Both the position numbers and the translations under genes were made by a program. Under the pieces are notes generated by a model. That model worked only from the letters and a program-made list of their open reading frames with translations. It made no database searches and had not been told where the DNA came from. Positions 1-62,927 of a stretch of 62,927 nt of DNA are shown piece by piece. This DNA is from Alistipes sp. Its GTDB lineage: Bacteria; Bacteroidota; Bacteroidia; Bacteroidales; Rikenellaceae. Location: contig JAFVOR010000049.1 of the NCBI GenBank assembly GCA_017505725.1, forward strand, positions 1-62,927, written 5' to 3'. The stretch's first letter is position 1, and each line of letters opens with the position of its first letter.

Positions 1-1326
1 CTCTCGCCTTACAATGGCTCGTGGCACGCAGCAGCCGACAAGTATGGTGCGTGGGTGCGTTCAACTTGGTGGGAGCGTCAGGAGGTTCCTCAGTGGGTGC
101 GCGAGATGAAGTCGTGGCAACGTATCATCTTCCGTCATCAGTACGGAGAGCAATTCTTCAAATATTCCGATTTGTATGGTCGCATTCAGCAGGTGGGTGA
201 GAGCGTTGGCGCGAGTGCTGTTCACGCCTTTGGATGGTGGAAAGAGGGTATGGATAATTGCTACCCAGACTTCACTCCAGACGATAGCCAAGGCGGTGAC
301 GCAGGCTTCCGCGAGGCGATTCTCAAATTCAAGGAGAGCGGTCAGAAGTTGATGGTCTATGCCAATGGTCGCTTGATGGATACCAAAAGTAAGTACTACA
401 ATAGCGCGGTAGGTCGTAAGATAAGCTACAAGAGCCCGGGCGGCCCTGAATTTATCGACCAATATCGTTTCTCGGGACGAGGCACATATACCGCAGAGTA
501 TCAAGCCGTATCGTTTGCTATGGCCGACGCACGCGCACCCGAGTGGCATCAGCATATGAAGAACTTGGCAATGCGAGCCTATAAGAATGGTGCCGACTGC
601 ATCTTCATCGACCAGCTAGGCAAGGGCTTGCGACAGATGGTGCCGTGGGACTTGTCGCGCGAGTTCCCCGTGCCGCACATACGACTTTTGGCCGACAACT
701 CATACCTCTTGAAGGATATTCACGACTATATCAGCAAGGAGTGCGACCCGGAGTTTGGCCTCGGAACGGAGATGCTGGCCGACTTTACGGCTATGCGATG
801 CGACTTTGTTCACATCATCAAGATACAGCCTGGTTATGAGAATTTCGCTGAATTGTTCCGCTACACCTTCCCCGAGGTGCCATTCTCGGACCGCCGCATT
901 CGTGACGATCACAATGTCAAGCCGCGCGTAAATATGACCCTAATAAAGGGTTTGATTAACGACATCGAGATTTATCGTTGCCGCGACCTTATCGACAAGA
1001 CCCCTATCTATCAGGCATATCTGGCGCAGGTAAACGCCATCCGCGAACGATACAAGGAGTGCTTTCAGTATGGCACCTTCCGCGACGTCTTGGGCTTCGA
1101 CAACTCAAACACGGAGGTGCAGGCAAAGGGATTCTGGGGCAAGGATAAAATGGTTGTAGTTGCCACTAACGAGTTTGACAAGTCGACGCTTTCGACCAAA
1201 ATCTCAGTACCCGGCTATCGCTATGTAGAGTCTTCAACTCTCGGCAATGGCGAGGTAGCAAAAAATGGCAAGAAGGTAAAGTTGGGTCAGTATGATGTAG
1301 CTGTACTTCTCTTTGAAAAAGAGTAA
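1..1326 (+). CDS. DUF6259-type glycoside-hydrolase-like protein, C-terminal part (5' end outside window)
   Basis: The reading frame is open from base 1, so the true start lies upstream; the GTG at 55 is only the first possible start codon inside the window. The visible part resembles a TIM-barrel carbohydrate-active protein of the DUF6259 type: a Phe-Gly-Trp-Trp segment, a Tyr-Pro-Asp-Phe segment, then a strand ending Met-Val-Tyr-Ala-Asn-Gly, and later acidic motifs such as IFIDQLG and LGTEML that could sit at barrel strand ends. The last 70 or so residues look like a small beta domain. DUF6259 proteins are common in Bacteroidetes polysaccharide loci, but their substrate is not established. 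The family call rests on recalled similarity, so it is tentative. A strong terminator follows the gene. Confidence 0.6.
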   Translation, partial: LSPYNGSWHAAADKYGAWVRSTWWERQEVPQWVREMKSWQRIIFRHQYGEQFFKYSDLYGRIQQVGESVGASAVHAFGWWKEGMDNCYPDFTPDDSQGGDAGFREAILKFKESGQKLMVYANGRLMDTKSKYYNSAVGRKISYKSPGGPEFIDQYRFSGRGTYTAEYQAVSFAMADARAPEWHQHMKNLAMRAYKNGADCIFIDQLGKGLRQMVPWDLSREFPVPHIRLLADNSYLLKDIHDYISKECDPEFGLGTEMLADFTAMRCDFVHIIKIQPGYENFAELFRYTFPEVPFSDRRIRDDHNVKPRVNMTLIKGLINDIEIYRCRDLIDKTPIYQAYLAQVNAIRERYKECFQYGTFRDVLGFDNSNTEVQAKGFWGKDKMVVVATNEFDKSTLSTKISVPGYRYVESSTLGNGEVAKNGKKVKLGQYDVAVLLFEKE

Positions 1327-1348
1327 ATAGTGACTTGTGATATTTGTA

Positions 1349-1385
1349 GGGCTGTTCAACTTTTTTAGTTGAGCAGCCCCTTTTT
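1349..1385 (+). terminator. Rho-independent terminator after the DUF6259 gene
   Basis: A 12-bp stem (1349-1360 with 1368-1379, one G-U pair) with a T-rich 7-nt loop is followed directly by a run of T. It ends the upstream transcript before the mnmE promoter. Confidence 0.9.
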
Positions 1386-1414
1386 ATAGAGATTTATAAT
1401 TCCATATTTTTTTG

Positions 1415-1422
1415 TACCTTTG
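1415..1422 (+). promoter_or_regulatory. -7 box of the mnmE promoter
   Basis: TACCTTTG matches the Bacteroidetes TAnnTTTG consensus and lies 19 nt before the ATG at 1442. It overlaps the upstream in-frame TTG at 1412, which therefore cannot be the start codon. Confidence 0.75.
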
Positions 1423-1441
1423 CCTATCAAAAGTGAGATAT

Positions 1442-2770
1442 ATGCAGAGTAGAGATATAATCGTAGCACCGGCAACGGCTCTCGGAGGGGCTATTGCGGT
1501 AATCAGAATGAGTGGCGAAGGCTCGATAGCCCTCTGCAACCGCATTTTCAAGGGGCGCAAACCGCTTACCGAGGCTGCGTCACACACCATACACTATGGC
1601 ACCATCTGCGATGGCGAGCGCGTGGTAGACGATGTGGTGGTTGCAATTTTTCGTGCGCCACACTCCTACACAGGCGAGGAGTCGATCGAGATATCCATTC
1701 ACGGCTCACGCTATATCGCTTCGGAGGTTATTCGCCTCCTATGCGGACAGGGTGCGCGTATGGCCGAAGCGGGCGAGTTCTCGCAACGGGCATTGGCAGC
1801 AGGGCGCATAGACCTCTCGCAGGCCGAGGCTGTGGCCGACCTTATCGCCTCCGAGTCGCGTGCTGCTCACGCCATAGCAGCCACACAGATGCGTGGAGGC
1901 TACTCTACACTGCTCGATTCGTTACGCGAGGAGCTGCTAGCTGTGACCTCACTGCTTGAGCTCGAGCTCGACTTCTCGGAGGAGGATGTGGAGTTTGCCG
2001 ACCGCAAACGATTGGAGCAGATGCTCACAAAAACCGATGGCGTAGTGACACGCCTGATGGAGTCTTTCCGTGTGGGAAATGCCATACGCGAGGGTGTTGC
2101 AGTGGCTATCGTGGGTCGACCAAATGTCGGCAAAAGTACCCTCTTGAACCGCCTCGTGGGCGACGATAGGGCTATGGTGTCGGATATTGCAGGTACTACA
2201 CGCGACACAATTGAGGAGAGCGTAGTGATTGATGATATCCGCTTCCGCTTTGTCGATACTGCGGGCTTGCACGATACCGAGGACCGCCTCGAGAAGATGG
2301 GTATCGAACGCACCGAACGGGCCATCCGCGAAGCACAGGTGGTGCTCTATATGATGGAGCCGACGCAGGCAGAACTTGAGCTGCCCAAGCTTGATGCAGA
2401 GCAGACTTTATTGCTGGTTGTCAACAAGATAGACATATCGACCGAGCGAAATATCGAGGATGCCATCTATATCTCGGCACGAGAGGGTGAAGGCATCGAT
2501 GCGTTGCGCCGAGCACTACGCAATACGGTCGACACCGAGGGATTGTATAGGGGCGAAGTTGTGGTGTCTAATATGCGCCACTTCGAGGCCTTGAGCCGCG
2601 CTCACCACGATATCGAGGCGGCACTCCGCGCCTTGGAGTCGGGCATCTCGGAGGAGCTCCTGGCCGAGGACATCCGCTCCGCTATCACCGCCCTCGCCGA
2701 AATCACCGGCCACATCACCTCCGACGACATCCTTCGCAACATCTTCTCCCACTTCTGCATCGGGAAATAA
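1442..2770 (+). CDS. mnmE: tRNA modification GTPase MnmE
   Basis: MnmE works with MnmG to install the carboxymethylaminomethyl group on wobble U34 of certain tRNAs in the cytoplasm. The 442-residue product has the N-terminal folate-binding domain, the helical domain, and a G domain with Walker A GRPNVGKS (225-232), GTTRDT (251-256) and DTAGL (272-276). It ends in the diagnostic C-terminal CIGK that carries the catalytic Cys. Length fits the family. The ATG at 1442 is chosen because the -7 promoter box at 1415-1422 overlaps the longer TTG reading. It is a single-gene unit between a terminator and an inverted repeat, and the next gene is a foreign-looking TIR protein. Confidence 0.97.
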   Translation: MQSRDIIVAPATALGGAIAVIRMSGEGSIALCNRIFKGRKPLTEAASHTIHYGTICDGERVVDDVVVAIFRAPHSYTGEESIEISIHGSRYIASEVIRLLCGQGARMAEAGEFSQRALAAGRIDLSQAEAVADLIASESRAAHAIAATQMRGGYSTLLDSLREELLAVTSLLELELDFSEEDVEFADRKRLEQMLTKTDGVVTRLMESFRVGNAIREGVAVAIVGRPNVGKSTLLNRLVGDDRAMVSDIAGTTRDTIEESVVIDDIRFRFVDTAGLHDTEDRLEKMGIERTERAIREAQVVLYMMEPTQAELELPKLDAEQTLLLVVNKIDISTERNIEDAIYISAREGEGIDALRRALRNTVDTEGLYRGEVVVSNMRHFEALSRAHHDIEAALRALESGISEELLAEDIRSAITALAEITGHITSDDILRNIFSHFCIGK

Positions 2771-2831
2771 TTTTTACATTGCTAAATACGAGACAGTCAA
2801 CCAAATCCGTATGGGTAAGCAAGTGTAAAAA
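2771..2831 (+). terminator. Imperfect inverted repeat after mnmE, terminator-like
   Basis: TTTTTACATTGCT (2771-2783) pairs with AGCAAGTGTAAAAA (2818-2831), and an inner ATACG/CGTAT pair (2786-2790, 2808-2812) extends the structure. The A/T-rich outer ends would give U-runs on both strands. The exact role is inferred. Confidence 0.5.
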
Positions 2832-2901
2832 ATAAGGGCTAAAGAGAGTCTACCTTATTCAGGAAAAGACACACCGTACAACAAACTAAGACTTTATTGT
2901 T

Positions 2902-5151
2902 ATGAAATGTCCCAAATGTAATTCAGCAAACATAAGATACAGAGAAAATAGAAAGAACTATATTTGCGATGACTGCGATTTTGTATTTACTCAAAGTACA
3001 CAGGATAGGAAACGTATCTTTGTGAGTTATGGGCATGATGAATACACTACATTCGCCTATAGACTTGCTGATGCTTTGAAACATTCAGGATATGATGTAT
3101 TTATAGATAGAGACGGGATCCGCAATGGAGAGCAGTGGGAGAATAATCTAGAAGAAGGGCTTAAGTGGACGGGGGCAAATGCTGATAATGGTATCTTCTT
3201 GCTGCTGATGACTCCATATTCTGTAAGACGTCCTGACGGATACTGTCTAAATGAGATTGCCTATGCTATAGATATCAAATTGAAGATCCTTCCTATTATG
3301 CTAAAGAAGGTTACGCCCCCCTTGTCTATATACAGGCTTCAATATTACGATCTCCAGATTGAATGCGACAATATTGACGACACCATCGACACGAATATTA
3401 ACAAGATCGTCAATTTGTTGGAAGGTGAAATCTCGCTGGATGATACCGGTTACTTCCGCACATTGGAGAAAGACCTCGATCCAATTGAATTCAATGATGA
3501 ATTGCAACTATATTCCAAGAATTTTATAGGAAGAGAATGGGTTTTCAAACTCATTCAAGATTGGGTACAAAAAGATAAGCAAGTATTGCTGATTACCGGA
3601 ATGCCAGGATTCGGTAAATCTGCTATTTCCACACACTTATATCAAATGATGCCTAACATTGTTGGTTTCTATATGATTAGAAGAAACGACAATGAAAAGC
3701 TTTCTCCTAAACGTTTATTTTCAACATTAGCCTTTCAGATAGCGTCGCAGATTCCAGAATATAGCGAATACATATCGCGATTGAACATCACGGATCTTAA
3801 GTCAAACTGCAATGATTTTGCCTTTTTCAATAGGTTGATTTCTGTTCCATTGTCATCTATTAAGATTGAGGGGGAGAGGGTCATCATAATTGATGGAGTT
3901 GACGAAGCAGAACAAAATGGCAAGAATGATATGGCTGCATTGCTGGGGAATTGCATAGAGCAACTGCCTAAGAATATTAAATTTATTATTATGACTAGGC
4001 CTATTCCAACATCAACACTTCCATTTATATCGGCTGATATTGTCAATCTTGATGCAACAAGTGAAAACAATTTGTCAGATATAAGGGAATATATACGCAC
4101 CTCTAATCTAAAAATCAGCGAGCAGGTTATGAACGAAATGGTCAAGTTGTCCGAGGGGTCCTTCCTATATACCAAATATCTGTGCGAAAACTATGTTGAG
4201 GGTTCGCGGGAGCAACTACCCAAAGGTTTGTCGAGCTATTATTTCAGGTATTTCTCTAACTTGTTCGATTTAGATGATTACGAGAGTTCGCGAGCATATC
4301 TAGAGTTGCTTTTGGGCTCTCCGAGACCACTGTCGGTAAAAATGATTGCATCAGTGACTGGAACATCAACCAATGTTGTCCGCACCTTCGTCAGGAAGAT
4401 GGGCGCACTTCTGCAACAGGTAAATGGCAGATTAAAATTGTATCATTCTTCACTTGGAGAGTGGCTGACAGATGAAGAGCAATCTGCAATCTTCAGCATT
4501 GATCATCTGCAAGGAAGACAGGTCGTTTTTAAGTACATCAAGGACATTATATCGCAAAGTTCAGAGTTTACTCTTGACGAATATGAAACTTATACTTCGG
4601 AGATAGATAAACAGATAGGAATGACTTTCTCTGATGAGATTATCAAACTGTATCTGGAATTATTGATTCTGTCCAATGATTGGAAATCTTTTATAGACCT
4701 TAACTTATGGTATTGGGGGGTGCCGTATTCAAGAAGTGATATCAAGGAGTCATTAGCCAATGCATGCAGCAACTATTATTCGGAAATTTCCAAACAACAG
4801 AATTGCTTGGAGTTGTATAATGTTCTTAAGACAAGGTTTAAAAAATTTGTAGATGGTATAATGAATGGAGGTATATCAGGAATGACTCCATATATGGCTT
4901 TTTTAACTTATGATCTGAGAACAATATTAAGAGCAGAGCTTAATGCCGAGTGGTTGGAACTAATATGTCGAGCCACTTCTGATGCATTTCCACTCCCACA
5001 AATAAAGATACTTACTTCCGGATATTCTCATGAAGATGGAATTTGTGGTATGTTCGCTGATGAAATATGTGACATAATTGATACAGTGAGAAAAACCGGT
5101 AAGATCAAGGACAAAAATATTCTTGAGTGGATGGCCGGTCTTTTGGATTAA
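2902..5151 (+). CDS. Zinc-ribbon / TIR / STAND NTPase protein, probable anti-phage effector
   Basis: This 749-residue protein has three recognisable parts. Residues 3-25 form a CxxC-N15-CxxC zinc ribbon. Residues about 37-152 are a TIR domain beginning RIFVSYGHDEY, with a candidate catalytic Glu at 118 in YCLNEIAYA, the helix position used by NAD-cleaving TIRs. Residues about 205-450 are a STAND/NACHT-like NTPase with Walker A GMPGFGKS (233-240), Walker B VIIIDGVDE (327-335) and a sensor-like IIMTRP. The rest is helical, starting with a winged-helix-like segment, and probably senses the trigger. By family knowledge such proteins bind an invader cue, oligomerise and destroy NAD. The gene is clearly more AT-rich than mnmE and stands alone, which suggests horizontal gain. 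The actual trigger and NADase activity are inference. Confidence 0.85.
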   Translation: MKCPKCNSANIRYRENRKNYICDDCDFVFTQSTQDRKRIFVSYGHDEYTTFAYRLADALKHSGYDVFIDRDGIRNGEQWENNLEEGLKWTGANADNGIFLLLMTPYSVRRPDGYCLNEIAYAIDIKLKILPIMLKKVTPPLSIYRLQYYDLQIECDNIDDTIDTNINKIVNLLEGEISLDDTGYFRTLEKDLDPIEFNDELQLYSKNFIGREWVFKLIQDWVQKDKQVLLITGMPGFGKSAISTHLYQMMPNIVGFYMIRRNDNEKLSPKRLFSTLAFQIASQIPEYSEYISRLNITDLKSNCNDFAFFNRLISVPLSSIKIEGERVIIIDGVDEAEQNGKNDMAALLGNCIEQLPKNIKFIIMTRPIPTSTLPFISADIVNLDATSENNLSDIREYIRTSNLKISEQVMNEMVKLSEGSFLYTKYLCENYVEGSREQLPKGLSSYYFRYFSNLFDLDDYESSRAYLELLLGSPRPLSVKMIASVTGTSTNVVRTFVRKMGALLQQVNGRLKLYHSSLGEWLTDEEQSAIFSIDHLQGRQVVFKYIKDIISQSSEFTLDEYETYTSEIDKQIGMTFSDEIIKLYLELLILSNDWKSFIDLNLWYWGVPYSRSDIKESLANACSNYYSEISKQQNCLELYNVLKTRFKKFVDGIMNGGISGMTPYMAFLTYDLRTILRAELNAEWLELICRATSDAFPLPQIKILTSGYSHEDGICGMFADEICDIIDTVRKTGKIKDKNILEWMAGLLD

Positions 5152-5491
5152 TGTACATATCTGATATAGAACACTAAGTTTTAATTATCACATTTTTTAT
5201 ATATATGTTGAAGAGACTTTTTGGATTTGACACGGCACAGACCACGGTCAAGAAGCAGTGCTGTTCCTGTTGAAATTCATATTCATCTAAATCTTTACAC
5301 TCGAATCTGAGTCGTGATAATTGAAACATAACAAAATTTGCCGCTTGAGTTTTTTTTAGCAATAGCACGAAAATTGATAAAGAGCTGGTGAGTTGTGCAT
5401 TTTTACGCACTCAGCAACGGAGTATTGGAAGTGGCTATGATGCCATAAGAAAGAATTATCGATTTTTTAATTGTTAATAAAAAATAGTTAT
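5152..5491. other. AT-rich intergenic stretch between the TIR-STAND gene and the rubredoxin promoter
   Basis: About 340 bases without a convincing gene. It holds only the short NCS2-like ORF at 5205-5273 and some degenerate coding-looking sequence with stops. No terminator with a clear T-run was found after the TIR gene. Confidence 0.5.
5205..5273 (+). pseudogene. Short ORF resembling the first residues of an NCS2-family permease
   Basis: An ATG at 5205 opens a 23-codon frame starting MLKRLFGFDTAQTTVK and then ends QCCSCC-stop. The first 16 residues resemble the start of NCS2 (AzgA-type) purine permeases, but the following membrane segments are absent. It could be a leftover from the event that put the TIR gene here, a genuine Cys-rich small peptide, or chance. 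No clear ribosome-binding site is seen. Confidence 0.25.
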
Positions 5492-5499
5492 TATATTTG
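5492..5499 (+). promoter_or_regulatory. -7 box of the rubredoxin promoter
   Basis: TATATTTG fits TAnnTTTG, and a TTG at 5471-5473 lies 18 bp upstream at about the right place for the -33 element. The transcript would have a leader of roughly 45 nt before the ATG at 5549. Confidence 0.75.
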
Positions 5500-5548
5500 C
5501 AGTAGGAAAAGAGATATAACAGAATATTAACAACTAATATTTACAACT

Positions 5549-5707
5549 ATGGAGAAATATGTTTGCACACTTTGCGGCTGGGAGTACGACCCCGCAGTAG
5601 GTAACCCTGAGAACGGTATTGCACCGGGCACCCCTTTCGAGGAGATTCCTGAGGATTGGACTTGTCCTCTTTGCGGCGTAGGCAAGGAGCTCTTCGAGAA
5701 GGCTTAG
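5549..5707 (+). CDS. Rubredoxin
   Basis: A 52-residue cytoplasmic electron carrier that binds one iron through four cysteines. Both CxxC knuckles are present: CTLCG at residues 6-10 and CPLCG at 39-43, with the family hallmarks WEYDP between them and EDWTCP before the second. Rubredoxins in anaerobes pass electrons to rubrerythrin or superoxide reductase, and neither is in this window. It has its own promoter and a bidirectional terminator 20 nt after the stop, so it is a single-gene unit. Confidence 0.97.
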
Positions 5708-5727
5708 TCTACGCATCACCACACACA

Positions 5728-5760
5728 GAAGAGGGTGTCCAAATTTTGGACACCCTCTTC
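5728..5760. terminator. Bidirectional terminator between rubredoxin and the GNAT gene
   Basis: GAAGAGGGTGTCC with its mirror GGACACCCTCTTC makes a stem of at least 13 bp with a short AT loop, serving the convergent genes on both sides. It is also the first part of a longer dispersed repeat. Confidence 0.85.
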
Positions 5761-5803
5761 TTGTAAGAATTTATATAACAAAAGCCGTTTTGAAACTGCT
5801 CGC
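5728..5803 (-). repeat. Dispersed intergenic repeat, copy A
   Basis: The hairpin plus 43 adjoining bases recurs at 27218-27297. Outside the hairpin 36 of 43 positions match, and all seven differences are transitions. In both places the element starts at or within about 25 nt of the stop codon of a leftward gene. Confidence 0.8.
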
Positions 5804-6951
5804 TACAACGCCTTCGTAAAGGCACGACGACGCTTGTGCTGGATATGGTCAAACTCGGCAAAATTGGCAAGACTCTTGTGATTGGTCTCCAGAATAGCGG
5901 TGGTCTCGACACGCTGGATACCATAGCGAGTGAAGTATGGTGTCATCTCGTTGAATATGAGAGCTGTAACACCCTTGTCCTGATAGTCGGGGTGCACGCC
6001 AATCAAGAGCAGATCGAAGTCTGTGATTCGCTTTGCCTTGAGAGCCTTCAGCAGATGAAACCATCCGAATGGAAAGAGTCGTCCGCGACACTTGCGCAGT
6101 GCCTCAGATAGCGAAGGCATACCCAATCCCACAGCCACAATCTCGTCGTTCTCGTTCGCAACCATCGTAACAAAATCGAAGTTGAGTAGCGGGAAGTACA
6201 TATTGCAGTAGTACTTTTTCTGTCGCTCGGTCATAGGCTGATAGTTGTAGATCTTCCGGTATGCCTCATCCAAGACATCGAAGTAGCTGTAGCCATATCT
6301 GCGCTTCAACTCACGGGAGTTCTTCACCTTCACCGTATGGAGCTTGTTACGGGTTGCCACAATATTCACCAGACGCTTCATACGCTCGGGAGCCTCGGCT
6401 GGAGGGGTAATTTGATACTCTATCCAATCGGTCTCCTTGACCAATCCGTAACGCTCGTAGTGGGCTATATAGTAGGGGTGCGTATAGAGACTTGCCATAG
6501 GCGCACTATAGTCGAAGCCCTCTATCAGCAGGCCCTGATGGTCGAAGTCTGTGAAGCCGACAGGGCCATTCAGGCAACTCATACCCCGCGCTCTACCCCA
6601 CTCGGCCACAGCGTCGAGCAACGCCTTGAACACCTCGTAGTCGTCGATACATTCGAACCATCCGAAGCGGCACTTATTCACGCCCCACGCCTCGTTGGCA
6701 CGATGGTTGATGATGCCCACAATGCGACCCACAATCTTCTTGTCGCGATAGGCCATATAGATCACATAGTCGCACACCTCGAGTGCGGGATTGCTCTCAG
6801 GGCGGAAGGTATTGATCTGGTCGATGATGATGGGTGGGCAGTAGTAGGGATTTCCCTTGTAAAGGTCGATGCCGAACTTTACAAAGCGCAAGAGGTCGCA
6901 CCTTGAAGTCACCTCTTTGATAGTAATGGGGCTAGTTGTGGTAGTAGCCAT
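5803..6951 (-). CDS. GNAT-fold acyltransferase-like protein (YghO/BcerS-like)
   Basis: A 382-residue soluble protein. The N-terminal half has the GNAT-like run YMAYRDKKIVGRIVGIINH, and the C-terminal part has a second acetyl-CoA-site-like strand-helix segment (LLIGVHPDYQDKGVTALIF). The sequence CLNGPVGFTDFDHQGLLI is typical of a group of uncharacterised Bacteroidetes proteins related to YghO. The substrate is unknown. It is transcribed toward rubredoxin, and the two share the bidirectional terminator. The leader upstream of the ATG is about 250 nt to the next gene, and only an imperfect -7 box (TATCTTTA) near 7034 is visible. Confidence 0.75.
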   Translation of the reverse strand: MATTTTSPITIKEVTSRCDLLRFVKFGIDLYKGNPYYCPPIIIDQINTFRPESNPALEVCDYVIYMAYRDKKIVGRIVGIINHRANEAWGVNKCRFGWFECIDDYEVFKALLDAVAEWGRARGMSCLNGPVGFTDFDHQGLLIEGFDYSAPMASLYTHPYYIAHYERYGLVKETDWIEYQITPPAEAPERMKRLVNIVATRNKLHTVKVKNSRELKRRYGYSYFDVLDEAYRKIYNYQPMTERQKKYYCNMYFPLLNFDFVTMVANENDEIVAVGLGMPSLSEALRKCRGRLFPFGWFHLLKALKAKRITDFDLLLIGVHPDYQDKGVTALIFNEMTPYFTRYGIQRVETTAILETNHKSLANFAEFDHIQHKRRRAFTKAL

Positions 6952-7203
6952 ATCTCTCTATTTGGGTTTGTTTATATCTGTTATTGCTCGTTTGTTGGCA
7001 CTCGTCTGCTCGATTGTAGCCACCAAATCGAGCGTAAAGATATACATTTTTTCGCAATGACAACAACAAACGCAAGCAGATATTCACCACATACCGAACC
7101 ACTCACACGCAAAAATTCGGGCAAAATCTGCATCGCAGAGATAGAAATACGAGCGATCGCCACTCTATAGCATATAGAACAAATCTCTAAAAATTTGACC
7201 ATT

Positions 7204-7638
7204 ATGTTGATTACTATTTCACTTTTGATTCTTGTATATATGATTATGGGCAAGGATACCTCGAAACTACTTGAAAAGGTTAGGAACATCGACCTGCGAG
7301 GCAAAATCAACGCCTTGATGGAGAGATTGCGTCCCTGGGCATTGAAGGCCGGGCGCATAGCCTCGCGCCCACTATTGCAATTCTACTATGTGATGGACGA
7401 CGAGAAGACCTCGACGGTTGACCGCGTGCTTATCTATGCCGCCATAGCCTACACCATCTTGCCTATGGACCTTATTCCAAAGGCCATCTACAAGTTCTTG
7501 GGTATCTTGGACGATGGCGTGGCTCTGCTCTATGTCTATCGCAAGATCAAGGAGCGAATCACACCCGAGATCAATACTAAAGTGGAGGCTACACTCGACG
7601 AGTGGTTTGGTGTCGAATACGAGATGGTGGGCGAGTAA
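7204..7638 (+). CDS. DUF1232 (YkvA-like) small membrane protein
   Basis: About 144 residues. An N-terminal hydrophobic segment (LITISLLILVYMIM) is followed by a basic helix and the DUF1232 core YTILPMDLIPKAIYKFLGIL-D-D-G, the family signature. DUF1232 proteins are found widely next to membranes, without a settled function. The ATG at 7204 is preferred over a TTG at 7195 because the hydrophobic segment begins right after it. A perfect bidirectional terminator follows. Confidence 0.85.
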   Translation: MLITISLLILVYMIMGKDTSKLLEKVRNIDLRGKINALMERLRPWALKAGRIASRPLLQFYYVMDDEKTSTVDRVLIYAAIAYTILPMDLIPKAIYKFLGILDDGVALLYVYRKIKERITPEINTKVEATLDEWFGVEYEMVGE

Positions 7639-7660
7639 TAGATGCCACTCCGACAAACAT

Positions 7661-7697
7661 AAAAAAGATGCAAGAGACGACCTCTTGCATCTTTTTT
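7661..7697. terminator. Bidirectional terminator between the DUF1232 and GH28 genes
   Basis: AAAAAAGATGCAAGAG (7661-7676) pairs perfectly with CTCTTGCATCTTTTTT (7682-7697) around a 5-nt loop, giving a U-run on either strand for the convergent genes. Confidence 0.95.
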
Positions 7698-7721
7698 ATA
7701 GAGTATATCCCAATTGTTCGG

Positions 7722-9077
7722 TTACTTGACATCTATCTCCAGGAAGTCAGGACGAATATCGGGCTCCTGACTCTTGATGACAACATCCGAGAACTTGATA
7801 TTGCGTGCGTGGCGGACAAAGAAACCCTTGGCAGGGAGGATGCCCCACGAAGTGCCCTCGGGATACTTCTTTTCGCGCTCATCGGCCGACTTCTCATATA
7901 TCTTTGGCATCATCTCGGCAGTCACACCGCCCTTCTGGTGGATGGTGATATTGCTTAACTCCACATCCTCAACATAATGGCCGGGGATGCCGGTGATAGA
8001 TGAGCCGATAGGACCGGCATTGTAGACAGTGATATTGCTTAGGCGCACATCTCGGATAGAGCCTACACCCGGCTTCTCGAGCCCCTTCTGATATGGGCGG
8101 GCACGATTTGCAAGGCGCACAAAGATTGGTGCCTGTGTACCCTCAACGGTGAAGTTGCTCACATTGATATTCTCCATCACACCGCCATCGACAATCTCGA
8201 GGGCGATAGCCGAGATACCTATCCACTGACCGCAGAACTTCTCACGCTGGTCGGAGCTTGGCATCACAACGATGTTGTTGATATTGATATTGCGGAAACC
8301 GCCTGTGGTCTCGGTGCCCATCTTCACAGCGTTACAGTGCGACGACACCACGCAGTTCGAGATGGTGATATTCTCACAGAGGCGTGGCGAGGTGCTCTTC
8401 AGCACGATACCATCGTCATCCGAGTCGACAAAGCAGTTCGAGACTATCACATCGTGACAACCGTCGAGATCGAGACCATCGTTATTGAAGTGGTTGCGGT
8501 TGAAGATTGTGACGCCATCTATACGCACGTGGTCGCAAGCGAGATAGTGCTGCATCCAGCAGGGCGAGTTACGCACCGTAATATCACGAATCACGATATT
8601 CTTGCTCTGCACAAAGCGCAAGAGGTGCGGACGGGTGATACCCTCATCCTTGCCTCTGTTGGTGATGAAGTAGCGACCACGACCATCGATAGTTCCGTAG
8701 CCATCGATAACCACATTATCGACCTTGTCGCCATAGATAAGCTGCACGGTGGTGCCTTGCGTGCGCAACGACTTGAAGTCGGTGGCGTATGGGGTGTAGT
8801 CCTCGATGTGGGTACTGCCATAGAGCGTTGCGCCCAGCTCCAGGTGGAGATGGACATTGCTCTTGAGCAGAATAGAGCCAATCTTGTAGTTGCCTGCAGG
8901 CACAACCACACGACCACCGCCCGCCTTCGAACAGGCATCGATAGCCTTCTGAAGGGCTTTGGTGCTATATTTTGTGGTGTCGCTCACGGCACCATACTTC
9001 TTGATGTTGTAGTCGGCAGCACTTGCCATAGCCACCGCAACAAAAAGCATCAAAACAGAGATAAATATTCTCTTCAT
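7722..9077 (-). CDS. Secreted GH28-family polygalacturonase-like glycosidase
   Basis: A 451-residue protein with a signal peptide (cleavage likely after AMASA) and a right-handed parallel beta-helix of the pectinase type. The start of the fold shows the GAVSDTTKYSTKALQKAIDA pattern of GH28 enzymes. The catalytic region carries NNDGLDLDG and DSDDDGI, followed by SSHCNAVKMGTET, corresponding to the NTD, DD and GHG regions; the canonical G-H-G reads S-H-C here, so the exact specificity is uncertain. Known family members cut galacturonan or rhamnogalacturonan. It lies 20 bp after two small secreted genes, likely in one transcript, and agrees with the hexuronate operon at the other end of the window. 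Confidence 0.88.
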   Translation of the reverse strand: MKRIFISVLMLFVAVAMASAADYNIKKYGAVSDTTKYSTKALQKAIDACSKAGGGRVVVPAGNYKIGSILLKSNVHLHLELGATLYGSTHIEDYTPYATDFKSLRTQGTTVQLIYGDKVDNVVIDGYGTIDGRGRYFITNRGKDEGITRPHLLRFVQSKNIVIRDITVRNSPCWMQHYLACDHVRIDGVTIFNRNHFNNDGLDLDGCHDVIVSNCFVDSDDDGIVLKSTSPRLCENITISNCVVSSHCNAVKMGTETTGGFRNININNIVVMPSSDQREKFCGQWIGISAIALEIVDGGVMENINVSNFTVEGTQAPIFVRLANRARPYQKGLEKPGVGSIRDVRLSNITVYNAGPIGSSITGIPGHYVEDVELSNITIHQKGGVTAEMMPKIYEKSADEREKKYPEGTSWGILPAKGFFVRHARNIKFSDVVIKSQEPDIRPDFLEIDVK

Positions 9078-9097
9078 ATTATATTAGATGTTTAGTG

Positions 9098-9550
9098 TTA
9101 AAACTTTGATACTGCACGAACATTGAACGGATTGAGTTTGTAGCTTCCACCACTGCTGCCTGTCATCATACATACAACCCATACACAGTACTTGTCAAAC
9201 TCGGTGGTAGACCAATAGAAGTACGACGGGTGCATTGTCAGTCGTTGACCAACCTCTTGCAGACGCTCGTTGACAACATCGCGCACACTCAGCAAAGCGA
9301 GCAGCTCCTTGTGCGAAGGTATGTACCAACCATCCTTGAGCTGTTCACCCCACTCCATAGCCTTATACCAAGTCATAATGCCCTCGGGCTGGGTGAGAGC
9401 GATAATTGTACCGTGCTTGCCATCCTCCGACACCTCGAATACGACACCCTTCTTGCCGTCGACATCGTAGTAGTCGCCCACCTTATAACTCTGCGCTGAA
9501 AGATTTGCAAAGGCAAACACCGCACAAATCAGCAAAATCATTCTTTTCAT
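9098..9550 (-). CDS. Secreted DUF1566-like protein, paralogue 2
   Basis: 150 residues with a signal peptide ending near LSAQ. The mature part starts SYKVGDYYDVDGKKGVVFEV and ends in a C-type-lectin-like DUF1566 pattern (WYIPSHKELLALL, YWSTTEFD, FNVRAV). It is a tandem duplicate of the gene at 9567-9995, 16 bp upstream, sharing long identical stretches such as GVVFEVSEDGKHG. DUF1566 domains often occur in surface proteins; no activity is known. The pair is probably co-transcribed with the GH28 gene. Confidence 0.8.
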   Translation of the reverse strand: MKRMILLICAVFAFANLSAQSYKVGDYYDVDGKKGVVFEVSEDGKHGTIIALTQPEGIMTWYKAMEWGEQLKDGWYIPSHKELLALLSVRDVVNERLQEVGQRLTMHPSYFYWSTTEFDKYCVWVVCMMTGSSGGSYKLNPFNVRAVSKF

Positions 9551-9566
9551 ATTAGATGAGTTTTAG

Positions 9567-9995
9567 CTAAAATTTCAATATTGGTTGAACATTGAATTTG
9601 TTGCCCTTGTACATAGCACCTCGGCTATCGGTCTTGATGGAGACCATCCACGCACAATCGGGGTTAAACTCGGTGGTAGTCCAATAATATCCACGGATAT
9701 TTGTCATCTTCGGCATCACCTCATCGCGCACCTTCAACAGCACCATCAACTCCTCGTACGAAGGTAGATACCAACCATACTTGAGTTGACTACCCCACTC
9801 CATTGCCTTGCTCCAAGTCATCTTGTCGGATACCAACTCTGTTGAGATGATTTTTCCGTGCTTACCGTCCTCCGACACCTCGAATACAACACCTCGCTTG
9901 CCGTCGACATCATAAATGTCGCCCACCTTGTAGTTCTGAGCCGAAAGGGTCGATATGGCAAGCAGTGCAGTTATCAACAATAATATCTTTTTCAT
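9567..9995 (-). CDS. Secreted DUF1566-like protein, paralogue 1
   Basis: 142 residues, first gene of a leftward three-gene unit ending with GH28. It has a signal peptide (cut near LSAQ) and the same layout as its neighbour: YKVGDIYDVDGKRGVVFEV, WYLPSYEELMVLL, YYWTTTEFN and a closing FNV motif. The two copies have diverged mostly in the middle and C-terminal third. A -7 box (TAACTTTG on the minus strand) stands at 10033-10026. Function unknown; a surface binding or accessory role in polysaccharide use is only suggested by the neighbour. Confidence 0.8.
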   Translation of the reverse strand: MKKILLLITALLAISTLSAQNYKVGDIYDVDGKRGVVFEVSEDGKHGKIISTELVSDKMTWSKAMEWGSQLKYGWYLPSYEELMVLLKVRDEVMPKMTNIRGYYWTTTEFNPDCAWMVSIKTDSRGAMYKGNKFNVQPILKF

Positions 9996-10025
9996 CCGTT
10001 GGGTATTAGATATCTCTTTTCATTA

Positions 10026-10033
10026 CAAAGTTA
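10026..10033 (-). promoter_or_regulatory. -7 box for the leftward DUF1566/GH28 unit
   Basis: TAACTTTG on the minus strand, with a TTG about 19 bp upstream (plus-strand CAA at 10053-10055). It is divergent from the pepP promoter. Confidence 0.65.
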
Positions 10034-10073
10034 CTCTTTTTTTGACAAACAACAACAATTCAAAAAAAATTCA

Positions 10074-10081
10074 TACCTTTG
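10074..10081 (+). promoter_or_regulatory. -7 box for the pepP-led unit
   Basis: TACCTTTG lies 33 nt before the ATG at 10115. No convincing -33 element is seen. Confidence 0.7.
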
Positions 10082-10114
10082 TAGGTAGATAATTCAGATA
10101 AAAACCGATATACT

Positions 10115-11509
10115 ATGTTTAGTGCAAATACCTACAAAAGTCGTCGCGCCGAGTTGCGCAGTCGCATTGGCAACGGATTGATTTTGATTGCAGGCAACAC
10201 CTTTTCGCCCTACAACTATCCGAACAACGCCTACTCCTTCCGTCAGGACTCGACCTTCCTCTACTACTTTGGACTCAACCTGCCCACTTTGATGGCGGTT
10301 ATCGATGCCGAGTCGGGCGAGGAGATGCTCTTTGGCGACGATTTCACTGTCGAGGATATCATCTGGACAGGTCCACAGCCACGCCTTGTGGAGTTGGGCG
10401 CAGAGGTGGGAGTCACCAACTGCCAACCACTCAAGGCACTCGATGGCGTGATTGCCACCGCCTTGAAGCAGGGGCGCAAGATCCACTACCTGCCACCTTA
10501 CCGTGGCGAGAGCAAAATCGAGTTAGCTCGCCTCCTGGGCTTGCCAATTTCGGAGTTGTATAACCACAAGTCTGTCGACTTGATGTTTGCAGTAGCCGAG
10601 ATGCGCGAGGTGAAGTCTGCCGAGGAGATCGAGGCACTCGAGCGTGCCTTCCAGCTTGGCTACGCTATGCACACCACCGCAATGAAGATGTGTAAAGCGG
10701 GTGTTGTCGAGCGAGAGATTGCAGGCGCTATGGAGGGCATTGCCAAGTCGCAGGGCTTGGGCGTATCGTTCCCGAGCATCGTGTCGCAGCACGGTGAGAC
10801 CCTGCACAACCTCAACAGCGACGGTGTATTGGAGGATGGTCGATTGCTCTTGGTAGATGCAGGAGCGGAGTCGCTCGAAAACTACTGTTCGGACCACACC
10901 CGCACCTACCCTGTATCGGGCAAGTTTACGCAGAAGCAGAGAGATATCTACGAGATTGTTTTGCGTGCTCACGACGAGGCACCACAGAATATGAAGGCTG
11001 GCGCAATGTATATGGAGGAGGTACACAAGAAGGCTCTCCTTACGCTTGCAGAGGGTCTGCACGATGTGGGCTTGATCACCTCGTCGGCCGAGGATGCAGT
11101 CGAGGCAGGAGCAATGTATCTCTTTATGCCTCACGGACTTTCGCACGGTATGGGTATGGATGTCCACGACTGCGAAGGTATGGGCGAGCGTAGCTACGAC
11201 TTCTCGGAGATGAAGGAGCGTGCCATCGCCTCGGGCACTTGCGTCTATCGTGCCGCTTGGAAGTTGCGCGAGGGTACCGTTATGAGCAACGAGCCGGGCA
11301 TATACTTCATCCCTGCACTTATCGACAAATCGAAGGCTGATGGACTCTACAAGGGCATTGTCAACTACGACCTTCTCGACGAATATCGCGACTTTGGCGG
11401 CATCCGCATCGAGGATGACATCGTCGTAACTGCCGAGGGTGGTCGCGTAATTGGCGACAAGCATATTCCATCGACCATCGAGGAGCTCGAAGCCGTAGTA
11501 GGAAAATAG
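10115..11509 (+). CDS. pepP: Xaa-Pro aminopeptidase (M24B, PepP-like)
   Basis: A 464-residue cytoplasmic metalloprotease that removes N-terminal residues preceding proline. The N-terminal creatinase-like domain (about 1-170) is followed by the pita-bread catalytic domain. All five metal ligands can be placed: Asp in LLVDAG, Asp in SDHTRT, His in PHGLSHGMG, Glu in SNEPGIY and Glu in GIRIEDD. Length is normal. It is followed after a single base by mqnB, and the next genes overlap by one base, so pepP leads a five-gene rightward unit. Confidence 0.95.
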   Translation: MFSANTYKSRRAELRSRIGNGLILIAGNTFSPYNYPNNAYSFRQDSTFLYYFGLNLPTLMAVIDAESGEEMLFGDDFTVEDIIWTGPQPRLVELGAEVGVTNCQPLKALDGVIATALKQGRKIHYLPPYRGESKIELARLLGLPISELYNHKSVDLMFAVAEMREVKSAEEIEALERAFQLGYAMHTTAMKMCKAGVVEREIAGAMEGIAKSQGLGVSFPSIVSQHGETLHNLNSDGVLEDGRLLLVDAGAESLENYCSDHTRTYPVSGKFTQKQRDIYEIVLRAHDEAPQNMKAGAMYMEEVHKKALLTLAEGLHDVGLITSSAEDAVEAGAMYLFMPHGLSHGMGMDVHDCEGMGERSYDFSEMKERAIASGTCVYRAAWKLREGTVMSNEPGIYFIPALIDKSKADGLYKGIVNYDLLDEYRDFGGIRIEDDIVVTAEGGRVIGDKHIPSTIEELEAVVGK

Positions 11510-11510
11510 T

Positions 11511-12026
11511 ATGATATTAATTTTCCCAACCGAATCGGAGGCGGCACGCTTGAGGGAGGTGCGTCCCGACCTCGATATCCGCATCTGTGGTGTCGGAGCG
11601 GTAGAGTGTGCTACGGAGGTGGCACGCATACTCCGCACCGAGCCGAAGCCATTGCTACTCTGCGGTATAGCAGGGGCGTATGACCGCACCCTGCAAAAGG
11701 GTGATGTCGTAGCAGTTGCCGAGGAGCGATATGCTCATATCTCAACAGGCTATATCGACTCGTACCACGCCACAATCGAAATCGATGGTCTCCCCACCGC
11801 CATAAGCAACACCGTATCGCACTGCGGTATGGAAGCAGAGGGGGCCACCATCGAGAATATGGAGGGTGCAGCACTCTTTGCCCTTGCCAAGGCGGAGGGT
11901 GTGCCTTGCGCCGAGATTCGCGCCATATCGAACTATGTAGGCGAGGAGCGCAGCGATTGGAATATCGAGCTCGCCATCGAGCTCCTTACAAAGACTATTC
12001 TAACCCTTAACATCGAGGAGATATAA
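11511..12026 (+). CDS. mqnB: Futalosine hydrolase-like nucleosidase (MqnB)
   Basis: 171 residues of the MTA/SAH nucleosidase-like phosphorylase fold. Visible motifs are the early GVGAVE, the LLCGIAGAY strand-turn, and the substrate-binding ENMEGAALF, whose Glu contacts the ribose. In the futalosine route to menaquinone, MqnB removes hypoxanthine from futalosine. The assignment over other nucleosidases comes mainly from mqnD two genes downstream. The protein is rather short for the family (usually about 190-220), with loss in the middle of the domain. It begins one base after the pepP stop, and its stop overlaps the GH78 start. Confidence 0.85.
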   Translation: MILIFPTESEAARLREVRPDLDIRICGVGAVECATEVARILRTEPKPLLLCGIAGAYDRTLQKGDVVAVAEERYAHISTGYIDSYHATIEIDGLPTAISNTVSHCGMEAEGATIENMEGAALFALAKAEGVPCAEIRAISNYVGEERSDWNIELAIELLTKTILTLNIEEI

Positions 12027-14680
12027 TGCTAAAACGAGCCGCACTATTGCTTTTACCGTTGTTTCTTATGTCGTTCAGCCGGCTCACGCCTGCGGAGTTG
12101 TCGTGCGAACATCAACAGCAACCTCTTTTAGATATAACGACACCCCGACTATCGTGGAAAAACATCTCCGAGAAAGAGGGCGACAAGCAGAGCGCATATC
12201 GTATTCGCGTCGTAAAGCACGAAGGCGGCAAAGAGGTGGTAGTATGGGATAGTGGCAAGGTACTATCCGACAGCTCCCTATATATTCCATACGGCGGCAA
12301 GACGCTTGTCTCGTCGTGCGACTACTCTTGGCAGGTAAAGGTGTGGGATAGCAACGATAGGGCTTCGCAATGGAGCAAGAGGGCAAAATGGCACACCGGC
12401 AAGCTCTCCTCGAAAGAGTGGAAGGCTCGATGGATAGGCGTTCCGTGGCAAGGCGAAGAGTCCTACGATGCAGAGTGGGCTCGAAAAAGCACCAAAAATC
12501 CACGTGTAACGGCCGAACGTATAAACATAGTATCACCGGCACCTCTTCTACGCAAGGAGTTCGAGATTAGAAAGCGTATTCGCTCTGCGCGATTCTATGG
12601 TACAGGTCTTGGATACTTTGAACTATACCTCAACGGCAAACGCATAGGCAACGACTACTTCTCGCCGAACCAAACAAACTACGACTCCCGCCAATATCTC
12701 GGCACACGAAGAATTGCCGTCGAGGACCCCTTCAACGAGTATCTTGTGATGTACGTAAGCTACGACCTCACGCATCTGATTCAGCGAGGAAGTAACTGTG
12801 TGGGGGCGATTCTTGGCAATGGCTTCTACGATATGCTGGAGTATTGGCCACCAATGGGATATGGTACGCCACGACTCTTTGGCGAGATTGAGATTGAGTA
12901 CGTCGATGGCACACGCGATGTGGTGACAACAGACACCTCGTGGCGTTGTACAAAGAGCGCCATTACGGCTGATCAGATGTTTTATGGTGAGCACTACGAT
13001 GCTCGACTCGAGCACAATGAATGGGCGGAGTGTGGCTATGATGACAGCAAATGGGAGAGGGCTGTAGAGAGGCGCACCCCTCGCGGAAAGCTTGTAGCAC
13101 AAAATGGCCCTGCAGACAGAGTCGTAAGACGATACGCTCCAACCTCCATCACCAAGCAGAAGGATGGTTCGTGGTTGGTAAAGTTCCCTGAGGAGATTTC
13201 GGGTTGGGTAGAGCTGAAAAATTTGGAACTTTCATCGGGGCAAAAGGTCGATATAAAGTATATATGTGAGTCGCTTAATGGAGCAAACTCCTATATCGCC
13301 AATGGTTCGGGCAAAGAGTCCTATCACGCCCGATTTATCTGGTTTGTGTTCTCGCAGGTGGAGATACGCGGCCTTGAGAGATTGCAAGCCGGGCAAGTTG
13401 AGGCCCAAGCGGTAAATTCAGACGTGGCCTCGGTAGCGGAGTTCGAGTGCTCGAATCATCTCTTTAACTCGCTACACAACGCTTGGCGATTGACACAACT
13501 CGACAATATGCACGGAGGTGTGGCAAGCGATTGTCCACAACGAGAGCGTGCACCTTATACAGGCGATGCACAGTTGGCGTGCCAGATGGTGATGCACAAT
13601 TTCGATGCAAGAGCCTTTTACAACAAGTGGATTCGCGACATTCGCGGTGCGCAGCTGGCAAACGGCTATGTACCCAACTCGGCACCTTGGCAACCAGGGT
13701 GCGGCGGAGGTCCGGCGTGGGGTGCAGCAATAGCGGTAATACCGTGGGAGTTCTTTCTGCAGTATGGCGACAAGAGCATAATCGAGGAGAACTACGAGCC
13801 GATAAAACGCTATATCGAATGGATGGACTCGTGGGTTGATGGCGAGGGTATTATGGAGTCGAAAGATGAACAGAAATACAAACGTCTCGGCGACTGGATT
13901 ATGCCTCACAAAAAGTTCCCACACCCTGCTACGGTTCATACCTTTGCATACTATCAGTGCGTAGATATCGCCACCAAAATTGCCGAGGTTTTGGGCATAA
14001 GCAAGGATATTACCCACTACGCTTCGCTTCGCAAACGCACCGTAGAGGCCTATCACAAGCGTTTTTACAATGCTGAAGAGCGTAGCTATGGCAAACACGG
14101 TGCAAATGTTTTCGCCCTATATATGGGTATGCCGAACAACTACCAGCAAGAGGCCCTCGAAGCCCTCAAGCGCGAAATAAACGAGGCGAGTGGACACTTC
14201 ATAACCGGAATTGTAGGTACACGACATATTTTTGATGTGCTGTGCGAAATGGGAGAGGTCGATTTGGCATATTCAATGATGAACAAGCGAACAATCCCAA
14301 GTTTTGGCTATTGGATAGAGCAAGGCTCAACAACGCTGTGGGAGAGCTGGGATGGTAATCCGCGACACTCTCGCAACCACCCTATGTGGGGAGGTGGATT
14401 GGCCTGGTTCTACCGCCATCTCGGAGGATTAAAGCCTCTGGAGGCGGGATATCGCACATTTGAGGTTGCACCAAAGATACCGAAAGGGCTCGACCATTTG
14501 CGCTACTCGCTCAACTCTGTATATGGAGAAATTGAGGTGGTATGGCGTATCGAAAATGGTACATTCTCGCTGGACTGCAAAGTTCCTGTTGGTACTACCG
14601 CAAAGATAAAGCTACCATTTGGCGACCATAGTATAATTACGGCAAAGCCAGGTCGCCACACATTCAAAAGGGAGATATAA
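12026..14680 (+). CDS. Secreted alpha-L-rhamnosidase, GH78
   Basis: 884 residues with an N-terminal signal segment (LLLLPLFLMSFS). The order is a fibronectin-like N domain (AYRIRV, WQVKVWDSNDRASQWS), a beta domain binding the sugar (GLGYFELYLNGKRIG), and the (alpha/alpha)6 barrel. That barrel has DCPQRERAPYTGDAQ, which contains the general acid region of GH78, and later EQGSTTLWESWDG near the second catalytic Glu. It releases rhamnose from rhamnogalacturonan or other glycans. Strikingly, its ATG overlaps the mqnB stop and its stop overlaps the mqnD start, so a periplasmic glycosidase sits inside a menaquinone gene pair. Confidence 0.92.
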   Translation: MLKRAALLLLPLFLMSFSRLTPAELSCEHQQQPLLDITTPRLSWKNISEKEGDKQSAYRIRVVKHEGGKEVVVWDSGKVLSDSSLYIPYGGKTLVSSCDYSWQVKVWDSNDRASQWSKRAKWHTGKLSSKEWKARWIGVPWQGEESYDAEWARKSTKNPRVTAERINIVSPAPLLRKEFEIRKRIRSARFYGTGLGYFELYLNGKRIGNDYFSPNQTNYDSRQYLGTRRIAVEDPFNEYLVMYVSYDLTHLIQRGSNCVGAILGNGFYDMLEYWPPMGYGTPRLFGEIEIEYVDGTRDVVTTDTSWRCTKSAITADQMFYGEHYDARLEHNEWAECGYDDSKWERAVERRTPRGKLVAQNGPADRVVRRYAPTSITKQKDGSWLVKFPEEISGWVELKNLELSSGQKVDIKYICESLNGANSYIANGSGKESYHARFIWFVFSQVEIRGLERLQAGQVEAQAVNSDVASVAEFECSNHLFNSLHNAWRLTQLDNMHGGVASDCPQRERAPYTGDAQLACQMVMHNFDARAFYNKWIRDIRGAQLANGYVPNSAPWQPGCGGGPAWGAAIAVIPWEFFLQYGDKSIIEENYEPIKRYIEWMDSWVDGEGIMESKDEQKYKRLGDWIMPHKKFPHPATVHTFAYYQCVDIATKIAEVLGISKDITHYASLRKRTVEAYHKRFYNAEERSYGKHGANVFALYMGMPNNYQQEALEALKREINEASGHFITGIVGTRHIFDVLCEMGEVDLAYSMMNKRTIPSFGYWIEQGSTTLWESWDGNPRHSRNHPMWGGGLAWFYRHLGGLKPLEAGYRTFEVAPKIPKGLDHLRYSLNSVYGEIEVVWRIENGTFSLDCKVPVGTTAKIKLPFGDHSIITAKPGRHTFKREI

Positions 14681-15456
14681 TGAAACTATCACTACATATT
14701 TCGCCCTGCCCGAATGACACATTCGCATTCGACGCCATCATCAACCATCGCATCGACCACGACTTCGACCTTGCGGTGGAGTACCACGATATCGAGGAGT
14801 TGAACGAGGGTGTATTGCGTGGCGAGCCCGACATCTCAAAGATCAGTTATGCGGTCTATCCCCTTGTGCAAGATAGATATGCGCTGCTCGATAGCGGCTC
14901 GGCACTTGGTCGTGGCAATGGTCAGTTGCTCGTGCGACGCAAGGGCGAAACCACCCCAATACGCACCGTCGCTTCGCCAGGTCTGAACACTACGGCAAAC
15001 GCACTGTTGCGTCGCTACTTCCCCGAGATTAAGGAGGTGCGACAGATGCTCTTCTCCGAAATTGCCGAGGCAGTTGAGCGAGGAGATGTGGATGCTGGCG
15101 TGCTGATTCACGAAGGCAGATTTGTCTACGAGCGTCGCAATCTGGAGTTGGTTGCCGATCTCGGAAAATTGTGGGAAAGCGAGACAAATCTACCTCTTCC
15201 ACTCGGCGCTATTATCGTTAAACGAGAAATTGACAAAAATACAATATCGAAATTCGATAACCTATTATCAAAAAGTGTCAAATTCGCCTTCGACAATCCA
15301 CTCACATCGCGCAGTTTCGTGAAAGAGCACGCACAAGAGTTGGAAGACGAGGTTATCGACAAGCACATCGCACTCTTTGTCAACGACTACACCATTTCGC
15401 TCGGCGAGGAGGGGCGCAAGGCGGTAGAGAGGTTACTGAACACTCAAAACCTTTAA
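14680..15456 (+). CDS. mqnD: 1,4-dihydroxy-6-naphthoate synthase (MqnD)
   Basis: 258 residues of the periplasmic-binding-protein-like MqnA/MqnD fold. It starts with the diagnostic SPCPNDTFAFDA and has ISKISYAVYP, ALGRGNGQLLV and GVLIHEGRF, all typical of MqnD rather than MqnA. The enzyme converts cyclic de-hypoxanthine futalosine to 1,4-dihydroxy-6-naphthoate in menaquinone synthesis. mqnA, mqnC and mqnE are not in the window. Its ATG overlaps the stop of the GH78 gene. Confidence 0.95.
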   Translation: MKLSLHISPCPNDTFAFDAIINHRIDHDFDLAVEYHDIEELNEGVLRGEPDISKISYAVYPLVQDRYALLDSGSALGRGNGQLLVRRKGETTPIRTVASPGLNTTANALLRRYFPEIKEVRQMLFSEIAEAVERGDVDAGVLIHEGRFVYERRNLELVADLGKLWESETNLPLPLGAIIVKREIDKNTISKFDNLLSKSVKFAFDNPLTSRSFVKEHAQELEDEVIDKHIALFVNDYTISLGEEGRKAVERLLNTQNL

Positions 15457-15460
15457 GAGT

Positions 15461-16135
15461 ATGAGCAGAACGAAACTGGCAGTGAATGCACTCACAAAGT
15501 ATGTGGCGGGGGCGGCATTGATGGGCGCACCGCTATTTCTCTCGGCCGGCACACTCCACTACCGAGGTGCGTGGTTACTGCTTGGTCTGCTGATGATTCC
15601 TATGCTGATTTTGGGCATAGGGTTGCTCATACTCTCGCCCGAACTACTCGAGCGCAGACTCAACTCAAAAGAGAAGCGCAAAAAGCAGAGTGGTGTGGTG
15701 CGACTTTCGGGACTTTCGTTTATCGTCGGCTTCGTCGTGGCAGGTCTTGACCATCGCTTCGGATGGAGCGCAGCACCCAGCGAGCTGGTCATTGGCAGCT
15801 CGGCACTCTTGCTACTCTCCTACTTGGGCTATATGGAGGTGATGCGTGAGAATATTTGGCTCTTGCGTACCATCGAGGTAGCAGAGAATCAGAAGGTTAT
15901 CGACACAGGGCTCTACTCGGTAGTGCGCCATCCGATGTATCTCTTCACGCTGCTGCTATTCCTCTCGATGCCGCTTGTGTTAGGTTCGATATGGGCACTC
16001 ATACCATTCGCCATCAACATCCCCGTCATTGTCATAAGAACACTCGACGAGGAGCGACTCCTCAAAGCCGAACTCGAGGGGTACACCGACTACTGCAATC
16101 GAGTAAAGTGGCGCATACTGCCACTCATATGGTAG
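15461..16135 (+). CDS. Membrane-bound isoprenylcysteine-methyltransferase-like protein
   Basis: 224 residues with about five membrane segments. The C-terminal third has the family signature GLYSVVRHPMY followed by hydrophobic helices and EERLLKAELEGYTDYCNRVKWRILP, as in ICMT/PEMT-type SAM-dependent methyltransferases. Bacterial members act on lipids or unknown small molecules. It begins 4 bp after mqnD and is probably the last gene of that unit; a link to quinone metabolism is possible but unproven. Its stop is one base from the stop of the convergent GH2 gene, with no room for a terminator. Confidence 0.8.
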   Translation: MSRTKLAVNALTKYVAGAALMGAPLFLSAGTLHYRGAWLLLGLLMIPMLILGIGLLILSPELLERRLNSKEKRKKQSGVVRLSGLSFIVGFVVAGLDHRFGWSAAPSELVIGSSALLLLSYLGYMEVMRENIWLLRTIEVAENQKVIDTGLYSVVRHPMYLFTLLLFLSMPLVLGSIWALIPFAINIPVIVIRTLDEERLLKAELEGYTDYCNRVKWRILPLIW

Positions 16136-16136
16136 A

Positions 16137-18785
16137 TTAGAACACCCTATAGATTCTGATTGCACAGAGTGTTGGCTCGCCCTTGATTGGGAGGAAGTCG
16201 ACCGAGAATCCATTACCGCCATCGATATCCACCGCAAACTTCTTGATGATGCCATACTCGGCACTCACCTCGGCAGCGATATCGAAGGAGCGAAGCACCT
16301 TCACGCCATTTATCTCTACATCGAACAGACGATTTGCAGCGCCATCTGACGAAGCTGCACCGCCGCCCAAAAGATAGGCCAGCGCCTCCTTTTTCTTGCC
16401 TGACTCCCACTCGGCAAAGTACAACTCGACGCAATACTTACCATCAGGCACATCTGCCCTAAACGACTGCAACCCCTTGCGCTGAGTCTGCCACAATGGG
16501 TCATTCTCGGTATTCGGAAAATCGATGTTCATAGTAGCAGGCAGTGTACTCTTGCGATCACTCGCCAATGGACGATTTGCCTCGCCACCAACATAACCCC
16601 ACGAGCCCTTGCTATACTCCTGCTCGGGTATCCAGGCGATATTATCCTTGCGATCGTCGAAATAGCGCACCGTACCGAGCATCACATTCAACTCATCAAA
16701 GTCGGCTGACACCACCTTCGGATAGCCCTTGAACTGCAACTCCGCACTATCCGCACCACTCTTGTCACCCTTCGTAGCGAGAGCCCGCATTCGATTCGCA
16801 CCATCTACGAATGGGACATCGAACTCTGCCACAAAATCGACAACATCGGCACTACCCAGCGAGCGGCCATTATGGATGAGCTCCACCTTGTCGGCATTGC
16901 TAAATACGAACAATCGTTGACGAGATACGCCATCGAGAGTAACACCGCCACGATTGCGCCACGACTTACCTCCAATCTCGACATAGAGATCGGTGGAGTA
17001 TGCCGCTTTGTGCAATCTGTAGGCATCCTTCTTCTCACGGTTGAGTTCAACCAGACCCTTGTTGTTGATGTGTGGTATACCATCCGTTCTCGCCTCGCTA
17101 TGGAAATCGGCATAGTTCCACACATTGGCACCTATGATATAATCGCGCTTGAGTATCTCGGCAAGGTAGCGACGATGGAAGTATTCGCCATACTCGCAAG
17201 TGTAGTCGAATCGCTCGGGCTGCATCGTGTGGAGTCGTGCATCCATATCGGCACCATACTCCGAGATTATCAACCCCTTATTAGGAAAATTGGCGTGAAT
17301 CTTATCGACAAATCGTGCAAAGCTATCTGTCGTAGCGGAGTACCATCCAAAGTAGACATTCCAACCCACGATATCGGGCAAGTTCAGCAATCCGCTTGCA
17401 CTATATCTGCGCCACGACGAGTGACAAGGCAACATCGTAAGGCGTGAAGGGTCTATCTCGTCGAGCAACCCCTCAATTGCCTTCGCCTGCCTGCAGACCT
17501 CCGCATAGTATGCAGTCACTGCCGCCTCATCCCTCTTATTGACAGGCATTCGCAACAAAACCTCATTCATATAGGCCCAAATCACCACAGATGGCGAGTT
17601 GAAATCCTGATAGACCATCTCGCGAATCATCTCCAACGAGTTTTTCTGAAAGGCATCGCTCGGTGTCACTGCATTGACGATAGGAATCTCAATAGATGCA
17701 ACCATTCCAAGTCTGTCGCACATCTGCGGTACGAGTCTATCCTGCGGATAGTGTGATATACGGAGGAAGTTGCTACCCAACGCCTTAATATCGCGCAAAT
17801 CGGCCAAGTGGCGGGCATCACTGAGGGCATTCGCCTCTCCCACATAGTCTTGGTGACGGTTTGTTCCCATCAGCTTGAGAGGCTTGCCATTGAGGAAGAA
17901 TCCACGCTCGGCATCGAGCGAGAACGAACGCAAGCCAATAACATTGAGCACCCTGTCGAGTACATTACCCTCCTTGTCGCAGAGCGATGTATAGACCTTG
18001 TAGAGATTCGGTTTATCAGTACTCCATAACTGCGGATTCTGGAGCGAACAACCAATGATATGCTCGATATTTTGCGTCTGTGGGGCAAGTGCTACCTTCG
18101 CCTTCACCTCACGCACTACCCTACCCTCGGGCGAAACAATCTTGTGGCAGAGAAAGGCAGCAGCCTTTTTAGCACAGTTGTTGGTGAGCATTGTACGCAA
18201 CTCGACCTTTGCCGAGTGGTCCGATAACTCCGATGTTGAGACATAGACACCACTCGATGCGTAGTGGGTGGTCGAGATATGGATTTTAGGTGTTACAATG
18301 AGATTGAGATCACGATATATTCCGCCAAAGAATGTAAAGTCGGCAGAGAGGGGCGGGATATCGGCATTATGGCTATTATCGACTTTGATTTTCAGCGCAT
18401 TATCGCCCTGTCGCAAGTAGCCGCTAATATCGAAGCAGAATGCCGAATAGCCACCGATATGCTTGCCTACATACTTGTCATTAACCCACAACTCCGTAAC
18501 TTGATTTGCACCCTCGAAGCGGAGATAGAACGAGTGGTCATCAATCGATTCATTCACTCGCAGGAGTTTCTCGTATATGCCAACGCCACGGAAGTAACCG
18601 GGTACATCGTCCGTAGTATCATACCGATTCCACGAATGGGGTATATCCACCACCTCGACACTCTTTCCATCGCGCTGAAAACGCCACGCCTCGTTGATTG
18701 TTCGCTCGATGCGCTGCGCCGAAACTATGGTCGGCAAAAGCAGGGCAAGCGTCGCTACGTAGATGCAAAGTATACTTTTTTTCAT
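16137..18785 (-). CDS. Secreted GH2 glycosidase with C-terminal malectin-like domain
   Basis: 882 residues with a signal peptide ending near VSAQ. Domain order: jelly-roll sugar-binding domain (about 25-170), immunoglobulin-like domain (about 175-290), TIM barrel with acid/base Glu408 in AYMNEV and nucleophile Glu509 in ISEYGAD, an Ig-like domain, and a malectin-like module at the end (YCVELYFAEWE, RLFDVEINGVKV). GH2 enzymes act on beta-galactosides, beta-glucuronides or beta-galacturonides; the sequence alone does not settle which. Given the pectin and hexuronate genes nearby, a plant glycan substrate is likely. It is a single gene with a promoter divergent from nadB. Confidence 0.9.
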   Translation of the reverse strand: MKKSILCIYVATLALLLPTIVSAQRIERTINEAWRFQRDGKSVEVVDIPHSWNRYDTTDDVPGYFRGVGIYEKLLRVNESIDDHSFYLRFEGANQVTELWVNDKYVGKHIGGYSAFCFDISGYLRQGDNALKIKVDNSHNADIPPLSADFTFFGGIYRDLNLIVTPKIHISTTHYASSGVYVSTSELSDHSAKVELRTMLTNNCAKKAAAFLCHKIVSPEGRVVREVKAKVALAPQTQNIEHIIGCSLQNPQLWSTDKPNLYKVYTSLCDKEGNVLDRVLNVIGLRSFSLDAERGFFLNGKPLKLMGTNRHQDYVGEANALSDARHLADLRDIKALGSNFLRISHYPQDRLVPQMCDRLGMVASIEIPIVNAVTPSDAFQKNSLEMIREMVYQDFNSPSVVIWAYMNEVLLRMPVNKRDEAAVTAYYAEVCRQAKAIEGLLDEIDPSRLTMLPCHSSWRRYSASGLLNLPDIVGWNVYFGWYSATTDSFARFVDKIHANFPNKGLIISEYGADMDARLHTMQPERFDYTCEYGEYFHRRYLAEILKRDYIIGANVWNYADFHSEARTDGIPHINNKGLVELNREKKDAYRLHKAAYSTDLYVEIGGKSWRNRGGVTLDGVSRQRLFVFSNADKVELIHNGRSLGSADVVDFVAEFDVPFVDGANRMRALATKGDKSGADSAELQFKGYPKVVSADFDELNVMLGTVRYFDDRKDNIAWIPEQEYSKGSWGYVGGEANRPLASDRKSTLPATMNIDFPNTENDPLWQTQRKGLQSFRADVPDGKYCVELYFAEWESGKKKEALAYLLGGGAASSDGAANRLFDVEINGVKVLRSFDIAAEVSAEYGIIKKFAVDIDGGNGFSVDFLPIKGEPTLCAIRIYRVF

Positions 18786-18808
18786 AGTTTTGTTGTAATT
18801 TTAATACG

Positions 18809-18816
18809 CAAAGATA
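18809..18816 (-). promoter_or_regulatory. -7 box of the GH2 gene
   Basis: TATCTTTG on the minus strand, about 23 nt upstream of the ATG at 18785. Confidence 0.7.
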
Positions 18817-18836
18817 GGCATTTTCTCTTTTTTTAG

Positions 18837-18844
18837 TAAATTTG
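18837..18844 (+). promoter_or_regulatory. -7 box of nadB
   Basis: TAAATTTG sits 26 nt before the ATG at 18871. It overlaps the upstream in-frame TTG at 18844, ruling that out as the start codon. Confidence 0.75.
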
Positions 18845-18870
18845 TGCCACAAATAAACTATCACACCAAG

Positions 18871-20430
18871 ATGAAAAGTGATTTTTTGGTTATCGGCTCG
18901 GGCTCTGCAGGATTGAGCTTTGCCCTCAAAGTAGCCGACACAGCCACAGTTACCATCGTTACCAAAGGTAAACTCAACGAGTGTAACACCAACTATGCAC
19001 AGGGCGGTATCTGCTCTGTAACCTATGCCCCCGACACATTCGAGAAACATATCGAGGACACCCTCGTCTGCGGTGCAGGCAAGTGCGACCCGAAGGCCGT
19101 TGAATTGGTTGTGAAGAATGCACCTCGCTCTGCCGAGGATCTGATTCGCTGGGGTACCCGCTTCGACCGCAGAGAGGATGGAGGTTTCGACCTTCACCGC
19201 GAGGGAGGCCACTCCGAGCATCGCATACTCCACTATCAGGATTTGACAGGTGCCGAGATTGAGCGTGCCCTCATCGAGCAAGTACGCAACCATCCGAACA
19301 TCACGATTTTGGAGGATCACTTCGCCATCGATCTGCTCACGCAGCACCACCTCGGCGAGATTGTAACCCGCCACACCCGTGGCTTGGCCTGCTTCGGAGC
19401 TTATGTGCTCAACACCGAGACCAACGAGATTCTGACCGTACTTGCGAAGTTTACGGTTGTAGCAGCAGGAGGTTGCGGAAATATCTACCATACAACCACA
19501 AACCCAAATGTTGCCACCGGCGACGGTATAGCAATGTGCCACCGTGCCAAGGCTAAGACCGAAAATATGCAGTTCATTCAGTTCCACCCTACCGCGCTCT
19601 ACCACCCCGGCGAGCGTCCATCATTCCTCATCACCGAGGCGATGCGAGGTTATGGAGCTGTGCTCCGACTCCAAAATGGTAAGGAGTTTATGCATAAGTA
19701 CCACCCGATGAAGTCATTGGCACCACGCGATGTGGTGGCTCGCTCGATAGACCACGAGTTGAAGATTCGAGGCGAGGAGTTTGTCTATCTCGACGTTACA
19801 CATATGCCGGCTGAGGAGACCAAACACCACTTCCCGAACATCTACGAAAAGTGCCTCTCGATTGGTATCGATATTACCAAGGATATGATCCCTGTATGCC
19901 CTGCGGCGCACTACTGCTGCGGTGGCGTGAAGGTCGACTATAATGGCGAGAGTTCGATTCGTCGCCTCTATGTCTTGGGTGAGAGCAGCTGCACAGGTCT
20001 GCACGGAGCAAACCGCTTGGCATCGAACTCGTTGACCGAGGCGGTGGTCTACTCCGACATCGCAGCCAAGCACGCACTCGAGAAGCTCGACAAGGTGGAG
20101 TTCCAGGAGGGTATTCCTGAGTGGGATTTCGAGGGCACGGCCGAGGCCGAGGAGATGGTCTTGGTGATGCAGGATCGCAAGGAGTTGCACTCGATTATGT
20201 CGAACTATGTGGGCATCGTGCGCTCAAACCTCCGTTTGGAGCGTGCCTTGAAGCGTCTGGCGGTGATTTGGCAGGAGACCGAGGAGTTGTACAACCGCAC
20301 CAAGCCTTGTCGCGAGCTGTGCGAGTTGCGCAATATGATTGCCGTGGCCTACCTCACCATCAAGCAGGCCCGCGAGTGCAAGGAGTCGGTAGGTCTGCAC
20401 TACACCATCGACTATCCACCGCAGAAATAG
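18871..20430 (+). CDS. nadB: L-aspartate oxidase
   Basis: 519 residues; oxidises L-aspartate to iminoaspartate, the first step of de novo NAD synthesis, in the cytoplasm. The N-terminal FAD motif is VIGSGSAGLSFAL. Family motifs NYAQGGICSV, HREGGHSEHRI and FHPTALY follow, then GESSCTGLHGANRLASNSL near the FAD/substrate site and the C-terminal helical domain. The start at 18871 is set by the promoter. nadA and nadC are not adjacent. A 7-bp tandem repeat and a terminator follow the stop. Confidence 0.96.
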   Translation: MKSDFLVIGSGSAGLSFALKVADTATVTIVTKGKLNECNTNYAQGGICSVTYAPDTFEKHIEDTLVCGAGKCDPKAVELVVKNAPRSAEDLIRWGTRFDRREDGGFDLHREGGHSEHRILHYQDLTGAEIERALIEQVRNHPNITILEDHFAIDLLTQHHLGEIVTRHTRGLACFGAYVLNTETNEILTVLAKFTVVAAGGCGNIYHTTTNPNVATGDGIAMCHRAKAKTENMQFIQFHPTALYHPGERPSFLITEAMRGYGAVLRLQNGKEFMHKYHPMKSLAPRDVVARSIDHELKIRGEEFVYLDVTHMPAEETKHHFPNIYEKCLSIGIDITKDMIPVCPAAHYCCGGVKVDYNGESSIRRLYVLGESSCTGLHGANRLASNSLTEAVVYSDIAAKHALEKLDKVEFQEGIPEWDFEGTAEAEEMVLVMQDRKELHSIMSNYVGIVRSNLRLERALKRLAVIWQETEELYNRTKPCRELCELRNMIAVAYLTIKQARECKESVGLHYTIDYPPQK

Positions 20431-20433
20431 TTA

Positions 20434-20461
20434 AGAGTTGAGAGTTGAGAGTTGAAAGTTG
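20434..20461 (+). repeat. Four tandem 7-bp units after nadB
   Basis: Three perfect AGAGTTG units and one AAAGTTG in direct succession immediately after the nadB stop. Such GAGTTGA-type short tracts are seen in intergenic DNA of Bacteroidetes; no role is known. Confidence 0.85.
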
Positions 20462-20500
20462 GCGGAAAACAAATGAAAGTTTTCCGCTTTTCTTTTTTTT
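20462..20500 (+). terminator. Rho-independent terminator of nadB
   Basis: GCGGAAAAC (20462-20470) pairs with GTTTTCCGC (20479-20487) around 8 nt, followed by a T-rich run. Confidence 0.9.
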
Positions 20501-20503
20501 CTC

Positions 20504-20511
20504 TATCTTTG
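20504..20511 (+). promoter_or_regulatory. -7 box of prfC
   Basis: TATCTTTG, directly after the nadB terminator and 173 nt upstream of the prfC ATG, implying a long leader. Confidence 0.65.
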
Positions 20512-20555
20512 CGCCCGAGAAAATAGCGAAATTATACCAAAACAAAAAAATCGGA

Positions 20556-20630
20556 GGCGATGAGGCTATTTTTTCGCCAAGCAAGGAGTCAAATCCGCAG
20601 CATACTTAGGCGTATGTGAGGAATTTGACT
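20556..20630 (+). promoter_or_regulatory. Structured 5' leader of prfC
   Basis: Two hairpins lie in the leader. GGCGA (20556-20560) pairs with TCGCC (20574-20578). A stronger one pairs AGTCAAAT (20587-20594) with ATTTGACT (20623-20630), with further pairs CC/GG and CATAC/GTATG around a 6-nt loop. A regulatory role is inferred from position and stability only. Confidence 0.5.
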
Positions 20631-20684
20631 ACCGAAGATTGGTGGAAAAAGAGTCCATCGGAACGATTTGAGCCACGAAGAGAT

Positions 20685-22268
20685 ATGACACTAAACGAAG
20701 AGATTGCAAGAAGACGAACATTCGCAGTAATTGCCCACCCTGACGCAGGTAAGACCACTTTGACGGAGAAGTTACTCCTCTTTGGTGGTGCTATCCACAT
20801 CGCAGGTGCGGTAAAGAGCAACAAAATCAAGAAGGGCGCAACCTCCGACTTTATGGAGATTGAGCGTCAGCGTGGTATCTCGGTTGCCACCTCGGTGATG
20901 GGATTCGACTACAAGGGTGTGAAAATCAACATCCTCGACACCCCTGGTCACGAGGATTTTGCCGAGGACACCTACCGCACACTCACCGCAGTGGACTCAG
21001 TAATCATCGTTATCGACGGAGCTAAGGGTGTCGAGACACAGACTCGCCGATTGATGAATGTCTGCCGAATGCGAAACACCCCTGTGATGGTCTTTGTGAA
21101 TAAGATGGACCGCCCTTGCAAGGATCCGTTCGACTTGCTCGACGAGATTGAGCGCGAGTTGCAGATTAAGGTGCGCCCTCTGGCATTCCCTATCTCAAGT
21201 GGTCCTTCGTTCAAGGGTGTCTACAACCTCTACGAGCACAACATCTCACTATTCACCTCGGATGAGCGCCTGACAGCAAACGCCTCGACCGTAGATATAG
21301 ACGACATCAACTCGAAGGAGATTGACGCAATCATCGGCGAGCAGTATGCAAACCGTCTGCGCGAGGATGTGGAGTTGGTCGAGGGTGTCTACGACGAGTA
21401 CAACAATGAGGAGTATCTGGCGGGCAAGCTCGCTCCTGTATTCTTCGGCTCGGCGGTGAATAACTTTGGTGTGCGCGAGTTGCTCGAGTGCTTCATCCGC
21501 ATCGCACCATCTCCACGCCCATCGACTACCGAGACACGCATTGTCGAGGCGCAGGAGCCAAAGATGACAGGCTTCATATTCAAGATTCACGCAAATATGG
21601 ACCCGAACCACCGCGACCGTATCGCCTTTATGAAGATATGTTCGGGAGTGTTCGAACGCAATAAGAACTATCTCCACGCCTCGAGTGGCAAGCAGATGAA
21701 GTTCTCCTCGCCTACAGCCTTTATGGCGGAGAAGAAGTCGATTATCGACTTTGCCTACCCGGGTGACATCGTGGGTCTGCACGATGCGGGTAACTTCAAG
21801 ATTGGCGACACCTTCACCGAAGGTGAGAAGCTCAAGTTTACGGGTATTCCGTCATTCTCGCCGGAGTTGTTCCGCTACATCGAGAATGCTGACCCGATGA
21901 AGTTCAAGCAGTTGGCAAAGGGTATCGACCAGCTTATGGACGAGGGTGTGGCGCAGTTGTTCACCTCATCGTTGAATGGTCGTAAAATCATCGGTACGGT
22001 GGGACAACTTCAGTTCGAGGTTATCGAGTACCGCTTGGAGCACGAGTATGGCGCAAAGTGTCGCTGGGAGCCTATTTCCATCCACAAGGCTTGCTGGATC
22101 GAGAGCGACAATGCCGAGCAGTTGGCCGACTTTAAGCGTCGCAAGCACGCCAATATGGCGCACGACAAGCACGGTCGCGATGTATTCCTCGCCGACACAA
22201 GCTACTCACTAGCTCTGGCACAGGAGAAGTTCCCCGACATCAAGTTCCACTTCACATCGGAGTTCTAA
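20685..22268 (+). CDS. prfC: Peptide chain release factor 3
   Basis: 527 residues; a GTPase that recycles RF1/RF2 from the ribosome after peptide release. G-domain motifs are [12 protein letters not shown], the switch [17 protein letters not shown] and FVNKMDR. RF3-specific features are the early [20 protein letters not shown] and the C-terminal RF3 domain with [17 protein letters not shown]. The ATG at 20685 gives the normal family length and start (MTLNEEI). A GTG at 20616 would lie inside the hairpin leader and is rejected. A terminator with a 13-bp stem follows. Confidence 0.97.
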
Positions 22269-22294
22269 ACCTCTTTCGAGAGATAGCACAAAGT

Positions 22295-22325
22295 ATAAGG
22301 AGCACACTCAGAGTGTGTTCCTTAT
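22295..22325. terminator. Bidirectional terminator between prfC and the thioredoxin-like gene
   Basis: ATAAGGAGCACAC (22295-22307) pairs with GTGTGTTCCTTAT (22313-22325), one G-U, followed by TTTTATTT on the plus strand. Confidence 0.85.
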
Positions 22326-22343
22326 ATTTTATTTGGGAGAATC

Positions 22344-22859
22344 CTATAGGATAGTATCCAAGGCAGACTCTATATCAGCGTAGGATGGCACGGGGTCATC
22401 GGTAAAGATGTAGCGCACACGCCCCTCGTTGTCGCTAATGTAGACTCGGGGAATGAGACTCTTGGCAAAGAGCGAGTAGACCGCCCTATCCTCCTGAGGC
22501 GAATATGGCATTGTGAGGTTGTGAGCAGACCAAAAAGCGGCAACCGACGCTGCCGACTCCTCGCGCCCAATCAGCGCAAAGGCTACTCCTCGAGGCGAAT
22601 ACTCATCGTAGAGGGGTTGTATCTGGGGTAGCAACTGTTGGCAATCGGGACAGGTCGTGTGAAAAAAGAGCACCACAGCGACGCTCTTACGCAGCGATTC
22701 ACCCGTAACCACGCTACCATCGTTCATCGTAATGGCGAAGTCGGGCAAGAGATCACCCATACGCACCACCTCACGCCTGCCCGGCACATCGTCGTTGATG
22801 CAGCCACCCAGCCAGAGTGAACATATCGCAAATATAAATATGGTACAGAGTCTCTTCAT
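22344..22859 (-). CDS. Thioredoxin-like (TlpA/AhpC-TSA type) lipoprotein
   Basis: About 171 residues. The lipobox is LGGC near residue 19, so it should be anchored in the outer or inner membrane facing the periplasm. The redox centre is FFHTTCPDCQQLLP (CPDC), and the cis-Pro region is LIPRVYISD. By family it reduces or oxidises disulfides, or is a resacetin-type reductase for cytochrome maturation; the partner is unknown. The ATG at 22859 is preferred over a GTG at 22868 because the signal peptide begins MKRL. A -7 box stands at 22904-22897. Confidence 0.85.
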   Translation of the reverse strand: MKRLCTIFIFAICSLWLGGCINDDVPGRREVVRMGDLLPDFAITMNDGSVVTGESLRKSVAVVLFFHTTCPDCQQLLPQIQPLYDEYSPRGVAFALIGREESAASVAAFWSAHNLTMPYSPQEDRAVYSLFAKSLIPRVYISDNEGRVRYIFTDDPVPSYADIESALDTIL

Positions 22860-22896
22860 AGTGAACACGCAGAGGGCAAGTGCCCAATTCGGATAT

Positions 22897-22904
22897 CAAA
22901 TATA
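22897..22904 (-). promoter_or_regulatory. -7 box of the thioredoxin-like gene
   Basis: TATATTTG on the minus strand, 37 nt upstream of the ATG at 22859. Confidence 0.65.
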
Positions 22905-23024
22905 GCCATTTTTCGCATTTTTTCAAACAAGAGAGTACAAAAACCGGTCTCTATGATAGATTATATCGAGTAAAACATCTATATTTACAAGAGCATAGCC
23001 TCGATTACATAACACAACAACAGA

Positions 23025-24215
23025 ATGACGAAAGGTATCATAGGCGCCATCATAGGCGATATTGCGGGTTCATCGCGAGAGATGAAGCCGGTCTCAAGAG
23101 AGGGATTCAAGCTATTCACCAAGCTATCGACCATCACCGACGACACAGTACTCACCGTAGCAGTAGCAGAGTGGATGCTCGACCGCAAGAGGGTAAGCAT
23201 CGATCAATCACTTCGCAAGTGGGCAACCAACTACCCGCACGCAGGCTACGGAAGTTCGTTCAAGCGTTTCTGCAACTCCGCACCAGGCACAAGCCTCACA
23301 AGCATCCACAACGGTGCGGTGATGCGTGTAAGTTCGGTGGGATTCCTTGCCACCACCATCGAGGAGTGTATGGCATTGGCTCGCGAGTCGGCAGTTCCAA
23401 GCCACAATAGCAAGGAGGCCATCGAGGCGGCACAAGCAACAGCAGTCGCCATATTCCTTGCCCGTAACGGTGCTACGAAGGAGGCGATTCGTGACCACAT
23501 TGAGAGTCACTTCAACTACGACCTGAGCAGACCATACGACACCCTACGCGAGGAGTTGAGAGTGGCACGCACCGACCGAAGCCAAGCCAACCGCGAGGCA
23601 AACCACGAGCGTGTAGTGGGAGCATACACATCGGTACAAGATGCACTCATTGCATTCCTCTGCGGCGAGAGTTACGAGGATGTCATCCGCAAGGCTATCT
23701 ACTTGGGTGGCGATGCCGACACTGAAGCAGCCATTGCGGGAGGCATTGCCGCAGCCTACTACGGTGTACCCGACGAGATTGTCGAGCAAGTGCTCATCTA
23801 CATCCCATCCGACATTCTCGAGGTGGTAAACAGGGTGGATGGCACCAGTTGGAGAGCATCGAAGCAGATACCGCCTAAATCCTTGCGATGGAGCAAGAAC
23901 GATATCGTAATCTACGCCTCCGACGAGTACGACACCAAAGGCGAGAGTTCATACTACCTCACCCACCCATCGCGATTCCACCGCCACTACAACGAGGGCT
24001 ATGCGCTTATAATCCTGGGTGACACCCCTGTCTTGCTTGAGGAGCAGGTTGCGTTGCTGCGCCGCAAGTGCGAGGATGGCAAGCATCTGCGCTGGCATCT
24101 CCACGACATTGGCATCGAGAGCGGTATGCTCACCACCGAGGAGTTCCGCGCGCTCTTCGCTTGGGCGCTTGAACTTGACAACGTATTAGTAACCCCGACA
24201 CTCTTAAACCGATAG
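23025..24215 (+). CDS. ADP-ribosylglycohydrolase family protein with extra C-terminal domain
   Basis: 396 residues. The first 265 or so are an all-helical ARH fold with the metal-binding motifs GDIAGSSRE (start), TITDDTV and GGDADTEAAIAGGIAAAYYG (GGDxDT near the end); these coordinate the two Mg ions. ARH enzymes remove ADP-ribose from proteins, nucleic acids or small molecules. The remaining 110 or so residues (from about SLRWSKNDIVIYASDEYD) are not part of the normal family length, and I do not recognise them. An HD hydrolase gene begins 3 bp downstream, so the two are probably co-expressed. Confidence 0.88.
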   Translation: MTKGIIGAIIGDIAGSSREMKPVSREGFKLFTKLSTITDDTVLTVAVAEWMLDRKRVSIDQSLRKWATNYPHAGYGSSFKRFCNSAPGTSLTSIHNGAVMRVSSVGFLATTIEECMALARESAVPSHNSKEAIEAAQATAVAIFLARNGATKEAIRDHIESHFNYDLSRPYDTLREELRVARTDRSQANREANHERVVGAYTSVQDALIAFLCGESYEDVIRKAIYLGGDADTEAAIAGGIAAAYYGVPDEIVEQVLIYIPSDILEVVNRVDGTSWRASKQIPPKSLRWSKNDIVIYASDEYDTKGESSYYLTHPSRFHRHYNEGYALIILGDTPVLLEEQVALLRRKCEDGKHLRWHLHDIGIESGMLTTEEFRALFAWALELDNVLVTPTLLNR

Positions 24216-24218
24216 CAG

Positions 24219-24710
24219 ATGAAACGAGTAATTGATCTATTGGCGGCTATCAACCGCCCAGGAACCGACAAGCTCATCGAGTACCTCAAGGCAAGCAACT
24301 ATGCCACAGCACGTTGTTACACACATCACAAGGAGCGTGGTGGGCTTGTCGCACACTCTCTCGAGATATACGAATTGATGAAGCGAGATAACCCGAATCT
24401 CTCCGAGGATTCGATTGCTATATGTGCGCTCCTTCACGACTTGGGCAAGGCTAAACTGCACGGTTGGGAGTTCGATGGTCAGCACCCTGCGAGAGCTATC
24501 CAGATACTCGCCCGATGCGGTTACCAGCTCACCGAAGATGAGGCATTTGCCATCCGCTACCACCACCGCAAGAGCGGGGATCTCTTCACCCACGCCTACC
24601 GCCGAGCCCTGACCAAAGCCGATATGCAGAGCACCGGCAACTGGAAGAGGGCTCACACAAAACCAACTGCCCGAAGGGCTTTATATGACGCATTCACGAG
24701 GCTGTTGTAA
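24219..24710 (+). CDS. HD-domain phosphohydrolase
   Basis: 163 residues, translationally close to the ARH gene (3 bp). The metal-binding set of an HD hydrolase is complete: His in GGLVAHSLEIY, the HD pair in CALLHDLGKAK, a further His in QHPARAIQIL, and YHHRKSGD near the end with a closing Asp in TKADMQ. HD proteins hydrolyse phosphoesters of nucleotides or nucleic acids; the substrate is unknown. The last codons form one arm of the terminator, so the C-terminus and terminator overlap. Confidence 0.88.
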   Translation: MKRVIDLLAAINRPGTDKLIEYLKASNYATARCYTHHKERGGLVAHSLEIYELMKRDNPNLSEDSIAICALLHDLGKAKLHGWEFDGQHPARAIQILARCGYQLTEDEAFAIRYHHRKSGDLFTHAYRRALTKADMQSTGNWKRAHTKPTARRALYDAFTRLL

Positions 24711-24730
24711 ATTCACAACAGCCTCGTGAA
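24693..24730. terminator. Bidirectional terminator overlapping the HD gene end
   Basis: A perfect 16-bp stem, TTCACGAGGCTGTTGT (24693-24708) with its mirror at 24715-24730, around a 6-nt loop. The left arm includes coding sequence of the HD gene. Confidence 0.9.
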
Positions 24731-24755
24731 ATTATGTGTCTATTCTCAGGAGACT

Positions 24756-25352
24756 CTACTTATTCTGAATCACCTCATCCAAGAAGCCGAGTTTGATAGC
24801 CTCCTCAGCCTTCATCCAATTGTCTCGATCGCACATACGCTCGATCTCCTCGATGGATTGGCCACTATTGTCGGCAAGCACCTCGTAGAGATCGTGCTTG
24901 AGGCTCTGCATCTCCTCGAGATGAATCTGCTGGTCACGGAATGTCGAGTATCCGACACCCGAGCTTGGCTGGTGAATCATAAAACGAGAGTATGGCAACG
25001 CCTTGCGATGGCCCTTCTCGCCATTGCTGGCAATGACGGCCGCCATCGAAGCCGCCAAACCCAGCACTGTGGTATAGACCGGCGACTCGATATATCGCAT
25101 TACCGAAACAAGCTCCAAACCTGCATAGCACTCGCCACCACCCGAATTGATATAGAGGTGGATAGGGTTGTGGTTAAGCGAGTTCAAGAATAGCATCTGG
25201 GCCACAATGGTATCCATCTTATCGCCATTGACCTCGCCACTGAGGAAGATGATACGATCCATCATCAGACGCGAATAGACGTCGATTATGGTCATATTCA
25301 GAGGGCGTTCCTCGACTATATTGGGACAAAAAATATTCTTAATATCATTCAT
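24756..25352 (-). CDS. ClpP-family serine peptidase, non-canonical paralogue
   Basis: 198 residues with the full ClpP triad: Ser102 in GLAASMAAV, His127 in FMIHQPSS and Asp177 in CDRDNWM. The strand usually reading INSPGG is INSGGGE here. ClpP forms a 14-subunit chamber that degrades proteins fed by an AAA+ unfoldase. The usual partners tig and clpX are absent; instead the gene lies 26 bp after a protein-kinase/AAA+ fusion on the same strand. That suggests a dedicated, phosphorylation-linked protease rather than the housekeeping one. No ClpX-type IGF loop is seen in the neighbour, so physical coupling is unproven. Confidence 0.9.
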   Translation of the reverse strand: MNDIKNIFCPNIVEERPLNMTIIDVYSRLMMDRIIFLSGEVNGDKMDTIVAQMLFLNSLNHNPIHLYINSGGGECYAGLELVSVMRYIESPVYTTVLGLAASMAAVIASNGEKGHRKALPYSRFMIHQPSSGVGYSTFRDQQIHLEEMQSLKHDLYEVLADNSGQSIEEIERMCDRDNWMKAEEAIKLGFLDEVIQNK

Positions 25353-25378
25353 TGTTGTTCATTTTTTTGAGATTTCAA

Positions 25379-27184
25379 CTAAAGTGGGCTCACAACCGAG
25401 CGGTCATTCACATTGCGACGGTCGGTAGACTCCATCTTCTCCTTAATCTTCTCGTACTGCTTGAGACTATCAGCGCAGACCGAAGGGCGCGTATTGCCTA
25501 CGGAGGTCAAGAGCAACTCTCGAGAAATCTTCTTTCGAGAGTAGGCGGCTATGGTTGCCGAGTCATTGACAATGTAGGCTATGTCGCTCGCAATGTAGCC
25601 TTCGGTCAGTTTAGCCAGCTCCTCATAGTCGATATTCTCCTCCAAAGGACGGTTACGCAGATGGATTGCAAACATCTCCTTGCGAGCCTCGAAATCGGGC
25701 AATGGCACATAGATGAGTTTATCCAATCGACCCGTACGCAAGACTGCCGGATCGATCTTGTCGGGGCGATTGCTCGTTGCCACGATAAATATTCCTCGCT
25801 TTGAGCAGTTGTTCATCTGCGAGAGGAACTCGTTAACCTCCTCGGAGGCTACATTATTCCAGGTTCGGTCAGGAACAAAGGCATCGAACTCATCGAAGCA
25901 GACCACAATAGGCGCATTCTGCGCAGCCTGATCAAAGAGCTGACGAATCTTCTCCTGACTACCGTGTACAAACGAACTTGCAAGGTCCGACGCCTTGATC
26001 AACAGGTAGTTAAAGCCTGTCTCCTCGGCAAACTTCTCGGCGAAGAAGGTCTTTCCACATCCCGGAGGGCCATAGAGAAGCATTCCGTTAGGTGGGAATA
26101 TTCTATACTGCTCGGCAATCTCCCTATCCTTGAGAACAAAGATAACCTTCTGCTGCAACAAGCTCTTCAGCTCGGCCATTCCTGCAATATCTGCAAAACC
26201 ATTACCCTCGCCCTTCTGAATGTGGAACTCCACACGATTAGGGCTCTGGCTCGAGACACTCGACTGCTGTGGCTGCGACTTGTGAGGAGCGGATGAGCCA
26301 CCCGATGAGTCGTTGTTCTCGACTATATCCGACGAGTCGAGGTCGGAGAGTATCTCATCCACATTCGCATATCGCTCGGTATTCTTCAGTTCGAGACCGC
26401 GCTTCAGTATGTAGCGAATCTTGTCGCTCGCCTCAACAGTACCGAAATCCAGCTTATTGCTCTTTCGATATTGGTGCAGAGGGGCAAATTTCTCTCGGTA
26501 GGTACCCTCCTCGGGAAGTTCGATATTCCAGGGTGCGTTTCCCGTCAACATAGCGTACAGAGTGGCGCAAGCCGAGAATATATCCGACTGCTCGTCGAAT
26601 ATCGAAACTCGAGTCTCGTTGGCGTGATAGAGCGGATCGATATCGGATGTGTCGAAGCAGGCTGTTCCGTAGGCACGCTCCGAGATATGGCCCAAATCTA
26701 TCAGTTCGGCCTCATCGTTGTTCACGCTGTTGAGTATGATGTTGGTTGGATCCAAATCGTTGTGACACAACACCGGAACACGACTATGCAGATACTTTAA
26801 TGCCTCGAGAATACCCCTGAAAATCTTGACAGCGACATCCTCCTGAAGCTTACCCTCCTGACCTATCTTATCGGCAAGCAACACTCCGTTGAAATAGTTT
26901 GTGACGTAGTATTGACAATTTGCGCCACCTATCTCTTTCTCGCCCGACTCGATGCATCCCACAATATTCTTGTGGCTGAGCTGCTGCGCAAACTCAATCT
27001 CTCGCACCCTTTTGGTTTGAGGGTCGACAAGATTTTGCGGAACACGGTTAAGCACAAAGAGTTTGAGGAAGCAGACAACACCTTGCTCACTCTCCACACG
27101 ATAGGTCTCGGTGTAGACGTTTGATTTGATTAGGCTCTGAACGCGATATGCGCCAATGCTATCACCCTTATCCAAAAATGCCAT
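25379..27184 (-). CDS. Protein-kinase / AAA+ ATPase fusion
   Basis: 601 residues. Residues about 10-285 are a Ser/Thr-kinase-like fold: catalytic Lys41 (CFLKLF), catalytic loop HNDLDPTN (141-148, with Asp143 and Asn148 kept but Asp in place of the usual Lys), and DLG (163-165) for DFG. A Ser/Gln-rich linker (about 292-314) leads to a single FtsH/Cdc48-type AAA+ domain: Walker A GPPGCGKT (372-379), Walker B VVCFDEFDA (427-435), a sensor ATSNRPD and an arginine-finger region RTGRLDK. There are no membrane segments. A strong Shine-Dalgarno AGGAG precedes the ATG. Location beside ClpP suggests a regulated unfoldase; kinase activity is plausible but not certain. Confidence 0.9.
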   Translation of the reverse strand: MAFLDKGDSIGAYRVQSLIKSNVYTETYRVESEQGVVCFLKLFVLNRVPQNLVDPQTKRVREIEFAQQLSHKNIVGCIESGEKEIGGANCQYYVTNYFNGVLLADKIGQEGKLQEDVAVKIFRGILEALKYLHSRVPVLCHNDLDPTNIILNSVNNDEAELIDLGHISERAYGTACFDTSDIDPLYHANETRVSIFDEQSDIFSACATLYAMLTGNAPWNIELPEEGTYREKFAPLHQYRKSNKLDFGTVEASDKIRYILKRGLELKNTERYANVDEILSDLDSSDIVENNDSSGGSSAPHKSQPQQSSVSSQSPNRVEFHIQKGEGNGFADIAGMAELKSLLQQKVIFVLKDREIAEQYRIFPPNGMLLYGPPGCGKTFFAEKFAEETGFNYLLIKASDLASSFVHGSQEKIRQLFDQAAQNAPIVVCFDEFDAFVPDRTWNNVASEEVNEFLSQMNNCSKRGIFIVATSNRPDKIDPAVLRTGRLDKLIYVPLPDFEARKEMFAIHLRNRPLEENIDYEELAKLTEGYIASDIAYIVNDSATIAAYSRKKISRELLLTSVGNTRPSVCADSLKQYEKIKEKMESTDRRNVNDRSVVSPL

Positions 27185-27217
27185 TATATATCTCCTGTTT
27201 TATTGTGAAATTAAACG

Positions 27218-27297
27218 AGGAGGGTGTCCAATAACTCTTTGGGACACCCTCATCTTGTGAGAATCTGTATAACAAGAGCTATTTTGAAGCTGCTCGC
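27218..27297 (-). repeat. Dispersed intergenic repeat, copy B, with terminator hairpin
   Basis: GAGGGTGTCC (27220-27229) pairs with GGACACCCTC (27242-27251). The following 43 bases match copy A at 5761-5803 in 36 positions, all differences being transitions. It lies between the YbjN-like gene and the kinase/AAA gene. On the minus strand the T-run is weak, so read-through is possible. Confidence 0.8.
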
Positions 27298-27318
27298 AGC
27301 CCGAAAAAGCGGAGTTTA

Positions 27319-27699
27319 CTACTCATTGATATGGTGGTAGAACACTTGCTGTGCCTGAACCAACATATCGCAGCAACGCTCGAAGAAGTCATCAAGATCC
27401 GGAGTTGTATCGATGAGAATCTCGATCGAGAGGTGTACGGTATTTTCGTATGCGAAGGCCTTCACAACCTTGCGATCGAAGCATACAGAGTTGATAGCCT
27501 CGAGTGCCTTGGTTCTGTCACCCTCAATCTCGTAGATACCTGGCATAAGTATGCGCAAGAAGAGCGGATCCTCATCGTCAGCAGGGCAGATCATATTTTT
27601 ACCCTGGTACTTAAAGATAACTGCGCCATCAGAATCGACCTCGTGCTTGTAGCCTTCGCTCGACAACCACTCTGTGATAAGGTTAGTTTTTTTGCTCAT
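27319..27699 (-). CDS. YbjN-like (type III secretion chaperone fold) protein
   Basis: 126 residues, soluble. The pattern FKYQGKNMICPADDEDPLFLRILMPGIY, a helix with Cys, then a strand repeat (HLSIEILID) and a final amphipathic helix fits the YbjN fold, related to type III secretion chaperones. Such proteins usually bind partner proteins and regulate stress or envelope functions. It is upstream of the kinase/AAA and ClpP genes on the same strand, separated by the repeat-hairpin. A role as adaptor for that protease module is an attractive guess only. It has its own -7 box. Confidence 0.7.
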   Translation of the reverse strand: MSKKTNLITEWLSSEGYKHEVDSDGAVIFKYQGKNMICPADDEDPLFLRILMPGIYEIEGDRTKALEAINSVCFDRKVVKAFAYENTVHLSIEILIDTTPDLDDFFERCCDMLVQAQQVFYHHINE

Positions 27700-27741
27700 A
27701 GTTTGATTGGTTTGAAGTTAATACTGGGTGAATTTCCCTCA

Positions 27742-27749
27742 CAAACTTA
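27742..27749 (-). promoter_or_regulatory. -7 box of the YbjN-like gene
   Basis: TAAGTTTG on the minus strand with a TTG about 20 bp upstream (plus-strand CAA at 27770-27772); 42 nt before the ATG at 27699. Confidence 0.6.
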
Positions 27750-27845
27750 ATAAAAACTCACGAATCAAACAAGAGATGCCCTAAAAAATCGGCTTCGACA
27801 TTCTTTTTTTCCCAATCTGAGACGGTCTCCAACGCACCTTACAGA

Positions 27846-28043
27846 TTATGACGATTTATCCATACATATATATATGGTGAGACATATCGAAGAGATGAGA
27901 CCGATGCCTGTGCCTATAAGTATATTTTCACGATCCTCCATCTCGGGTGTGAACACCACATACAGGAACACCGCCAACACGCACAATGATATAGTGACAG
28001 ACAGACCACAAATCAACCAATTCGCTCTATTTCGCGTAATCAT
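27846..28043 (-). CDS. Small two-helix membrane protein
   Basis: 65 residues: a short basic start (MITRNRANW), a first membrane segment (about 10-31), a polar acidic turn (FTPEMEDREN) and a second membrane segment (about 41-59), ending CMDKSS. I do not recognise a family. It is supported by a good Shine-Dalgarno (AAAGAGGAG, 3 nt before the ATG), which is unusual in this genome. It follows the fimbrial operon terminator on the same strand, with no clear promoter of its own. Confidence 0.6.
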   Translation of the reverse strand: MITRNRANWLICGLSVTISLCVLAVFLYVVFTPEMEDRENILIGTGIGLISSICLTIYICMDKSS

Positions 28044-28083
28044 ATACTCCTCTTTCGTTAAATCAATACATTTTTCTTTGCAA

Positions 28084-28120
28084 GCCCCTGCTCACCGCAC
28101 TCAAGCACTGCGAGCAGGGC
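28084..28120 (-). terminator. Hairpin at the end of the fimbrial operon
   Basis: GCCCCTGCTC (28084-28093) pairs with GAGCAGGGC (28112-28120). The T-run after it on the minus strand is poor, so termination may be partial. Confidence 0.6.
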
Positions 28121-28128
28121 TCATTTCA

Positions 28129-31100
28129 CTACTCCCTGAGGATGATATCCTCGTCACGGGTTGCCATTCTGTAGAGTGTATCAAGGCTATCGATGGTGAT
28201 CTCGTAGACCTTCTCGCCCACGATATAGGAGAGCAACAACTCATCCTCGGTCCAACTGAACTCATACTCGGCACGAAGATTCAACGAGTAGTGTCCATCG
28301 CGTGTGATGGTCATCGAGCCGATGCGTACACCCGACTTCTTGACCGCGAAGCTCACAAACTCATCCTTAGCAACCGAGCGAACCACGCCATCGGCCTCGT
28401 ACTTGATGGTACCCTCGATGTGGGTATTATCAATCTTAAATCGTTTCTCGAAGAACTCCACAACCTCCATCTGCGACGAAATAACGATCTCGCCTGCCGA
28501 GGTGATATCCGACGTTACGAAAGGCAGAGTCTTGCGCTCATTGGCCTGCGACGCAACAGCAGTGGCATCAACCATCTTGACGCTCTTGCCATTGCCCACT
28601 GCACGCTCTGCCTCGCGCGAGGCATCTACGGTATAGACAAAGCGACCTGGGATTGTTGCGTGAGGCTTGAGCTTGGCCGCCATCTCCGGCGAGAGGCGAG
28701 AGTGGTCGATAGCCAACATCGGAGCATCGATATATACCTCGAAAGCGGTACCAAACGGATCGGCCGAGCGACCGTCAGAGCCGGCAAAGCTGGTCACCTC
28801 CAACTCGATATCCACCTTCTGATTTGGAAGGTATGACCACTCGAGCTCATCCACCGCATCGGCAACAGTTATCATATCGGCAGCTGTATTCCAAGTGCCT
28901 ACAGGGGTACCGCCATTGATACCCACCTGAGCGCAGAAGCGGAATGGGCGGTAGGTTGCAAGCTCGAAGATGAATGAACGATAGGTATTTCCGCTGTATG
29001 GAGCATTGACACCCGGCAAAGCCGAATTGCTACCCGGCTGATTCGAGGCAATACGAATCATATCATCACTCTTGGCAACATTGGTCTTAAGGTATATCGA
29101 ATACTTGCCCTTATCATCACCTGTCTTATTGATATTGTTAGGCTTGAATATAATCATACGACCATTTGTACTCTGCTGCCAATAGTTGTCGTCTACACGA
29201 TAGAACTCGCAGTCCCAAACCCAATCCTCGGTCAAGCCGAACATATCGCGATCGGCCTGATTCTGCAACGAATCGAGTGTGCGGGTGTAGGCGATAAACT
29301 CGTCGTTGGCACCGGCGTTGATACGACCATTCGCATCGTTGAGTGTAACGTCGAGCTGCACCGGAGCATTCACCTTGCGCGGAACGAGTCTGTAGTAGAT
29401 TGGCTCGTCGGTCACACCGCTCTCACGCAACTCGTTCAAACCATCCACGCTGATATAGTTCTGGTGCGAAGCGTATTGGAAGGTCTTGGTTACCGTCTCG
29501 AAAAACTCAGCCTCGAGCATAATATTATCCGAGCCACCATCTACGTGGGTAAGCACGCTATGAAGGTAGAGTCGCTGTGTACCAGGCTCTGTAACAGTGT
29601 ATACATACTTGTAGCCCAAGCCGTTATCCACTCCGTAGTAGTCCTCCTCGCCAACTCGCACCACAGGCAATACACGACCCGTGGTCTCGGTGCGAGCATC
29701 GAGAGAGTTGACCGACACATAGACCTTGAATGGGAAGAATGGGAAATCCTCAGGAACAGTAAACTTGAGGGTTGCCAGCTCGCCCACCTCACCTCCATAG
29801 ATTTGGGTGGCAGCCCATACCGGCGTAAACTTCTGAGTCTTGATGAGAGTGATGTGCACATAGCGATAGAGACGACCCTTCTTCACAATGAGTGTACCCT
29901 TGAGTGACGGATTGTTATCCATCTCGAGGAGCTGCAATGTCACCTTACCGTTACCTGTGCGACCCGATGTGGTGAAGTTGTGGCTGAACGAGTGTGCCGC
30001 CACGGCGTTGCCCTCCAACCACTGCACCTCGGCAATATCGTCACTTGTGAGGTCACCCGCCGAGCTTGTGATGGTGTAGTTGATGTCGATTGTGGAGCCC
30101 GCCTTATCCTCACCCAAGACAATGTCGGTCTCCTCGACCGCAAGGGTGATATCCTCGTAGGAGACCTCGTTGACCCAATCCTCGACTGCTACCCACACAT
30201 TGTTGGTAGCGGGTGCGGTCAACGCCTCCTCGAAGGTTGCTCTTCCGTAGGTGAGCTTGCCTGTGATGTTGAGCTTGTAGTGATGGTTGCGTCGAATCAT
30301 CATCTGCTCGCCATTCTCGTCGATAATCATCACTCGGTAATAGAGCTCGCTATTGCCACCCACAGGAGTACCACGCAAGATAACACTCACGGGATCCTGC
30401 AACGAGTTCTCGTGCTCGAATATATACTCCTCGGGCTTGGTTGTGACATCGGTAATATCCGACATCTTCGCGAGATTTTGTGGCAATGTGACAAAATCAT
30501 CGCCCGGCCACACAAAGTCCGAGGTTATTCCGTTGCTCATATCACCCACCACAGGGAAACGCTTTACGGGGTGGTGTGGAGCAGTTGTACCAAAAGCGTG
30601 TATGTTGGTGACCGCATATCCCGAGATGTTGACAAAGCCATTGCTCGTTCCGTTGGCGATGGAGATCATAGCCTGATTGCGGATGAGCTTGATGCCCTCG
30701 CCATTGTTGGCATTGAGCAGCTGCTGCTGGAAGCTACCCTCGTTCGAGAATACGAAACGACTCCAATAGATGATCATACCCGATGCACCTACCATATCGT
30801 CCTGAATCTCATCCTCGGCGCGATTGATGAACATATCGGCATCGAGAAGGTCGGGATTCTGGTTGCCCACGAAGTGGATGATGCGGGTATCCTCTGGGAT
30901 GGTCGCCACATACAAGCCCGACAACGATGGTTTCTCGGCTGCAGGGTTGAGTTTTGCTGCAACGTGGGTGATATACAAGCCAAAGTCGTTGAAGCAGAAG
31001 AGTGTCAGGTTCTGAATATCTATACCGTCGGGGTCGACACCTCGCACCGCCACCTCTGTCATAGCCGGAACATTTGTTGCAAACTCGATATTGACATACC

Positions 31101-31212
31101 CCTCGGGAGCACTCATCTGCGGAGGGTTGTCGCCCATCTCCACATCCTGCTGGCAAGCAACAAACAGGCCTGCAAGGAGGAGCATCATCATATATGAAAA
31201 CTTCTTTATCAT
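28129..31212 (-). CDS. Large fimbrial lipoprotein, probable tip/accessory subunit
   Basis: About 1027 residues. The signal peptide MIKKFSYMMMLLLAGLFVAC ends in a lipobox Cys. The N-terminal 350 or so residues look like a fimbrillin-type (Mfa/Fim) double beta-domain; further beta-rich domains follow, in the style of DUF4906-type proteins of Bacteroides fimbrial loci. By analogy with P. gingivalis Mfa5/FimC-E it would sit at or near the fibre tip and mediate adhesion. The start at 31212 is set by the lipoprotein signal; an upstream in-frame start at 31302 would add 30 charged residues before it. It is the last gene of the operon. Confidence 0.8.
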   Translation of the reverse strand: MIKKFSYMMMLLLAGLFVACQQDVEMGDNPPQMSAPEGYVNIEFATNVPAMTEVAVRGVDPDGIDIQNLTLFCFNDFGLYITHVAAKLNPAAEKPSLSGLYVATIPEDTRIIHFVGNQNPDLLDADMFINRAEDEIQDDMVGASGMIIYWSRFVFSNEGSFQQQLLNANNGEGIKLIRNQAMISIANGTSNGFVNISGYAVTNIHAFGTTAPHHPVKRFPVVGDMSNGITSDFVWPGDDFVTLPQNLAKMSDITDVTTKPEEYIFEHENSLQDPVSVILRGTPVGGNSELYYRVMIIDENGEQMMIRRNHHYKLNITGKLTYGRATFEEALTAPATNNVWVAVEDWVNEVSYEDITLAVEETDIVLGEDKAGSTIDINYTITSSAGDLTSDDIAEVQWLEGNAVAAHSFSHNFTTSGRTGNGKVTLQLLEMDNNPSLKGTLIVKKGRLYRYVHITLIKTQKFTPVWAATQIYGGEVGELATLKFTVPEDFPFFPFKVYVSVNSLDARTETTGRVLPVVRVGEEDYYGVDNGLGYKYVYTVTEPGTQRLYLHSVLTHVDGGSDNIMLEAEFFETVTKTFQYASHQNYISVDGLNELRESGVTDEPIYYRLVPRKVNAPVQLDVTLNDANGRINAGANDEFIAYTRTLDSLQNQADRDMFGLTEDWVWDCEFYRVDDNYWQQSTNGRMIIFKPNNINKTGDDKGKYSIYLKTNVAKSDDMIRIASNQPGSNSALPGVNAPYSGNTYRSFIFELATYRPFRFCAQVGINGGTPVGTWNTAADMITVADAVDELEWSYLPNQKVDIELEVTSFAGSDGRSADPFGTAFEVYIDAPMLAIDHSRLSPEMAAKLKPHATIPGRFVYTVDASREAERAVGNGKSVKMVDATAVASQANERKTLPFVTSDITSAGEIVISSQMEVVEFFEKRFKIDNTHIEGTIKYEADGVVRSVAKDEFVSFAVKKSGVRIGSMTITRDGHYSLNLRAEYEFSWTEDELLLSYIVGEKVYEITIDSLDTLYRMATRDEDIILRE

Positions 31213-31268
31213 AGTCTTATGTAGTGTTATCTTGTTTTGTATCTGTTGTACGAAAACTATTTGCCTGC

Positions 31269-33617
31269 TTAGTATGCATCGCGCACGCAACGGATACCCC
31301 ACGACGAGGTTACCGACTCTGGTGGAGTATGTGTATTCTGGTCGTTGTTAGGGTTGAACACACGACCCGAGGCTGCATAGTAGTAGATACCGTTGAGCAG
31401 GTAGTCGATAGCATCGGCACTGACATCGGCTGTACCCTGCAACTCGGTGATAATCATCAACTCGGCCTCGGTCGGAAGACGGAAATCGTCGTAGATAACC
31501 TCCTCACCGGTCTCAGGATCGCGAGTAACCTCCACATAGTAGGCACACTGGTCGCGAGCCACCGACTGCTGCTTAGCGACGGTATTTGCCTTATCCTTGG
31601 ATGTTCCCGAGAATACAACGCCCAAACGCGAAGCGGTCATAAACGACGGTGAGACGATATGACGGTTGTCTTCCGCAGGATCGGTATAGTAATAATCTAC
31701 ATTGTTATCGGTTATCATACGAGGCTTAGTGAGCTTGTAATCCTTCGATGTTGCGGTGATGCGGATGTGGTACATACGAGCATTCGCTGGATCCTCCGAG
31801 CCGCTATAACCGATAGTCCACGCATCGTCGCCATTATCCCAGCTCCAGGAGAAGTGGTCGATATTCGAACGACCCTCCGAGCGGGCAGCTGTAGATTGGC
31901 TGGCGCTCTCGCCCTTTGCGTACGTTCTACGCACTACATTCGAGTAGAAGAATGGCTGATTTTCGCTATTCCAGCTCGACGCTGTATTGTAGTTGTAGGA
32001 CCAACGACCTGTTGAGCTATTGTAGCTGTTGAGCGCAACATTGGTACGACCCGAGCCTCTTGCTGTAGGTGTCGCTGCTGCACCATCGCTCGTTGCGAAG
32101 TCCGAACGATACGAGTAGTAGCTAACCTGGTTCTTGATATAGACCAACGGATACTGCTCTACCTGTACGTACTCCACCTGACCGGTCTCATTCTCTACTC
32201 TGAGGGTGAAGTAGCGGGTGGTGTTGTTTGTTGGGATATCGCTATTTACGGTGATATTGCCCGACAAGGCCTGAGCCTCTGTTGTTGCCGACATATTAAA
32301 GTTGTAAATATTTGAGATTGGCACCTCGAAACCGAACTTATCAATGAAATATACATTCTCGACGGTGATTGTCACAGGCGACGACGATGCAAAGAGCAAC
32401 GAGGTAGCGTCGATATCGGTATTGAACATCTTGAGGAAGTCGAGATTCACCTTCAGGTACACCGGGCCAGCCTCGCCACCCACCTCGATAACCTTCTCGG
32501 TCCAAGGATATGCCGAGTAGTTGAGATTCTCCACCTCGACAGGCTCCGAGAAGTCCTCTGCACCCGGTGCGTGAACATTGGCGGTCACCGAGTAGTAGTG
32601 GTTGCGCTCGAACCTAAAATCCTTGCTCAAAGGGACCTGATAGTAGTTGTTGGGGTGCCCTCTCGTTACACTCTCGCCATTCACCTCGGAGGTGTAGTAG
32701 CAAGGGATGTCGACCAATAGGTTGGTAGCGTGCGAGAAGCTATCCGATGTCTCCCAAATGTGGCTATAGACATAGGTGGTAATCTCCACACCTGTGATGT
32801 TACCCTCGCCATCTTTCACCCACTTGTAGTATGGGCTCATTGTCTCGTGGGTAGTCTCCACATTATCGATCGTACGCAAAACTCCGTCGTTGATGACACG
32901 ACTCTCATAAGGAGTGTTACGCATATAGTAACCAGGGGTTGCACCCTCGATATTGTCGGTAAAACGCATCTTGGTGCTCTCGGCAGTAGAGAGGAGAACG
33001 ACAACCTTGGCAGCTGCACGACGCAACTTGACCTTCAAGGTCACTACATCGGTGATTTGCTGCTCGGCAATGACGATAGCCGAGGCAGAAGCCGGCTCGG
33101 TTGCCCCTTTGTAGGCTGCACCATCCATCAAGAAGTGCGTAGGAGTATTCTGCAAGCCCGAAGCGGTGAGGTGGATATTAAAGGTCTCCTCGTTGAGCGC
33201 AAGCAACTCCTTGAGGTTTGCCATAGCTGCGTAGTCTGTAGTCGCGTGGGTGGAATTTGCCACAACAAATACCCAATAGCGTGCTCCCACAACGATGTCG
33301 TTGATATTGACACCAAGGCGTACTGTGCCATCCGGCCCTGCAGCAGTGACACGCTCGTGATAGAAGAGCGAACAATCCTCTTCATCGGCAGCGTCGTTGA
33401 AAATCATCACATCGAGGTGGGTAATAGCCGACTCCGAGGTGGTATCTTCCACATCACCGGCACGCATATCTACCCCAAGATGACCTCCCTCAACGCTCAG
33501 CACTATGCCGCCACCATTTGGTGCGCCACCACCCAACTCCTGATCGATATCGCTGTGACACGCAACCGAGAGAGAGGCGATGAGAAGGCTCATTATGTAA
33601 AGTGTATATCGTTTCAT
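31269..33617 (-). CDS. Fimbrial tip-type lipoprotein with C-terminal lectin-like domain
   Basis: 782 residues with lipobox SVAC. The N-terminal half is fimbrillin-like (VVVLLS strand, ALNEETFNIHL). The C-terminal part has FRLPTEAELMIITEL and ends SSWGIRCVRDAY, the pattern of DUF1566/Fibrobacter-major-paralogue domains (C-type-lectin-like). This combination suggests an adhesive accessory subunit. It starts 21 bp after the upstream fimbrial gene and is followed by the 1027-residue subunit. Confidence 0.8.
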   Translation of the reverse strand: MKRYTLYIMSLLIASLSVACHSDIDQELGGGAPNGGGIVLSVEGGHLGVDMRAGDVEDTTSESAITHLDVMIFNDAADEEDCSLFYHERVTAAGPDGTVRLGVNINDIVVGARYWVFVVANSTHATTDYAAMANLKELLALNEETFNIHLTASGLQNTPTHFLMDGAAYKGATEPASASAIVIAEQQITDVVTLKVKLRRAAAKVVVLLSTAESTKMRFTDNIEGATPGYYMRNTPYESRVINDGVLRTIDNVETTHETMSPYYKWVKDGEGNITGVEITTYVYSHIWETSDSFSHATNLLVDIPCYYTSEVNGESVTRGHPNNYYQVPLSKDFRFERNHYYSVTANVHAPGAEDFSEPVEVENLNYSAYPWTEKVIEVGGEAGPVYLKVNLDFLKMFNTDIDATSLLFASSSPVTITVENVYFIDKFGFEVPISNIYNFNMSATTEAQALSGNITVNSDIPTNNTTRYFTLRVENETGQVEYVQVEQYPLVYIKNQVSYYSYRSDFATSDGAAATPTARGSGRTNVALNSYNSSTGRWSYNYNTASSWNSENQPFFYSNVVRRTYAKGESASQSTAARSEGRSNIDHFSWSWDNGDDAWTIGYSGSEDPANARMYHIRITATSKDYKLTKPRMITDNNVDYYYTDPAEDNRHIVSPSFMTASRLGVVFSGTSKDKANTVAKQQSVARDQCAYYVEVTRDPETGEEVIYDDFRLPTEAELMIITELQGTADVSADAIDYLLNGIYYYAASGRVFNPNNDQNTHTPPESVTSSWGIRCVRDAY

Positions 33618-33638
33618 AGTAGTATCTAAATCTTCTTG

Positions 33639-35234
33639 TTAGTTTGCAACCTGCTGAATGTTGATAAGGCGTGCCTCGTTGCCGCTGTTTGGCCAGATGA
33701 TATGGTCGGCCTCACCATTCACGAGGAGATAACGAGATCCCGAGCCCATCCAATCCTGGGTGTAGGTGATACCGAACGCTGCAACACCCGAATATGAGGC
33801 ATCAATAGGGATTACCTTGATGTTGTACCAACCACTGTATGCCACCAACTTCGAGCCATTTCTGAGCGAAGGGTCCGCCACAGAGCTCTCGGTGGTGTAG
33901 ACCAACTCCCTGGTCATCGAATCAATCTCCTTGTAGACACGGATTACGCAGAGGTTCGAAGCCTGGCGCAATGTCGGCATCCACGACTGATCGATTGGGC
34001 CGGTCATCTGGAACCAGCACGAGAATGCTCCCACATCGGTCGAGACCTCCTCGGCAGTGTTTGGTGCGGTGTAGAACATCTCCGGACGACTCGGATAGGT
34101 ATCGTTCGAAGAGTCACCATCGCGAGTAGCTGTGTCGGGCAGTACCGGATTGTGGTAGTTTGGATAGTCGAAATACTGCATCCACTCCCAATTATCGCTA
34201 CGCTCCCAATCTGCCACCTCGTAGTTGAGTTCCAATCCTCCGGCCGCAATCTTGGTGATGCGGAATCGATAGATGGTGTTGCGAACGATGTTCGATGCCG
34301 AGCCCGTAGCCGAGCCTCCGACATAGTGCTTGAACTGCAATGCGTCAGGGAAGTTCAGTGTGGTACCATTATAGACAACCGACACCGACAATTTAGCCTC
34401 GTAATCGGCAAACAGCTGATTGTTGTACTCAGGCATATACAGGACAAACTTTCGACCATCCTCCGCCTCGATAAGGTTGTGAGGGGTGGTATGTAGCGAA
34501 CGATATGGTCTGAATACACCCTCGCGATCCATCAGCTTGGTATCAGCAGCACTATCCCAACTTGTAGGGAGCACATAGCCACGACGGTTATGGTAGTTGA
34601 TCGAGACACTCTCAATCGAAGCATCGACGAGCGACTCACCAAGGATAACCTCGACCTTGGCGGTGGCACGAAGCAGTGAGATGACACCCAAGTCCTGCGA
34701 AACAGAGTTCGACAGTGGTGACAAATCGACCTGCTTAACGCCCCACATCGGAATAGCTCCGTTCTCGGTGTTGAGATCCTCGAAATCGTACTCCAGAGTG
34801 GCGTTATCGCCCGCGGAGCAGTTTGCAAAGACCATAAACTTGTAGAGAGGCGCTGTACCAGCAGCCAAGCCGGCAATATGGTTCATCAACGCACGTGGCA
34901 ACTTACCGTTGAATTGGTAGCGCGAGTGCGTGTCGTCGATTGCCCAATAGATCAGCTCCTCAACATCGCCCAGATGGTCGTTATTGGCAGTATAGACCGC
35001 AACACGCATCCTCTCGGGCTCTATTCTGTTCTCGAACGATGCACCCTGCTCGTCGGTGGCCTCGGCATCCTCCCACGACGCTCGGGTTGCTCCCGGGCTG
35101 TCGATTGCAAGGATGAAGTTCACCTCGCGTGCATCGCCCAGCGGCAAGCAATTGCCATTGTCGTTCACAAGGCTGCACGACGAGGCAAGGATTGCTACTA
35201 CCGCCATCACTATATATCTTAACTTATATCTCAT
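33639..35234 (-). CDS. Fimbrial minor-subunit lipoprotein
   Basis: 531 residues, lipobox ASSC. The fold resembles Mfa/Fim subunits: VNFILAIDSPGATRASW at the mature start (with an Arg available for gingipain-like trimming), RMRVAVYTANNDHLG in the first domain, and LRATAKVEVILG at the start of the second strand set. In Mfa-type fimbriae such minor subunits link the anchor, shaft and tip. Position between the anchor and the large tip-like genes fits. The specific Mfa3/Mfa4 equivalence is not clear. Confidence 0.78.
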   Translation of the reverse strand: MRYKLRYIVMAVVAILASSCSLVNDNGNCLPLGDAREVNFILAIDSPGATRASWEDAEATDEQGASFENRIEPERMRVAVYTANNDHLGDVEELIYWAIDDTHSRYQFNGKLPRALMNHIAGLAAGTAPLYKFMVFANCSAGDNATLEYDFEDLNTENGAIPMWGVKQVDLSPLSNSVSQDLGVISLLRATAKVEVILGESLVDASIESVSINYHNRRGYVLPTSWDSAADTKLMDREGVFRPYRSLHTTPHNLIEAEDGRKFVLYMPEYNNQLFADYEAKLSVSVVYNGTTLNFPDALQFKHYVGGSATGSASNIVRNTIYRFRITKIAAGGLELNYEVADWERSDNWEWMQYFDYPNYHNPVLPDTATRDGDSSNDTYPSRPEMFYTAPNTAEEVSTDVGAFSCWFQMTGPIDQSWMPTLRQASNLCVIRVYKEIDSMTRELVYTTESSVADPSLRNGSKLVAYSGWYNIKVIPIDASYSGVAAFGITYTQDWMGSGSRYLLVNGEADHIIWPNSGNEARLINIQQVAN

Positions 35235-35276
35235 AGCACTTACAAATGTGTTATAGGATTAGACCTCTTGGTGGGA

Positions 35277-36305
35277 TTAGAGGATATCGTTGTTGAGAAC
35301 CACCTTCCACGAATTGACAATAATCGAAGCCGACAACCAGCTGCCATCCTCGTCGAGGAAGAAGGTCATATTGTACTCGTCCTGACGATCGAGATACTCT
35401 TGAGCCGACATCTGACTATTGTAGTAGCCCTTGACCAAAAGTGCATAATCGGCAATCGGAATAGAGAGTACCTTCTTGTTCTCCTCGTTGTTCCATACGG
35501 TGAGGATAGGGCTCTTGCCGTCGATCATTCGGTTGATGGTAAGCTCGGCCACCACCACCGATACCGAGGTGTCGGCACGACTCGCCTCGACAGATGCTGT
35601 TGAGGCACTACCTGAAGAGATGCTCCAAGGAGTGTAGAGAACGTCATTGCCTGCAACTACGCTGTTATCGTAGTCAAGAAGGCCATTGTCGGCACTGATC
35701 TCGAAGCGGAACTTCTCGGCAACGATGGTGTCGCTCGACTGCTGCAACAGGATGCGGATAACATTGGTATCCTTCACCAGCGACATAGTCTCGTTGTAGG
35801 TACCCGGCTCCGATGTCACAGTGAGTGGCATAGCACCGTGAAAGAGCGGCTTCAGATCCTTGTTCGACACGCCTGCTACGCTATTCAACGCAACCTGCAA
35901 CTCCTGCTTCTTGGTCACACCCTCAACCACATTTGCCAGAAGCGAGAACGACTCACCACTCTGAAGTCCTGCCCAAGCGAGCAGCTCGTAATTGCCTGCT
36001 GCAAGCTCCAGTGGAACGGAGAATCCCTCGGTAGCGAGCGAAGCCTCATCAGCTACGGTCACACTCTGCACGAGGGTCTCATTCGCATCGAAGACAAACA
36101 ACATCAACGAACGCACCTCCTTTGTAAAGGCATCGGCGTACTTCATATTGTAGTCGTACTTGAATGAAATGTTGTAGTAGGTACCGCAATCGCCTTCACC
36201 CTCATAGATGATGCTCTTCTCGCAAGAGATTGTCGAGAGCGCCAAGAACAGAGTGGCCAACATCGATCCCCACTTACCGATTTTAATCTGGTTTTTCATT
36301 GTCAT
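35277..36305 (-). CDS. FimB/Mfa2-family fimbrial anchor lipoprotein
   Basis: 342 residues, lipobox LSTISC. After the Cys come the family hallmarks GEGDCGTYYNISFKYDYNM-KYADAF and VRSLMLFVFDANETLV, typical of FimB/Mfa2 anchors. These cap fibre growth and hold the fimbria to the outer membrane. It follows the major fimbrillin after a 276-bp gap with a terminator, so it is expected to be made in lower amount. Two ATGs (36305, 36299) are possible starts. Confidence 0.9.
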   Translation of the reverse strand: MTMKNQIKIGKWGSMLATLFLALSTISCEKSIIYEGEGDCGTYYNISFKYDYNMKYADAFTKEVRSLMLFVFDANETLVQSVTVADEASLATEGFSVPLELAAGNYELLAWAGLQSGESFSLLANVVEGVTKKQELQVALNSVAGVSNKDLKPLFHGAMPLTVTSEPGTYNETMSLVKDTNVIRILLQQSSDTIVAEKFRFEISADNGLLDYDNSVVAGNDVLYTPWSISSGSASTASVEASRADTSVSVVVAELTINRMIDGKSPILTVWNNEENKKVLSIPIADYALLVKGYYNSQMSAQEYLDRQDEYNMTFFLDEDGSWLSASIIVNSWKVVLNNDIL

Positions 36306-36581
36306 ATAGTTTTAATGTTTTACTTATTTATATCTCGCTTATGGTGGCCTCAACAGCCTATATATATTACCCTCGAGGGGTTCTCTTTTTCACTTTTGGT
36401 GGAGGGCTCTCACTCGGAGCCGCTCTGGGTTTGATATCTCTCTTTGCACCGATATCGGAGTGCACCTCATCGGAGGCTCTTAAGGTAGTTGAAAAAAGTG
36501 GGGTCTGCCTCGACCGTCTGCCAAGACAGACCCCGTCGTCATCTATATTAACAAAACACTAACTAATAACTTTCTCTTCGA
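36306..36581 (-). other. Gap between major fimbrillin and anchor genes
   Basis: It contains the terminator and a small second palindrome (TGCAC...GTGCA around CCGATATCGG near 36452-36469). No clear TAnnTTTG box precedes the anchor gene, which favours read-through expression. Confidence 0.45.
36492..36534 (-). terminator. Terminator/attenuator between the major fimbrillin and the anchor gene
   Basis: On the minus strand GGGGTCTG (36534-36527) pairs with CAGACCCC (36507-36500) and is followed by a T-rich tract (36497-36492). It would stop most transcripts after the major subunit. Confidence 0.8.
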
Positions 36582-38111
36582 TTACTGGAGTGTTACATCC
36601 TGCGAAACAACTCTCCACGAGAGAACATTGATCTCAGCCGAGATGTAGGTCTCCTTGTCGGTAGGCTTAACAGGCACAACCTGCTGTGTCGGGTCGTAAA
36701 CCGGAGTACCCCAGCCCTTAACACCCTGGATAGCCACCTTGTAGCTGTGGTTACGAACGACACCATACTCACCAACCGAACCTGCAACACCGAGGTGCTT
36801 AACATCGCCATAGTAGTAGGTCATACCGTCCTTCCAGATCTTTGCAGGCTCAATCTTTGCAAGCTCAGCGTTAGGATTAGCTATCTTGGTGTAGTTCACA
36901 CCGTCGAATGCGTACCAGTTGTCGGTCTCGACACCCTCAGCAAGCTGGAATACAACCTCGTAGCTCTCGGCTGCAGCGTTGCCTGCAACACACCGGAGCT
37001 GCGAATCGTCGATATTGGTGTAGGTGTCGATACCATTGAACTGCATAAACTTCTGCTTCAAGGTTGGAGCAACAGCAGCCAAGAGAGCCTCCTCGCCAAT
37101 GTAAGAGGTACCATACCACTGTGCAATCTCGATAGCCGCACCATTCTCATCCTGCAATTGAGCAGCAACGATATACTTTGTACGCTCGTTGTTTGCAGCA
37201 CCTACATACTCGCCCAAATACTCAACTGTAGAGTCGTTGTTTGTGAGCTCGTTGTAAGCGAAGGTGTGGTTCGAAGCCGATTGGCAAAGACCAGCCCAAT
37301 ACGAACGGAAGTAAGGGGTATCGTTCCAGGTGAAGCCGAGAGTCGACGGATCCCAAGTGGTATCGATAGTCTTGATCAAGTACGATGTCATTGGATTCGA
37401 AATAACACTCCAACCATTCACCCTTGCGAATACGCTCTTGCCATTGACCTGAACACCGGTATCAAAAGCTGTAGCGCCGGCTGTAACATTCATCTTTGCT
37501 ACGATACGCTCAACGTGGATCGTAACAGGATTCTCGAGAGCGGCAGCCTCCGATGTCTGGAAGTTGTCGATTGTGAGAGGGGTAGCATATACTGCATTGC
37601 CGGCGCCATCAGCATAGACAGAGTTTGTCATAATGAAGTCTGCTCCCGAAGTGTGACCCTCCGAAAAGATCTGATTGCGGAGATTAGCCAACGGGAACGA
37701 TGCAGTAGCCGTATAGTTTACGATAGCTACAACCGAAGCAGGGAACTCGCCCTTGTACTTCTCGACAACCAACACAGGATTGGTCATCGACTCGATGTTC
37801 GGAGCCGCAGCGTTGCCATTGTCGGCTACGGCCACATTGAAGTAGTTGCCATCGGCATTGATGTTGAACGGATTGCCCGCTGCATCGAAGAAGAAGAATG
37901 CCGCGCTGCTTACAGCCTGCTCAGCGGCTGTACCATCCTCGTAGCTGTCGCCAGCTGCGCGAGTTGCGCCATCGGCATTGAGATCAACAGCAAGATAACC
38001 CTTCTCGACACCGCCACCTACAGGTGCGTTGTTCTGTGCAAAATCATCAACCTCGGTACAAGCTGCCATACCCAAAGCTGCTACTGCCAAAAATAAATAC
38101 TTAGTCTTCAT
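36582..38111 (-). CDS. Mfa1-family major fimbrillin
   Basis: 509 residues. The lipobox LGMAAC is followed by VEKGYLAVDLNADGATRAAGDSY; cleavage after the Arg would expose the strand-acceptor groove as in type V pilus assembly. The N domain has the AAFFFFDAAGNPF and VVEKYKGEFPASVVAIVNY patterns of Mfa1 proteins. The C-terminus closes with SAEINVLSWRVVSQDVTLQ, matching the donor-strand end of Mfa1-type subunits. It is the fibre shaft protein. It comes third in the operon, after DUF3575 and DUF3868, and is followed by a strong terminator. Confidence 0.92.
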   Translation of the reverse strand: MKTKYLFLAVAALGMAACTEVDDFAQNNAPVGGGVEKGYLAVDLNADGATRAAGDSYEDGTAAEQAVSSAAFFFFDAAGNPFNINADGNYFNVAVADNGNAAAPNIESMTNPVLVVEKYKGEFPASVVAIVNYTATASFPLANLRNQIFSEGHTSGADFIMTNSVYADGAGNAVYATPLTIDNFQTSEAAALENPVTIHVERIVAKMNVTAGATAFDTGVQVNGKSVFARVNGWSVISNPMTSYLIKTIDTTWDPSTLGFTWNDTPYFRSYWAGLCQSASNHTFAYNELTNNDSTVEYLGEYVGAANNERTKYIVAAQLQDENGAAIEIAQWYGTSYIGEEALLAAVAPTLKQKFMQFNGIDTYTNIDDSQLRCVAGNAAAESYEVVFQLAEGVETDNWYAFDGVNYTKIANPNAELAKIEPAKIWKDGMTYYYGDVKHLGVAGSVGEYGVVRNHSYKVAIQGVKGWGTPVYDPTQQVVPVKPTDKETYISAEINVLSWRVVSQDVTLQ

Positions 38112-38166
38112 AGTTTAATTGTTTTTGAGTTTGTTATTGTGTTTCTAGTCTCTTTTGTTGCTTACT

Positions 38167-39597
38167 CTACTTTTTCGACGATACTCGCCAATGGTTCTTG
38201 ATAGCCTCGATGGCCGGAGCAGCCTCGGCTATGCCGAGCTTGCTTGCCTCCTCGAAGTAAGGCACGGCCGCCTTGTAGTTCTCCTTGTAGACCTCAATCA
38301 CACCACGAGCATAGACCACCTCGGCACGATTGCCGGCCTTGTCGAGATAGCGTGCTGCGCGGTCGTAGTTACCACTCGAGATGGCTGAGTTTGCCGCATT
38401 GAGGTTTGCTATCTCGTCGTTAGGATACATTCGCACTGCAATCTCATACAACTCGTGGAGCTGTGCGCTACCCTCCTCGTATGTCTGAGCCAAGAGGTAG
38501 AACTCCTCCAACGACAGTTTCTGCGGTGCGGTGTTCATAATGCTCTCAATCTCCTTTGGCGAAGTATACTTACGCACGGTATACTCAATGGTGTAGTCCG
38601 AATGGCGCAATGCCGGATAGCAATGAACGAAGAGGTAGTTGTAGTCTGCAATCCAGTTTCTCTTAATCCACAACTCCTTGCTGTCGGGATCGCGCTCCGA
38701 ATGAATCGCTGCCAGAATCTCCTCCTTGTGCTTGAGGTTGGAGTTAATCACGAACTGCTCCAAGCCTGCCCAATCCTCAGCCTCGTACGATGTGGTGATG
38801 AAGCCATCCTCGAACTTGTAAAGACTCTCCACATACCTTCTCAACGCCTCGGTACGGCCCTTAGCCAAACGCTCGTTGTTGGCGTATGGGCTCTCGGGCG
38901 AAGCAAAACCCTTGATCGAGATGGACTTGATGGTCGCATCCTTATCCTCGCGCACCTGATCGATCGAAGAGGTAATCTTGGCAATCTCCTCGCGATTGTT
39001 GCGATAGTCGGTGCGGATATCCATCTTGCTGACCGGGAAGTCTACGAATGCCGAGCCGTGAATGGTATAGAGCTTCTCGCCCGAAGTCTCGGGACGAACA
39101 TAGATCAATCGTGGACGATAAGGCTTGACAGGGAACTGCTCGACGATAACATTCGCCTGCTGATTGTAGGCCTCACCTACACAACCGTAGTCTACACGCT
39201 CGAATACCAATTTACAGCCATCCATCCAACTCTCGAAAGGGAGAATCTCGTGATAGGTAACCTTATCAGGTGCCTTACTCTTGCGGTACTCGATGTCCTT
39301 ATCCGAGGTAGGCTTGGCCTCCTCGTTGCGCTCGAAGTAGTAGTGGCGATTGCGGCCATAGATACCCAAGGTGCGAAGCTCGCGAGAGATGGTGTCGCGA
39401 ACGATGCAAGGGGTAAGGGTAACAGCCTGCGATGACTTCAGCTTGAGAGAGGAGATGTCGAGCTCCATATCCACAACGATATAGTCACCATTACGCTCCA
39501 TAGTGTAGCTCTCGACAGTTACTCCCTTCACTGTCTCGGCCTCGGCAATGCTAACAAATGCCGAAATTGCAATTATTGTTGTTAAAAAGCGTTTCAT
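38167..39597 (-). CDS. DUF3868 / OmpA-like fimbrial-locus protein
   Basis: 476 residues with a signal peptide (cut near AEAE). The N-terminal beta domain (DUF3868) runs to about residue 190. An OmpA-like peptidoglycan-binding-type segment follows (IKSISIKGFASPESPYANNERLAKGR), and the C-terminus has two or three TPR-like helical pairs. Proteins of this layout regularly accompany DUF3575 proteins at the head of Bacteroides Mfa-type loci; their job in fimbrial assembly is not settled. Gap to the major fimbrillin is 55 bp. Confidence 0.85.
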   Translation of the reverse strand: MKRFLTTIIAISAFVSIAEAETVKGVTVESYTMERNGDYIVVDMELDISSLKLKSSQAVTLTPCIVRDTISRELRTLGIYGRNRHYYFERNEEAKPTSDKDIEYRKSKAPDKVTYHEILPFESWMDGCKLVFERVDYGCVGEAYNQQANVIVEQFPVKPYRPRLIYVRPETSGEKLYTIHGSAFVDFPVSKMDIRTDYRNNREEIAKITSSIDQVREDKDATIKSISIKGFASPESPYANNERLAKGRTEALRRYVESLYKFEDGFITTSYEAEDWAGLEQFVINSNLKHKEEILAAIHSERDPDSKELWIKRNWIADYNYLFVHCYPALRHSDYTIEYTVRKYTSPKEIESIMNTAPQKLSLEEFYLLAQTYEEGSAQLHELYEIAVRMYPNDEIANLNAANSAISSGNYDRAARYLDKAGNRAEVVYARGVIEVYKENYKAAVPYFEEASKLGIAEAAPAIEAIKNHWRVSSKK

Positions 39598-39618
39598 AGT
39601 CGTTACAGGGGTGTTTAA

Positions 39619-40200
39619 TTAAAATAAGTAGACCAAATTTACAGCTGCCTTGGTGAGACCGAAATAGTGGTGGGTGTCGGAGCCGACACGACGACCACAG
39701 CCTGAACACTCGAAGATATCGAACTTGTTGTAGATGTAACCTATGCCAAGCTCAAACTCGAGATTCCAATGCTTGCCAAGAATCAGTGCGTAACCATAGG
39801 CAACACCTGCACCTACGCCCCAACCCTGATAGCGGTTGTTGGTGAGATTCTTGTAAGGGGTACCCAGGAAGGTGATGTTGTTCTTCAGGCCTCCTATATT
39901 ATATTGACCTCCGAGGGCGTGGAATCCGACGAAGTGGCGCGAGAAGCGGTCGCAGAACCAGTAGCGAGCCTCGGGTTGCACCAGCCAATGCTTCCAACGC
40001 TTAGTCTCGTGGATGTTCCAGGCATTGAGGTTTCCCGACACATCCAATGTCCATCTTGGAGCCAGCCCCACCTCGACACCGAGGTTAACGGTGGCTGTCA
40101 CATCGTAGAGCAGGTTGCTCTTGATGGCTACATTCTGTGCTTTGACACCAGCCGTAACGACTATGCCAAAAATCAGAGCAATTAATAACTTTAGCTTCAT
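39619..40200 (-). CDS. DUF3575 outer-membrane barrel-like protein
   Basis: 193 residues with a signal peptide (cut near VKAQ). The family pattern is intact: NVAIKSNLLYDVTATVNLGVE at the mature start, WKHWLVQPEARYWFC, and alternating aromatic strands to the terminal LVYLF, as expected of a small outer-membrane beta-barrel. It is the first gene of the seven-gene fimbrial operon and lies next to the promoter facing the AraC-type regulator. Confidence 0.9.
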   Translation of the reverse strand: MKLKLLIALIFGIVVTAGVKAQNVAIKSNLLYDVTATVNLGVEVGLAPRWTLDVSGNLNAWNIHETKRWKHWLVQPEARYWFCDRFSRHFVGFHALGGQYNIGGLKNNITFLGTPYKNLTNNRYQGWGVGAGVAYGYALILGKHWNLEFELGIGYIYNKFDIFECSGCGRRVGSDTHHYFGLTKAAVNLVYLF

Positions 40201-40264
40201 AATCTATTCTTTTTAGTTTTTTTAAGTTCGTTTCGTCGAGTCATTCTCGTCGTTGACTACAATG

Positions 40265-40295
40265 CAAAGTAACCAACAGATTTGAGTTTTTCAAA
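40265..40295 (-). promoter_or_regulatory. Promoter of the fimbrial operon
   Basis: On the minus strand TTTG (40295-40292), 19 bp, then TTACTTTG (40272-40265), one mismatch from the TAnnTTTG box. The leader before the ATG at 40200 is about 60 nt. Confidence 0.65.
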
Positions 40296-40344
40296 AAATT
40301 GCAGTGAGGTTTATATAATTACACAAAAACTATTGATAATAGGG

Positions 40345-40431
40345 CAAAAATTTACACAGACACACTTCCAGAATACACGCAAAGGCAAAAATTTACGCTG
40401 GAACAAAAAAATTCATCGTAAAAATTGACGC
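40345..40431 (+). promoter_or_regulatory. Three phased direct repeats, likely operator of the AraC-type regulator
   Basis: CAAAAATTTACAC (40345-40357), CAAAAATTTACGC (40386-40398) and TAAAAATTGACGC (40419-40431). Starts are 41 and 33 bp apart, close to whole helical turns. They lie between the divergent fimbrial and regulator promoters, the last ending 18 bp before the regulator's -7 box. Confidence 0.6.
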
Positions 40432-40449
40432 AAACGCAAAAATAATTGC

Positions 40450-40457
40450 TACATTTG
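40450..40457 (+). promoter_or_regulatory. -7 box of the AraC-type regulator gene
   Basis: TACATTTG, 27 nt before the ATG at 40485. Confidence 0.75.
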
Positions 40458-40484
40458 TGACGGAATAGAACACAATGCAAAGAG

Positions 40485-41570
40485 ATGCAGATTGGTTTGT
40501 ATCATATGTTCAATTTCGGGTTTGCCCTCATCTATGCAATTCTCGGCATCCTGATACTTACGGTCCACATACCCAAAGAGACGCAATTCATCGGCTATCG
40601 TAAATCGCGCCATACGCTTGGTGTGGGGTTCGTACTTATGTTCGCCTACTGCATATTCCGCACCCTCATCGAGCAGGAGCACAACTTGTTTCTCGACTTC
40701 TGGATACTGACTACAGTCTCGCTCCTATTCTCGTGGCTCAACCACACAGCCTTCCTATTTCTAATCAAGTCAGAGCATAAGATTCGCCAACACTTTATCG
40801 CTGATGGCGTAGCCCCCTTGGTGCTGATGATCTTGATGGGTGTACTCGGTATCCTCTACCCCAAAACGCAAGATTGGGTAACCTACCTTCTGGGCGCGAT
40901 ATTCCTTGTCAAGTGCGGATGGATGTTCTACACCTGCGACCGAGAGTGGAGAAAGGTGAGCCGAGACCTCGAGGATAACTACGACACAAGCCCCGAGATC
41001 GGCTGGATGCGACAATTGTTATGGATCACGCTGGTACTCAGCGTATTTACGCTCATAGCGTGGTATATCCCTACACTGCAGATTTTCTATGCTATAGTGG
41101 GTCCTGTGACACACATCTTTATGGTACTCAAGGTGGTGAACTATAGCCCTAAGAAGATTTGCGAGATGCGCAACCTCGACGGACCGTCTCAAAGCGCCAC
41201 ACCAATAAGCACCACCGTGTCGAAGAGTATAGCCGCGATGCTCGAGCCAAAAATAGAAAAATGGGTGGAGGAGAAGAGATACTGCGAGGCAAACCTCTCG
41301 ATCAAAGATGTTGCTATGGCATTGGGAACAAACCATAGCTATCTATCGAAGTTCCTCAACTCGCACCTCAACATCTCGTTCCAGGTGTGGCTCAACACAC
41401 TACGCATCGAAGAGAGCAAGTGCATTCTCGCTACCGAGAGCCTCTCCATCGAAGAGGTGGGTGCCAAGGTGGGCATTCCTCAGAGCTACAACTTCTCGCG
41501 CTGGTTCAAGATTGTCACCGGCGAGACACCGCTCAAATACCGCCAGCACATCAACAAGGCGCGAGCGTAG
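40485..41570 (+). CDS. Membrane-bound AraC-family transcriptional regulator
   Basis: 361 residues. The first 215 or so carry about six membrane helices (for example FALIYAILGILILTVHI, LVLMILMGVLGIL, LVLSVFTLIAWYI). The C-terminal 100 residues are an AraC-type double helix-turn-helix: SIKDVAMALGTNHSYLSKFLN, then SIEEVGAKVGIPQSYNFSRWF and the closing TGETPLKYRQ. It probably senses an envelope or membrane cue and acts from the membrane. It is divergent from the fimbrial operon and shares its control region, so it is the obvious candidate fimbrial regulator. Confidence 0.88.
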   Translation: MQIGLYHMFNFGFALIYAILGILILTVHIPKETQFIGYRKSRHTLGVGFVLMFAYCIFRTLIEQEHNLFLDFWILTTVSLLFSWLNHTAFLFLIKSEHKIRQHFIADGVAPLVLMILMGVLGILYPKTQDWVTYLLGAIFLVKCGWMFYTCDREWRKVSRDLEDNYDTSPEIGWMRQLLWITLVLSVFTLIAWYIPTLQIFYAIVGPVTHIFMVLKVVNYSPKKICEMRNLDGPSQSATPISTTVSKSIAAMLEPKIEKWVEEKRYCEANLSIKDVAMALGTNHSYLSKFLNSHLNISFQVWLNTLRIEESKCILATESLSIEEVGAKVGIPQSYNFSRWFKIVTGETPLKYRQHINKARA

Positions 41571-41615
41571 CTGCGCCTACCCCACTGCGCCATCATCTAA
41601 AAGAGCTACAACAGA

Positions 41616-41849
41616 CCATATATCGTAGGTTATATGGCGAGAGTCAGTACTACTCCCACTCAACAAGGTCGCGGGAGAGGGCAATGTGCCGCAAAGTGTT
41701 GTTCTCTGCGATGCCACAATAGTTTCGGCAGACTATTTAGCCGTAGTATAGCGGCTACGCACCACCCGAGCCAATGTTTGGAAGTAGATGGGTCCCATCT
41801 TCTACATTAGCAATACCTTGGTGAATAATACAGGTGTTGGCATTGGCTC
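41616..41849. other. Hairpin-rich non-coding stretch
   Basis: Several inverted repeats follow one another: CCATATA/TATATGG (41616-41637), CTCCC/GGGAG, a TGTG..CACA stem with inner CGCA/TGCG pairing, TAGCCG/CGGCTA near 41739-41756, and a three-way junction at 41768-41849. That junction has a 9-bp outer stem (GAGCCAATG/CATTGGCTC) and two inner arms (GATGGG/CCCATC; CAATACC/GGTGTTG). It ends exactly at the stop codon of the FtsK-gamma-like gene. No ORF is convincing. RNA gene, recombination or nicking site are all possible. Confidence 0.45.
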
Positions 41850-42041
41850 TTATTTACGAGTGCTCTTCGCACCAATTTCCGCCTCGTCAATTTGTCGGAT
41901 AATGCGGTTGGCGCGGTTGAAGCCGATGCAGAACTTCTCGCTAATGCCCGAGGCGGTCAATCTCGTCTGCCCCTTGGCGTACTCAACGACCTCATCAACC
42001 AACGGGTCACGCTCGATGTTTTCTGTTGTTCCGTTATTCAT
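41850..42041 (-). CDS. Small FtsK-gamma-like winged-helix protein
   Basis: 63 residues from the ATG at 42041. The core, DPLVDEVVEYAKGQTRLT-ASGISEKFCIGFNRANRIIRQIDEA, matches the FtsK C-terminal gamma domain, which reads KOPS DNA and contacts XerD. There is no motor domain. A GTG at 42062 would extend it to 70 residues. It is the third gene after the WYL regulator and the PLD nuclease (27-bp gap), so it may give DNA recognition to that small operon; it could also be an orphan remnant. Confidence 0.75.
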   Translation of the reverse strand: MNNGTTENIERDPLVDEVVEYAKGQTRLTASGISEKFCIGFNRANRIIRQIDEAEIGAKSTRK

Positions 42042-42068
42042 ACTCACACTCTCTTTTTGCACTCTACC

Positions 42069-42605
42069 CTATCTCTTCGCCTTCTTAACCTGCTTGGTCA
42101 CAGGCATTCCGCAGAAATCTTTGCGTTTACAATCTTTGCAATATTCGCCCGACCACACCGCATTGAAGTGATCCGCAGCGGCATCGACCAGAGCGAGATC
42201 GTCGGTCAGGATTCCCGCCTCGAAATTGCGTTTGCCATCGGACTTCATACCAATGCCAGCACCCGTAAGGTTTGCCGAGCCGATATAGGCGACCTCGCCA
42301 TCGAACACCACGATTTTGAAATGGACTCTCGGACAGAGTTTGCGATGCAACTTCTTTATCAGTGCGGGGTGTTTGTCGAAGTCGGCCTGGAAGTTTGGAC
42401 CCGGCTCTTTGGCGTGGAGCAACTGCACCTCCACACCTCGTCTGACGAGCTTGTCGAGCACCGCAAGAAATGGCTCACGACCCGCCCCGACCTTCACATA
42501 GAGATCTTTGATATCGGCAGTGCCAATCACCAGCGAATGCTTCACACTCGCCACACGCGAGAGCACCTCGTTGTAGTGCGCTATGTCGGAGATGTAGGTA
42601 GTCAT
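42069..42605 (-). CDS. Single-HKD phospholipase-D-type nuclease
   Basis: 178 residues with one complete HKD motif: HFKIVVFD followed by YIGSANLTG, as in Nuc-type endonucleases that dimerise to form one active site. The C-terminus has a Cys cluster (CKDCKRKDFC) that could bind zinc or an Fe-S cluster, followed by a basic tail (KQVKKAKR). No signal peptide, so it should act in the cytoplasm, probably on DNA or RNA. The gene starts 12 bp after the WYL regulator stop. Confidence 0.88.
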   Translation of the reverse strand: MTTYISDIAHYNEVLSRVASVKHSLVIGTADIKDLYVKVGAGREPFLAVLDKLVRRGVEVQLLHAKEPGPNFQADFDKHPALIKKLHRKLCPRVHFKIVVFDGEVAYIGSANLTGAGIGMKSDGKRNFEAGILTDDLALVDAAADHFNAVWSGEYCKDCKRKDFCGMPVTKQVKKAKR

Positions 42606-42617
42606 CTTTTATCTCAT

Positions 42618-43565
42618 TTACTTTTTATACACCTTAAAATGGTACTGCGAGCCCATACCGGCCGAGGCGTTGTTATTTGCGGTCGTTTCGGCTTTCTTGC
42701 GGAGAATATCTTTGAGTAGCACGGGGGACAACACACCCACCGAGTCGCCCATCGAGAGCAGTTTCTGCTGAAAATCGAATGACGGGCAGAGGCGGTACTC
42801 GAATATCGAATACTCCTCGTTGCGCTCAACCTCGACCTGAGAGTGGTGCAAAGGCAGGGTACGCAGATACTTGCTCTGCCACGAATCGACCTTCAACGCC
42901 ACAGGGCAGACATCGAACTCCTCGTCGCTGACGATTACACCGTAGTAGTCTTCGAAGAACTTTGACGCATCGAACCTTTTGGGCAACTTGAATTTGCGTT
43001 CGGTAGGCCTCAACGCCTCGATGCGGTCGAGGGCATAGATGCGAAGCTCATCATACCCATCGCTCTTGCCGAGCATATACCACCTTTGCTTAAAGAGCTT
43101 CACGCAGTAGGGCTCAACCTCGAAGGTCGAAGGCTCCGATTTGCCGAAACTCTGATAGGTGACCGAGAGTGCTACATTCTCACGCATCGCATCCACGATG
43201 GTCGTCAGGTGCTGCTGCCCCGAGGGCACATCTTCGAGGAGGATGCGATTTTTGAGCTCTTGGCTCTGGTGCAGAATGTTGTTCACCGAGAAGGTCTGCA
43301 ACAACCACTTGCGCATACTCATATCGGCTATGCCCTCGCGGTTGGCGATGACATAACCTCGCTGCGAGCGGCTATACTTTATCTCGATATCGAACAACTC
43401 CTCCACAGCATCGGTATAACGGTGGAACTGACGCTCGGAGAGCTCCTCGCCACGCCCAAAGTGCGACTCAAAGCGGCGCTGTAGGTCGGCGAGCGATATC
43501 GGTCCACGATTGTAAATGGTCGTCACGAACCACACATAGCGGTTGATAAGTCCTGCGGTACTCAT
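42618..43565 (-). CDS. WYL-domain transcriptional regulator (first)
   Basis: 315 residues. The N-terminal winged helix (AGLINRYVWFVTTIYNRGPISLADLQ) is followed by the WYL domain (ALSVTYQSFGKSEPSTFEVEPYCVKLFKQRWYMLGKS) and its WCX extension. WYL proteins bind nucleic acid or nucleotide ligands and control defence or DNA-damage genes in several known systems. The ATG at 43565 is chosen because a TTG at 43586 falls in the -7 box (43584-43591). It heads an operon with the PLD nuclease and FtsK-gamma-like genes. Confidence 0.9.
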   Translation of the reverse strand: MSTAGLINRYVWFVTTIYNRGPISLADLQRRFESHFGRGEELSERQFHRYTDAVEELFDIEIKYSRSQRGYVIANREGIADMSMRKWLLQTFSVNNILHQSQELKNRILLEDVPSGQQHLTTIVDAMRENVALSVTYQSFGKSEPSTFEVEPYCVKLFKQRWYMLGKSDGYDELRIYALDRIEALRPTERKFKLPKRFDASKFFEDYYGVIVSDEEFDVCPVALKVDSWQSKYLRTLPLHHSQVEVERNEEYSIFEYRLCPSFDFQQKLLSMGDSVGVLSPVLLKDILRKKAETTANNNASAGMGSQYHFKVYKK

Positions 43566-43583
43566 AGTAGGTGTAAAATCAGT

Positions 43584-43591
43584 CAAAGTTA
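43584..43591 (-). promoter_or_regulatory. -7 box of the WYL/PLD/FtsK-gamma operon
   Basis: TAACTTTG on the minus strand, giving a very short leader before 43565. A second match (TATCTTTG) lies at 43688-43681 and could be an extra start. Confidence 0.6.
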
Positions 43592-43769
43592 AGAATTATT
43601 ATCGAAACACGCGCCTGCACGAGGATAAAAATCATCACAGCACCCACCTCTCCCCTCGCCTCGCGCCATCAAACTCGCCGCAAAGATAGAGCAGCAGAGT
43701 GACAAAACAGGACACAGTAAGATTTAACACCTTTACCATATTCTTGCCAAAAGCAACAACCTCCCAAAC

Positions 43770-43905
43770 AAAAAGCCCTCACCGAAGCGAGGGCGTAGGT
43801 ACATAGACCTTCGGCATATAGCCTTATTGTGGTTTGATGTAGAAATAGAATAAGACACAACTCCGCTCGACGAGCTGAAGCGAGTAAAGAAGGGGTGTGT
43901 TTGAT
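43770..43905 (-). ncRNA. Candidate small RNA with its own promoter and terminator
   Basis: A TATCTTTG -7 box on the minus strand (43917-43910) is followed about 115 nt later by a perfect terminator stem, GCCCTC/GAGGGC (43794-43789 with 43780-43775), and a U-run (43774-43770). The transcript would be about 135 nt. Its 5' half can fold through ACTCGC/GCGGAGT with an inner GCTC/GAGC pair. No credible ORF fills it. It could instead be the 3' UTR of the upstream gene. Confidence 0.5.
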
Positions 43906-43938
43906 ATGTCAAAGATACGAAAGAAGGAGCCGTTGTAT

Positions 43939-44541
43939 TTAGCCAAATAATTTCTCGATAACCTCCTCGATGGTGTAGGCCTCGTAGCGTTGCTTGGCCT
44001 CAGTGTAGCGGGTGTTTACATTCACAAACGATTGCCAAACGGGTGCAAATTTCGTGACCGACACGCCATAACTCTCGCCATCAGCTCCCACATAGGCGCA
44101 CTTATTTGCACCACTCAGTGGGCTACCTGCAATATAGATCAGCGGTTGCTTCTCGCCAAACTCATCAATTACCCAAGCGCATTTATGGTGCTTCCACCAC
44201 TCGATATATACACCAAGTGTTGGATTGTGAAAGCCCGATGTGCCGAAATATGCCAACCCATTTTGTATTGGTACGGGCGCAAGAAACATTCTACTGTCGG
44301 CGAGAATTTTATCGCTCTCGGCAATTAGTCGATGAAGGTTACGACAAAGCAACTCTCCTCGCTGTTGTGCTATTTCATCTCTGGTGCTGTTGCGCTTTGA
44401 CTTTCGCTTTGACCGACCAATCTGCAGATACTCGCCCGTAGTGTCGAGTGCAAGTTTGTCCTCTTTTATAGTTTCAGGCTGTACAGCCTTTGGAAACGCT
44501 TCGATGCGTGTTCCGTCAATAAGTTCAATGTAGTGTTCCAT
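43939..44541 (-). CDS. Unknown protein, third gene of an island operon
   Basis: 200 residues from the ATG at 44541. I do not recognise it. Visible features: an Arg/Lys-rich segment (RSKRKSKRNSTRD) near residue 45, a central part with ILADSRMFLAPVP, and Trp-rich WWKHHKCAWVIDEFG. It has no signal peptide or membrane segment. It starts 7 bp after the stop of the 100-residue gene upstream, so it belongs to a three-gene leftward operon with unknown partners. Confidence 0.75.
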   Translation of the reverse strand: MEHYIELIDGTRIEAFPKAVQPETIKEDKLALDTTGEYLQIGRSKRKSKRNSTRDEIAQQRGELLCRNLHRLIAESDKILADSRMFLAPVPIQNGLAYFGTSGFHNPTLGVYIEWWKHHKCAWVIDEFGEKQPLIYIAGSPLSGANKCAYVGADGESYGVSVTKFAPVWQSFVNVNTRYTEAKQRYEAYTIEEVIEKLFG

Positions 44542-44548
44542 AGTTATA

Positions 44549-44851
44549 TTAAATCTCACAAAAGTTCATAAAGTCTGTCATTACGCTTTCGAGTCCGGCA
44601 TTTACTTCGAGGGCGTACCAACCCCTATCGGTCAAGACCTCGAGATGGCTACGCTTCTTGTAGTTGCGAACATCGCCAACTACTCCGAGATTTCTCCACT
44701 CGGCATCTCTTTCGCAAGGGCGCACCTGCAACTCCTTGCCAACTACCACTTTCAGTGGCATATCCGCCTCGGTGAGAAAGATTGCAGCATTTCCCTGCTC
44801 ATCGAGCTGCGAAATCTTTACATAGTTTCCGATTGTGTAGCGTTGTTTCAT
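44549..44851 (-). CDS. Unknown small protein, second gene of the island operon
   Basis: 100 residues, probably a small beta-barrel (strand-rich: YTIGNYVKISQLDE, AAIFLTE, LKVVVGKELQVRPCE) with a short C-terminal helix. It lies 4 bp after the 325-residue gene and 7 bp before the 200-residue gene. Not recognised. Confidence 0.75.
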   Translation of the reverse strand: MKQRYTIGNYVKISQLDEQGNAAIFLTEADMPLKVVVGKELQVRPCERDAEWRNLGVVGDVRNYKKRSHLEVLTDRGWYALEVNAGLESVMTDFMNFCEI

Positions 44852-44855
44852 CTGC

Positions 44856-45833
44856 TTAATAGATTATTATTGACTCCTCTCGCTTTTGTTTGCTGTAAAA
44901 TAGCGACCCTTGCAGGCAGAATTGCTCGTGGCGTGTTACGGCTTGATAAACCCTTTTGGGGAGTATCTCGGCAAGTCGTTTATTGCCGACTAATGCCCTC
45001 AATGCCTTGCGACCTCGCACATCGTCTATCGCACCAACTGCCACTACCTCGTTATTACGACGTAATGCAGTGGCAAGCATCACTATGCCGAAGCCTATTC
45101 CCTCTAAAATATCTCCCGACTCAAACTCGGGCAACGGCATATTGTACAGAAATGCAAAATCATTAAATCGATTTATCGCCACCTCGTTCATTTTTGAGAT
45201 ATCTCCCGCTTGGCACACTCTGCGCTCCAATGACAGCACCCAAATATCCTCGCCAAAGAGTTGGCACGCATCGTTATAGTTGAACTCCAAGTCTCGCAAA
45301 TCTCGAAGGCGCAGGGCGATATCTACCTCCTGCTCGTGTTTGCGCATTGTCGCCTCTCTATTTAGCTCCATCATTGCACGAATGGGCGCAAGATGTTTGT
45401 TAATCTCGTTGACAGATATCTCCCCTCGTTGTGCTTGTCGGGTATAATCTCGGCGAGCCTTACGCTCGGAGGCATTGAATAGACCAATCTGTGCATCGTT
45501 GGCAAACCATATCGGCAACACCTCCGCAATCTTTGTCTTGTTGCGTTGGAGGTATCGCTCACGACTGCGCTCTTTCAGCACACCTCGATATATCTTTCGC
45601 AACGCCTTTGCTCCGAAGGGCTCTCCGTCATCGAGGATGTAATCATTGGGGGCGAACAGGGGCCTTTTCCTGCTCGGGAAAGGGGCGGTCATCTCCACCT
45701 CGTCACAACTAAAACCGTGGTCATAGAGGCAACTGCGCACCACGCCTTTGAGAGTTATGCACCCACATTTTGTCTGGATATCCTCACAACTCTCGGAGAT
45801 CAACTCTGGTCGTTTTTTCTTACTCCAATCCAT
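44856..45833 (-). CDS. Unknown protein, first gene of the island operon
   Basis: 325 residues, soluble, not recognised. The N-terminus has a Cys pattern (ESCEDIQTKCGCITL), the middle is long and charged-helical (KARRDYTRQAQRGEIS, REATMRKHEQEVDIALRLRD) and may form a coiled coil, and the last third is mixed alpha/beta (GIGFGIVMLATALRR). Its promoter carries a TGCCA-N5-TGGCG palindrome shared with the divergent gene at 46023. Confidence 0.75.
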   Translation of the reverse strand: MDWSKKKRPELISESCEDIQTKCGCITLKGVVRSCLYDHGFSCDEVEMTAPFPSRKRPLFAPNDYILDDGEPFGAKALRKIYRGVLKERSRERYLQRNKTKIAEVLPIWFANDAQIGLFNASERKARRDYTRQAQRGEISVNEINKHLAPIRAMMELNREATMRKHEQEVDIALRLRDLRDLEFNYNDACQLFGEDIWVLSLERRVCQAGDISKMNEVAINRFNDFAFLYNMPLPEFESGDILEGIGFGIVMLATALRRNNEVVAVGAIDDVRGRKALRALVGNKRLAEILPKRVYQAVTRHEQFCLQGSLFYSKQKREESIIIY

Positions 45834-45864
45834 AATTTTCTACCTTTTTTTTGTTTTATGAATG

Positions 45865-45984
45865 CAAAGCAAATAAAAACATCTGCCAAAAAGTGGCGTT
45901 AAAGAAAAGCTGCGAAAAAAAATTCCGATTTTTTCACAAAAAATTACTTATGCCAGATTTTGGCGTAAGTATACTCTACATTTG
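45865..45984. promoter_or_regulatory. Mirror-image divergent promoters with paired palindromes
   Basis: Leftward -7 box TTGCTTTG (45872-45865) and rightward -7 box TACATTTG (45977-45984). Palindromes TGCCA-N5-TGGCG lie at 45884-45898 and 45951-45965. Each palindrome centre (45891, 45958) is exactly 19 bp from its own -7 box. The second is extended to ACTTATGCCA/TGGCGTAAGT. No normal -33 TTTG is present at either, so a bound activator or repressor is likely. Confidence 0.65.
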
Positions 45985-46022
45985 CAAACGAATTCGGAAG
46001 TTAAACCTAAAACATAAAGCGT

Positions 46023-46406
46023 ATGAAAATGAGAGAGAAGACCAAGTCTGTAGAAGATCCCTTTGTGACGATTTTAGAGTTTCGCACCAAAGATGAGAGC
46101 GTTTGTATTGACGAAGCGATGCTTGCCGTCTTTCCGCTCGCTGCGTGGAACGAAGTGAGCAACCGTTCAACTTTTGAGAGCAAAGGTCTGTGTCATCTGC
46201 TGCTCGTCACCCATTTTGAGAATGCTGACGCTGTTTATCATAAAATGGCCCACGAGTTCGATGTTTTTGATGAGCATTGTGTGCAATTAACAATTTTCTC
46301 TGCCGTAAAACCGATCGTGCGTCAACGAACTTTGCAAAAAATTATGCCTGACGTAAAGTTCACATTCGACATTGTTGAGCAAGATCTGTTCAGCAATCTG
46401 ATGTAG
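46023..46406 (+). CDS. Unknown small protein, divergent from the island operon
   Basis: 127 residues, soluble. A ferredoxin-like or ACT-like layout is possible (strand VTILEFRTKDESVCID, helix, strand LCHLLLVTHFEN, helix, strand VQLTIFSAVKP), but I do not recognise a family. It shares the mirror-image control region with the three-gene operon, so the four genes are probably one regulon. A convergent terminator follows. Confidence 0.7.
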   Translation: MKMREKTKSVEDPFVTILEFRTKDESVCIDEAMLAVFPLAAWNEVSNRSTFESKGLCHLLLVTHFENADAVYHKMAHEFDVFDEHCVQLTIFSAVKPIVRQRTLQKIMPDVKFTFDIVEQDLFSNLM

Positions 46407-46435
46407 AGAGTTGCTTCGATATTAGTTTGACAAAA

Positions 46436-46462
46436 CCGCCCCGACTTTGCAGGTCGGGGTGG
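46436..46462. terminator. Terminator between convergent genes
   Basis: CCGCCCCGAC (46436-46445) pairs with GTCGGGGTGG (46453-46462), 10 bp with one G-U. Confidence 0.75.
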
Positions 46463-46471
46463 AGTCTTTAC

Positions 46472-47326
46472 TTAGATATTATTCTTATATTTTTTAACAA
46501 AGTTCTGAACTAACTCATCAAAACCACTTTGTGGTGGCTGATTAGATCCGCCATCGGGACACCAAATACACAAAATCCTATCTTTATTATCATTTTCAAA
46601 TATTGCAAATGCTTTATTTACAGGTTCTTTATTCTTGTTTTTAGGCCACTTTATCACTCTCAAATCCTCGGCTTGTTTGTTATAACAACCAGCCACTACG
46701 CATTCCTTTTGTGTAAATCCAAGATATGGCTCATTGTTTTCATCTTTAATGGTGAGAACATCGTAAAAGTCCTTTCCTATGGCTATGGCAAAGGGAATAA
46801 GTGAATTCTTAACGGCATTAAAAGCAGGTGCTAAAACATTTTTTTTAATTTCCTCAACTAATTCGTTTTCATAATTCAGTCCACCCCAACTTTTTGAATG
46901 CCAAGGACAAATATCAATAGCAAACGGTTTTAGAGTTGTATCCTCATTACCAAGAATTCTATTTAGCCAATTTTCTCTCTTTGCCCACCAAATAAAACCG
47001 CCATCATTCTCTTCAAAGATTGTCCACTTTTGGGCTCTCTCCGAATAGCCGTCAGAAATAATTTTCTTGGCATAATTTTTATCCACGCGGAATTTATCCA
47101 TCGGGGCAGCAGGATTAAGATTCAGCATTACGGCAGAACATCTCTCGGGGTTACCCAAGAAAGGTTCCGGCATAAAATCTTTGTCTTCATACAAAAAAGA
47201 TTTTTCGCCACCCGATGCTTCTTGCAGATAGACACTATTCCGTGCACACTCCTCAGGAGATTCGCTCCACTCTTGAATGAATCGGTCACTCTGTTCAAAA
47301 AAATCTTTCCAATTGTATTCTCCCAT
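46472..47326 (-). CDS. Uracil-DNA-glycosylase-fold-like protein of unknown function
   Basis: 284 residues, soluble and AT-rich in coding. The segments VMLNLNPAAPMDKFR (a GxxPxP-like position), FAIDICPWHSKSW and IAIGKDFYDVL recall the core of the uracil-DNA glycosylase superfamily, but the catalytic motifs are not clearly kept. Treat this as a fold suggestion. It has its own -7 box (TATATTTG, 47371-47364) and shares a terminator with the convergent gene at 46023. Confidence 0.55.
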   Translation of the reverse strand: MGEYNWKDFFEQSDRFIQEWSESPEECARNSVYLQEASGGEKSFLYEDKDFMPEPFLGNPERCSAVMLNLNPAAPMDKFRVDKNYAKKIISDGYSERAQKWTIFEENDGGFIWWAKRENWLNRILGNEDTTLKPFAIDICPWHSKSWGGLNYENELVEEIKKNVLAPAFNAVKNSLIPFAIAIGKDFYDVLTIKDENNEPYLGFTQKECVVAGCYNKQAEDLRVIKWPKNKNKEPVNKAFAIFENDNKDRILCIWCPDGGSNQPPQSGFDELVQNFVKKYKNNI

Positions 47327-47390
47327 AGTATTTCATTTATTAGGTTAATAATTATTTGCTATACAAATATACAAACTATATCTCAAGAGA

Positions 47391-47417
47391 ACAAGCCAGC
47401 AGAAATTTTGCGGGCTT
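47391..47417 (-). terminator. Hairpin after the 198-residue gene
   Basis: CAAGCC (47391-47396) pairs with GGCTTG (47412-47417), with a few inner pairs, just after the stop at 47431 on the minus strand. Confidence 0.5.
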
Positions 47418-47430
47418 GATAGTCGTTAAC

Positions 47431-48027
47431 TTAGAAGAATAAATTAGGAGTAGGCTTCTCGAAGTGATTGTAACATAGTTCTGCTTCGCTATCCCCGTTG
47501 TATTCATCGAATAAGCGTTGCATCTCTTCGAGCGAGTCAACTTTCTCATCCATCAACTCACTTACCTTGTCGAACAACTCCTGCAAAGTAAAGAAATAGA
47601 GCTCTATTCTCTCAAAATCGATGTTGTTAAAACTCAATTTATGACGCTCAAAATACTTACTCTTCAAGTCGTTGGTTTCGTAGATGGCGCAACCACCCTC
47701 CTCCGCACGGAAATAGAATGTGAGCGACGAATAGTGTTCCTCCAAAAAGTCACGCACTTGCTCGAGCTCCACCCACTTAGATTGAACCGAATAGGTTAAA
47801 ATTCCCTTTTCCGTATTTAGTTCAACATCGTAGAATGAACCTCTACAATCATAATCGTTGTAATCGCCACCGAGCAGATTGACAAGATTTGCCAGCCATG
47901 TCTTGTCGGCACCATCATCTACCAGCGGGGCTTTGCCCTCCTCCAGCGATCTCATCTTTGCATAGAGGTCTTTAAGTTCGGACATGTCGCCCTCAACAAC
48001 ATACTGCGTAAAACAAATATTTGCCAT
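47431..48027 (-). CDS. YubB-like (DUF1281-type) ferredoxin-fold protein
   Basis: 198 residues. The beginning MANICFTQYVVEGDMSELKDLYAKM and the pattern of a small alpha/beta sandwich with conserved Trp (WVELEQVRDFLEE) resemble plasmid/ICE YubB-type proteins; function unknown. A clean promoter stands upstream: TATCTTTG (48076-48069) with TTTG 19 bp before it. An inverted repeat TGTGC/GCACA (48086-48104) overlaps the space between the boxes. Confidence 0.6.
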   Translation of the reverse strand: MANICFTQYVVEGDMSELKDLYAKMRSLEEGKAPLVDDGADKTWLANLVNLLGGDYNDYDCRGSFYDVELNTEKGILTYSVQSKWVELEQVRDFLEEHYSSLTFYFRAEEGGCAIYETNDLKSKYFERHKLSFNNIDFERIELYFFTLQELFDKVSELMDEKVDSLEEMQRLFDEYNGDSEAELCYNHFEKPTPNLFF

Positions 48028-48068
48028 AATATTCTTAAATTAAGTTTATGTTTTTATCATTCCAGCCA

Positions 48069-48104
48069 CAAAGATAACGGCCACCTGTGCAAAATCAAAG
48101 CACA
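48069..48104 (-). promoter_or_regulatory. Promoter and palindrome of the YubB-like gene
   Basis: TATCTTTG -7 box on the minus strand and the inverted repeat TGTGC-N9-GCACA centred at 48095, also 19 bp from the box. Confidence 0.55.
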
Positions 48105-48120
48105 AGTAGGGGCACTATTA

Positions 48121-50229
48121 CTAATAGTAGCACATATCTAAATCTTTGAACGCGTCATCGTCTGCAGTGGCTGGGTTGATAAGCGACATATCGCTAGAGA
48201 AGCGGTACCACTTGCCTTCCAAATTAGCCGCTGGTCTGTTATTGTTCTCAGCTCGATCAAAAATAGGAGGTAGCAATATCTCAAATGTCTTTTTATCTAT
48301 CAGGCCCTCACGCCCGCCGACAAGATCCCCTACTATGATTGTATTCAACACAATATGATCAAAAGATGCACTCCATACAGCAACACCATTCTCTATTCGA
48401 AGTAATTTTGTTTTCTTGTTTTCTTCGTCATAAAACTGAAAGAGATTCGGGGAGTCTTTATCGACTACAACAAATCCCTTGAGTAGCGGTAGGGATTCTT
48501 GACCATCATCGCCAATAATAGTTTCTCCACCATCACGCTTAAATATTTGAAGTTCGCGTTCATATATGTCAAGGAAATCAATGCTTCGAAATGTTTTATG
48601 GGTGGAAGAGGGGTCAACGCATCTCTCAATAACACCTTCCTTAATAGCATCATACTTATAGCCCGAAATTAACTGCCCACTCAAATCAATCAGGCCCCAT
48701 TTTTGACACTCTTTATTATGCACCGGAATCACATTACCTCGTAATGCCCCAATTTTATCAACCTCTTTTGGCAGGCTATATAAAAATTCGCCTTTAACAG
48801 TAAAGAATGATATGCTATTATCTGCACCTTTGAGAGGAACAATATCTTTGCCTAATGCAGTTGTTTTATCATATGCACGATATCCTGCCACCGAGCAGCA
48901 ATTTCCCTCCGAGTCATATATATCACAATGATCTGCGGAATCCACCAAACAATACTCTTGGTGAATTGTTATTTTATTCTCAACATTTTCGAGTAGCACC
49001 TTTCCGGATGTTGTTATTAGCGTACTTAAATTAGATGTATCAACCCTTGCAATGACAAAATGATTCGTAAATTTGGCACGCAGACCCTTCTCTTCACAAT
49101 CTTTGGTATCGGTAGTCCAAGAGTATATGTATCCACCATCGTATCCAATAAGGTCCTCGCTAAGCACATACACTTTAGAGCAATTCTTTACTCTCAACAT
49201 CTTCTTGTGCTTAAACGAAACAACTATTGAACTTGATTTGCCCTTCAGAATTGCATGGTTGAAATGGGCGAGATACAACTTCTCGAAATTGAATAATTTT
49301 TCCAAACAATATAACTCCTCTCCATACTCATCAAAAAATAAGAGGTGCCCATTCGAGTCCTTACACAATACGATTGTGTAATTCATCATGCGGATATAAT
49401 ACCCTCTCAACCTAACATTAGAGGAGGACTCAATAGTCAAGTCATTCAATTCGCAAGCAAGCTCTCCGTTGCAGTTATATATCTTAATATGATTGTCTTT
49501 ATCCTGTATCCATAACCATCCATTCATAGATAGTGTGTAATTCACAAATTTTCCTTTGATATTCAGTATTAGATTCTCTTTGACATCCTCTTTGCAGATT
49601 ACACAAATTTGTGTGATTATTTCCTTTTCTTTCAAAGCTATTGTTGCCCAATGTGTATTATCAGCCACCCACTTTTTCCAACCGCTAATTACGACCTCTC
49701 CATTTAGTTTGTACAAAACAGATTTGCCGCTTATCTTTTTACCCCAAATCAAACTATTGTGCAATTGTGTGATGCCTCTATGAGTAGTCGGGATCAAAAG
49801 ATTACCTTCCTTATCTATCATACCCCACAAGAGAGTATCTTCGTCCAATCCAACCGCAACAAAAGCGTTACCTCCCGGTGCTGGTTGTGTTCTTGTATAG
49901 GTTATAGGGGCAACTAAATCTCCTTTGGTATCAACCACTCCCCACTTATCTCCGTTTCTTACGGCGGCTACGCCATAAAGAAATTCTCCAATTTCGTCAT
50001 ATTGTGGTGGAATAATCTCCTCAAATTCTTTGTTCAGTACGCCATATTTGCCATCTTGCGAAACTGCGATGTACATATCAGGCCAGTAGTTTGCTTTCTC
50101 GACCGAATCATAGATAGGTTGAACAACAAGTTCACCCTGTTGATCAATATAACCCCATTTGCCATTGAGTTTTACGGCTGCATATTTATCATAGTAAGGC
50201 AAGACTTTTTCCCATTTAATTTTATCCAT
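48121..50229 (-). CDS. WG-repeat beta-propeller-like protein
   Basis: 702 residues with many WG/KWGYID-type repeats: KLNGKWGYIDQQGELV, QDGKYGVLNKEFEEII, NGDKWGVVDTKGDLV, TLLWGMIDKEGNLL, later QKWGLIDLSGQLI and GGREGLIDKKTFEIL. Middle repeats are degenerate. No signal peptide, so it is likely cytoplasmic. WG-repeat proteins are thought to be protein-interaction scaffolds. It is the last gene of a five-gene leftward operon with two lipoproteins and two membrane proteins. Confidence 0.88.
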   Translation of the reverse strand: MDKIKWEKVLPYYDKYAAVKLNGKWGYIDQQGELVVQPIYDSVEKANYWPDMYIAVSQDGKYGVLNKEFEEIIPPQYDEIGEFLYGVAAVRNGDKWGVVDTKGDLVAPITYTRTQPAPGGNAFVAVGLDEDTLLWGMIDKEGNLLIPTTHRGITQLHNSLIWGKKISGKSVLYKLNGEVVISGWKKWVADNTHWATIALKEKEIITQICVICKEDVKENLILNIKGKFVNYTLSMNGWLWIQDKDNHIKIYNCNGELACELNDLTIESSSNVRLRGYYIRMMNYTIVLCKDSNGHLLFFDEYGEELYCLEKLFNFEKLYLAHFNHAILKGKSSSIVVSFKHKKMLRVKNCSKVYVLSEDLIGYDGGYIYSWTTDTKDCEEKGLRAKFTNHFVIARVDTSNLSTLITTSGKVLLENVENKITIHQEYCLVDSADHCDIYDSEGNCCSVAGYRAYDKTTALGKDIVPLKGADNSISFFTVKGEFLYSLPKEVDKIGALRGNVIPVHNKECQKWGLIDLSGQLISGYKYDAIKEGVIERCVDPSSTHKTFRSIDFLDIYERELQIFKRDGGETIIGDDGQESLPLLKGFVVVDKDSPNLFQFYDEENKKTKLLRIENGVAVWSASFDHIVLNTIIVGDLVGGREGLIDKKTFEILLPPIFDRAENNNRPAANLEGKWYRFSSDMSLINPATADDDAFKDLDMCYY

Positions 50230-50259
50230 AGTCCAAATATTTAAAGGTTAGTAAATTAG

Positions 50260-50607
50260 TTATCCTTGTTCGATACTGAGTAGTCGCACTTGCGTAGTGT
50301 CGATTCTTCCTCCACGCATATTACGCATCTCATTTAGAAACTCAAACTCTGCCGGACAGCTATTGCGATTATGTAATGTCACACGAATGTGCTCTCCGTG
50401 ATAAGAAAAAGTAGCCGTCCAATTAGTTGAGATACGATGGTCAAAAAGTCCGCCCATCTGTTTGTCCGGCGCAGTAGCCGAGTTTTTGTTTCGCTTCTTA
50501 TGCTCAGAAGAGCCACTACTAAACCCAAATAGCGATTTGATTCCCCACCATAGCAGTTTGAAAGAACCTTTCACTACCCATAACAGGGCATCTACAATGA
50601 AATCCAT
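50260..50607 (-). CDS. Small membrane-associated protein of the WG-repeat operon
   Basis: 115 residues. The N-terminal 30 (LLWVVKGSFKLLWWGIKSLFGF) is Trp-rich and hydrophobic, fitting a membrane-surface helix. A Lys/Ser-rich linker follows, then a small beta domain (WTATFSYHGEHIRVTLHNRN). Not recognised. It lies 30 bp upstream of the WG-repeat gene and 57 bp after the 230-residue gene. Confidence 0.7.
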   Translation of the reverse strand: MDFIVDALLWVVKGSFKLLWWGIKSLFGFSSGSSEHKKRNKNSATAPDKQMGGLFDHRISTNWTATFSYHGEHIRVTLHNRNSCPAEFEFLNEMRNMRGGRIDTTQVRLLSIEQG

Positions 50608-50664
50608 ACTACTTATTAAATTTTAATAGGTTAATAGTTGGTGCTATTCGCGAGTTTGGTTTCT

Positions 50665-51357
50665 CTATCGATATTGGCTTTTTATCTTGTTAATCTTTAC
50701 TGTACTGCCGTTATAGTCGGGTTTCAATAAGTTCAAAAAGGCTTTTACATCCTCCTTTTTCCCCATTGCGTATAGACTTTTGCAGAAGCGGTCCAATTTA
50801 GTATTAAAAGACGTTACTCTCATATTATACTCTTCAATATTCACATATGGGACAAACTTCCCTATCTTTTCATCATATTTTTCATCATCTTCTACATCTA
50901 TTTCCACCAAAGACAATGCTTTTATAAGCTCAACATTGGTATATGAGCCATAGATGTCTATAAGTTGATTCATCAATGCACTTTCATAGAGATTCTTGTC
51001 TCTGTCTTCTGTAGCAATTTGTTTAGCTAATGAGAATTGGCCTTGACTAACCAAATAAGAGACATGAGCTTGTGATAATTTTTCCTTCGTAAGCGCATAG
51101 TAATTTGGTTTTCCGTATGTATTTTGTGTATTCCCGCTATATTCCGACAGCAGTTTCCTCGCCTGAACGAAATCCAAGTTCTCAATACATTCTTCTACTA
51201 ATTGCAATCGTTCTTGGTTCTTTTTATCATTTCGGCTATCTATCCACCCATAAACAGCAGCCCCAAGATAGGGAAGAAGAAACATAACAGCCACTCCTAT
51301 TGCTATATTACGCAAGCATCCCAAAAAACGCTTGTCTGATTCACTTAATTTTGCCAT
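50665..51357 (-). CDS. Single-pass membrane protein with helical repeats
   Basis: 230 residues. A short cytoplasmic start, one membrane helix (IAIGVAVMFLLPYLGAAVYGWI, about 18-39), then alpha-helical repeat-like segments (LVEECIENLDFVQARKLLSEY, YLVSQGQFSLAKQIATEDRD) typical of TPR-like solenoids. Unknown role; a partner for the WG-repeat or lipoprotein gene products is likely from the operon. Confidence 0.75.
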   Translation of the reverse strand: MAKLSESDKRFLGCLRNIAIGVAVMFLLPYLGAAVYGWIDSRNDKKNQERLQLVEECIENLDFVQARKLLSEYSGNTQNTYGKPNYYALTKEKLSQAHVSYLVSQGQFSLAKQIATEDRDKNLYESALMNQLIDIYGSYTNVELIKALSLVEIDVEDDEKYDEKIGKFVPYVNIEEYNMRVTSFNTKLDRFCKSLYAMGKKEDVKAFLNLLKPDYNGSTVKINKIKSQYR

Positions 51358-51378
51358 AATTATAGTAATTATTAATTT

Positions 51379-52470
51379 TTACTCTTTCCCTCTATAAAAA
51401 AACTTCCAAAAAGACCCCATTTTGCTATGGTTTGCATCGTTCTTATATTTGTCTAACAACGATTTTTGTCCGTCAATAGCAATTTTGGCTGCCATATCTT
51501 CTTGATAGATATTTAGTTCGTGCTTGCGTTTAAGTGCCGCTTGTTCGGCCTCCCAATTGCGTTGTTCGCGGTCCCATTGCTGTTTAGCCTCGGGGTTTAA
51601 TTGTGCTACATAGGATGTATAAAGAGCATCAGCCTCTTTGCGGGCTGGTGTACTGGTAGGAATCATAGCATAGTAAGCCATGGCTTCTGGACAATAACCA
51701 CCTAAATCAGGAGTAGCCGTGCCCAATGCAGCGCGCATCTTTACAAGACATTCGTCGGCGTGTGCAACCATACTCTTGGCCAACAACTCGGCTTTAATAG
51801 GCATCGCCTTTTGATAGAGTTCGGTGCAGGTCTGTGGAATACTGTTCAGCAACGTCATTGCTGGTTCGAGTTGCTGTGCTGCCATATATGCTTGTGCTTC
51901 GGCCAAAACAGACTCACCATAGGTGTTGTAGTAGGCAAGAATCTGCTCCTCGGCCTTACGAAGCATCTCTTCGACAGCTGTACTTTGTGTTGGGATATTC
52001 GCAACAGCGTTACGCAAGGCCAACGTTGCTGAATCGCCCACTCCAACCAATTTTTGTTGCACTGAACCATATACGTCACCCGTAGCAAGATTTGCCACAT
52101 AAAGCGTAAAATCATAGGTAATTTGCTCTTTGCTAGGTACAGTTGCTGTCTTGTTGTGATTTATCTCGACCAACTGTGGCGTAATGATAATTGATGGTGC
52201 TCCGTCAATGGCTCCCATACCATAGGTTGCACAGAGTTGAATCAGTCTATTTCGCAACATTTCGGCAACCGAAGCTTCGGTATCCTCTGCAAGTACGACC
52301 ATCAACTTGACCTTTCCTGCAAATTGGGTAGGATTTACCTTCGAAGCAGGACGACGTGTAACAATAGTTTGCGGCTCTTTCGGTGCAAAGGTAACACTGC
52401 CTTTTGACCCATTGTTGCCACATCCGACGAGCAACAATATTGATAAACTCAATAGAATCGTTCTTTTCAT
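51379..52470 (-). CDS. Lipoprotein with LPP20-like and helical-repeat regions
   Basis: 363 residues, lipobox LLVGC. The first half has a strand-helix pattern (VKLMVVLAEDTEASVAEMLRNRLIQLC, TYDFTLYVANLATGDVYG) of the kind seen in LPP20/FlgT-like envelope proteins. The second half is helical (EAQAYMAAQQLEPAMTLLNSI). Specific function unknown. It starts 7 bp after the DUF6175 gene. Confidence 0.75.
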   Translation of the reverse strand: MKRTILLSLSILLLVGCGNNGSKGSVTFAPKEPQTIVTRRPASKVNPTQFAGKVKLMVVLAEDTEASVAEMLRNRLIQLCATYGMGAIDGAPSIIITPQLVEINHNKTATVPSKEQITYDFTLYVANLATGDVYGSVQQKLVGVGDSATLALRNAVANIPTQSTAVEEMLRKAEEQILAYYNTYGESVLAEAQAYMAAQQLEPAMTLLNSIPQTCTELYQKAMPIKAELLAKSMVAHADECLVKMRAALGTATPDLGGYCPEAMAYYAMIPTSTPARKEADALYTSYVAQLNPEAKQQWDREQRNWEAEQAALKRKHELNIYQEDMAAKIAIDGQKSLLDKYKNDANHSKMGSFWKFFYRGKE

Positions 52471-52477
52471 ACTATTT

Positions 52478-53491
52478 CTATTTAATAATTACATAGGCAT
52501 CGCCAAGACCTTGTGTGGCATTGGTGTTTTTAATTTGGAATGTTTGCAGGAAGGCCTTGCGGAATTGATTGGCAAAATCGTATGCGTTAAACTGCGTGCC
52601 ATCCTCGGCGTGGTTGGTAATGCGCACCGATGAGAAGTAAATCTCTTTGGCGGTATTGCGTTGCATAGTGGCAGTTCCCTTCTTGGCGTGCGTTTTTACC
52701 CACTCACGAATCCAATCGGCATAGGTGTCTCCCATATCGTTGTAATCATCGGTAAGGTTGATAAGTGAAGCTGTATCAAGTGCTACTCGGAACGTGATTT
52801 CACGACCATTGACAACGATGTCTTGGAAATAAGCAGCAATTTGCTCCGTAAAGGTTGGAATATCTTTGGACAATAGCTCGCTAATATACTCATTCAGCCC
52901 AATATCGAGATCTGTTTTCGCAAGAGAGGCTACCGCTTTGTTAGAAAACGCATCTATTGCACTCAATGAATACTGCAATACTTTGCTGTTCTGTGTGCGA
53001 GAAACCTGTTTTTGTATTTGCGAGAAATTAAGTTCGATTGTGATATCCGGAGAGCAGTTTGCCATTAACAGTGTTTTGGCATCCTTTGCCAAATTATCCG
53101 CCTCGTCCATTGCCGCTTCGATTGCTAATGCTTTCAATGAATGCTCTAAATCGGTAAGCGGATAACCAATCTCAACAAAACTATTCTGAATTGCCTGAAT
53201 TAGAAGTTTCGCATCATTATTCGCCATCAAATAACCATTGTAATCACGATTATAGAGCGTTTTTCCATTTACTTGTGTGGTTGTCAGAAATCCTGCATCC
53301 ATCAAACTTTGGTCGCTCGGGATAACCATAACCGAAGGCAAAGATTGCGTGATTGTGTTTACATTTGCACTACTGTCCTCGGTGGTTGCAATATCTGTCA
53401 ATCGATTCTTACTCGACCCATTACCACCACACGACACGGCTCCTGCATAGCAAATTGCCAAAATCAGTACATTCAAAAATAGTCGCTTCAT
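52478..53491 (-). CDS. DUF6175-family lipoprotein
   Basis: 337 residues from the ATG at 53491, lipobox AVSC. The mature part has the family pattern PSVMVIPSDQSLMDAGF, then a helix LTDLEHSLKALAIEAA, ELNFSQIQKQVSRTQ and a closing ATQGLGDAYVII. DUF6175 proteins are found widely in Bacteroides with no known role. An in-frame extension upstream to 53722 runs through the hairpin RNA and is rejected. First gene of the WG-repeat operon. Confidence 0.85.
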   Translation of the reverse strand: MKRLFLNVLILAICYAGAVSCGGNGSSKNRLTDIATTEDSSANVNTITQSLPSVMVIPSDQSLMDAGFLTTTQVNGKTLYNRDYNGYLMANNDAKLLIQAIQNSFVEIGYPLTDLEHSLKALAIEAAMDEADNLAKDAKTLLMANCSPDITIELNFSQIQKQVSRTQNSKVLQYSLSAIDAFSNKAVASLAKTDLDIGLNEYISELLSKDIPTFTEQIAAYFQDIVVNGREITFRVALDTASLINLTDDYNDMGDTYADWIREWVKTHAKKGTATMQRNTAKEIYFSSVRITNHAEDGTQFNAYDFANQFRKAFLQTFQIKNTNATQGLGDAYVIIK

Positions 53492-53538
53492 TTTTTTGTT
53501 TGCGTTTTGCCGAGTGGCTCCCGGTTCGGCTAATATAC

Positions 53539-53753
53539 AAAAAGAAGTGCGGAGCCCATTGCATATCTCCGAGTAGGCTCTGGTAAGCCCGTGGAAAGAT
53601 AAACAAAAACCCCACACTCGATGACAGGATACAACTATCCTGCATATCAAGCTGAGTGCCGATTGCTTATCTCTTTCCACTTGAAATTTACCAGATTTAC
53701 TCGGAAAGATATAACAAAACACCTTCTCAAATTATGTCATCATCCGAAGATGA
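53539..53753 (-). ncRNA. Long-hairpin non-coding RNA, 6S-RNA-like
   Basis: A minus-strand promoter (TATCTTTG at 53765-53758, TTG 19 bp upstream) would start an RNA of about 215 nt. It opens with a small UUCG-capped hairpin (ATCATC/GATGAT). The rest folds into one long irregular hairpin: GAAGGTG/CACTTC at the base, then ATATC..CCGAGTA/TACTCGG..GATAT, CTGGTAA/TTACCAG, GTGGAAAGA/TCTTTCCAC, an internal bubble, CACTC/GAGTG and CAGGATA/TATCCTG with a 4-nt loop. A U-run (53543-53539) follows the basal stem. A rod with a central bubble is how 6S RNA looks. The 6S identity is inference; a structured leader of the operon below is the alternative. Confidence 0.6.
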
Positions 53754-53757
53754 TACA

Positions 53758-53765
53758 CAAAGATA
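53758..53765 (-). promoter_or_regulatory. -7 box of the hairpin RNA
   Basis: TATCTTTG on the minus strand; TTG (plus-strand CAA 53785-53787) 19 bp upstream. Confidence 0.65.
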
Positions 53766-53809
53766 GAAAATAATTTGCACAAAACAACGCTCTGTGGGGT
53801 ATTTTCTCT

Positions 53810-54112
53810 TTACATATATTTAAAATTATCTAAAACATCGTTTATTTCATCTATTTCAAGCGTGCAGTAATCTTTGAATTTGGCGGAGATATTCTCGCTC
53901 GATAGACAATCTGCATATAATAGTTTCAACTCCTCTAATCGGGCAATATCGCTCTCACGCAATGGGTAGAGGTTATCTACATAGTTCGAGATAATTCGCC
54001 CACTCTCATCGAATAGACGCATCAACCCCTTATCATCAACAGACCCTGTGCCGATATCTCTATTTTCGATTTTCATTGCATCAATGGCACTATACGATAA
54101 CTCTGCACTCAT
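53810..54112 (-). CDS. Unknown small acidic helical protein
   Basis: 100 residues from the ATG at 54112; earlier in-frame codons fall in the -7 box. Mostly helical and acidic (SDIARLEELKLLYADCLSSENISAK, EIDEINDVLDNF). Not recognised. It is divergent from the second WYL regulator, and its promoter has a partial copy of the island palindrome. Confidence 0.65.
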   Translation of the reverse strand: MSAELSYSAIDAMKIENRDIGTGSVDDKGLMRLFDESGRIISNYVDNLYPLRESDIARLEELKLLYADCLSSENISAKFKDYCTLEIDEINDVLDNFKYM

Positions 54113-54136
54113 ACGATTACTCTCTGTTTCCGACCG

Positions 54137-54196
54137 CAAAGCAAACCTCCACTTGTGCCAAAAGGTTGCCGATGTATAAAAATTTTGTTATTTTTG
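54137..54196. promoter_or_regulatory. Divergent control region of the small acidic protein and the second WYL gene
   Basis: Leftward -7 box TTGCTTTG (54144-54137) and rightward -7 box TATTTTTG (54189-54196) with TTG at 54166-54168. TGCCA-N5-TTGCC (54156-54170) has one half-site identical to the palindromes at 45.9 kb. Its centre is again 19 bp from the leftward box. Confidence 0.5.
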
Positions 54197-54261
54197 TGGA
54201 AAATAGTGGTTGCGCCTGATTTTGACAGATGTGTGACCGAGATTTGTCGGCGAAAACGAAA

Positions 54262-55041
54262 ATGACAAAAAATAGACTTATGGCAGGAAATTTATTTAAG
54301 AGGTATGTGTGGTTGCTCGATTTGATTCAGAGAACCGGAGGTATTGACTACGAAGGTATCAATCGCAATTGGTGGGAGAATTATCGACTCAATGAGCATA
54401 AAGAGCCACTCCCAAAACGCACCCTCCAAAATCATATTAAGGCTATCAACGAGATGTTTGGTATCGAGATAGAGTGCGACCGCAAGCGCTACTACAAGTA
54501 TGTTATCAAAAATCCCGACAATATCGAACACTCCGAGATGCAAGGGGCGCTACTTTCGAGTCTGCAACTTAGCAACGCACTATTTGCTAATCCAAATATG
54601 GCAGGGCGTATTTCTCTCGATGGCTACCTGTCGTTCCGCTACTTTACTCCGCTGATTGGCGCAATGGAGCAGAATAAAGTAGTCGAGATACGCTATTTTG
54701 ATAGAGTAAAAGAAGAGCCTTGCTACTTCAAGATAGAGCCATACTATATTAAACAGTTTGAGAGTGGCTGGTTTGTTGTGGGGCAAGATGTATCAAAGAG
54801 GGCAATTTGCGCCTACGCCTTTACAGATATTGTGGCGATACGGGAGAGCGAAGGTGGCGAACAGTTTGAGATGCTCGACAAGGATTGGCTAAGAGAGTTT
54901 ATGCGCTCGCCTCAATTTGATGATGCCAAACCAAATAACAATGCCCAATATATGGAGAGCATTCAAAAACTAAATAGTCGTATTCGCCGCAGTCGCTGGG
55001 GCTCGTATGTACCAGAAAACTACAAAGTGCCGGAGGATTAA
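54262..55041 (+). CDS. WYL-domain transcriptional regulator (second)
   Basis: 259 residues from the ATG at 54262; ATGs at 54229 and 54280 are also possible. The last gives a start (MAGNLFKRYVW) that lines up with the first WYL protein (MSTAGLINRYVW). A winged helix is followed by the WYL core VVEIRYFDRVKEEPCYFKIEPYYIKQFESGWFVVG and a short C-terminal part. It is a distant paralogue of the regulator at 42618-43565. Its upstream region holds the partial palindrome, so it may be the regulator of the island genes. Confidence 0.88.
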   Translation: MTKNRLMAGNLFKRYVWLLDLIQRTGGIDYEGINRNWWENYRLNEHKEPLPKRTLQNHIKAINEMFGIEIECDRKRYYKYVIKNPDNIEHSEMQGALLSSLQLSNALFANPNMAGRISLDGYLSFRYFTPLIGAMEQNKVVEIRYFDRVKEEPCYFKIEPYYIKQFESGWFVVGQDVSKRAICAYAFTDIVAIRESEGGEQFEMLDKDWLREFMRSPQFDDAKPNNNAQYMESIQKLNSRIRRSRWGSYVPENYKVPED

Positions 55042-55052
55042 AACAAACCAGT

Positions 55053-55081
55053 CGAGATGTGCTTTTTTACAGCACATCTCG
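55053..55081 (+). terminator. Perfect hairpin after the second WYL gene
   Basis: CGAGATGTGCT (55053-55063) pairs with AGCACATCTCG (55071-55081) around a T-rich 7-nt loop, 11 nt after the WYL stop. There is no T-run afterwards, so terminator function is likely but not ideal. Confidence 0.6.
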
Positions 55082-55304
55082 GTATCTATTCGGTAAGGGC
55101 AACCGAGGAGCTATACAGGTCTACGAATTAGACAATATAAAAGATATTGTTATGCTTGAGGAGTCGTTCTGTCACCCATATACACCATTCGAGGAGATCG
55201 AATACAAAGTACTGCATACACCAATCAACCTAACCGACCAAGACGATTCATTTGGTATCTGCTTGCATTGCACAAGCGAAAAGAGCGCTTCGTTTGACAA
55301 GTGA
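55059..55304 (+). CDS. Possible small ORF, doubtful
   Basis: An 81-codon frame opens with a GTG inside the preceding hairpin and ends before the uxaA stop. Residues such as RYLFGKGNRGAIQVYELD and DDSFGICLHCTSEKSASF look partly protein-like. A start within a strong stem and no ribosome-binding site make it unlikely as written; it could be the tail of a decayed gene. Confidence 0.25.
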   Translation: MLFYSTSRYLFGKGNRGAIQVYELDNIKDIVMLEESFCHPYTPFEEIEYKVLHTPINLTDQDDSFGICLHCTSEKSASFDK

Positions 55305-55322
55305 TAAACACCTATTTTAGAC

Positions 55323-56816
55323 TTACAAAGTTACGCCAGACTTGAATATTGCAATCTCCTTGAAGCCCGTTGTTTCGTGCTTGAGTTTCTCGCCATTGAC
55401 CGTAGCGAAAATCTTCTCAACAAGGCGTTCCAAAACAACTTGTGGTTCCTCGTCCTCAACCATTGAGCCGGCATTGAAGTCTATCCAATTGGCCTTAAAC
55501 TGCGAGAGTTGCGTATTGGTCGAAATCTTCATCGTAGGTACAAACGCTCCAAACGGAGTACCACGCCCCGTCGTAAAGAGCACTATCTGGCAACCCGACA
55601 ACGCGAGTGCCGACGATGCAACGAGATCGTTACCAGGTGCTTGCAGCAGATTCAAACCCGACTTTACAATAGGTTGGCAGTAGCTTAGCACATCTACTAT
55701 CTGTTGCGCACCACCCTTCTGCACGCAGCCGAGCGACTTCTCCTCCAAGGTGGTGATACCGCCCCTCTTGTTGCCAGGCGAAGGGTTTTCGTAGATAGGT
55801 TGATCGTGCTTGCAAAAGTAATCTTTGAAGTCGTTAATCAAGTTCACCATACCCTCGAAAACCTCCCTGTTGAGAGCTCTGTCCATCAGAATAGTCTCGG
55901 CTCCGAACATCTCGGGAACCTCGGTCAAAATTGTAGTACCGCCCTGAGCAATGAGCCAATCCGAAAAAAGTCCCACCAATGGATTGGCGGTAATACCCGA
56001 AAAACCATCCGAGCCACCACACTTCAAGCCCACACGCAGGTAGCTCAGCGGAAGCGGCTCGCGCTTATCCTCGCGACACCTCTCGACGAGCTCCCGACAA
56101 ATCTTGAAGCCCGCCTCAACCTCATCCTCAACCTCCTGAGCAACCAGGAACTTCACACGCTCCTCATCCCACTCGCCTATCACCTCTTTGAGCGAGGCTA
56201 TCTGGTTGTTCTCGCAACCCAAGCCGAGCACCAACACTGCACCGGCATTCGGATGTTTCACAAGAGCAGCCAATGCTCGCTGTGTGTTGGCGTGGTCATC
56301 ACCCAGCTGCGAACAGCCGTAGTTGTGGGTATAGACGCGAACATCGTCCAAGTGCGAGCAATCGCACTCGCTCTTTACACGCTCGGCAATAGCCTGCGCC
56401 TGACCATTCACGCAACCTACCGAGGGTACAATCCACAACTCGTTGCGGATACCCATCGTGTTGTTCTTGCGAAGATAGCCCATAACCCTCAAGTCGTCAC
56501 GCTTGGGATAGTCGACGCTATAGGTTTTATGGTCGTAGGTATATTCGATATTGCCGTGCAAGTTGGTTTCGAGGTTGTGCGAGTGAATCCACTCGCCCAC
56601 CTCGATAGCCGCAGTTGCGTGGCCTATTGGGTAGCCATACTTGACAATATTTTCACCCTCGGCAATCGGCTTAATAGCAAACTTGTGACCTCGGGCGATA
56701 CTATCCTTCAAGACGATCTCCCTGCCATCAATTTCGACCACCTCGCCCGCCTTCAAATCGTCGGCAAGAGCCACAGCGACGCTATCCACGACATTGATTT
56801 TCAAAAATCGTTTCAT
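55323..56816 (-). CDS. uxaA: Altronate dehydratase
   Basis: About 497 residues; converts D-altronate to 2-keto-3-deoxygluconate, the last dedicated step of galacturonate breakdown. The N-terminal SAF domain (DDLKAGEVVEIDGREIVL, HKFAIKPIAEGENIVKYG) is fused to the catalytic part (GYLRKNNTMGIRNELWIVPSVGCVNGQ, VYTHNYGCSQLGDDH, GLGCENNQ, GLKCGGSDGFSGITANP), as in full-length UxaA. The start MKRFLKINV at 56816 lies 10 bp after uxaB. It is the last gene of the hexuronate operon. Confidence 0.95.
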   Translation of the reverse strand: MKRFLKINVVDSVAVALADDLKAGEVVEIDGREIVLKDSIARGHKFAIKPIAEGENIVKYGYPIGHATAAIEVGEWIHSHNLETNLHGNIEYTYDHKTYSVDYPKRDDLRVMGYLRKNNTMGIRNELWIVPSVGCVNGQAQAIAERVKSECDCSHLDDVRVYTHNYGCSQLGDDHANTQRALAALVKHPNAGAVLVLGLGCENNQIASLKEVIGEWDEERVKFLVAQEVEDEVEAGFKICRELVERCREDKREPLPLSYLRVGLKCGGSDGFSGITANPLVGLFSDWLIAQGGTTILTEVPEMFGAETILMDRALNREVFEGMVNLINDFKDYFCKHDQPIYENPSPGNKRGGITTLEEKSLGCVQKGGAQQIVDVLSYCQPIVKSGLNLLQAPGNDLVASSALALSGCQIVLFTTGRGTPFGAFVPTMKISTNTQLSQFKANWIDFNAGSMVEDEEPQVVLERLVEKIFATVNGEKLKHETTGFKEIAIFKSGVTL

Positions 56817-56826
56817 CTTGTTTGTT

Positions 56827-58281
56827 CTATGCAAGGAACTTGTCGAGAGCCGCCTTCATACCGAGTTTCTCGATATCCTTGAGATATTTTGCAACGGTAG
56901 GAACAAAGCCCGGAACCTCCGAGAAATCAACAGTAAAGATACCGCTCTCCTTCACAATCTTCGAGACAGTGCCTTCGAGATCTTCCGAATCCCAATTGTT
57001 GCGGATATAGGCAACGAACTCGGCAGCATCATCCGGCTCGAAACCGCTCTTAGGGCTGTAATATGCCAACAACGCGGCAAAGGTCATCGCCTCGTGCTCG
57101 GCAACTCTGCCGGCCTTGAACCAATTATCCTTAACGGTTGGATAGTTGCGTACCTCCCACTTCGAGAGCGAGTTGAGAGAAATAGATTTGAGCATATGGC
57201 GAATGTACGGGTTATAGAAACGCTCCAAGATACCCGATGCAAACTCTTGCAACTCGATCCTATCCCCCTCAATCATCGGGATAACCTCCTCGGCAACCAT
57301 ATCGTTCACGAACTTCTCGATTGCAGGGGTATTGAATGCCTCCATAACGCTCTCGCAACCCATCATCAAGGCCATCGTAACCATACCCGTATGCGAGCCA
57401 TTGAGGACACGCACCTTCTTGTCGCGAAACTGCTTTATCGAGGGCATAAACAGCACGTTCAAGCCCGCCTTATCAAGAGGTAGCTGACGCTGCACCTCTT
57501 CGTATCCGCAACCACCAATTGCCCACAAGTGGTAGAGTTCGCCCTTTACGACAAGGTTGTCGTCGAAGCCAAGCTCCTCCTTTATCTCGCCGATACTATC
57601 GTTTGGAAATCCCGGCACAATTCTATCCACCAGCGTATCGCAGAAGCTGCAATGCTGCTCCACCCACTCCACAAACTCCTGCTCCAAGCCGTTGTATGCT
57701 GCGTGGCGGAGCACATACTCGCGGAGCGTTGAGCCATTATCTTCGATAAGTTCACAGCATATTACGCAGAGTCCCTTTGTAGGATCACCGCCATAGTGTT
57801 TGAAACGCCTGTAGAGCAGGGCTGTAACCTTTGCCGGGTATGACTTTGGTGGACAAGCAGTCAAATCATCCCCCTCCTCATAGCGTATTCCCGCCTCGGT
57901 GGTGTTCGAAATTACGATTTCAAGTTCGGGCGAGAGAATAATCCGTTCGTAAGCCTCATACTCCTCGTAGGGATTTATGGCGCACTGCACGCTCTTGATA
58001 AGACGAACCTCCTTCATCGGTTTCTTATCCTTGATACCCTCCAAATAGGTGTGGTAGAGGCAATCCTGCTCCTTCAGGATTTCGATTGTACCCCTCGTCT
58101 GCGACCTGTTTGGGCGAGGCTTGCAGATTGCAATTCCCGCATCCATAACCCCCATCTCGTTGGCAATATCTACCTGCCAATCAACAAATGCTCGAAGGAA
58201 GTTTCCCTCACCAAATTGTAGTATCTTGATTGGACGAGCCTCTCTCTCGACACTCTGCCCATTCAGAGCCTTTACTGCCAT
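56827..58281 (-). CDS. uxaB: Tagaturonate reductase
   Basis: 484 residues; reduces D-tagaturonate to D-altronate with NADH. Motifs include the early ILQFGEGNFLRAFVDW of the mannitol dehydrogenase superfamily, ISNTTEAGI, RIVPGFPND and VRVLNGSHTGMVTMALMMG. Length is normal for UxaB. The ATG at 58281 gives the start MAVKALNGQ; an upstream in-frame extension overlaps uxaC and is ignored. Confidence 0.95.
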   Translation of the reverse strand: MAVKALNGQSVEREARPIKILQFGEGNFLRAFVDWQVDIANEMGVMDAGIAICKPRPNRSQTRGTIEILKEQDCLYHTYLEGIKDKKPMKEVRLIKSVQCAINPYEEYEAYERIILSPELEIVISNTTEAGIRYEEGDDLTACPPKSYPAKVTALLYRRFKHYGGDPTKGLCVICCELIEDNGSTLREYVLRHAAYNGLEQEFVEWVEQHCSFCDTLVDRIVPGFPNDSIGEIKEELGFDDNLVVKGELYHLWAIGGCGYEEVQRQLPLDKAGLNVLFMPSIKQFRDKKVRVLNGSHTGMVTMALMMGCESVMEAFNTPAIEKFVNDMVAEEVIPMIEGDRIELQEFASGILERFYNPYIRHMLKSISLNSLSKWEVRNYPTVKDNWFKAGRVAEHEAMTFAALLAYYSPKSGFEPDDAAEFVAYIRNNWDSEDLEGTVSKIVKESGIFTVDFSEVPGFVPTVAKYLKDIEKLGMKAALDKFLA

Positions 58282-58297
58282 AGCGAACTCTCTCTTT

Positions 58298-59707
58298 CTA
58301 GAATTTGAAGTACTCCTTTGCGTTGTTGTAGCTGATATCCTCGACCATCTTGCCGAGGAACTCAATCTCGCTTGCAGGCAACAAACCGTTCTCTACATCG
58401 TTACCTATGAGGTTGCAGAGTGTTCTGCGGAAGTACTCGTGACGAGGGTACGAGAGGAACGAGCGAGAGTCGGTCAACATACCTACGAAGCGGCTCAACA
58501 GACCAAGCACCGAGAGGGCATTCATCTGCCTCTCCATACCATCCTTCTGATCGAGGAACCACCAGCCCGAGCCAAACTGAATCTTGCCAGCTCCGTAGCG
58601 ACCATCCTGGAAGTTGCCGAGCATTGTGGCAATCAACTCATTGTCGCGAGGGTTGAGGTTGTAGATAATGGTCTTAGTGAGTTTATCCTCGCGGTCGAGC
58701 ATATCGAAGAACTTCGACATACTCTTTGCTACGGTAAAGTCACCAATAGAGTCGAAACCCGTATCGGGACCGAGCTGCGCAAACATACGGCTATTGTTGT
58801 CGCGGATTGCGCCATAGTGGAACTGCTGTGTCCAGCCGCTCTTGTGGTCCATAATGGCAAACTCCACCATCATTGCGGTCTTATATTTCTTAATCTCCTC
58901 GGTGGTGAGTTGCGCTCCGCCATATACCTTCTGGAAGAGAGCCTCCACCTCGCTGTGGGTGTAATCCTCGGCATAGAACTCCTCGATACCGTGATCGGAG
59001 AGTCGGCAACCTACGCTCTCGAAGAAGTCGTGGCGCACCTGCAATGCAGCCAGCACATCGTCGAAGCAACGAATCTCCACCCCACTAACCTCTGCTAAGC
59101 TATCGATATAGCTCTTGAAATTGGCAGGATTCTCGACCGCCATTGCTTTGTCTGGGCGCCAAGTAGGCAACACCTTCACACCAAAGTTATCCTTTGCACA
59201 CTTGATATGGTGCTCCAACGAGTCGATTGGATCGTCAGTTGTGCAGACAGTCTCCACATTGTAGTGCAACATCAATCCGCGAGCCGAGCGCTCCGGAGTC
59301 TGCAACATTGCCGAACAGTGGTCATAAATCTCGCGTGCGGTAGACGGATTCAACAACTTCTCCACACCGAAAGCGGTTTTGAGTTCAAGGTGAGTCCAGT
59401 GGTAGAGAGGGTTACGCATTGTGTAAGGCACTGTCTCGGCCCACTTCTCGAACTTCTCCCAATCGGTTGTATCCTTGCCTGTGCAGAATCGCTCATCCAC
59501 GCCATTGGTACGCATTGCACGCCACTTGTAGTGGTCACCTTCGAGCCAGATTTTCGAGAGATTCTCGAATACGTGGTCGTTTGCCACATACTCGGGAATG
59601 AGGTGGCAGTGGTAGTCTATAATCGGCATTTTAGCCGCGTGCTCGTGATAGAGTCGCTGTGCAGTCTCACTCTGCAACAAGAAGTTTTCGTCATTAAAAG
59701 CTTTCAT
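58298..59707 (-). CDS. uxaC: Glucuronate (uronate) isomerase
   Basis: 469 residues; isomerises glucuronate to fructuronate and galacturonate to tagaturonate. An amidohydrolase-type barrel with the zinc-binding start IIDYHCHLIPEYVANDHVF and family segments LMLHYNVETVCTTDDPIDSLEHH, VLPTWRPDKA and the C-terminal RFVGMLTDSRSFLSYPRHEYFRR. The start MKAFNDENFLLQ at 59707 matches the usual family start. It lies 15 bp after uxuA. Confidence 0.96.
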   Translation of the reverse strand: MKAFNDENFLLQSETAQRLYHEHAAKMPIIDYHCHLIPEYVANDHVFENLSKIWLEGDHYKWRAMRTNGVDERFCTGKDTTDWEKFEKWAETVPYTMRNPLYHWTHLELKTAFGVEKLLNPSTAREIYDHCSAMLQTPERSARGLMLHYNVETVCTTDDPIDSLEHHIKCAKDNFGVKVLPTWRPDKAMAVENPANFKSYIDSLAEVSGVEIRCFDDVLAALQVRHDFFESVGCRLSDHGIEEFYAEDYTHSEVEALFQKVYGGAQLTTEEIKKYKTAMMVEFAIMDHKSGWTQQFHYGAIRDNNSRMFAQLGPDTGFDSIGDFTVAKSMSKFFDMLDREDKLTKTIIYNLNPRDNELIATMLGNFQDGRYGAGKIQFGSGWWFLDQKDGMERQMNALSVLGLLSRFVGMLTDSRSFLSYPRHEYFRRTLCNLIGNDVENGLLPASEIEFLGKMVEDISYNNAKEYFKF

Positions 59708-59722
59708 AGTATCTATCATTTT

Positions 59723-60907
59723 TTATCTTTCAAACAGGGATTTTGCGATACCCATCTCCAAGCCTCGCAACTCGGCCAAACCGCGCAGACGGCCTATGCA
59801 GCTGTAACCGGGGTTAGTCTTTTTGCGTAAATCATCAACCATCTGATGACCGTGGTCAGGGCGCATTGGAATCGACATCTTACGGCGTTGCTGCAACTCC
59901 AAAAAGGCCTTCATCACCCCATACATATCGACATCACCTTCGAGGTGGTTAGCCTCGTGGAAGTTACCCTCGGCATCGCGCTCGGTGCTACGAAGATGGA
60001 CAAAGCCTATCCTATCACCAAAGCGACGCATCATATCGGCACAATCGTTGGCACTGCTTACGCCCAACGAGCCTGTACACAAACAGAGCCCATTGCTCAT
60101 ATTCGGCACTGCATCCATCAACTTTTGGAAATCCTCGGCGCAACTCATTATGCGAGGCAGGCCAAGAATCGACATCGGAGGATCATCGGGATGGATAACC
60201 ATAACTGCACCCACCTCGTCTGCTACAGGGCAAATCTCCTGCAAGAAGAGTATAAGGTTTTGGCGCAGCACCTCTGGGGTTACACCATTGTAACGGTCGA
60301 GCTCGGCCTGAAACTGTTCGAGCGTAAAACTCTCCTCCGAGCCCGGCAAGCCCGCTATCATATTGCGTACCAATAGATTACGCTCTTCATTATTCATCGC
60401 ATTGTAGCGAGCAAGAGCCTTTTCGCGCTCCTCTGCCGTATAGTCCGCCTCGGCACCTGGTCGGCGCAACAAAAAGAGGTCGAAGGCGACAAAAGCAGCT
60501 CGTTCAAAGCGCAAAGCTCGACTTCCGTCGGGCATCTCATATGCCAAATCGGTACGGGTCCAATCGAGCACAGGCATAAAGTTGTAGGTGATAACTTTAA
60601 TACCGCACTCTGCCAAGTTGCGGATGCTCTGCTTGTAGTTCTCGATATATCGTTCAAAGTCGCCAGTACGGCTCTTTATATGTTCGTGCACGGGAACACT
60701 CTCCACCACCGACCACACAAGGCCGGCCTCCTCAATCAGTTGCTTGCGACGGAGAATCTCCTCGACGCTCCACACCTCGCCATTAGGGATGTGGTGCAGC
60801 GCATTCACCACTCCCGTAGCTCCTGCCTGGCGGATATCCGACAACGACACGGGGTCGTTTGGGCCATACCAGCGCCAGCACTGCTCACATCTATAAACTT
60901 GACTCAT
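59723..60907 (-). CDS. uxuA: Mannonate dehydratase
   Basis: 394 residues, the usual length; dehydrates D-mannonate to 2-keto-3-deoxygluconate, closing the glucuronate branch. Xylose-isomerase-like barrel with [21 protein letters not shown] at the start, [57 protein letters not shown] and MRPDHGHQM, covering metal and substrate residues. Its start is 2 bp after the SDR stop. Confidence 0.97.
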
Positions 60908-60909
60908 AT

Positions 60910-61716
60910 TTACACTCCACTAAATATGCTAAAACCTCCGTCGACGGGCAACACCGTACCCGTAACAAATTTCGATGCGTCACTCGCAAAGAAGATTACC
61001 GCACCGTGCAACTCCTCGGCACGACCAAGGCGTCCAAATGGGGTTACGCGCACCACATCCTTCGCCCTATCGCTGAGTGAGCCATCGGGGTTGGTCATCA
61101 GCGTTCTATTCTGTTCGGTCAGGAAGAATCCCGGAGCGATGGCATTGACTCGAACACCTTCGCCCACCTTCTTTGCCATCTCCACAGCCATCCAGCGTGT
61201 GAAATTATCGATTGCCGACTTCGATGCCGAGTAACCCACAACACGGGTTACAACCCTCTGCGCCGTCATCGACGAGATGTTGATGATTGAGCCGCACTTC
61301 TGCTTTGCCATCTGCTCACCAAAGATTACAGTAGGGATTACCGTACCCATAAGATTCAGGTTTACGACATCTCCAAAAGCCGAGAAATCTATATCGAGAA
61401 AACTCTTGTCGGGCATAATTGTAGCACCCGGCATATTGCCTCCTGCGGCATTCACCAGCACATCAATACGCCCCCACTTCGCAACAATCGCCTCGCGAGC
61501 AGTGGTCAAGGCCTCCTTGTCGAGAACATCCGCCTTGCAGAATAGAGCCTCCGCACCAAGAGCCGACAATTCGGTTGCAAGCGCCTCGCCCTTATCAGCC
61601 TTTCGGCCCACCACAACAATGTGAGCACCCTGCTCGGCCAAGCATCGAGCCATCGAAGCTCCCAAAACGCCATAACCACCTGTAATTACAACAACCTTAT
61701 CTTTCAAATCGAACAT
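60910..61716 (-). CDS. SDR-family oxidoreductase, likely fructuronate reductase
   Basis: 268 residues from the ATG at 61716. Classic short-chain dehydrogenase: [17 protein letters not shown] nucleotide motif, [10 protein letters not shown] (NNAG-like), catalytic Ser in INISSMTA and YSASKSA (YxxxK), ending [16 protein letters not shown]. In the glucuronate branch fructuronate must be reduced to mannonate. The classical UxuB is missing here and this SDR holds its place, as commonly found in Bacteroidetes hexuronate operons. The substrate is inferred from context. Confidence 0.88.
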
Positions 61717-61729
61717 ACTCACAACTTTT

Positions 61730-62927
61730 TTACGCCTCAATTCGCTTATATTTAGGCACTAACAACTTCATAATCATCCACGCAATAAGGTATGCCACAG
61801 CACAGATGCAGAAGATAATCATATATCCGGCTGGCTTACCCTCGAAACCGGCAAACGAGAATGCCGCCCCCTGCGACTCGGCGTATGTGAAGAGCATACC
61901 TGCACCCTTGTTGATAAGGAATGCGCCAACACCTCCAACCATAGCACCGATACCTGTAATGGTTGCAATAGTAGACTTAGGGAACATATCGCCAATGGTC
62001 GAGAATAGATTTGCCGACCAGGCCTGATGTCCTGCGCCTGCGACACCGATAATCACAGCAGGAAACCAAACCGAAACGCCCTGCAAAGGTTGAGCAAAGA
62101 GAGCGAAGAGCGGGAAGAATGCGAAGATTAACATCGCAAGCATACGACCCGAATATGGCTCCATACCCCTCTTCTCAACGAACAACTTAGGCAAGTAGCC
62201 GCCACCAATCGACACAATAGTCACAATCAAGTAGAGGACAAACACAAGCATCTTACCCTGCGTTGTATCCATACCGTAACCACACTCCGAAAAGTAGGCC
62301 GGAGCCCAGAAGAGGTAGAACCACCAGACACCGTCGGTAAAGAATTTACCCGCTATAAACGACCAGGTCTGCTTATATCCAAAGCACTTGATGAAAGGGA
62401 TTGTCTTCTCCCCCTCAGCAGGTTTCACCTCGGCGACACCCTCCTTCTCGTCTTGAAGGATATATGCCAACTCGGCACTATTCACCTGCTTAGAGCTCTG
62501 CGGTTTGTCGTACATATAAACCCAGAAGAACATCCAAACAAAGCCAAGCACACCTATGATAATGAAGGCCATCTCCCAGCCAAACTTCTGCGCCAGGATA
62601 GGAATTGTCAATGGAGCAGCCAAAGCGCCTACCGAAGCTCCTGCATTGAACAACGAAGTGGCCAACGCGCGATCTTTCTTAGGGAAATATTCAGCCGTCA
62701 CCTTGATTGCCGCAGGGAAGTTTCCGGCCTCGCCCAATGCGAGAATGCCACGACAAACCAGGAATAGCCACACGCTCACCGTAGAGACAACCATTGCGCC
62801 ACTTCCGACCAAGCCAACAATCTCCGTTGTTGCCCAGCCGCAACCGGCGTGCATACAAGCACCCAACGACCAGATACCAATAGCCCAGAGGAAGCCCCTC
62901 TTTGTCCCCATCCAATCCACGAACTTA
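61730..62927 (-). CDS. Hexuronate transporter of the MFS (ExuT-like), 5' end outside window
   Basis: The frame is open to the right edge, so the N-terminus is missing; about 399 residues are visible. At least ten membrane helices remain. The motif LALGEAGNFPAAIKVTAEYFPKKDRALATSLFNAGASVGA is typical of the anion:cation symporter subfamily that includes ExuT and KgtP-like carriers. FGWEMAFIIIG and the C-terminal LLVPKYKRIE also fit. It would import galacturonate/glucuronate across the inner membrane. It is 13 bp upstream of the SDR gene and is the first visible gene of the operon. Confidence 0.92.
   Translation of the reverse strand, partial: KFVDWMGTKRGFLWAIGIWSLGACMHAGCGWATTEIVGLVGSGAMVVSTVSVWLFLVCRGILALGEAGNFPAAIKVTAEYFPKKDRALATSLFNAGASVGALAAPLTIPILAQKFGWEMAFIIIGVLGFVWMFFWVYMYDKPQSSKQVNSAELAYILQDEKEGVAEVKPAEGEKTIPFIKCFGYKQTWSFIAGKFFTDGVWWFYLFWAPAYFSECGYGMDTTQGKMLVFVLYLIVTIVSIGGGYLPKLFVEKRGMEPYSGRMLAMLIFAFFPLFALFAQPLQGVSVWFPAVIIGVAGAGHQAWSANLFSTIGDMFPKSTIATITGIGAMVGGVGAFLINKGAGMLFTYAESQGAAFSFAGFEGKPAGYMIIFCICAVAYLIAWMIMKLLVPKYKRIEA

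Follow-up and report, generated by a model that had tools for sequence, protein, structure and literature searches.

The window is a stretch of 62,927 nucleotides from contig JAFVOR010000049.1 of Alistipes sp. Three minus-strand genes form the locus described here and lie where the first-pass annotation had placed them. The first (27319..27699) encodes a small protein of the YbjN/TY-Chap type, 126 aa in length and a proposed substrate adaptor. The second (25379..27184) encodes KAAA, a proposed unfoldase of 601 aa which consists of a kinase domain and a Cdc48-type AAA+ domain. The third (24756..25352) encodes ClpP2, a second ClpP peptidase of 198 aa with an intact triad. The YbjN-like gene and KAAA are separated by 134 bp, and the KAAA stop and ClpP2 start by 26 bp, the latter as had been annotated. 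A Bacteroidota-type -7 promoter-like element, TAAGTTTG, is located on the minus strand at 27742..27749, upstream of the start codon of the YbjN-like gene by 42 nt. It is a putative promoter under what we take to be the Bacteroidota -7 consensus; the pattern TANNTTTG occurs 65 times in the window against 31 expected. The 134-nt gap has a fold z of -3.8 and contains a 10-bp hairpin (27220..27251, minus strand), a possible attenuator. The terminator scan gave no site within 24700-27900. An ADP-ribosylglycohydrolase (ARG) gene and an HD gene of the window are convergent with the module. Neither tig nor clpX is found near the module, in agreement with the annotation, and the stronger ClpP match of the genome is on another contig, C99, where it stands between genes which we take, from their sequences, to be trigger factor and clpX.

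ClpP2 matches the Pfam family CLP_protease with an E-value of 7.8e-58 (195.8 bits, cut-off 20.2), while its score for the NCBIfam clpP equivalog TIGR00493 is 179.5 bits against a cut-off of 308.6. The annotated triad Ser102, His127 and Asp177 aligns with Ser97, His122 and Asp171 of E. coli ClpP. The deviating motif INSGGG is also genuine: the position is Pro in all 51 canonical ClpPs compared (53 found, 51 different), and in the 16 ClpP2 proteins it is Gly in 12, Ala in two, Pro in one and Gln in one. The segment matching E. coli residues 125-139 is replaced, with a one-residue insertion, in 16/16. ClpP2 forms a separate clade among the 80 top-ranking of 185 confirmed stretches: identity is 75-78% inside the clade and does not exceed 49% to any other locus listed. 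In the genus of the window, 162 of 180 genomes have a ClpP match at E 1e-45; among the matches listed, only the genome of the window and G028 carry the ClpP2 type, the others being 45-49% identical. Judged by its sequence, ClpP2 is a divergent paralogue and not the housekeeping ClpP. One further difference was set aside. Arg192 of E. coli ClpP, needed for ClpX binding according to PMC7112951, corresponds in position to Lys in 14/16 ClpP2 and to Arg in 36/51 ClpP1. Most ClpP2 tails, however, have an Arg close by that leaves the alignment register uncertain, and this comparison was therefore not used.

The AAA+ domain and lid of KAAA (25427..26221, minus strand, about residues 322-586) give a Pfam AAA match with an E-value of 3.9e-34 over residues 368-495, and an AAA_lid_3 match at residues 517-547 of 25.2 bits, below the cut-off of 27.2. 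The nearest solved structures by profile are those of VCP-like ATPase/p97. The Gly and Lys of Walker A, the Glu of Walker B, the sensor 1 Asn and Arg483 are present in all 53 aligned relatives, the Walker B Asp in 52 and Arg486 in 51. Two observations count against the explanation favoured below: the pore-loop aromatic residue is replaced by Leu in 14/53 relatives, and the predicted model is of moderate quality (pLDDT 68, pTM 0.43). None of the Hsp100/ClpX hallmarks AAA_2, ClpB_D2-small and the ClpX zinc finger is among the 11 Pfam families found in KAAA at E 0.001. KAAA also falls outside the Cdc48/p97 family proper, having a single AAA domain and an NCBIfam CDC48 score of 202.3 bits against a cut-off of 802.65, and outside FtsH (167.8 bits, NCBIfam cut-off 600), with the M41 domain absent from the Pfam output.

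The kinase-like region occupies about residues 1-274 (26363..27184, minus strand), and its Pkinase match covers residues 57-273 with an E-value of 1.4e-25 (Pfam, 90.6 bits, cut-off 31.7). The catalytic Lys, Asp, Asn and Asp of a Hanks-type protein kinase are present, and the glycine-rich loop is atypical, with LIKSNVYTETYRV in its place. The first-pass annotation argued from the missing catalytic-loop Lys that the kinase might be dead. This is weak evidence: in the alignment of the 13 ClpP2-linked proteins, Lys41, Glu62, His141, Asn142, Asp143, Asn148 and Asp163 are all invariant, so that the catalytic residues are intact throughout this group. In other branches of the KAAA family Asp143 or Asp163 is lost.

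Taken by itself, the window protein supports the YbjN label only weakly, with Pfam E-values of 0.0017 for TY-Chap1 and 0.13 for YbjN, both below the cut-off (18.4 bits against 27). The label is better supported across the family and by fold. When E-values up to 1 are admitted, 11 of the 14 proteins of the family match each of TY-Chap1 and YbjN, with best E-values of 2e-10 and 1.3e-9, respectively. The AlphaFold model (pLDDT 88) is matched by Foldseek with a probability of 1.00 to E. coli YbjN (6vu7), SycT, ExsC and CesT; its matches in the PDB are thus YbjN of E. coli and chaperones of type III secretion.

A scan of genome contigs with two peptide patterns, limited to the 80 top-ranking of 185 confirmed stretches and so liable to miss remoter ClpP2-like clades, gave 15 loci of the ClpP2 clade besides the window. 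The order YbjN-KAAA-ClpP2 is found in 12 of the 15 as well as in the window, and 11 of the 12 are outside the genus of the window. The arrangement is thus beyond chance, and its recurrence in a second family means that it is not confined to close relatives, the outcome which the annotation had set against its own proposal. The distances among 13 loci are correlated (Spearman 0.89 for KAAA and ClpP2, 0.95 for KAAA and YbjN), as common descent would also give. The remaining 3/15 loci have ClpP2 without KAAA and YbjN; in two of these three genomes, which are possibly incomplete MAGs, KAAA was not found and the AAA matches were only at the level of FtsH, so ClpP2 there must work with something else.

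The proposed module of kinase-AAA protein, ClpP and YbjN-like protein thus stands as a candidate dedicated protease, but ClpP2 is not among the core genes of KAAA loci: of 48 such loci collected, 35 lack an adjoining ClpP2 (L035 was left out of the counts, as it lies on the same contig as L149). It is possible, though unlikely, that KAAA acts autonomously, as a segregase or chaperone of the Cdc48 kind under kinase control, and that ClpP2 is a co-regulated stress gene which uses ClpX or ClpC without forming a complex with KAAA. These 35 loci agree with such a reading, as do the occurrence of ClpP2 without KAAA and the Hsp70-like, DnaK-like and HSP90 chaperone genes among the KAAA neighbours.

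The small partner of KAAA may be interchangeable, being either YbjN-like or TerB-like with Hsp70. A YbjN-like gene directly adjoins KAAA in 26/48 loci; in 13 of the remaining loci the adjoining gene is TerB-like. The TerB label is thinly supported: it was checked on two proteins of cluster c8, one with a TerB match below the cut-off and the other (L040) with none, and on one protein of cluster c13, with a match below the cut-off.

The neighbourhoods also bear on a third reading, in which the module serves in anti-phage defence or conflict: the kinase would sense infection, and the AAA protein and protease would kill or disarm, as in IetAS. PADLOC gives IetA as the best match for the AAA part and PD-T4-6 for the kinase part, which is weak evidence since AAA and kinase domains are common. 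Sister Hsp70-KAAA-TerB operons lie between BrxC and PglX genes in L123 and adjoin brxL/pglZ on the Haliscomenobacter hydrossis plasmid pHALHY02. In addition, the ARG and HD genes of the window resemble the gene mix of ARG-centred conflict systems with TY-Chap, as described in PMC9503650. However, the IetA score of KAAA is only 95 bits against an NCBIfam cut-off of 510, no subtilisin is encoded by the seven window genes scanned with Pfam (22347-31302), and the ARG gene has no homologue among the genes of the other loci. In six Hsp70-type loci PADLOC matches 5/10 flanking proteins, namely two BREX proteins in L123, two candidate-defence proteins in L128 and a weak match in L121. The ClpP2 form occupies a steady housekeeping site in Paludibacteraceae-type loci: the module, or ClpP2, has an M24 aminopeptidase-cluster gene immediately upstream in 14/14, and a convergent HSP90-cluster gene follows ClpP2 in 13/14 (the Pfam check covered a single member per cluster). 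We consider a defence function very doubtful, and conditional protein quality control the likeliest role of the module. An origin of the ClpP2 form from a plasmid or phage found no support. Among 1952 plasmid records with a match, a single one covers at least 80% of KAAA and is of the Hsp70-TerB type; none of 149 phage records does.

The annotation suggested a docking loop in the AAA domain, but the C-terminal tail of KAAA is a better candidate. In the model, helices extend to residue 586, and residues 588-601 (25382..25423, minus strand), ending in SVVSPL, are predicted to be disordered (pLDDT <50). All 13 ClpP2-linked KAAA proteins end in [VI]V-x-x-L (L138 with one residue more). The tripeptide hydrophobic-G-[FY] is absent from the last 15 residues of all 13, including the window protein, and none of the 13 tails has the proteasomal HbYX ending (C-terminal hydrophobic-Tyr-X). 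In KAAA-family proteins without adjoining ClpP2 the tripeptide is present in this stretch in 42/47. These are pooled from five sets: 32/35 of the collected loci, 3/5 at phylum level (one being FGF), 4/4 at class level, 1/1 on a plasmid and 2/2 of the genes away from ClpP2 in ClpP2 genomes; the 47 include three kinase-less AAA-only proteins (L132-L134) and three short ones (L042, L236, L284). As background, the tripeptide occurs in the last 15 residues of 23/430 other proteins from the loci, 15 of the 23 being ClpP2s with the tripeptide inside a conserved stretch, and in 1.8% of shuffled tails. Two copies are present in G028 and G964: the one linked to ClpP2 carries the switched tail, and the other, which is shorter (493 and 395 aa), retains IGF.

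The association of tail class with adjoining ClpP2 has a Fisher p of 1e-8, a value which is not over independent cases because the tail switch was one or two events. A 50-row tree requires two changes for the ClpP2 pairing, but a test on 23 rows with the tail columns removed does not reject one common clade for the KAAA proteins linked to ClpP2 (p-AU 0.19), and an independent double origin was not retained. Both the tracking of adjoining ClpP2 by tail class and the conserved tripeptide at a predicted-disordered C-terminus, which is difficult to account for unless KAAA has a ClpP partner, argue against an autonomous KAAA.

Alternatively, the tripeptide could have nothing to do with ClpP docking and be either a degron or an element conserved for structural reasons, with KAAA feeding ClpP2 by another surface. 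This we regard as quite unlikely, and it overlaps with the docking reading on the pairing of KAAA with ClpP2, so the two are not exclusive. Its absence from two distant members (L223, L224) and three nearer ones (L038, L043, L118) is in favour of it. However, the sequence around the tripeptide varies while the tripeptide is kept, a second AAA protein adjoining one KAAA also ends in IGF, and the tripeptide is of the same class as the ClpX loop in the same genomes. The ClpX loop is IGY in the window's genome, and it conforms to [I/V/L/M]G[F/Y] there and in each of 39 other genomes, of which 37 carry KAAA. Tails of the xGY type occur with Y-type ClpX only (10/10) and those of the xGF type with both (16 Y, 8 F), a concordance that is suggestive only and not significant (Fisher p 0.07).

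The explanation we favour, with somewhat better than even confidence, is a dedicated ATP-dependent protease in which KAAA, as a Cdc48-type unfoldase, would feed a lineage-private ClpP through its C-terminal tail. The YbjN/TY-Chap protein may bind unfolded or exposed peptides and hand them to KAAA, whose kinase region would control it. A single Cdc48-type AAA+ ring would then unfold the substrates and thread them into a homotypic ClpP2 barrel. KAAA would grip ClpP by flexible C-terminal tails, placed where proteasomal ATPases carry their HbYX/GQYL tails, and not by an internal IGF loop as in ClpX. The wider family, with a ClpX-type tripeptide, is expected to use the ordinary ClpP of the cell, while the [VI]V-x-x-L tail would serve ClpP2. 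Two points count against such re-keyed docking: [VI]V-x-x-L matches no ClpP-binding motif that we know of, and the ClpP2 cleft residues are only subtly changed. In the E. coli ClpX loop, I268L and F270L severely weaken ClpP binding (PMC7112951); a tail with a terminal Leu would accordingly be expected to require changes in ClpP.

It is important to compare this proposal with known systems. To our knowledge, all unfoldases serving ClpP belong to the Hsp100 group (ClpX, ClpA, ClpC, ClpE), and ClpX docks through an internal IGF loop. The module resembles ClpXP, ClpAP and ClpCP in its proposed combination of an ATP-dependent unfoldase with ClpP and, in the wider family, in the candidate docking tripeptide hydrophobic-Gly-aromatic. 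It differs in its proposed unfoldase, a classic AAA protein of the Cdc48 type that also carries a kinase domain, and in the C-terminal place of the tripeptide, ClpP2-linked members having another tail. Proteasomal ATPases and Cdc48/VAT/Cpa, with their HbYX or GQYL tails, share the Cdc48-type ring and flexible C-terminal tail; in KAAA, however, there is one AAA domain, a kinase domain on the N-terminal side, no HbYX and a proposed partner other than the 20S proteasome. The GQYL tail is described in PMC10149685. The anti-phage system IetAS, an AAA ATPase with a subtilisin, has the same two-gene logic of AAA protein and serine peptidase and a related AAA domain, but the present module lacks a subtilisin, has a kinase and a YbjN partner in addition, and scores far below the IetA cut-off. 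The YbjN-like protein is related to YbjN, TY-Chap and type III secretion chaperones by fold and weak sequence similarity, but here it is linked to an unfoldase and a protease and not to secretion or ARG systems. Our searches of the open-access literature gave no account of ClpP being served by a kinase-AAA protein, nor of a tripeptide at a C-terminus that docks ClpP, and the candidate docking element in the KAAA tail appears to be new.

More broadly, and with slightly less than even confidence, KAAA may represent an unrecognised class of ClpP-feeding unfoldases across Bacteroidota, with kinase or pseudokinase fusions, interchangeable partners and a ClpX-type tripeptide plug used in the geometry of proteasomal ATPases; one lineage would have re-keyed both plug and socket, giving an orthogonal ClpP2 protease. 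If this is true, a tail-docking partner of the Cdc48 type would bridge Clp proteases and proteasomes, and a protein kinase domain would be tied to the proteolytic motor itself. KAAA and ClpP2 would show how a peptidase can change its class of unfoldase and would constitute a natural, possibly orthogonal ClpP pair, the plug and socket of which could be tested by tail swaps.

The module lies on the minus strand of the window, where a gene for a small YbjN-like protein (27319-27699) is followed, in order of transcription, by that for the kinase-AAA+ fusion protein KAAA (25379-27184) and by that for the second ClpP peptidase, ClpP2 (24756-25352). The window is the entire contig C39 of an assembly of 2.36 Mb in 105 contigs (85% complete, 5% contaminated), and the module is also present on a 36,937-base contig of G028, a genome of the same genus. 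A genome search placed the stronger ClpP match of the window's genome outside the window, on contig C99, with clpX, assigned by sequence recognition, directly 3' of it. A third ClpP-like peptidase of the window's genome, about 285 residues long, is found at G000:C101:28570-28986 (L238). A strong 10-bp hairpin is located between the YbjN-like gene and KAAA (27220-27251, minus strand); where both genes occur at Paludibacteraceae-type loci (11 cases), this gap is only 2-9 bases. Promoter-like elements TANNTTTG occur 65 times on both strands of the window, twice the expected 31. Genes for an ADP-ribosylglycohydrolase and an HD-domain protein (23025-24710, plus strand) converge on the module; together with TY-Chap, these form a conflict-system mix described in a section of PMC9503650. 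The ADP-ribosylglycohydrolase gene had no homologue among the genes of the other collected loci.

Genome contigs were scanned for ClpP2 with two peptide patterns, and the best 80 of 185 confirmed stretches contained a clear ClpP2 clade of 15 loci that are 75-78% identical to the window, followed by a match at 49%. Of the 15, L135-L148 carry a Paludibacteraceae or Bacteroidales label, and L149, a locus of the window's genus, is labelled Rikenellaceae. Among these best 80 stretches, the order YbjN, KAAA, ClpP2 is retained on one strand in 12 of the 15 loci, 11 of them outside the genus, so that the kinase-AAA/ClpP/YbjN neighbourhood claimed in the first-pass annotation extends beyond close relatives. 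At L141, L146 and L148 a gene of the M24 aminopeptidase cluster, elsewhere upstream of the module, directly precedes ClpP2, and the YbjN-like gene and KAAA are therefore missing jointly. KAAA was not found in two of these three genomes and is present elsewhere in the third. The genome of L141 (G961), with ClpP2 and no KAAA found, has two clpX-like genes, on C6 and C34. ClpP2 occurs in 2 of 180 genomes of the window's genus, among the matches listed, and KAAA in 15 of the 180. With the window's genome counted, KAAA was found in 18/393 genomes of the order-level draw, 5/395 of the class-level draw and 6/395 of the phylum-level draw.

The C-termini of KAAA are of two classes. A hydrophobic-Gly-Phe/Tyr tripeptide is present in 42 of 47 pooled proteins without ClpP2 beside the gene: 32/35 in the first set (within the last 15 residues), 3/5 in the phylum set (one being FGF), 4/4 in the class set (one protein ending at a contig edge), 1/1 on a plasmid and 2/2 for copies away from ClpP2 in ClpP2 genomes (one without most of the AAA domain). 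The exceptions are L038, L043, L118, L223 and L224. In contrast, the tripeptide is found in none of the 13 ClpP2-linked tails, all of which terminate in [VI]V-x-x-L, one with an additional residue. As background, 23 of 430 other proteins encoded at these loci have the tripeptide in their tails, and 15 of the 23 are ClpP2 itself; the rate in shuffled tails is 1.8%. In the structure model the tail is predicted to be disordered and lies past the last AAA helix, where proteasomal ATPases carry their HbYX-type tails. GQYL-like tails are mentioned in a passage of PMC10149685. A passage of PMC7112951 describes the Ile-Gly-Phe loop of ClpX packing into clefts between ClpP subunits, and poor ClpP binding by the I268L and F270L variants. 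The matching ClpX loop is hydrophobic-Gly-Phe/Tyr in the window's genome (IGY) and in 39/39 others; no ClpX was detected at threshold in two searched genomes, G335 and G776. Since the tripeptide belongs to this class of docking loop, the KAAA tail is a good candidate for the element that plugs into ClpP. A second AAA class also carries such a tripeptide at the C-terminus: a 1036-residue AAA protein directly before a KAAA (L235:3306-6416; AAA, AAA_lid_6) terminates in KIGF. A 395-residue KAAA without most of its AAA domain (L236:6147-7334) keeps the tail PIGFR.

The association of tail class with ClpP2 has p = 1e-8, a value that does not account for kinship among the proteins. In the tree, one clade of 16 rows contains all ClpP2-linked KAAA and three members without ClpP2, which have IGY or IGF tails. 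After removal of the tail columns, grouping the ClpP2-linked proteins as one clade is not rejected (p-AU 0.19), and the coupling therefore amounts to one or two events plus contrasts within genomes. In G028 and G964 a second, shorter KAAA copy retains IGF, while the ClpP2-linked copy has switched its tail; the third copy of G028 (L038) has neither tail class.

According to Pfam, KAAA comprises a protein kinase domain (residues 57-273) and an AAA domain (368-495), with a sub-threshold match to AAA_lid_3. Among solved structures, a VCP-like ATPase and p97 are closest to the profile of ClpP2-linked KAAA, in agreement with Foldseek on the model; the tests run did not assign KAAA to the Hsp100, FtsH, Cdc48 or IetA families. 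Lys41, Glu62, Asp143, Asn148 and Asp163 are invariant in 13/13 ClpP2-linked proteins. Across 50 aligned kinase regions, position 143 is Asp in 31 and Glu in 9, and position 163 is Asp in 37 and Gly in 9. Several branches look pseudokinase-like, while the window's does not. An atypical glycine loop is seen in the rows listed, apart from distant members such as L223. Given the invariant catalytic residues, the missing catalytic-loop Lys is weak evidence for the earlier suggestion of a sensor rather than an enzyme.

ClpP2 appears from its sequence to be an intact S14 peptidase. An alignment of 16 ClpP2 with 51 canonical ClpP proteins gave many fixed differences, densest in the segment matching E. 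coli 125-139 (the GGxQGQA region), which is replaced and one residue longer. This region forms ring-ring contacts, and mixed barrels therefore seem unlikely. The hydrophobic cleft positions are mostly still hydrophobic, I90 being replaced by T or V, M92 by L and L189 by V or I. The YbjN-like protein is predicted to fold as a helix, four strands, a second helix, two strands and a last helix, and a structure search with the model gave matches to YbjN and to type III secretion chaperones. TY-Chap domains are proposed in PMC9503650 to be peptide-binding chaperones; the YbjN-like protein may be an adaptor here.

The 48 KAAA loci gathered include 13 linked to ClpP2 and 35 without it, three of the latter being AAA-only proteins. 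A YbjN-like gene adjoins KAAA in 26 loci; in 13 others the adjoining gene is TerB-like (clusters c8 and c13), and the two types occur together in none of the 48. The TerB label is based on sub-threshold Pfam scores, with one member lacking a match, and on how NCBI names the gene at this position on the Haliscomenobacter plasmid pHALHY02. Other neighbours include the proteostasis genes for a divergent Hsp70, a DnaK-like Hsp70, HSP90, a Clp ATPase and an M1 peptidase. An operon with the order c6, c7 (two neighbour clusters), Hsp70, KAAA, TerB-like is found in three of five phylum loci and partially in the other two. At L123 it is flanked by BrxC and PglX genes of BREX, and a like-ordered Hsp70-KAAA-TerB operon on pHALHY02 (L280) adjoins brxL/pglZ. 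PADLOC models match 5 of 10 flanking proteins chosen from six Hsp70-type loci: two BREX (L123), two candidate-defence (L128) and one weak (L121). This operon is possibly a BREX accessory, and the position of such sister operons within or beside BREX loci makes a defence function a real rival for the module itself.

Of the readings considered, that of a private AAA+ protease has the best support: the YbjN-like adaptor would serve a kinase-controlled KAAA unfoldase docked by its tail on a ClpP2 barrel. We regard it as moderately probable that KAAA works with ClpP2 and contacts it mainly through the tail. The module would then be a variant Clp protease, and in the cell it most likely serves conditional protein quality control.
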